Shown here one piece after another: positions 1-33,797 of a stretch of 33,797 bases of DNA. Origin of the DNA: Syncephalis plumigaleata (lineage: Eukaryota > Zoopagomycota > Zoopagomycetes > Zoopagales > Piptocephalidaceae); the NCBI GenBank assembly GCA_025201365.1, contig JAIXMF010000130.1, forward strand, positions 1 to 33,797, written 5' to 3'. Numbering within the stretch: the stretch's first letter is position 1; each line of letters starts with the position of its first letter. Below the pieces are notes generated by a model that was not told the DNA's origin, made no database searches, and was given only the letters and a program-made list of their open reading frames with translations. Both the position numbers and the translations under genes were made by a program.

Positions 1-1
1 G

Positions 2-64
2 ACAGATATCCAGGCCATGTTTAATGCTCCTGGATCATCGCCCACGAAACAAACTACTACTTGA
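2..64 (+). CDS. 3' end of an unidentified gene (partial)
   Basis: Frame 2 is open from the left edge and ends at a TGA at 62-64, encoding 20 residues that finish APGSSPTKQTTT. The rest of the gene lies outside the window. The small, polar, Ser/Thr/Pro/Lys-rich ending is typical of a disordered C-terminus, and it converges on the 3' end of the minus-strand gene starting at 398. Too little remains to name a family, and chance openness over 21 codons is a real alternative. Confidence 0.35.
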   Translation, partial: TDIQAMFNAPGSSPTKQTTT

Positions 65-397
65 ATTGATTTCTTTATTGCTACTCGATACGACATGTGT
101 ATGTATGTGCATGCCATTTACTCGTCTCCTTTTTTTGCTCTTCTCCCTATCTACCCATCTACTCCCCTCTTCATTAGGCGTTATCTATTCGTATACATGA
201 GATGGACATAAATCTGATATGCAATGTGTTTATTAATGAGAGAATGAAAAGAAAAAGAAAGAGAGGAAACGAAGGACGTTTTTTTGACAATGTACAATGA
301 ATGAGGAGAAGCGTCAAAATCATCAATGACATCGATAATTTGTGTACTCCTTTTGATAAATGTTTAGAAAAAGAAGAATATGCATATAGTTAACGGG
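65..397. other. Intergenic, between two converging 3' ends
   Basis: There is no coding pattern on either strand. The stretch is AT-rich with a purine-rich run around 241-275 and a pyrimidine run around 121-180. It probably holds the two 3' untranslated regions. Confidence 0.5.
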
Positions 398-2489
398 TTA
401 CATCATTGTTGGACATACGTTATTAGAGCTAATCATGGATGATATCTCCATATGAATAACTTCCTCGCAAACGCTAATCTCATCATTTACGGGAAACGAT
501 AATGACTTTGTAAGTGTTTGCCATTCGCGTAGTAGTTTCTTTGATCCAATACGCACGGTAAGTTCATGATATCGTGGCGATTGAAAGATAAGACCGTATG
601 ATTTTGCACGATTGAATTGCACGAATCTAGCACTAGTCTGATTAAAGTAGATACAATACTATTGTCAACAATGAAATGGTAACATTACAAGGTATGATTA
701 GTTTAAGCAATCGAATATACTCATAAATAGGGAATCATCCTTTACCTTGATCTTAAATCGAGTATCCAATGTTTTACGTCGAAGGAAGAATATACGATCA
801 ACGAGTATGACCATTAAAAGTGGTTTCCACATTGCAGCTAGCGTTGTATTCCTCACATCTACGAGTGCCATGTGTAGTAGTCGCTGTTGCGATCCCACTA
901 AAGGTTCAGTTAGACCATCGATACGTTGTTGCAACAGAGCAGCATGCTGAGTATCTGCAATACGTTCCATGCTAATCGATCGAATACGTAGATAACAATT
1001 AGGCAAAAATGAATAAATAAACAAATAGATGACATGCTGACTTACAATGGCCATAATTGTCTGGCGATCTTCTCCCATTGATCGAGACATGACTCGATTG
1101 ATCGGGCGGCATCAAATTTGCACGTCTCCATACAAAGCATGTAAATCTGATGAAGATCCTCGGCAAACTTCCAGAACCAATTAATATGCATGGAGAATAG
1201 TAGCACTCGGAGATTTCGATGATTTGAGGGTGCTTTACTTTCCAGTATCTAATTGACACGTATAATCATCGGTTAATACATGAATGATGTTCTCTCCTTC
1301 TCATCCTCTCTTACAACTTACTCTAATGGCATCCTTGACTTTATTATCGCTATACACCAGGTTTTCAAAGTTCTGTAGTGCCCATATATGATTCTGAGTG
1401 AATTCCATGTAGTAACTGCCAATACGTTGCATCTAGCATAAACAATAGAGTAAATAATCATGATGAATTGATAGCAGTCACGAGTGCTTACCTGATAGGA
1501 AATACGCTTGTAATCGCCACGTCCAGATACAGCTTCATTAGCCCTATTTATATTGTAAACGCGTCATTAGCTAATGTATTGGTTTGTCGACAGACAATGG
1601 CAATAGCATCTGGAATACCTACACTACTTCAATGGCATTGGATAGTTCGCCATGCTCATGAGCCAATTGTGGTATATGCGTGAACAATTCACTAATTGTC
1701 TTATTAGCCGATCTTGACAATTGTATACGCTTGGGTAGTTCTTCACGATGACACGCTGTAACTCCTTGTTTCAGTAACTCTTGCGCTAATTCCACATTCT
1801 CCTCCGCATCTTTAATAGCTAGGCTAAGCAATGGTCGTATGTAGTACTTGCGTAGCATGACCAAATGACGAGAGAACTCCAATTGGAATTTGTCAAGTTT
1901 GTTCAACATAACGTACAATCCCGACTTGGACGATGACGATATCACACCTATCCTCGATGGTAGTCTCGATGGAACGGGTGTGGTTTTACGAGAATTTAAC
2001 GCTAATTTATATATATTTATAAATGTAAATACAAATGATCCATTATGTTGCCTGTACTTGTGTAAACTCACCTTGTGACATGTACTCAATGTCGGCTGAC
2101 GTCTTCCTCGATAGAATCGAACCTCGATCGGCAATCACAGCTTGATCACCGAGATAGAGTAGGCCTGTGTTGGCCGGTAACATGAATAAATGATGCCAGC
2201 GCTCTTTCTCCGGTGGATCACCACTGCTGTCATCACCATCATCCTCAATAATGGTAGTGCTATTATCATTGATGGTTGTATCGACCATTTGCGCCGGTCG
2301 TTTAGTCGATCCATCGATTGGAATGGGCGCAATAGGCGAGAAACAGCATATTGGTCGTGATGTTTTACGTACTTTCTGCGCCTCTTCAGCTAGCATGGAA
2401 TTATCGAGAACCGTATCCGCCAGAGTGACAATAGTCGATGCTACACCACTTCGATCGTGAAGTGGCGTGGTACGCATAGCGGCAGCCAT
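398..2489 (-). CDS. Divergent DH-PH protein (RhoGEF-like)
   Basis: Seven exons close in frame to 549 codons plus TAA: 2489-2072, 2001-1623, 1543-1492, 1432-1322, 1248-1046, 971-746, 658-398. DH-PH proteins activate Rho/Rac/Cdc42 GTPases at membranes. From about residue 172 a helix (EFSRHLVMLRKYYIRPL) resembles DH conserved region 1, then ISELFTHIPQLAHEHGELS resembles the following DH helix, and RIGSYYMEFTQNH the next. The C-terminal third looks like a PH fold: a KPLLMVILVDRIFFLRR strand pair, then LIFQSPRYHELTVRIGSKK and a closing helix with REW. The QR-x-x-RY signature normally found in DH conserved region 3 is absent (LRVLLFSMHINWFWKFAE stands there), so exchange activity is uncertain. The first 140 residues are acidic and Ser/Thr-rich. 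The start is the ATG at 2489, just after a TA repeat; an upstream in-frame codon is not an ATG. The exon model is strong and the family call moderate. Confidence 0.6.
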
Positions 2490-2491
2490 GG

Positions 2492-2508
2492 TATATATAT
2501 ATATATAT
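2492..2508. repeat. (TA)n at the start of the RhoGEF-like gene
   Basis: A TA dinucleotide run of about 17 bp sits immediately upstream of the start codon of the minus-strand gene. It is a simple repeat in the 5' untranslated or promoter region. Confidence 0.8.
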
Positions 2509-3260
2509 GCGAAATACAAATTATTAGCGATAATAAAATGGAAATGAATTGATAAGAATTTTTGAGCTAGGTCGGGTGGAGTTGAACACAGGATTCATTC
2601 GTGCACTAGTCGTCGACATTTCTTTCCTTTTTTAACCAGTATTGGTCGTTGAAGCAAAGTGCGTGGTCAGATGCTGCATGACAAGTCGTAGAGTGACTCG
2701 CAAGTAGTGGGACTACACGTTCAATCATGTGTGCATGTGCACGATGACCGAGCAGTCATTATTGTAGTGGTGTATGAACATGAAACACTAGCCAATCAGG
2801 TTTTATCCATGCGGTAGTGCAAGGTAATAACCTGATAATGTGGCATCAGTATGGTGCTACTCGTATTCACTATTTGACTAAGAAACAACAACAATGGTAG
2901 AAGCAATAATAAACATGGTCAATGCTAGTGGTTGATTAGCAAATGTAAATAGATCTATACACAATATGTCACTGTTTTGTTGCTTGTAATTCATTGTAAA
3001 TTAACACGTCACAATCATGAATATATATATGTGTATCCTTATTAATAGCTGCATTCATTTATAAATGTGATACGACATTGAGCAACTCCTTTTTTCTATT
3101 GATCAAACCTGATTATGTTTTATATAGAATATTTTGATGAGACTACAACTAGTTGTGAATTATAACAGGTGCAATCATCTACTTGAATGGATACTTACTC
3201 ACAAATATTGAGTGTCACCTTAACTGCTATTATTATCTACTTGTTCATGTCTTTTACATG
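2509..3260. other. Intergenic, no gene seen
   Basis: This lies upstream of one minus-strand gene and downstream of the next. No open frame over 60 codons and no splice-consistent exon was found on either strand. Confidence 0.5.
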
Positions 3261-6097
3261 TTATGATATGATTTCATCAATACGGTCTAAAGCATTGGTT
3301 AATGTCGATAGTATCGGCGTATATTCGGTCTATTGTACATAAACAAGACTATGATTAGTTCACCTTGGCGCATGTGACCAAACTATTTCCTCTCCTTTGG
3401 TATACGAGATGAAACCGCATCATCTACTTACCGCATCATGCAGTGTGGATGCTTTGCAGGATGAGGCCAGAATAATCTCGAGGCATCGTCTTGTGGGATG
3501 AAGCAACTGTTCTCGTACTTGTTGACATGCTTCCTCTTTCCACACACCCAACTATCATACAAACTAATTAGTGTTCTCTCTTTCTATTAGCCGCTTTGTA
3601 CGTTACCCGTTGTGTGGTACGATCTCGTAATAAAAGATAGATATAGAAATTCAAGACATGCATAATAAAGTCCGTATACTCCATGAACCGATCCTGTTGC
3701 CATGTGGCACTATTACAGTCCAAAATGGTCGATGGCAAGATGTTCCCGTGAGGTAGAAAGAGTAAACGACCGAATACAGACCAGAACTGTAATGAATTGA
3801 ATGGATTGTCCTGTAAATGTGATATTGCATTGACAGGTTCATTAGCCTATGCTATTTCTATGAAAGTGGATAACTTTTCCAATAAACTACTTGCCATTGA
3901 TGTTATAGACATGTTACGATGCACGGCTTCACGAATTAACCCTACGGTGGCAGCACGCATTGTAGGGAATGGACAATGGCCGAGTAAATTGCATAACATG
4001 CGTACCTCACCCGTAATACCGGCGATAGTCACGGTCATGGCGAGTGTCCGATAAGCAACGAAACGAATTTGAGCATGCGGTGACAATGAAGCAATAGTGG
4101 CGAGGGTCTACAATGTACATACATATCATCATCATTATTATTATGCTACCACTAGTAATAGTAATAGTTTACCTGAACTAATTGCACCAGTGTAGTAGGT
4201 TGAATACAAATACGTCGTTCGCAATGACGACTATCGAATGCATCGGTGCCGAGCAATGTCAACAATGGCAATAATGCTGCCAGTGCCAGGTCAGCTGTCG
4301 TTTCCTCAGTAGTATCACCTTGACCGGAGAATCTATTCAATAGATTAGTATAGTGGTAAGATTCAGTAGTGTACAAATCTGCATTGGCATTACCCTTCAG
4401 TGCCTTGATGTGCGAAATAGATCATGTGCGCGAATAGCCAACGTGGTGTGGTGATACACGGAATCCATGGTGCACCTGCAAGATTGAGGGAATTCAATTG
4501 TACATCATTACATCCACAAATAGTCGTATGGCTGAATTGTTGCGTTACAATACCGTAAGCAAGCAAAGCAAGCGTGCCACGTATTGAAAACTGTTTCAAT
4601 CGATGAACATCCGGTGAATCAATCTACGATATTATACCGGTGATTAATACTATCTCATCTGTTTACACACATCAGTAAATGGTAACCACCTTTGCATTGT
4701 TATTGATGGGATCATTTTGGTAAAGACGATATTGTAGCAATTGGTTTACATCTAGCTTGCACTCTATACTCGTTGTCTAACATTATCTATTAGGCCATCA
4801 TCGAGCATCTGTAATACAACCATAACTTACCAGTATTTGTTGCATTGTTTCCAGCCAGATATGTCGCGATCTCATTTCATCACCATTATCCTTATTCGAT
4901 ATTATATTGTATTTTGGATGATAAATATAATAAATGGTTGCGGATAATCCTAGGCTACGCTGTGTCGTGTATTTCTCGATCAACAATAGAATAAGTCGTA
5001 CTGTTAACAGTCTTAGATAATTAGGATCATCTTGTAAGAAATAAACATCAGTATCATCAGTCTAATTGTTTTTACTCCAGTTAGTCTACAGGTTAATTAT
5101 ACGATGATAATGTATACGGTTAACTTGCCTGTTCACTACACGAATGAGCATGTATAACTCGAACTAATGCTAGGACAACATGTACAATACGTTGACTACA
5201 TAGTAATGACCAAGTATCATGTTCATTATCCTTGCTTGCACATCTACTTTGTTCCCAATGTGCTAACACGCCTAGTATACCTAATGTATTATCAAGTACA
5301 TCGCATAGATCGTTGATGAATTGCCATAGCCGTGTTGTCTTAATTCGTGGTATGACTGATACACGCGTATATTACAACTACTAATTAGCCATTATTCATT
5401 GATCATCATTTACAAGTTATATGTGTATATTACCTATTACTAGTAAATCAATAGCCAGTTCAATTTCCTTACTACATCTATCGAGTATTACAATTTGTTC
5501 TTCGCGCTTCTTTCTTTTTGTCTTATCATTATCATCGATATCATCATCATTGTCCGTTTCTTTCGCATCATACGACGATGACGACGATTGCATATGCTTA
5601 GTATCATTGGTAATCCAGCCTAGCCATTCCAATAATGACATGTAGATCTCGCGTGGATTGCCATACTGAGCTATACGTCTTAGTAGATCTGTGGCCAGCT
5701 GGGATATCTCCTTACTACTATTGTTATGATGATTGTCATGTATGGATTGCGTAGCTATTGGAAACAATGGATGTAGTAGATCCCATCCTATTGCTGCTAT
5801 ACACTGCCTACCATCATTGGTATTAGGGTCATTATTCGTAGGATTATGCTGTAGCTTGCTTTGTAATAGCTGTAGTATTGCCAATAACTCAGTATCCTTC
5901 GCGTGTTCTAGTGCATGCTGTATATTGTTCACTAATTCAGTTGAATGCTGTTCATTTATATTCTGTTATACAATAAAATCAATATATGTTGTGACATTCA
6001 ACGAACTATGTCACTATGAACCTACACCGCAACAAGTATCAAGGCTTGTCTCGAGTGATTTTAGAATGGCGCCAGTAGTGACTGAAGAGTTAGACAT
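3261..6097 (-). CDS. Glomulin/ALF4/YBP-like helical-repeat protein
   Basis: Eleven exons: 6097-6026, 5962-5434, 5355-5129, 5061-4831, 4776-4690, 4623-4476, 4378-4173, 4107-3925, 3846-3607, 3551-3432, 3329-3261. All phases close, giving 703 residues and TAA. The protein is nearly all helical. GNPREIYMSLLEWLG early on, and a later stretch with MRAATVGLIREA then DNPFNSLQFWSVFGRLLF, resemble the glomulin/ALF4/yeast YBP family, whose members bind cullin-RING ligases (glomulin) or Yap1 (YBP). Exon 2 carries an acidic-to-basic insert (DDDIDD then KTKRKK). The intron after 5129 begins with GC (CAG|GCAAGT). Exon 8 has a TAG at 3849-3847 in the read-through frame, so a weak GTGCAT donor at 3924 is assumed; a GTAGGG donor at 3945 is the alternative. 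The exon 6 donor is also weak (GTGCAC). Family assignment is from pattern memory only. Confidence 0.55.
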
Positions 6098-6627
6098 GGT
6101 GCAATCACTAACGAACAATCTCTATGGAACAATACCAAAAAGAAGGAGAGTATAGGGATCTAACGACACGACAAGGATAATGACGACTACACGCTTAAAC
6201 ACAAAGAATAAAATAAAGAATAGCGTGTATGGCGTATACTATACAGAAAGTTGACAGGGTATATGCTTGCTGCTCAATTTTCCTTTTTCGCCTCATTGAT
6301 TGTAACACACACGCTCAACCACACTCGACCACACTTAACCACACACACACACGCACACCTATGCAGACTTGTTCCGCTCGTATTACCTTCGCTTCTTTTT
6401 TCATTCCCGCTCATTATTCTACTACTCTTTACCTATTATCACCGTCAGACTGAACAAGTACAGATTGTCGTTTCTAACACGAGTACAAGCTCGCATCAAC
6501 GCATTCATTCAACTATTAACGGGTATCACCGTTGTGCGTATTTATATTACTACTACTATCACTACTACCGCTATCGCCGTTACAACAAAACAAGAATCCC
6601 TTCGTTTGCTCTTCTCAATTCCACAGG
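6098..6627. promoter_or_regulatory. Divergent intergenic region, glomulin-like / MAPKK
   Basis: About 530 bp separates two divergent start codons and must hold both promoters. The half next to the MAPKK is pyrimidine-rich on the plus strand, with a CA run near 6340-6358 and ACT/TAC triplet runs near 6545-6580. Small open frames here are low-complexity and not supported as genes. Confidence 0.45.
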
Positions 6628-8095
6628 ATGTCTTCCGTTTCTGATCGTATTATAGCTGCGGCACCTGTACGTCGCAAGCGTAATGTGAAGAATCTTGGAT
6701 TGCCACCAAGTAAAGCGGATGACGCATCACCCAGCAAGCTAGCAGGTGGTGCAGACAACAAAGAGGGTGGTTTGGCTGCCGATAATAAAGCAGCGAAGGA
6801 TAACCCGCACAATGATGGTCAACTTGAAATTGGTGTAGAGTTCAAGTTGGATATTCGTCCAGAAGATTTGAAAATACTCGAGGAACTTGGTGCGGGAGCA
6901 GGCGGTACCGTAAGTCGCGTGCTACACGTGCCCACTCGTGTTGTGATGGCCAAAAAAGTAAGTGACATGCGATAAAGAGAGAGAGAGAGAGAGAGAGAGA
7001 GAGCAATAGCAACAATGGCTATGTGTGTAGTATAGCATAGTATAATATGCTAATGCATCATTGTTGGTATAACTGGTAGAATATTCACGTTGAAATGCAA
7101 CCACAAGTCAAGAAACAAGTTTTACGCGAGTTGGAAATCCTACATCATTGCGACTCGCCGTATATCGTTACTTTCTATGGCGCGTTCCTTTCTGAACCCG
7201 ATGTATGTATGTGCATGGAACATATGGATGTTGGGTAAGTATACTACACTCGCTATACGTAGATGTTATCATTATTTATTAAGATATTATTCATCATGAT
7301 TACCCCTGTTCTCTTCTATTTAGTTCACTTGATAATATCTATCGTAAACATGGAGCAATTCCTACACCTATTCTGGGTAAAATTACTGAAGCAGTAAGTA
7401 AATATTGTGTCTTCATATACGTATACATATATGTATCATCATTGATGATTAATGTAATGCTTCTTAGGTCTTGGGTGGTCTAGTCTACCTATATGAACAA
7501 CATCGTATTATTCATCGAGGTAAGCTAATGATGATGATGATGAATACATGCTCCTATATTAATTGTAATTAGATGTAAAACCATCCAATATTCTTGTCAA
7601 CTCTGCTGGTAAAATTAAAATATGCGACTTTGGCGTGAGTGGTGTGTTGATCAATAGTATTGCCAATACATTTGTTGGTACGAGTAATTACATGTCGGTA
7701 AGTGTGTACACTTTACTATGTCATTCTACTTGATAACTAATACTAATACTACTGCTATTCCTAATAAGCCTGAACGTATTAAAGGACAAGAGTATTCGGT
7801 AATATCGGATGTATGGAGTCTAGGTATTACTCTACAGGAATTGGCACTGGGTGCATTCCCATTCCCTTCAGGTTTAGCCATCTTTGAATTGCTACAATAC
7901 ATTGTTAATGAGCCTGTGCCTACACTTCCTGAAGGTAAATTCCCTGATATCTTTAACGATTTCATCAATCATTGTTTGGTGAAGGATCCACAGAAGCGTA
8001 TGACGCCCAAAGATCTAACAATGCACCCGTTCGTGCAAATGTCCATGATGGAAGATGTCGACCTGGTAGAATGGGCTGCTAGTGTAGCTAAATAA
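6628..8095 (+). CDS. MAP kinase kinase, Ste7/MEK1-like
   Basis: Six exons (6628-6957, 7080-7234, 7324-7393, 7468-7519, 7573-7697, 7769-8095) close to 352 residues. A dual-specificity kinase, it should phosphorylate the Thr and Tyr of a cytoplasmic MAP kinase. Visible are the glycine loop GAGAGGTV (88-95), the ATP-binding lysine in VMAKK (110), HRDVKPSN (201-208), DFG (221-223), the activation loop SIANT with the MAPKK S-x3-T phospho-sites (231, 235), and MSPER in place of APE. The N-terminal [11 protein letters not shown] (15-25) has the basic-then-L-x-L form of a MAPK docking site, as in MEK1 and Ste7. The N-terminus is otherwise disordered. It is short for the family but complete. The activation loop fits the Ste7/Byr1/MEK1 class better than Pbs2 or Mkk1, though subclass is inference. 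Confidence 0.93.
6976..7003 (+). repeat. (GA)n in MAPKK intron 1
   Basis: A GA dinucleotide run of about 28 bp lies 18 bp inside the first MAPKK intron (6958-7079). Confidence 0.95.
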
Positions 8096-8421
8096 TAAGC
8101 AACATAGCATCAACATCATGAACATCCTTTGTTGTTCCTTTCCTTCAATAATCGGTCTTTATTGAATCTACATACATCACGCATACACCAATACACCATA
8201 CATGCACACCACATACGTAATACGCCCTATATCCTCTTCACTCTCATTATTATATACCATTTGTTCTGTTGATTCAATCAGATCATTATCATCATAATAA
8301 TAATTACCTTATTTACTGCTTAAATATAACAATAGCTTTCTCTCTCTTTCTCTTTTCGTATTCATCTTCTTTATTGATATGCATATATACATGATGATAA
8401 CAGCAATTACTATGACTATTA
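8096..8421. other. Convergent 3' region, MAPKK / TDG
   Basis: This stretch lies between two stop codons that face each other. It is AT-rich with a CT run at 8338-8355. It presumably contains both 3' untranslated regions and nothing else is evident. Confidence 0.5.
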
Positions 8422-9549
8422 CTATGAATTGGATATACTGAGTCGTTTCTCTTCCTCTTCAACTAAATGGCATAAATCACAAAAGAATGCTATCTTCTCT
8501 GCTCGTGAAAAGTTGGCCGCTAATCCACTAGAGGATGGCATACAATAAATAGATGCATGTGTACGTTTGGCGATCTCTGCTTGTAGTTCAGATGTTAAAT
8601 CCGTCTTAGTAACTTGACTGCCGAGATCAGTGAAAATAGCCTCATCAGGTCGTAATAGTGCGCCATCATCTTTACTAGTACTATTCTTACTAGCATCTGT
8701 TGACTGTGCAGTAGCCTCTCCGTCTTCCTCTTCATCAAATGATACTGTCTCCGGCTGTAGACCTAATGTCTCGCAGCGTCTACCTGCCCAATGCTCGAAA
8801 ATACCCTTTCCAATGAAGCAAACGAATAATGGTCGCCATTTCCGTATTTTAGCATTTAGTATGGGACGACCGGCACGAAACTCGGCCGCTCTAATCTCGG
8901 AACTACTTCGACTGGGACGAGCGACAAGATTCGTTAGACCAAGACGATAGTCTCGCGGCAATCGGTGATCATCGATGCATGTCACATTTTCCGTGACTAA
9001 TCCTATACGATAAAGTCGATGTAGGTAAGTAAAGAAGAACAGCACGCCAATACACCAACCATCTGAGATGAACTTACCGGAGGCACTTAGACAAGGCCAG
9101 AATGCATTTGCTGGATTAGCATAATGATGTTGATTCGCAGATGAAGCAATACCCGGATTGATGCCTACAAACAGTACACGCATACCATAGGCTAGATGAT
9201 CCGACACGGTGGAGAGATGAGCATAAGCTGCCGGCGATGTATAGCCTGTAGGTTTACCCTTTATCATTCGACGTGTCGGTGACTGCTTCGTTGGTGAACG
9301 TTTTACTGGGGTATCCGCCTCAGAGACATTGTCAGCCGTGTCAATAGTAGCTTTACTTTCTGTTGTGTATTTGCGCTTTCTTAATACTCTATCGGTGGTA
9401 GGTGCTTCTTTACTTTCAGTATATGCATAGTCTGCAATTAGCGTTGCAAATGAGTTGTTTGACGTATTGCTACTATCAGATGGTGCGCTATCCGTTTGTT
9501 GCGTGTGGTTATCATTTGTTTGTTGTTGTTGTTGCGATAGTGATGACAT
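8422..9549 (-). CDS. TDG: Mismatch-specific thymine/uracil-DNA glycosylase (TDG/Mug family)
   Basis: Two exons (9549-9078, 9002-8422) give 350 residues. The enzyme removes T or U from G:T and G:U mispairs in nuclear base-excision repair. FVGINPG (127-133) is the TDG active-site motif, with the asparagine that positions water at residue 131, followed by HHYANPANAFWPCL. Near the C-terminus MPSSSGLAANFSRAEK matches the second family motif (human MPSSSARCAQF). The first 100 residues are disordered, with a poly-Gln run, a basic RVLRKRK and TPVKRSPTKQSPTRR, like the DNA-binding tails of TDG and S. pombe Thp1. The 75-nt intron (9003-9077) has clean GTAAGT and TATAG ends, yet is a multiple of three without a stop, so an unspliced transcript would add 25 hydrophobic residues. 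An acidic insert follows ETVSF. Confidence 0.92.
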   Translation of the reverse strand: MSSLSQQQQQTNDNHTQQTDSAPSDSSNTSNNSFATLIADYAYTESKEAPTTDRVLRKRKYTTESKATIDTADNVSEADTPVKRSPTKQSPTRRMIKGKPTGYTSPAAYAHLSTVSDHLAYGMRVLFVGINPGIASSANQHHYANPANAFWPCLSASGKFISDGWCIGVLFFFTYLHRLYRIGLVTENVTCIDDHRLPRDYRLGLTNLVARPSRSSSEIRAAEFRAGRPILNAKIRKWRPLFVCFIGKGIFEHWAGRRCETLGLQPETVSFDEEEDGEATAQSTDASKNSTSKDDGALLRPDEAIFTDLGSQVTKTDLTSELQAEIAKRTHASIYCMPSSSGLAANFSRAEKIAFFCDLCHLVEEEEKRLSISNS

Positions 9550-9836
9550 AGTACAGTGAATAAAAGCAAGAGAAAAATGGGAATGTAAAAATACAAAAGG
9601 CTAACTGCGCAAATTGGTTGGAAAAGGACTGTACACGAGCGACCACCTGGTAATTTTGATTGGCCAATGATGCTAACCTGTGGATGTGCCCATCCATCTC
9701 CGATTCATTTATAAAGCGTGATGATCCTATACACGCTTATTACTGCTAGAACAACTAATCAAATATAAAGATATGAATGACATATGCTACATTCAATGTG
9801 TTTAAGCGTATATTAGTATATTTATTACTATTATTG
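9550..9836. other. Short spacer, DUF1749 gene / TDG gene
   Basis: This is the promoter side of the TDG gene and the 3' side of the next minus-strand gene. Nothing specific is seen. Confidence 0.4.
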
Positions 9837-10857
9837 TTATTCCTTTGGTATGTTGAGTGTATCCATGAATGATAGAATTGTTTTTACTAATTCAATCTGT
9901 CCTGGCACAGGAGTGACAGCATGATCCACATCTGGAATAGTCTTCAATACGGTGAATCTCGAGTAGGCAGTCTTGGCATTATTGAGCAATGTTTCTGTTT
10001 TAACATTACTCGGCAGATACTCGTCCTTTCCCGATAATATCATGGCAAGCTTTGTTTTAACCGGAGCGTAGATTGCCTTGCGTTGTTTCAACGTTAAATC
10101 AGAAGAGAACATATCATCCGTGCCTCTATCGATATTATTCAAGGGTTAGCCGACTAAGACAAGAAACGATTGTGAACTACACATTAATCTTACCCTTTAT
10201 CGGCCAGTGAAAGGAATCGATTGGCGGTAATCGGAGCAAACGGGTAAGCAGCGCGAGGCATCATCTCCTCGCCATCACCTTCAGCGACCATTTTACGACC
10301 GAGAGCAATCCATTTGGCATGTTCCGGTTCTGCTGAAGCATACCCTTCTCGATCGGATAGAGCGGCTTGCAATACACAGCCAGCGAGCATTTGTTTATGC
10401 TTGCCAAAGCGAGCATAGTGTAGTGATCGTTGACTGCCTATTTACGTAAATAACATGATTAATCAATGAATAAAAACATCATCAACATCAATGGATGCTA
10501 TATTTACTTACCGGTAGAATGACCAACTAGCATGATATGCTTCTTGCCTTGCTTAATCAGTTGATCCAACAGCAAATCTAGTTCACTCGTGTCACGCTCA
10601 ATGCTACTCGTACCAAAATCGTTATACGACGAGGAGAGCGTTGGATGTACAGTTGACCAGCCACGCTTGCCCACCGCATCGGCAATTCTAGTTGTCCAGG
10701 GCAACGAGAGTTGACCTTCCGTGATAGCGGGCAGTAGAATCATCGCATTAGGCGTGCTAATTGGACCCGAATGGAATGCCGTCAAATGCTGCGTATTATT
10801 ACCAAAGGTAAATAGAGTGCCATTTAATACGGCTGACCAAATGATAGGTGCAATCAT
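9837..10857 (-). CDS. DUF1749-family alpha/beta hydrolase
   Basis: Three exons (10857-10512, 10437-10194, 10125-9837) give 292 residues, the usual length for this fungal/plant family (UPF0613 in fission yeast). The fold is a serine hydrolase; the physiological substrate is unknown. The nucleophile elbow GHSTG is at 112-116, with Ser at 114, and the family blocks SSSYNDFGTSS, then AGCVLQAALSDREGYASA, then GTDDMFSSDL are all present in order. The last exon has SGKDEYLPS (candidate acid) and DVDHAV (candidate His). The first in-frame ATG at 10857 opens MIAPIIWSAVLNG. The frame is open further upstream through a hydrophobic Leu-rich stretch, and a TACTAAC branch-like site followed by TTGTAG (10924-10938, minus strand) hints at an extra 5' exon I could not find. 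Confidence 0.85.
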
Positions 10858-11380
10858 TATCAATAATAGAAATAATAACAATCGATATACACTAGGAGTA
10901 CTACTATTATTCTTATTACAATAGCTACAATGTTAGTATCTGTGCAGGAACAATAAACTAGAGCAGAAAACGATGGATGTCATCCTGAATGATGGAATGA
11001 ATCAGATTTATTTATATATGTGAGTGCGTGTGCTTGTCTATGGTACCTATCAATAAAGGTGTAGATATCGAGTAAGCCATTGGTTAAGGATACTTGTAAA
11101 CTATTCCCCCTTTCAGTATGCATATGCAACGCTGCTATCCACCAATGTCATGCATATCCCTATTAGTAATGACTGTCAAGTAGCCTATACCCTTTTTTTA
11201 AAAAAATAGAGAAGCCTGTAGAATAAAAAACTAGTTTGACATGTTATTCCAATTCGTTTCTCTCCCTTCTCCTCATCAATATCACCATCGACGACCATTT
11301 CCTCGACTAGTCACGACATAGGCCAGTTGGATAAGAACGCGTCATCAGCCATTGCACCAAAGTCCTCTTCATCAAAACCA
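10858..11380. promoter_or_regulatory. Divergent intergenic region, DUF1749 / TatD
   Basis: This 523 bp separates two outward-facing genes. It includes the possible splice acceptor for the hydrolase gene and an A/T run around 11190-11230. No other gene is supported. Confidence 0.4.
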
Positions 11381-12364
11381 ATGCTCTACGATGTTCACTG
11401 TCATATCATCGATGATGATCCCAGTCAATATCCATTAATAAGTCAGTTGAAAACGCAAAGGCTTTGTCTAATGGGTACATGTCCCAGTGATTGGCCTAGT
11501 GTCCGCGACATGGCCAAACAATATTCGGAGAAAATTCAACCAGCATTTGGACTTCATCCATGGTTTGCCGAACGAGATGCAACATCACCAACAACGACAA
11601 CGACAAATAATGCAGCATCTTCTTCTTCTAGTGAGCATGATATTTGGTGGTTGCCATTATTGCGCAACTATCTTACAGAACATCCTAATGCAATTGTAGG
11701 GGAAATAGGTAAGATGCCACGTAATAAGACATAAATGATAGAGCTGATATATGTGTCATGCTCAGGTTTAGACAAGATAGCACGGGACAGAGAGACGGGG
11801 CAACAGTATAATCAAGCACGACAGCAGGAAGCATTCGCGGTGCAATTCGATCTGGCAGCCGAGTTGACTAGACCTGTATCCGTGCATTGTGTACAACATC
11901 AAGGTGCACTTATGGATTACCTACTAGAACGAGCCAAACATGCCACTAGTTGGCCACCATCTATCATGCTACACTCGTATACAGGATCGGCAGACACGGT
12001 AAAACGATTACTACGTCTCGAGAAGCAACTTGTTCGTTCTGCATCATCATCATCGTCATCGTCATCGTCATCATCCAATGATCATTCATGTCGTACACCT
12101 CGTTTCTATTTTAGTATCTCATCTGTTATAAACGAACGATGTTGTAGGAAAACGGAACAATGGTTACGAGAAGTGCCGATAGATCGTTTACTACTTGAAT
12201 CTGACATACATAGAGTAGATCAAGTAGATCCACTAATGGAGCAGGTATGCTCGCTAGTCAGCGAACTTTCCTCTACATCATTATCCATTGACGAGATTAA
12301 GCAACAAACATGGCAGAATGCACAAACATTCTTTGGTCTATTTACTAGCAATGCAAACTCATAA
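11381..12364 (+). CDS. TatD-family metal-dependent hydrolase
   Basis: Two exons (11381-11708, 11766-12364) give 308 residues. TatD enzymes are TIM-barrel deoxyribonucleases with two metals in the active site. All expected ligands are visible: H-x-H at DVHCH (His 6 and 8), Glu 108 in GEIG, His 150 in VSVHC, His 179 in MLHSY, and Asp 256 in LLLESD. GLHPWF also fits the family. The start was chosen at MLYDVHCH because TatD proteins begin right at the first strand; the frame is open for some codons upstream without an ATG. Two low-complexity insertions (Thr/Ser/Asn at about 70-90, an 11-Ser run at 203-213) sit in loops. It resembles the fission yeast Cut9-interacting Scn1 branch in general layout, but the branch is not established. 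Confidence 0.9.
12042..12077 (+). repeat. TCA/TCG serine-codon repeat inside the TatD gene
   Basis: Eleven consecutive serine codons, mixing TCA, TCG and TCC, form an in-frame trinucleotide repeat in a loop between barrel strands. Confidence 0.9.
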
Positions 12365-12705
12365 ATAATCTTGCACTATTGTTAACACCATTATCGCATT
12401 GCTATTATTATTGAGTAGTTGTCATGGCCATAGCAGTTGATGGTTATTGCTTTCACATCTAAATACGTAAGTTTTATTATCATAATGAATACTAATAATA
12501 TGTCATGACAAGTTTACAATGATTTAATGATAATAAGAATCTTTTATGTGTATTGATTTGATTTGATTCGCTATAAAGTAACAATTGTTTCTTAAAGATA
12601 ATAAGCAGTATTTCTCCTATGTATAAATATAAATATAGTAGACAATCCGCTTCAGTTTGTATGACATGAGCGTGCTCGTAACATATCGCTATTGACGAGA
12701 AATGA
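12365..12705. other. Convergent 3' region, TatD / RPC5
   Basis: This is AT-rich sequence between two opposing stop codons, with no gene seen. An open frame across it on the minus strand is the wrong-frame tail of the neighbouring gene. Confidence 0.5.
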
Positions 12706-13786
12706 TTATGGTCGGATGGGAAGTCGTGCTGCCGCTGGATCCTCATCGGGCAATGGTTCAGCTAGCAATTGATCAAGATACTCGCCTGATGATGTCGTGC
12801 ACTCCAATGGTGTTTCCATGGATAGGGTAGAAAACAATCGACCAAACGTATCATATGCAATGTCAGACTATTGCAACAATGTACATAATAATTAGTAGCC
12901 GTAGAGCATGGATACGCATGTATGTATACACGTATCCACCTATGGTTTACATACCTCGACATTAGCATACTTGTAGGGTATCCACGTTTCTTCATCAATC
13001 TTTTGTTGCCAATATATTTGTGAGGCATTACGCTCTTGCTTCGCTTGCTCCATCTCTTGTGTTGATTTCACCTTGATTTGCACTGCTTTGGAAGCTGCTA
13101 AGCGTGCCTTTGCCGCATCCTTCTCGGTATCATCGTCCATGTCATCGTCGTCATCTGCCCCGTTGCCTGCCATCTTACTGGATCGTTTATTCTGCTCGTC
13201 AAATGCGTCCAAATGATGTAGCGTAGGTCGTAATTGGTGAGCAGCGACTACCGGTGTCAAGTGTAATCCATCTAGTAGGCACACATACATACACGCGTAT
13301 AATAAAGTCAATAGAGCCATTCTAACGTAGATAGAACGCGTGTGTTTTCATCCTACCATTTCCTAGGACACCAACCATATAATTCGTAAGTAATGGCATG
13401 GTCGTCGAGCCGATGCTCACGCGATCAAGCAGCGCATTGGACGTGTCTTGCTCCTTCGCTTGCTGGTGTTTCAGTAAGGGTGTCGAGGTATTACTCGTAG
13501 ATTGCTGGCGTTTACGGTGTGCTTCCTCAGCCTTGGCTAGTTCACGTCCGCGATCCTCGTCGTAGGACGGTCTAGCCGTATTAATCGGTAGAGTAAACTG
13601 TAGACGGCGAGCATTAGGCTTGAAGTGCGCTTCAATTGGCTCGAGACCACGTCCATAACGTCGTGTTCGTACTGGATGCTGTAAAAGGTGAAGCTGCCCA
13701 GTTAAGTTTGCCGCGAAATGAACGTCAAACTCATGAAGCACCTCGTCCTCTTCTTCCAATAGAGAAGGATCAGTACTGGATTGCAT
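12706..13786 (-). CDS. RPC37: RNA polymerase III subunit RPC5/Rpc37
   Basis: Three exons (13786-13357, 13271-12955, 12867-12706) give 302 residues, close to yeast Rpc37. The subunit pairs with Rpc53 on Pol III and acts in initiation, termination and reinitiation in the nucleus. The acidic start is followed by EFDVHFAANLTGQLHLLQHP and VRTRR, then EAHFKPNARRLQFTLPINT, the conserved dimerisation region of the family, and later DGLHLTPVVAAHQLRPTLHH, matching the family block in which a short motif gives way to LTPLHGILQLRPS. The middle carries a Lys/Asp-rich linker (DDDDDMDDDTEK). The final exon encodes 53 residues ending RLPIRP before TAA. Splice sites are standard and phase closes exactly. Confidence 0.88.
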
Positions 13787-15792
13787 AATGACACTTATGA
13801 AATCTAGTGGGATTCACGATGAAAGAAAAATAAAATAAAAACAAAGCATATTTCCTCTTTCTCTCACTTGTTTTTTTTATTTGACAACAAGCATCCATAG
13901 AAATAGCTAACAATAGCATGGATGTATACTACAATCTTTATTCAATAAAATAGTGCACTCTTCTATTGCAATCACATATATCTATACTTATCACTGCATT
14001 AAAATTAATCATTGTAATTATGATAGAAATATGGAATAGCTAGCCTTTAGCAATGGATTATGATTGATCTACGGTAAGGCGACAATTTCCCTTTCCTATT
14101 GAAACTGACTTTGGTTGCCCATTATTAGAAACCAGTTGGTGTTACTATCGTTTACGGTATACGAGGTATAAGCAACAATGGCATCATCCCTCAAACTTCT
14201 GCACAAAGAACCATTCAACTAAACCGGTTTAGTTTGTTGTAATTTACACTTCTGTATGGATTAGATAGTACCGCTTCAATGGTAATAACGAATGCCAATT
14301 CAATGTTTCCTTTTTTTGTGAATTAAAGAACATTAACTTGTACTACCAGTATCATGCGATAAAACTCATCGTTAGCTTGATATAGGCGACTGCAGAACAC
14401 TACCAGTTATGCTTGTTATTACGAAACAGAATGTGTGTATACCATTTGAATATATACTAAGGTGAATGCTTGCAAATACAATCGATTTATTCTAGAGGGA
14501 TATAGAAAGTAGTATGACACGATGCAAAAAGTACTCGTGCTATTAGTTAAAAATAGATAGTTCTACAAGCTGCTATCATCGTTAAATGGAATAGAAAGGA
14601 GGAAACAGCTAGGCAATCACCATATTACTACATGTCGAGCATGGAATGTTTCAAGTTAATAGGTAATGTGATGAAGATAATGGACTAACCGGTTTATGTT
14701 CTATAGAAGTTGTAGTTATTTATTATTAGAACCTACAAAAGCGGTATAAGCTACATTACAATAGCAGCAGTAGTAATGACAATAGTGCTTCTTGGCATGT
14801 TTGCGTACAGCATCGTTACCATGGTGCTTGTACTGTTGCTGTTATTACCATCGTTATCATCATTATTGAAACATCAACTATGAATCTAACTTTTATGCAG
14901 AGCACACCCCAGTCTTGTTACATGAAATGGTTAAACGCGAACCATTCCGACAACATTTGTTACGGAATATGAAACAATTTACAAAAGGGTGACCAGAAGG
15001 TCATGTAACACATTATTATTGCAAAAATATTTGTTTCTACTTGCTTTTCCATCAGTCATGCGATCAGCCCTCTCTGCTATAGTGCATACCGTACTGCACA
15101 TTCTATGCAGAGGAGTATATGAAGCAAACATGTGACACACGGACGACCTACAATGGAAAAATACTGAACAGGTTGGTAATGGCGTTGATGTGGTAATTGA
15201 AAGCAATCCAAATCCGGATATTGTTGTTTTCCACATTGATGAAACCAACATTAGTTACACTCGATGATTCAAGAACAACTATGGCATTGGAAGACGTGGA
15301 AGCGATGTTCAACCACTAGCTCGTATGTATTCATTGCATATCACAAATGCTGTCATGCATAATACGAGGACTGGTCCAATTCATTCAGTGTAGCATCATT
15401 TAATTTTACTAACTTTGAATAAATGAGTAATGAACCATATAGCTAGTCTTGTTCAGAATTGTAAATGTGTGCTCAACAAGCGTTACCAGAAAAGGCAGAA
15501 TTCGGGAGAGAACTAGTGCTGTTGGTTTATCAAAACATGTCATTAGACAATCCTAGCAAGAGGGATGGTGTTACCTATAATATTTTATGTCACATGGCGA
15601 TGTCAAACAACACTCACTCCTAAGTACACTTTACTGCAGGCAAAAAGGGCAGCAACCATATTTGCGCATAATGTTGCTTATACACACGAGCATTAAGAAA
15701 CAAGTATTTAAACGCACTCATAGCAAGTATCGGCATTCCATGATCATACCGCATTCATTTCATTTCCGACTACACCTAACTACATACAAATC
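13787..15792. other. 2-kb gene-poor stretch
   Basis: No complete gene is visible. The sequence is AT-rich and lacks the dense open frames found elsewhere. On the plus strand about 35 codons near 15160-15266 read without a stop (ending PDIVVFHIDETNISYTR), which may be chance or a coding relic. The last few hundred bases must hold the promoter of the 7TM gene. Confidence 0.4.
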
Positions 15793-17683
15793 ATGAACCC
15801 TTTTCATTATCTTGCATTGACGCTTCTTAGCTCTTTAGCCGCTAATAGAATTGGTGCAGATGCAAGCCTAACGATATATCGTGATGACAATACGACCCTA
15901 ACGTACTCGACGGCAAACTACTTTCTTCAAGAAAACCCAAACTACAACTACAGTGGATACAGCATTGTATGGCCATGGAAGGACACGCACAATTGTACCA
16001 TGCATGACGCTGGTTTGACTGTGGAGCCGCTCAATCGTCCCAAGATCGTAAGCCAGATGAAGCAGCATGAAAACATAACAATTACTACGTCCCTTTCAGG
16101 ATTTACGGAGGCAGGATGCGAATCAATTTTCGAGGCAAGCACATAATCAATCAATGTCCTTACGTATGATGGACTGTTCTCACTAACCTCTTGTTCTAGG
16201 TTGAGAAGGCAGCTGGCGTGCTTTCTCGACAATTCACAGGCCTGGGACTTCCTCCAATCAAGCAGATCATTGTCGTAGATGATAAATGTAAGGATGTTAC
16301 CGAGTTGTCCGACCCTTGGTATTCGAAATTTTATATACGTGACCTGGAGGGAGTAAATAGAGAATTGCCAACTACCAATGCCGTACTGTTATGTACACGT
16401 GCTGCGCACAATGTAACATCGGTATTTAACGAAAGATACACCTATTCCTTCGAGTTCAAACGAGGTAAGCGTTAATTCGTATAAGGGATACGCTGATACT
16501 AATCGTGGCATCTACACTAGAACTCGGTCTGCAGAATGAGCTATATCTGTCAAACATATTCATCTCCTACAAGAGAATATACTTTGGCTTGGTAAGATTA
16601 CCGTTGAAATAGTTTACTAGTAGTCGAGCTAATCATACGTGATATAGGTGTCCATCATGCTGACCTACACATGCTTCCGTCTTATTGCTATGATAATATT
16701 AGGAACATACCCGAAAGACCTACGACTGGCGACATACGCGATTGCTGCGATTTACGCCATGTGTAAGTTAGCAATTAATCATTGACTACGAACTACTTTA
16801 GCTGACAGTTCTTTAGCGTATTTATATCTGATGCGTGGAGACCCACATTCATTCAATACGCGTATTGTTAAAGATTGCATTATTTTTCTATCCGTATTGG
16901 CATTCGATGTTCATCTATTCTACTGGTAAGCTAGCTGTCCTCTTTCTACTAGCTCGCTAACGATACGCTGTTAGGTCATTTTATGGTGCAACATTTCTTC
17001 CCAGAAAGACGATAATCTGTGCAAGATCTATTATAGTGCTACACTGCTTAATAGGAATTGCTGCATTTCCAATTTCAGTATGCTTACTGATGCTTAAGTC
17101 GAAAGATTACATCAAGTATCTAAAACGTATACTTATGGCTTATATCAAGTTACCGGTTGCAACGATAAATACTATTCTATTCGGAGCTTTCGGTAAGTGC
17201 ATCGACAGTATTTATCATCGAGTATTAGTGCTAACAGTAATGCTATATAAGCTATTTGGTTTGCTCATAGTATTTATCGACTACGACGGTACCCTGCAGC
17301 ACATCGCAGGTTTTCTCGAGTAAGTCCATGTAAATCATATCGATGACAAAACTAAACGCTAATGTACCTTCTAGTTGATCCTATTTTCCACCACAGCTTT
17401 TATTGGAAATCTAGAAAGCGTAGTAGTACTGATCAATGTCCAGTGGCGGATGTACCAAAGCGTCATCCCACCTTATTGGTTTAATTATATCGTTGAGATA
17501 GCAAACTACTTTATATGGGGCGTTCAAGCGCTTGTGCTTCTTACAGTACTAGACATCGGTTGGCCCGTTGTGAAGGAACCGAAGAAAAAGGGACCGCACA
17601 TTTCACTCGGCGGGATGTCAGCCACTACCATGGGGACATTTCTAACCAATGCGGCTACGGGATTGGAAACCATACCGGAATAA
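15793..17683 (+). CDS. Seven-transmembrane protein with extracellular domain, family unknown
   Basis: Eight exons (15793-16134, 16200-16464, 16521-16591, 16648-16762, 16817-16925, 16975-17192, 17252-17319, 17375-17683) close to 498 residues. A signal peptide (PFHYLALTLLSSLAA) precedes a ~205-residue ectodomain with five N-glycosylation sequons (NTT, NYS, NCT, NIT, NVT) and four cysteines. Seven hydrophobic segments follow: starting at SIMLTYTCFRLIAM, LRLATYAIAAIY, KDCIIFLSVLAF, SIIVLHCLIGIAAF, ATINTILFGAFAIWF, LILFSTTAFIGNL and IWGVQALVLLTVL, with a very basic loop (SIYRLRRYPAAHRRFSR) between the fifth and sixth. The topology suggests a receptor or a GOST-like (GPR107/GPR180) membrane protein. 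CESIFEVEKAAGVL inside the ectodomain is faintly like a PA domain, which is speculation. Intron 1 is GC-AG (GAG|GCAAGC). The exon 6-7 junction uses acceptor ATATAAG; a nearer-looking acceptor at 17270 breaks phase downstream. Confidence 0.75.
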
Positions 17684-18145
17684 ATAACCGGAAGCATGAT
17701 TGATACAATATATAAATAAATATATATAAATGACATGAATATGAAATGAACATACTCATCATTCCATTAACTGGCTATACTAGTCATACTGCGATGGCAT
17801 AGACAAATGGTACGGATAACCTATGCAGTACTCGTTCGTATCCACTCGATAAGATAAATGCATTTGAACATTACATCTGGTTTCATCATATATTAGCGCA
17901 TATTTTCAGAACCATACGTTCATTGCCTAATATATAAGTGGATATAACGAGTAATTCAGAATTATAACACGTGTATATTTTTTAATTAGTACGACTCTAT
18001 GTTGTTTGCCAATTGTTTCGGATGCACCTCTATTACAGACGCACTACAAAGTAACAATCATACTATAAATGACCGTGTTTTCATGTCTACCTCAAAAGCA
18101 AGAATATCCTTAATCATTCCACTTTTTTCTAATTTACCTATCATT
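17684..18145. other. Spacer between the 7TM and secreted-protein genes
   Basis: This 462 bp is AT-rich and contains the 3' region of one gene and the promoter of the next, both on the plus strand. No further gene is seen. Confidence 0.4.
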
Positions 18146-19052
18146 ATGATGTCTATCCATGCTAGCTGGATCCCCCTCCTTTACTTAACGACTGCGTTAA
18201 TGAGCTATTGCAGTAGTCCCGCTGATGCCACACCAAATTTACCTGCTTTTCCTCAGGGAGGTAAGTATACTTGCTCGTTTATCGTTAATCTATTCCGTAT
18301 TCACTTGATGATATCTAGTAAACATCGAGCAATACACTGAATTCCTGGAGCGTTATAGCGATTATCGCATTATTAAAAATATTCCCCAGAACCGTGAAGG
18401 GTTATCAATCATTAGGGCTCGCCCTATACGAGAAGCAACCGATAAGGAAGACATTTACATGACATGTGGGCGAAAGAGGAATCCGCAACCAACACTGCTA
18501 TTCTATAGAGTAAGAAATCGGCGTATGCGTACTATTCCTCAAGCATTTGCTAACTATTAATACTTACTAGGAAATGATGCGACGAGAATCTAGTCTTGCA
18601 CAACAAAATCTGGACAAATTCGTGAATATACCGTCGTCTAATTTCCTTACCGAAAATTTGAACTGCTTCATTACATCCGCCAGATGTGATAGGACCATAG
18701 GAGATTATGTAGAATCAGATGAGTATAGAGTGAATGGTCGCAGTCGTTATCTTAGTTTGATATCCACCATAAATGATGGTATGTAATCGATGAGATGTGC
18801 AAGGAATCCTAGCGTGTTATCTAACGATAGTCTAGTGTGTGATCCATTTGAGCAAGCCGGATGGAGACTTAGCTTTATGAGTGAGCGTGAGTTGATACTA
18901 TAATACACTACAGCCAAATATGAAGTACTGACAGTTCCACTCGATTAGATATTTGCCTAAATCGTGACGCTAATAATGGAGAGGATTTATTTTTATTTGG
19001 ACCTAATCTACGTGTAACGAGGGTTCCAATCAGGCGTAACCTACTTGAATAA
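18146..19052 (+). CDS. Secreted protein of unknown family, 220 residues
   Basis: Five exons (18146-18260, 18319-18509, 18571-18778, 18836-18880, 18949-19052) close exactly to 220 residues and TAA. The first ~28 residues (ASWIPLLYLTTALMSYCSS core) form a signal peptide, and no other membrane segment exists, so export is likely. The mature part is charged, with five cysteines (in YMTCGR, LNCFI, ARCDR, GVCDPF, NICLN) and many Arg/Asn, ending RVTRVPIRRNLLE. I recognise no family. The individual exons are short and unremarkable alone, so the gene is easily missed. It lies 462 bp downstream of the 7TM gene on the same strand and ends 84 bp from the opposing stop of the ADCK1-type gene. A longer N-terminus from an upstream in-frame ATG (MSTSKARIS...) is possible. 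Confidence 0.65.
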
Positions 19053-19080
19053 AAACGAATATGATAGTGAATGATATTAT

Positions 19081-19117
19081 TTTGTTTTATTTTGTTTTGT
19101 TTTGTTTTGTTTTGTTT
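19081..19117. repeat. (TTTTG)n in a shared 3' region
   Basis: A pentanucleotide TTTTG array, with one TTTTA unit, lies in the 84 bp between two converging stop codons. Confidence 0.95.
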
Positions 19118-19136
19118 ACTGGTTATATGTCGGATA

Positions 19137-21078
19137 TTACATGAGTGCAGGCATTGCTGGTCCTTCGAGTAGTGGTAGCCAGTGGGATAGTTGCTCCGTT
19201 AATCGTAGCCATATACGTATTACGCGACAAGTAGTCTCGGCCATGAAGTAATGCCACCAACAAGTAAGATCGCCAAAGAATCGAGCAATCCTACCGCTGT
19301 TCCGTTGCTGTGCCGTCAACTTTGCATTATGTAGATCATCGTCCAAGATTGCACGATTACACGCCGACATCATTAGCGCAAGTCCATAGGCGGGATGACG
19401 TGTCGTGCCAAGTGATGCATCGACATTACGCAGTAAATCGTGTGTTTTAATGAGTAGTAGCACCTCTCGTGGTACATGACGTAGTATGTGTGCAATATCC
19501 GCGATATAGTTTTGCAAACTATCACGAACATGATGACGTTCCGCCTCCGAACGAGCCTGTGTTAAATCCGACTCGACAGCCGACCATGATCTACCCGTAA
19601 GAATACACGCAAACAGTCGATGTGTATTGAATCCACCGATACGTAATGCGTAAGTGCGCATATCCTCCTCGTTACGCTCCAGGATGGCACGCCATAAATG
19701 AGCATAATCCGTTTGCAACTGACGTGGTAATGATTTGTACAGTCCATGGTCTAACAGTACTAGATCGTAATTACGATCAAAGAAATGTCGTCGATTACGC
19801 GGTCTAATGAGAATGTTACCCGGATGTGGATCGCAATGAACCCATCCGTATTTGAATATCATATCGGAGAATATACGAGTCATCTCACTTGATACATCGT
19901 TCGTGTCAATGTTATTTTGTCGTAAGAATGCTCTATCATCAATGTACGCTCCTTGAATGACTAGTTCCATTATAGTGGTTAGTAAATCGAGTGTTATTAT
20001 ACATCCCTTTACTACTCACATTCCATGCAAAGTACTCGTGGTGTAGCCCAGTAAACTGCCGGCACTACCAGTGCACCTTTATCGTGAATAAAGTAATTAT
20101 GCAGACGTTCCGCATTATGTTGCTCCACTCGAAAGTCCAACTCCAACGGCAGACTTTGCTTCATTTCCTCGGCAAGCCAACCGAATCCAAATTCGGGAAA
20201 TAATCGTTCCACTGTGTCGACTAGCATGCTCGTAGTAGCTATATCAATTATCGCATGTTCTTGCAACGGTGGATGCTGCACCTTGACCGCCACAACATCA
20301 CCATTACGGAGGGTGGCACGATGTACCTGAGCCAACGATGCTACACCCAATGGTTCTGGATTGAATTCGGAGAATAGCTCATTCACCGGTTGTCCCATCT
20401 CCTGCTCGATCAACGCCTTGACATCCTCGATGGACGTGGGCGGGCAATGAGCATGCAACGGTTTCATGGCTTCCGTCCATTCCGATGGTAATATATAGGT
20501 CATGGCCGCCAAATGCTGACCCTACATCATTAATGATGACATTCCAATTAGGATGAGTAAGACTAGCAATGCTGCTCCTATTCGTTCCTTACCAGTTTAA
20601 TGTAGACACCACCATTGGTACGGCAAAGTGCCAATAATCGAGCAGCCGATCGTCGATGCCAGTCAGACCAGATTGCCTCGTAGTCAGGATCGGATTCGGA
20701 TAGATTAGCGCATGACTTTCGATAATCAATACCAATTCGTAATACGGCGTAGGCCGCTCGACTAGATCGTACGGCACCACCCCAAGCATGCGCGATATCC
20801 TGTCGAAACTGATAGCAACTCGCGCCAAACAATAACGAACTAGTCAGTAGAATACCGAATGCAGCACGACTACGAAGTGGCGGTTGTGGTCGACCGTAGT
20901 CGCGTAATCCCCAGGGTGGCCAACTACGCGTTCTACCTGGAATGAAGTCGTTCATTCTTATGGTACTCATATTCATATTCATACCACGTCTCATCGTCAT
21001 AGTCGCACTTGTACCGCCTATTCTATGCGTGCACCATAATGGACGACTAGTACGATAAACCTTGATGCGTGCTAGCAT
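19137..21078 (-). CDS. ABC1/ADCK1-type atypical kinase, mitochondrial
   Basis: Three exons (21078-20593, 20521-20020, 19960-19137) give 603 residues. The UbiB/COQ8 kinase-like family supports coenzyme Q and mitochondrial lipid homeostasis; the ADCK1 branch includes yeast Mcp2/Cqd2. An Arg-rich, acid-free start (MLARIKVYRTSRPLW) looks like a mitochondrial presequence, and AFGILLTSSLLFGASCY is one membrane segment. Family marks are KLGQ (161-164), the A-rich-loop equivalent PLGVASLAQVH (219-229), AVKVQHP with Lys 242, CDPHPGN (372-378), and LLDHG with Asp 400 in place of DFG. The last acceptor joins T|TC to give MEFIQGAYIDD, matching the family's MEF-x-x-G; an ATG inside the preceding intron could mislead an automatic caller. 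PLGVASLAQVH rather than the COQ8 form argues for the ADCK1 group. Confidence 0.92.
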
Positions 21079-21448
21079 TGTCAATTAACAGGCATATACA
21101 CGCCAATAATGAGTATCGTGTAGTTATTCTTAAAGGTGCGTGCGTTCGTGCGTAATTGAATGGCAAGCAATAATAGCGTGCTCGTTAACGTGGAGAAGAA
21201 TACATTCAATACTGATTATATAAATAATAATTAGAGAGAGAGAGGAGAAAGCAGGCGAGCTGGAATGAGCGGTGAGAAAGTGGCGAGAGGAGTACCAGCT
21301 TTAATATCACTACCATTTCCTTGTTCACTATTCTTGGCAATAGTACTGGATGCAATAACAATGGATAGCGGATTATTTCATACTAACTGCGTAAGCTTTA
21401 TTGTAAGGACATGATATATATATATATAGATGTATGCACGTATCGAAT
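21079..21448. other. Spacer upstream of the ADCK1-type gene
   Basis: This is the promoter side of one minus-strand gene and the 3' end of another. It has a GA run at 21234-21246 and a TA run at 21414-21428. No gene is seen. Confidence 0.4.
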
Positions 21449-21868
21449 TCATGGTTCATTCTTGGATGAATGCTGCTGTTTTACTTGTTCTTTTCTTTTT
21501 TCCATTTCTTCCGAACTGTCAATGGTTAACTTGGAACGCAGCTGACAGACAGTCTCACGTGTCCATCGACTTGTCAGCTCTAGTAGCGAGCAGCCAGGCT
21601 CTCTAGGATGATCCCTTTCGTAGAGTGCATAGGCAGCCACTCCTACTGATATGGAAAATAGTACATCGCCTACTCTGGTTGATTTTACAAGCAATGTCAC
21701 ATTATTGTAATAGATGCAGTATATCATATGAATCGAGTTAGCATGGAAATATCTCGATTATTGATGGATATATATTGCTGTATATTCGCTATTATTCTTT
21801 CTTGATTCAACTTTTACTTACGGTGATATGAAATGAGTGAATACACGATTTCTTACTGAATTTGCCAT
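21449..21868 (-). CDS. Nce101-like small membrane protein
   Basis: Two exons (21868-21822, 21674-21449) give 90 residues ending in TGA. The first exon is only 47 bp and encodes MANSVRNRVFTHFIS, joined in phase 2 to VGDVLFSISVGVAAYALYER. This single hydrophobic segment followed by REPGCSLLEL and a tryptophan fits the fungal Nce101 family, in which a DPLF-x-x-x-x-G-x-x-A-Y-x-LYE helix precedes PPGHSL-x-EL. Nce101 was named for non-classical protein export in yeast; its molecular activity is not settled. The tail is Lys/Glu-rich. The intron is 147 nt, longer than most here. An ATG inside the intron opens a competing unspliced frame that would lose the family's N-terminus. Confidence 0.75.
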
Positions 21869-22265
21869 GCTTGTTATTGTGTACAAACTATACGTGTGTA
21901 CATAGACAGGAATACACACACAGAGAGCGAGAGAGAGATGTAAAAAGTGAAGAGAAAAAGAAAAGTCGTCATTTCATGAATCTACTACCATCATTCGGAA
22001 GTCTATTCCGTTTGTGATACACAACAACAACTGGTCTATGTACGTTGTTTTCGCTAGTGTTATCATTACACATATGGTCTACTTTACTCTTTATTTTCTA
22101 TAGGAATAAATACTACCAATAGATTCTAATCAAATGTAACATGCCATGCTGTATTGTAATGCCGATTGTTATTATTATTACTATTACTATGTCGTCATTG
22201 ATACATCAACGTAGTCGTACCAGTAAATTTCACACTTTGATATACTCTATTCATCATTGCATCAC
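21869..22265. other. Spacer upstream of two divergent loci
   Basis: Intergenic, with GA/CA simple sequence at 21914-21936 and no convincing exon. Any missing 5' exons of the kinase-like locus at 22266 would be expected here, but none was found. Confidence 0.35.
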
Positions 22266-22825
22266 ATGATGGTTAGACGAGGAATACCGGCAGATAGATG
22301 TCTATCAATTTATCAACAAGTGAACGAATTAGTAGTGCTCTTTCTAAACACCAATCGTACGCCGCAGCCTTTAAAGTGTGAGGTTTATGACGACAAACAC
22401 CAATCAGTTAGCGGACACCTATCTTGTCCCACCATTTGAGATGCATGGCAGCCAAGCCTTTAGCATCTAAAAAAATGCTACTTGTAAATCGCCTTTAATG
22501 TCGTGCATATTCTCTCTCGTCTACTGCATTGTAAATGTCAATAATGATTAACAGCTGTGATTGGGAAGGAATACACTTGCATCAAGAATATTGTCTTGTG
22601 ATGGAGTACATTCGGCGAACAAGGTAAGCAATCGTACACATGACATAAGCGAGTAATGAGACTGTATAACGTAAAATGAGTATGCAACTATTCGAGCACA
22701 TTGTTCATCGTGTACAAGTTCATCGCATGACTGCCCACATCATCATCATCACTAGCATCATCAGTGTCACGATGTACTATGATGCACTAGTCATAATCGA
22801 TTATGGTCAACGTCAATGGGAATAG
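22266..22825 (+). pseudogene. Kinase-like gene remnant (possible pseudogene)
   Basis: Three exons with intact splice-like borders (22266-22375, 22555-22623, 22681-22825) join in phase to 107 codons and TAG. The product reads like pieces of a protein kinase in order: SIYQQVNELVVLFL resembles helix C, EYCLVMEYIRRT the hinge, QLFEHIVHRVQVHRM helix E, and DALVIIDYG strand 8 with a DFG-like triplet. There is no glycine loop, no recognisable lysine motif and no HRD-x-x-x-x-N catalytic loop, and it is far too short for a kinase domain of about 260 residues. Either it is a decayed copy, a small protein unrelated to kinases that resembles one by chance, or part of a longer gene whose other exons I missed. 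The first donor (GTGTGAG) is weak. Confidence 0.3.
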
Positions 22826-22950
22826 TAGCGAGCAATAGGCAAACATGAGCGTTGTTTAACACTGCAGTCATCCATTGATTTGTAAGTGCTCTTTGAAAAG
22901 AAAAAAGTGTAGCATTACTACCAATAAACGGTCGAGTGTTATTTCCAAGG

Positions 22951-22970
22951 CGTGTGTGTGTGTGTGTGTG
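22951..22970 (+). repeat. (GT)n microsatellite
   Basis: A GT dinucleotide run of about 20 bp. Confidence 0.95.
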
Positions 22971-23470
22971 CCTCATATGCAGTTACTGTCCGGTTCTCTG
23001 CTAATATGCCTTTCGGGCTTGTCCGCCCATCTATCTCGCATATACAAGCACGCACACGCACACGCACACATCCACACTTTCAAATCACCATTGCAACTTA
23101 CAGTAGCCATGGCAGAACTGGACTCGCGTGTGGAACTGGTACGTTCTGACTGGTTGTTTGAACCAGAATTTCTTTTTTTGAAACTATTTGTCGCCTCCCT
23201 TATTTGGATGACTGTGTCGAATGCGTGCATGCGTGTGTGATAATGATGGAATGCTGTGGTCGTTCTGCAACTGCAACAACTTCTACTGCTCCTACTACTG
23301 TTACCACTACTACTACTACTACGAAGACGACGCCTTGCATTCTTCGTGGTCAGTCACGGAGTAAAGTAACACAGCACACCACGCTTGCTCGGCTGTTTTA
23401 ATCGATAGCCATTATTTAATAAGACCAAAGAACGATCTAACATCACCTCTTTTCACTTCTACCAAGCCCT

Positions 23471-23488
23471 CACACACACACACACACG
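23471..23488 (+). repeat. (CA)n microsatellite
   Basis: A CA dinucleotide run of about 18 bp, continuing as looser CA-rich sequence to about 23560. Confidence 0.9.
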
Positions 23489-23744
23489 TCCACGAACACA
23501 CTCACATATTCACATACATCCTCACCTATATATTCACTTGCACATTCTACGTACGTATACTCCGTGCTACACGCCTACACGTTCATTATCATTGCCAATT
23601 TCATTTCCTTCTTTTAGGCCATCGTTGTCTTTTTCCGTTATTCCACCTTTCTTTTAGTGCCATTTCTGATTTATACTGACGACAGCAACATTCCTATCCA
23701 TTACTAGTGGATTATAAAAAATATCTACATACACTACTGCTATC

Positions 23745-24989
23745 ATGAACAACTTTATCCAAGATGTCACTCAGCTGGTAGCGCCTTCTGCGGGAGCTTA
23801 CGCTCTCTTGCATGTTTTCGCTAAAACCTGTCTTATTCCTTTACTGGGAAAACAACGTCAAATCAATGGTCTCTCCGTATCCGATCGAATTAATTTGGAT
23901 GGATTGTAAGTATTAAGACAAAAGACGAAGATCTTATTGTTGTTATTGTTGTTATTGTTACTGTACAATATGTAAATGGCCAATCGATCTAGATGTATGA
24001 TCATTTCCTTTTTTTTATTTCTGTTCTATAACATATGTCATGAACAAATTCATCGGCCGATATTATTTTTCTACGGTTACTAACCAATGCATATGTGTGC
24101 GTGTGTGCGTATGTGTACCTTACACGTGTTTAGAACCTCGTCTACCGTCCACGCCTTGCGTACAGGGATCGGGGCCATACGTCTCATCATGGTATTACGA
24201 GCATGGTCCCATGATACACTTCATCCCTACCCTGATGAGGCTCGCAATCTACTGGCGGAGCACGCCGGCTATACACTCTACGACTTGGCCGCCATGAGCA
24301 TGCAATCCTACAAACAGAGCGCCATGTGGACTCATCACGGCCTTGGCATTGCGGGCTCGTTGGCCATGCTCTACTATCGTCGTGCGTCATTCTACCCGAT
24401 TGCTTTCCTAGCCACAGAGATGACGGTGCCCGTGGTCAATGGTCTTTGGCTACTGGACAAGGTCTTTGCTAATGACAAAACACGCTATCAAGGTAGAGTG
24501 GGACAAATTCGTATTGCACTCGTTTGGCTACGAGCCGTGGTCTTTATCGTATTCCGTTTGATCCTCGGCCCGATGGCATTGTGGTATGGCATGACTCGAC
24601 CAAGTGCCGCATCATCAACAGCTTCATCATTGGTATCATCAGCATCGGCATCGGCATCGGCATCAGCATCATCCACTGGTACTAGTGTTGCTGATGTTTT
24701 CGGTGCAGGCTCGTCCATGTTAACCTCGAGCTCGACTCGTCCACTCAATACGACGGCTGCATTGGGCAAGGGTACATTCGATATCAACTTACCTGCCACG
24801 GCATCGACGTCACCATCATGGAAGACATTCTGGCAGCAGATGTTCCAACTTCCCATGCCTATCTGGGCAGGTACCACGGTTAACCTATTGATATTCTCGG
24901 TACTTAATGTTATATGGACTCGTGGCGCTATTCGTGCTCTACAACGTGAACTTGTCCGCTATCGATTGGCGCGATCCAACGTTCATTAA
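23745..24989 (+). CDS. TLC-domain multi-pass membrane protein (TLCD4/TMEM56-like)
   Basis: Two exons (23745-23905, 24134-24989) give 338 residues. TLC domains occur in ceramide synthases, TRAM, CLN8 and the TLCD proteins and act in ER or related membranes on lipids. The order of blocks fits: DRINLDGLTSSTVHALRTG at the start, GYTLYDLAAMS, WTHHGLGIAGSLAMLYYR with the conserved histidines, then TEMTVPVVNGLWLLDK. These match TLCD4 (GY-x-x-x-DLL, HH, LSSPFVNQRW), not ceramide synthase, which would carry a longer Lag1 motif. A luminal or cytosolic Ser/Ala loop (SASASASAS, from a GCATCG repeat) interrupts the segment before the last membrane span (AGTTVNLLIFSVLNVIW). The C-terminus is basic. The substrate is unknown. 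Confidence 0.82.
24641..24673 (+). repeat. GCATCG hexamer repeat coding Ser-Ala
   Basis: Four to five hexamer units encode alternating Ser and Ala in the variable loop of the TLC-domain protein. Confidence 0.9.
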
Positions 24990-27724
24990 TGCCATCGGCG
25001 TATGTCGTTCCATTGTTATGCGATCTATACACATGCACACGCACACATGTATAGGCGCGACACGTTTTTTTCCTTGCACACTTGGTATATTTTATGTTCA
25101 TATGTAGTACAGCAACCGTATTTGTAGTCAACTGATGATGGGTATGTATTTATAGGATATAGGATCACACTGTAAGATGTTGCAATGAGATTTAATCTAT
25201 CTATCTATCTATCCTTGATTGTAGTATTATAGGATGATGGATAAGAAAGACAGTGATGCATCAATAGTATCAACTATATAGCTGTTGCCCTTCTCTTTCT
25301 CCTTTCTCATTCTTTAATCGACATTCTACACTTTGTGTTCATATCTACATACTCTCACATACCCACACATACACGTCTACACGTACCGTTTTCTTGATCT
25401 TTTCTCTATATTTTATGTTATATGCTCATGTCATGTGTCTACGCCCTTTTTGTCTTTGATACTGCTAGTCATATACGTTTATTCTTAACTCGTACTATTA
25501 CATTATCATTATGACTTACTACAATGTTATCCCATTACCACCACCACTACTATTACTTTTATACATTCATGGTTAATTATTAGCCATTTTATCTTGATAT
25601 CATTTAACACGCAGTTATTATTAGATATTGTCGCTTGCCTGTTATGGCAAGTATCGTGTTTCAAATTAATAAAAGTCAGCAAGCTGGTGTTCAATCACAT
25701 ATACGCACATCACATTCATCCTAGTTCCGACTTTTTATTATTATTATCTCCTTCTTTTCTAAATACTCGTTCTTTTAGTGCCACTACTATATTTAAATAT
25801 CATTCCTCTTTCTATCGCTTACCATTTCTAGTATATACCGCATTCCATACTACTGCTTTGCTACTAAACATGCGGTGATTCCATCTGCGACACTTTCCTT
25901 CCTTTGTCTTTCTCCCCGTTATCCACACTTCTGCTTGCTTACCCCCCTCTTTCACTCACATCTCACCTTCCTTTTTCTTTCCCTTCCTTTCTCCTTCTCT
26001 ATACGGATGGGGTATACACGCAAACACGCCACATTCTCTTACTATTTCTTCTTCTTCTCTTCCTCCTCCTCTTCTTCTTCCTCTTCTATTCGGTTCAACC
26101 CGCTACATAGCATTTATTTCTTGCGTGTTACCAATACTAGTGGCTTGCCTTACGATCAACATCCTATTGTATCGTGATAGTTATAGTCATACACCCATCA
26201 ATACTCCACGCATCCTCTCCTCTCTCTCCTCTTCTACCGCGTAACCTTTCTCTTTCTCTCCGCCTAGAATTGATTCGGGTAAGTGTTACTGTTACAATTG
26301 TTGTTACAATTGTTGTTGTTGTTGTTGCGCAAACTATGGATAACTAGGCACTAGTAAACGACGGTCACTCCATCCGTTTACTATTGATGTGTATTGCTCA
26401 GTTGCTTATCTTTCCTTACTATCTTTTGCCATTTCTACTGCATGGCATGCTGCAGTATAGTAGTGTTGACGGTTCTTTTCCTCGTCTCCAACCATAGTAT
26501 ACTTGTTGTGTTGCACCCTGCGTGCATCATTTGCCAATCAATCCCGCCTTTCTTTATTGTCGATGGGCAGTCAGTATCGTTCGTTCTTGGAGTAGTATCG
26601 AACAGTTCGATACTTTGTTCTTATGAATAGAAACTATTAGTATTGCTCTCTTGTTCCTATTGCTCGCTACGTATAATACTTGCATTATTTCTAGCAGGAA
26701 TGATAGACTTTCTATTTTAAAGGAATCTGTTACACGGTATTCCTCTTCTTCTCTTCTTCTCTTCACCTCCTCCTCCGCATCATCATAGCCATACACAAGC
26801 ATAGGTATCATACTACAGTATTATTTTTTTTGCCTCTACTCCCCTTTTTCGTTCATACTCCCTCTTTCTCTTTCTCTCTTTCTCTCTTACTACTCGTAGT
26901 ATCGTCTCCTTAATTTTCCTCTATCTTTCTATTATTCCTTCACCAACCACTTTAACACTCATCCACTTATTCATTACTCAATAGTGCCAGTGATTAGCCA
27001 GTCTTTATTACTTATAATTCACGCAGTGCTCTATTTAAGCGGGTGTAGCTCCTTGCAGTGGCAAATTCCTTCGTTTTATGTAAGAAATGCAATCGTGACT
27101 GAATTGAATGTGCGCGGTACAACTATTCTACAGTCAAGATTTCGTATTATCGGTCCATGACATTTTGTCTTCTTTGACGTGTGCGTATATACGTGCACTT
27201 GCTTGCCTAGTTGTTTACACATGTAAATAGATGTGTGTGTATACATGTGTGTGTGTGCGTACATGTGTATGCGTAAGTGCATGTCTGTACCCGACATTAA
27301 TTGTAGTATCACATTGGCGACGAAGGCTACACACGGATGACGAGCCATGTTGCAGCAGCTGACTTCAATTGTCTCAGCTATAATCGCATGCTAAACAACG
27401 TAATACCAACTTATAAGAATGATAATAATGATGGCACTACTATGTCACAAACCATTAGATACAATGAAGGACAATTACTCTCATGATAAAGAACTCGCGC
27501 GCCCCTATTGTTTTGAATAACCGCCTTTGTCACACATTACGAGTTTGACGGCCTAATATGGATCATGTATCATTTGTCCTACACGCTTCTCTCTCTCTCG
27601 CTTTCCTTAGCTTGGCGTGATGCAGAGACGACAATGAGATAGTGTCACTGCATTATAACCTCTTATTTATATATATATATATTTGATGATGTCTTTTGGT
27701 GATTCCTCATTAGCAATTTATAGG

Positions 27725-27752
27725 ATTGTTTGTTTATTTATTTGTTTATTTA
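27725..27752 (+). repeat. TTTG/TTTA tetranucleotide array
   Basis: Imperfect tandem TTTG and TTTA units; the first of three similar arrays within 600 bp. Confidence 0.85.
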
Positions 27753-27988
27753 TCCATCTGCTATATTAATTATTATAGGCGGATCGTAATATCTGCAGGA
27801 CAGATTATTTATTCTATGGATTCATCTTTGTTACTCCCTTATTTACCTGTGTCAACCCTGGAACATATGTAGATAAGCGTACGTTTGTTAATTAAGGGAC
27901 ATGTGTTTGTGTTTGTGATTGTGTTTTGTTGTAAATGATTATCCTCAAAACGAGGTACAATTTAATTAATATAATTATAGCAACTAAT

Positions 27989-28022
27989 GTTTGTTTGTTT
28001 GTTTGTTTGTTTATTTATTTAT
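27989..28022 (+). repeat. (TTTG)n followed by TTTA units
   Basis: About six TTTG units run into TTTA units; the second of three arrays. Confidence 0.95.
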
Positions 28023-28306
28023 TAACTATGTTTTCCTCTAGTTTGACGATTACGGCCTTTATTTCCATCAACCAGTGAAGCAGAAAAACAACTAGGGCGC
28101 TTCATTATCCATTTAGCTGCGTCACACACCCTACATCTCTTTTAGTCTTTTTTATACCATTATTTCATCGAACATTAGTTAATAGTTCGCTTAGTTTAAC
28201 TTCTTTTTAGACGTAGTAATTGAGTACGTTGACTGTCTTGTCATTCTAAGCAATACAATGGGCATAGAAGCATCTCATTAATTATACAACTCGTACTAAC
28301 CATTAT

Positions 28307-28337
28307 TGTTTGTTTGTTTGTTTGTTTGTTTGTTTAT
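28307..28337 (+). repeat. (TTTG)n array
   Basis: About seven TTTG units ending in TTTA, like the preceding array; about 125 bp upstream of the next start codon. Confidence 0.95.
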
Positions 28338-28462
28338 TTCTTCCGCTTATTTTTTATAGTTAAATCCATATTGGCATATTGTTTCAGTAGCTACTGTCGT
28401 TAGCTACTATCCTTATTCTCTTCTTCTAATTCAGTAAAGTTGTATTGTCATTTCACCGTGGC

Positions 28463-30168
28463 ATGGCGTTGGAGTGCCGGCAGCCTGCCTTAAGGCGGGT
28501 AACCGGTCATACTACTAAGCCGTTAAGCTGGCGGCGTGCAAGTCTGATACTTTTCGCATTGGCGGTATCCATCGTATCGGTTGTCTCGGCTAGCGCATTA
28601 ACCTCCAGTAAGTGGAAAACAACAATAGAAAGTGCAATCATATTGAAGCAATGACGTTTGCAACATTCTATGAATAAGCCATCTATCTCTTTATTCCATT
28701 TTGCTAATTAATCATTCGTTCCGTAGATTATGGATCACTTGCGCGACGTGCTGATTGCCCAGCGGGACAAACTTTTTGCGACAAGTTCGGCTGCGTCAAG
28801 GGCCTTCAATGTCCACACGGTAAGTGTTACACTAATGATGAATGGCAACGTAGCATCAACTTTATCGTCAGTACTAATACGACTATTGTTAGCGTGCGCT
28901 TATAACGATGACATGCTGGCATGTGATCGTGTCAAGGTCAATGGTAACCAGTGTGTTTGGTGGGGTAACCAGTGTATTCCGAGTAAGTGCAAGGAAGAGA
29001 ACAAACAATGACCTTTACCGTTTATACTAACAAACGACATTGTTCATTTGTTCATCTATAGATGTCCAGTGCAGTATGAAAGAAGGAAAATGCTCGGAAG
29101 ATTGCAATTTATGCGGCGGTTTTGGCTGTGTACCACGCGGTCAGCAATGTCCCACTGGTAGGTATTCCTCGTGGCTCTTCTCCTCTCCTCCAGTAGATTT
29201 GACTAATAGTAATCAATCTGTTCATTATGATATAATAGGTTGCGAACAATTTACAGCTAAGGATCGTTGTAATCGTTACGTGGCCAGCAATGGTATTAAT
29301 TGCTTCTGGAATCCCTCGCATAATATCTGTGTCTATGGTAGGTATACTATTATCATTAGTTATACTCTCATATAATCATAATTCGATTGACTAACAACTC
29401 TTTGTTGCACATTGATACTATCCAGCAAAGTCCAGTACGGTATTAGGTGAATTGCAACATGAGCCTAGTGCCATTGGTGGAACCGCTTCACCAGAACCAC
29501 CTCCATTGGATATTCTATTGGCAATACGTAGAAACTTGTTAGCCAGAAGACCATCCCTGCTACCGGATGGTGAGAGGATATTACCCGCTCAAATGGAGAC
29601 ACTCGGACAAGCGGCAGCTAGTAATAGTGATAATGGTGGTGATGCTGGCAGGCCTACATCTAATAGTATAGCAACAACAGGCAATGACAGATTGGGCGCT
29701 GAACAATCCGGCGACAATGCCCAGTCCAATAGCAACGCATCGAATGGTAACAGACCCTCCGGCACTAGAACTAGTAAGGATAATACACCCACCGCAGTTA
29801 GTGCCACACAACCAGCTAGTGCAACATCGACGAGTGACGGCAACGACCCGAATAATAATAATAATGGAGCCATGGATGCCAGTCTACAACAATCGACGAT
29901 ATCTGGCTCGATTAAACTATGGGTCGCATTATGTGGTGTGGCAGTGGCACTAGTAGCCGTTGCAGGTATTGCCTTCCTAGTGGTACAGCAACGAATGCGT
30001 GCACGTCGCGAACTACTGGCCGAACAGCGTAATGCAGAGATGCACAACATTCATCCGGAGCATCGACGAGAATCGTTGCTTCCCTACGTGCAGAATGCGT
30101 TAAGGGCTGATGATATGGTGCAAACACCACCAACAGCAGCAACTGCCAACAGTAACAACTACCACTAA
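28463..30168 (+). CDS. Type I membrane protein with duplicated cysteine modules
   Basis: Six exons (28463-28607, 28727-28819, 28893-28982, 29062-29157, 29239-29337, 29426-30168) close to 421 residues. A basic leader and hydrophobic stretch (ASLILFALAVSIVSVVSA) look like a signal peptide or anchor. Exons 2-5 each encode one cysteine module of 30-33 residues. Exons 2 and 4 share FGCV-x-x-x-x-QCP; exons 3 and 5 share C, then NG-x-x-C-x-W, then C, giving an A-B-A-B order. The B module resembles a PSI-type C-x-W pattern. All five introns are phase 1. A long Ser/Asn/Thr-rich, probably O-glycosylated stalk (about 185-335) leads to one transmembrane span (about 338-361, LWVALCGVAVALVAVAGIAF), then RMRARR and a 60-residue tail. 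No kinase or other enzyme domain is present. I do not recognise a named fungal family; a cell-wall or surface sensor is a guess. Confidence 0.8.
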
Positions 30169-30987
30169 TGGTCATCCATTGTAATAACTGATGATCTCAA
30201 CCGATAACAAAGATATATCATCGTTGGATAGCTATACCATGATTATATTCGATGCTAACAATACTACTACTACTACTGCCACTACAACCACTACCATCAC
30301 CACTAATAATAATTACAATACTAATAGTAATAATGCCGGTAAAATGATAAAGATATTGAAGACGATACTGATCATAACAATAATAATAATAGTTGAGATA
30401 AGGCTTAAAGAACAATCCCTAAATCATCATACATTTGGTCATCATCGTCGTCGTCGTCAATTATTGGATAGCTCCACTAGTTTTCCAATATAAATCATTA
30501 CTATAGCTCATATATATATACAGTATTTCATAGCATCGCATCGTAGTAAATCTTTCATTATTGGTATTATAATTACAATTTTGTACTTTTCCTTTTCTCT
30601 CTCACTCTTTTTATTTAGTATTGAATATGTGTGTGTGTCAGTACCAGCATAGCTCTTTATTTAATTTGCTTTACAGCAAGTGTTCTATTCTTATTATCGA
30701 TATAAACTAACAACGACACTACCGGCTATTTCTATCTAATTCCTATTTAATATTACAAGTATTATAATGATGAAATATTGAAATGATCATTGTTTGTTAT
30801 AAATAACACTTGCAGCTATAGCTTTATAACAATATATAACAATATAGACATACATCTATCATACACTGTCTAATAGTAGGGCATGTTATTTATTAATAAA
30901 AATCGATAGGTTTGGAAATATCAAGTAACAACCAATGATGTGAGTATACGCGCGTATAATTCTAATTCAATGTAGACATTCATGTCA
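30169..30987. other. Convergent 3' region, modular membrane protein / uL10m
   Basis: The sequence is AT-rich, with ACT/ATT triplet runs at 30260-30330 and 30375-30395 that create a low-complexity open frame. Nothing else is supported. Confidence 0.5.
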
Positions 30988-31992
30988 TTACGAAGTATCT
31001 TGTAAATTCTTTTGATGTCCCTCCAATGTACGTGCCAAATCTTTTGGTATACGTCCTAGCAACGAGCTTAACTGTTGTGCTGGCGCTGATAGGAGTCCCA
31101 CCAATTCTGCACGTAGCGTGTGAATGTCTGGCAACTCGGATACACGTCGAATACCATCGGCAGTAAACCATTGTTGATCAAATCGACCGCCTAGTAGGAT
31201 CAATTTACGATTCTTTTGCAATACATCGAGAACACGTTTCACGACAGCGGGATCAGCCACACTAGGCGCGGATGTAGATGATGGCGTAGTAGCGGCGGAT
31301 AAACGCACCAAACAAGTGGGACCACATAGCCAGGCACGTAGTTCATCGTAGCGTGCTTCGCGAGGAAGTGCCGCACGCATAATGGCCACACGTACCATTT
31401 CCAGTACGACACTTGATTCCGTAGTGTCGGCACTCATTGGCACGATCGAGTTGCTATTAGCGAATGCAGTACGTAAATCCGAACGTAGATTAATCAATTC
31501 CGTGGATGTCATGTTATTATGCTGCAATACTAGAACACCACCGGTTGCCGATTGACTATTCGGGCTGAGTACATCGCAATAATGTGTGAATAAATATTGT
31601 TTACGTTCAGGGAACGGTTGATTCGGACGACGCGTGGCAAATGAAGGCTTATACGGTTGACGGGCAGCGGACGCGTCTATTATTATTATTGTCGTTATTA
31701 TTATTCCATAGAGTAAATATTGAATCAATAATAATAGACTGGTGCTAACTTACATGTTCTAGTGATTACTACGCGTAAATCGGACAATATTGACTTTGAC
31801 ATTGTATTCATTATACTAGATTCTGTAGGAATAGATAAATAGGAATAGGAAAAAGATCCGACAAATATAAATATACCATAGTATGAGTGCAATTACTACT
31901 ACTACTACTATTATTATTTACTTACGACTCGTCCATGGACGTAGACTTTGAACTGCCATACGCGTGGCAGCGTCCAATCTTAGTAATCCCAT
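30988..31992 (-). CDS. MRPL11: Mitochondrial large-subunit ribosomal protein uL10m
   Basis: Three exons (31992-31926, 31822-31754, 31676-30988) give 274 residues; yeast Mrpl11 is 249. The protein forms the base of the L7/L12 stalk on the mitochondrial ribosome. The two small first exons supply an Arg/Ser-rich presequence (MGLLRLDAATRMAVQS, ITRTYASAARQP). FPERKQYLFTHYCDVL, VLVLQHNNMT and LINLRSDLR follow the uL10 pattern, as do GPTCLVRL, LILLGG, then ELPDIHTLRAELVGLLSAP and QLSSLLGRIPKDLARTLEG at the C-terminus. A Thr/Ser/Pro insertion follows GPTCLVRL. Without the upstream exons the frame appears to start inside intron 2, which would lose the targeting peptide. Confidence 0.88.
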
Positions 31993-32835
31993 ACTAGTAA
32001 ACGTAAATAAGAAGGTGTATACCACTACTATTGAGAACAAGAATAAGAATAATAGTGAGAGCGGTGTATTGTCTTGTGTGTGTCTATGTGTTTTGAGTGG
32101 GTGAAATGGTGTCTCATTATGTGTGATGTGTGATGTGATGTGTGTGGTGGTGGTATCTCACCATCTCATAAAGACATCACATAGTACTATCACGGGGGGT
32201 GGATTCACTCTCGTCCAAACGTACGCCACGTCTATACTTATTGTACTGGCCGCTTTAACGCGTATATAAGCGCATCTCTACAGGTAGGATGACAACCAAT
32301 TTATTGAATCATTCTAGATATACTGGCTATACGGATGGATGAATCGATAGATGGATGGATGGATGCATGATGATTGAACGTATGATTGCATGGATATACG
32401 TAATACTGAGAGAGAGAGAGTTGGTTATGGCGTATACGATGGCATGTACATCATGTCCGGATAACTACATAGTAGTTGATATAGATATATATATACATAC
32501 ATATACCTGCGTAATATCTATTAGAAGGAATAGAGAGCGAAAGCCCTGTAGTTAAATAATACGACTAGCTATCTTGTAATAAGCTTTATTCTACTACAGC
32601 TTATCTATAGGTAATATATACATGCATATATCATACACCTATACACACATACTCTCTCTCTCTCTATGTATATAACTAGTAATAGAACGGAGTAACGCTC
32701 TATACGACATTCTTTGTTGGCTTTAGCGTCGAATGTCAGCATGCAATGACGTGGCATACGTCCATCCAGTACATCATGTAGCATTTTATTAACGGCATAC
32801 TACTTATTATTTATTTATTCATTATATGGATAGCC
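31993..32835. promoter_or_regulatory. Divergent intergenic region, uL10m / Stm1-like
   Basis: About 840 bp separates two divergent translation-related genes. A GT-rich tract at 32070-32155 (TGTGATG repeats), GGAT repeats at 32334-32364 and CT/TA runs near 32651-32672 are visible. No coding exon was found. Confidence 0.4.
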
Positions 32836-33764
32836 ATGGCCAGTGTTGCATCTAACAATCCGTTCGCTTTCCTTAATGACGACGACGAGGGCAATAACAT
32901 TGCTCCGTCTACCGTCGCTCCAGCAGCACCAAAGGACAAGAAGCAAGCCGCCAAGGACAAGAAGCAAACTGCTAACAAGGCCGCTGCTACTACCTCAGCT
33001 GCTAAACCAACTGCCGTTGCCGATAAGAACCGTGGTAGCCAACTGGCGCGCGCTCTAATGCTCCAGCCACTCGCCCAGCCACCGAAGGTATGCACGAAAC
33101 ATTAATGTATATAATTGGCCGTATTACAAAAGAAACCATAGTAATAATGATAATGTTACAATGGTAAATAGGTCGCAACTACGAGGCTGAATCTCGCGAT
33201 GCTAACCGAACCCGTCGTGGTGGTGCTGCTCCCCGTCGTGGTCGTGGTGCTGGCCGCGGTGGTCGTGGTCGTGAATTTGACCGCCACAGTGGTACTGGTC
33301 TAGTGTAAGTGGTTATTTATCTCCTTATCATATACGTATATATTGTGCGGTTACTTACTATATTTACAATGCCTACTAATGATGATTAGTGACTCAAAGA
33401 AGAAGGTCGAGCAGGGTTGGGGTCACACCGGTGCCGACTACAGCGAGACCGATAAGGCCGCGTAAGTATTAAGAATGCAATGGTCAATTAGTTTTGCGTA
33501 TAGGATAGTAATTAATGGATACTATGTTTCAATTGATGATGATGATGATGACGCAGTAAGAGCAACGAAGAAGCCGTTGAGGAAGTACCAGAGGAGGAAC
33601 AAGGTCCAGCTGTAAAGACTCTCGACGAGTACTTGACCGAACGTACCGAAAAGCTCAAGCTTGCCGGTGTCGAAACCCCCGAGGTTCGCAAGGTTGAAAA
33701 CGCCGAAGAATGGAAGAACACCCGTGTGCTCAAGAATGAAGAAAGCAACTTCTTTGTTGGCAAG
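32836..33764 (+). CDS. Stm1/SERBP1-like ribosome-binding protein (3' end outside window)
   Basis: Exons 32836-33034, 33067-33087, 33172-33304, 33390-33461 and 33557-33764, then GTGAGT into an intron leaving the window. Stm1/SERBP1 proteins bind 80S ribosomes and mRNA, preserving idle ribosomes. The start ASNNPFAFLNDDD matches the family's NPF-x-LL opening. A Lys/Ala-rich linker, an RGG stretch (RRGGAAPRRGRGAGRGGRGR), DRHSGTG and KKKVEQGWG are diagnostic (yeast has DRHSRTG and KKKVNQGWG), followed by KTLDEYLTER. Within the first coding block the frame shifts by one base between NRG and the sequence before intron GTATGC. I bridge it with a 32-nt GTAGCC...CCAG intron, shorter than any other here; a one-base deletion with ARSNAPATRPATEG retained is the alternative. 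The exons after 33172 are secure. Confidence 0.85.
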
Positions 33765-33797
33765 GTGAGTATTGCGTGAACATGCGCGTGTAGCATA

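Follow-up and report, generated by a model that had tools for sequence, protein, structure and literature searches.

A predicted fungal surface protein whose cysteine-rich head appears to repeat a two-exon unit between phase-1 introns

The genome of the zoopagomycete fungus Syncephalis plumigaleata (32.6 Mb in 383 contigs) contains a six-exon gene for a putative surface protein, in which each of four short exons carries one cysteine module, all five introns are in phase 1, and the second pair of module exons resembles the first. The gene lies in the window, that is, the whole stretch of DNA analysed here (positions 1-33797 of contig C36, 33,797 nucleotides). The observation of six exons is sound and confirmed, the existence of a repeated two-exon unit is well supported, and the doubling of this unit through its introns is plausible. 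As for the role of the product, it may sit in the plasma membrane as a type I protein and act in the manner of Wsc-type wall sensors, with a head produced by the doubling of a pair of exons; this combined proposal is put forward tentatively, at a little under an even chance. As far as searched, the gene appears to stand alone, with a modular organization that has not been described.

The reading frame opens with the ATG at 28463 and closes with the stop codon at 30166-30168 of the forward strand, and its coding sequence of 1266 bp gives a protein of 421 amino acids (Table 1). The five introns all have GT-AG borders, with the donor GTAAGT in three of them and GTAGGT in the other two, and each of the five junctions splits a codon after its first base. 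Exons 2-5 had originally been predicted as blocks of 93, 90, 96 and 99 bp between phase-1 introns, and both these coordinates and the five phases were reproduced; each of the four symmetric phase-1 exons holds a single cysteine module. The protein has 20 cysteines, one at residue 5, another at residue 344 within the membrane span, and the remaining 18 in exons 2-5 (4+4+6+4). The region that follows the head (residues 176-342) is composed of 13.8% Ser, 12% Ala, 10.2% Asn and 8.4% Thr; with 22% of Ser+Thr this stalk is moderately Ser/Thr-rich, and it shows one N-glycosylation sequon. Taken together with the two hydrophobic stretches of Table 1, this composition bears out the predicted stalk, single membrane span and tail, which is the layout of a type I surface protein. 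Two tracts of GTTT repeats are present upstream of the gene, at positions 27989-28013 and 28308-28336 of the window.

Table 1. Exons and introns of the gene, in window coordinates (residue numbers refer to the protein)
Feature	Coordinates	Strand	Description	Evidence
Exon 1	28463..28607	+	145 bp; start codon, basic N-terminus of ~25 residues, hydrophobic signal-like sequence ~23-49	donor GTAAGT, hydropathy, gene finder
Exon 2, module A1	28727..28819	+	93 bp; C-x6-C-x4-C-x5-C, FGCV...QCP	gene finder, shuffles
Exon 3, module B1	28893..28982	+	90 bp; C-x8-C-x9-C-x-W-x4-C, NGxxCxW	motif scan; omitted by the gene finder
Exon 4, module A2	29062..29157	+	96 bp; pattern of A1 plus extra C113 and C124	gene finder, shuffles
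Exon 5, module B2	29239..29337	+	99 bp; C-x8-C-x10-C-x-W-x6-C	gene finder; sub-threshold Pfam PSI match
Exon 6	29426..30168	+	743 bp; Ser/Ala/Asn/Gly/Thr-rich stalk, span ~339-361, tail of ~60 residues, stop	coding score 57.1, hydropathy, gene finder
Intron 1	28608..28726	+	phase 1, 119 bp	
Intron 2	28820..28892	+	phase 1, 73 bp; coincides with intron 4 in the alignment, immediately 5' of the first Cys of B	
Intron 3	28983..29061	+	phase 1, 79 bp	
Intron 4	29158..29238	+	phase 1, 81 bp; coincides with intron 2 in the alignment	
Intron 5	29338..29425	+	phase 1, 88 bp	

A self-trained gene finder, based on 196 kb of sequence from 53 loci, none shorter than 2.5 kb (with the window included and near-duplicates and three second-copy stretches removed), predicted exons 1, 2, 4, 5 and 6 with identical borders, and omitted exon 3, joining exon 2 to exon 4. 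The coding scores of exons 1 to 5 are near zero (0.1, 2.2, -2.8, 0.2 and 4.2, respectively), and only that of exon 6 is strong. Exon 3 might then be a cassette exon, or no exon at all, and the main product would have an A-A-B head; we consider this quite improbable. The splicing chosen by the gene finder points in that direction, as do the negative coding score of exon 3, an acceptor at the 19th percentile of the predicted acceptors (that of exon 6 being at the 9th), a length whose removal keeps the reading frame, and the accumulation in its 90 bp of 3 of the 12 coding differences from a second copy of the gene described below, two of which change the amino acid, but its donor GTAAGT stands at the 62nd percentile. 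Moreover, exon 3 is credible because the loose motif C-x(6-10)-C-x(7-12)-C-x-W-x(3-10)-C was found in exons 3 and 5 only, among 391,670 six-frame codons of a set in which the majority of loci had been chosen through a DNA pattern that targets a portion of this same motif.

Accepting the six exons, the likeness of the two units was compared with that of shuffled sequences. Exons 2+3 and 4+5 are identical at 18 of 50 positions, a similarity whose score was equalled by 2 of 5000 shuffles with fixed cysteines and by none of 5000 free shuffles. Taken separately, exons 2 and 4 resemble each other (14 of 5000 cysteine-fixed shuffles as good), whereas exons 3 and 5 do so weakly (349 of 5000), a value that is not significant alone and no better than those of the cross pairs; the other pairs gave 371 (2-5), 435 (3-4), 581 (2-3) and 4394 (4-5) of 5000. 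These counts indicate that exons 2 and 4, together with the joined unit, account for the repeat signal. The alternating resemblance of modules originally proposed is clear for module A and weak for module B taken alone, and the growth of the head by duplication of a two-exon unit is supported, chiefly through exons 2 and 4 and the comparison of the complete units. The spacing of the eight aligned cysteines is also similar in both units (7-5-6-4-9-10-7 against 7-5-7-4-9-11-9), with 489 of 200,000 permutations as close in a test from which C113 and C124 of exon 4 were excluded. Altogether, the pairs 2+3 and 4+5 have the look of a single unit that was copied and then diverged. Since introns 2 and 4 occupy one aligned place and all the junctions are in phase 1, a copy of the exon pair would preserve the frame. 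The introns themselves are not alike, as 280 of 300 shuffles were as good for introns 2 and 4, and 206 of 300 for introns 3 and 5; the closest of the ten intron pairs were 1-3 (6 of 300) and 2-3 (12 of 300), of which only the former agrees with copied units. Either the duplication would be an old event or the introns would have arrived later.

A different explanation is that the phase-1 pattern is incidental, with introns entering the gene of a secreted protein at linkers that favour phase 1, and with a repeat formed without any exon duplication. Although we regard it as unlikely, it would fit the dissimilar introns of the supposed copies, the four consecutive phase-1 introns, with eight phase-0 introns next in line, of L069, an unrelated gene predicted to have 15 exons and fourteen introns, and the general enrichment of phase-1 introns in proteins with signal peptides that is described in the excerpts considered of PMC1626468 and PMC8001218. 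The shared aligned place of introns 2 and 4 argues against it, and the proto-splice-site account given in the same excerpt of PMC8001218 is not favoured because none of the five junctions reads AG|G and one of the five splits a glycine codon. With respect to base rates, the 258 other introns predicted by the gene finder are distributed as 130, 70 and 58 in phases 0, 1 and 2 (27% in phase 1), and five phase-1 introns out of five have p ~0.0015 against this 70/258 rate of predicted introns, a post hoc value for a gene that was chosen for its phase pattern. Among the 38 predicted genes with at least three introns, this one, in the four-intron version of the gene finder, is the only one with all its introns in phase 1. 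A signal-like N-terminus was found in three predicted genes, the studied one among them, which are too few to give a phase base rate for secreted proteins. The idea that symmetrical phase-1 exons are not typical of fungi is consistent with the text excerpted from PMC8001218, which takes exon shuffling to be confined to Metazoa, asks for the reason, and finds the prevalence of phase-1 modules puzzling, and with that from PMC1626468, where intron-bearing fungal secreted proteins are too rare for its statistics. However, it is weakened by the general enrichment given in both sources, and by the significant alignment of exons with domains in some fungi that appears in the excerpt of PMC6547436.

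The original prediction also saw in this gene the signature of exon shuffling known from animal extracellular proteins, and this is right as regards the symmetric phase-1 exons with one module each, but does not extend to shuffling between genes, as no other copy of a module was found in the genome. Searches of the genome with the 126-residue head and with the peptides of exons 4 and 5 returned the gene and its second copy only, at E <= 10, although the absence of further copies is not proven because the first pass of this search is lossy. The DNA pattern for NGxxCxW was present at 111 genomic sites, compared with 83 for the reversed-pattern control. In 61 of these 111 sites, which were read by eye, in-frame module cysteines were found only at the two sites of the gene itself; the other 39 of the 100 sites listed were either the two sites of the second copy, sites with 21 bases identical or nearly identical to those of a site among the 61, or sites interrupted by a stop codon in the frame. 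A candidate second gene at C35:662514 (L072), with four cysteines upstream of the motif, was rejected since the motif lies out of frame inside another gene, which we take, from inspection by eye, to be Skn7-like (HSF plus response regulator). As no further copy was found in the genome, an internal duplication of the exon pair is favoured over shuffling between genes. On the side of the literature, no such gene is described in the titles and abstract beginnings among the matches listed for fungal exon shuffling, fungal PSI/plexin-repeat proteins and protist surface antigens.

The second copy of the gene is part of a longer correspondence, in which positions 18659-33797 of the window align to contig C112 (~2.019-2.034 Mb) with 98-99% identity over the 15.1 kb compared. 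Its coding sequence shows 12 substitutions and no indels in 1266 bp (98% identical), and retains the frame, all the splice sites and all the cysteines. The changes between both copies are few (7 non-synonymous and 5 synonymous), with a pN of 0.0072 against a pS of 0.017, and the three that map to the tail are all synonymous. The C112 copy looks like an allele, which would correspond to the second haplotype of a heterozygous genome. Regarding other genes of the window, a predicted gene of three exons for a mitochondrial uL10-like ribosomal protein adjoins the studied gene (30988-31992, reverse strand); its best PDB match is 6ywe (E 1.1e-11), presumably from Neurospora, followed by bacterial L10 (5.8e-7) and mammalian chains (0.0018-0.0034), which we assigned by molecule name. 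This ranking agrees with a fungal genome, as do the Skn7-like gene and a WSC-domain gene described below. A protein kinase domain is found at 6628-8095 of the forward strand (Pfam Pkinase, E 5.1e-65), in what looks like a MAP kinase kinase, whereas a predicted seven-exon gene of 542 amino acids at 398-2489 of the reverse strand has no Pfam match at E 0.01. CotH was also looked for and not found.

The identity of the modules was addressed with Pfam profiles and predicted structures. The best Pfam E-values were no lower than 0.11 for the whole protein and 0.5 for the head, and module A had no match. Exon 5 matched the Pfam PSI profile with E 0.0018 by itself (19.0 bits, positions 2-30 of 52) and with E 0.0012 when short flanks were included (19.6 bits, under the cut-off of 23.1, positions 2-32 of 52), this being the best of 13 pieces scanned; the match disappeared when exon 5 was inside longer constructs, and exon 3 had no match to PSI. 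Exon 5 also matched the Paramecium surface antigen domain (PF01508) with E 0.017 and 0.052, as did exon 3 of the second copy (E 0.059), and exon 3 of the window did not. Exon 5 was also shuffled ten times, with C fixed in five cases and both C and W in the other five; none of these sequences matched PSI or PF01508, but one reached E 0.046 with an unrelated family, which places matches near 0.05 at the level of chance. Module B may at best be called PSI-like, as a lead and not as a classification. The sub-threshold matches of the stalk and span to Podoplanin (E 0.036) and a holin (E 0.034) were dismissed as noise from low complexity and membrane sequence. AlphaFold models of single-exon peptides, in which the partner exon was the only other row of the alignment and for which the likeness of the pairs is out of reach, gave a helix (7-17) and two strands (22-24 and 29-31) for module B (pLDDT 84.1, pTM 0.46), and a hairpin (14-17/21-24) with short bridges for module A (pLDDT 83.1, pTM 0.40). 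Structure searches gave no match.

Wsc-type sensors act on the cell-wall integrity pathway by way of Rom2 and Rho1. By hydropathy and composition, the protein described here has a signal-like sequence, a cysteine head, a stalk, one span and a tail, and Wsc sensors show a cysteine-rich head, a stalk, one span and a cytoplasmic tail (excerpts of PMC9024836 and PMC6685044). The best reading of the sequence would be a Wsc-like layout in a protein that is not a member of the WSC family. No match to WSC (PF01822) at E <= 10 was found in the whole protein, the head, the units or the B exons, and membership of the Mid2 (PF04478) or CFEM families (the profile of the latter presumably being PF05730) was rejected because they are absent from the Pfam matches at that same E <= 10, a range in which the HMMER filters discard most matches above 0.1. 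A search for Mid2 in the genome itself was silent, but as its control was silent everywhere too, this result carries no weight. In the proposed mechanism, the signal sequence would be cleaved near the end of exon 1 and the 18 cysteines of the head would pair as disulfides, so that the two tandem units may form a rigid head able to grip a wall polymer or a partner, whereas the flexible and probably O-glycosylated stalk would cross the inner wall. A pull or the binding of a ligand would then make the protein cluster, and the tail would relay the signal. The head itself would have arisen through duplication of the exon pair, introns included. The lack of any family match to signalling in the Pfam scans counts against a sensor, and so do the modest Ser+Thr content of a stalk with a single sequon and the presence of a separate WSC-domain gene elsewhere in the genome (L104, C270:3848-4099), which is predicted to be intronless and has a long low-complexity region after a hydrophobic segment.

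An identical layout would equally suit a wall-linked or cell-cell adhesin with no signalling, in which the head binds, the stalk displays it and the tail is just an anchor, and the stalk and tail do not contain any domain recognised by Pfam. Unlike in expanded adhesin families, however, no copy of the gene was found beyond the apparent allele; the exclusively synonymous differences of the tail also speak against an adhesin, though as little evidence. According to the excerpt of PMC4136848, protist surface proteins often carry repeated cysteine motifs, which would agree with a binding role, and in all we judge the adhesin somewhat unlikely. A bolder version of the receptor proposal, also rather unlikely, would combine PSI-like half-modules with a new cysteine module, each on a class 1-1 exon of its own and multiplied by recombination within introns, and a head made variable by frame-preserving exon skipping; extracellular modules would then have been duplicated as exon pairs in an organism that is not an animal.

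A gene of this type in a fungus, in which every symmetric phase-1 exon holds one cysteine module and the exons are doubled as a pair, would offer a simple test case for deciding between introns-first and repeats-first histories. It would also provide a surface-protein head with no match above the cut-off to any of the Pfam models used.

Among known systems, the metazoan class 1-1 modules have the same coincidence of module and exon borders, all in phase 1 and repeated within one protein, whereas the present case is fungal, involves no recognised mobile module and has no copy found outside the gene. The likeness to Wsc1-type sensors (PF01822) covers the signal sequence, the cysteine-rich head, the stalk, the single span and the tail (excerpt of PMC9024836), but the gene described here has two repeated cysteine units instead of one WSC domain of PAN/Apple fold, and the WSC gene of this genome is a separate one, predicted without introns. 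In the case of the PSI domain (plexin repeat, PF01437), exon 5 aligns with a part of the profile that none of its shuffles matched, but it does so under the 23.1-bit threshold, and exon 3 does not take part. As for the Paramecium surface antigen domain, exon 5 and exon 3 of the second copy hit about the same stretch of the profile (29-57 of 62), although with scores under the 21.2-bit cut-off and near chance. Finally, the Ser antigens of Tetrahymena are GPI-linked, according to the excerpt of PMC4136848, whereas the protein of this fungus is predicted to span the membrane.
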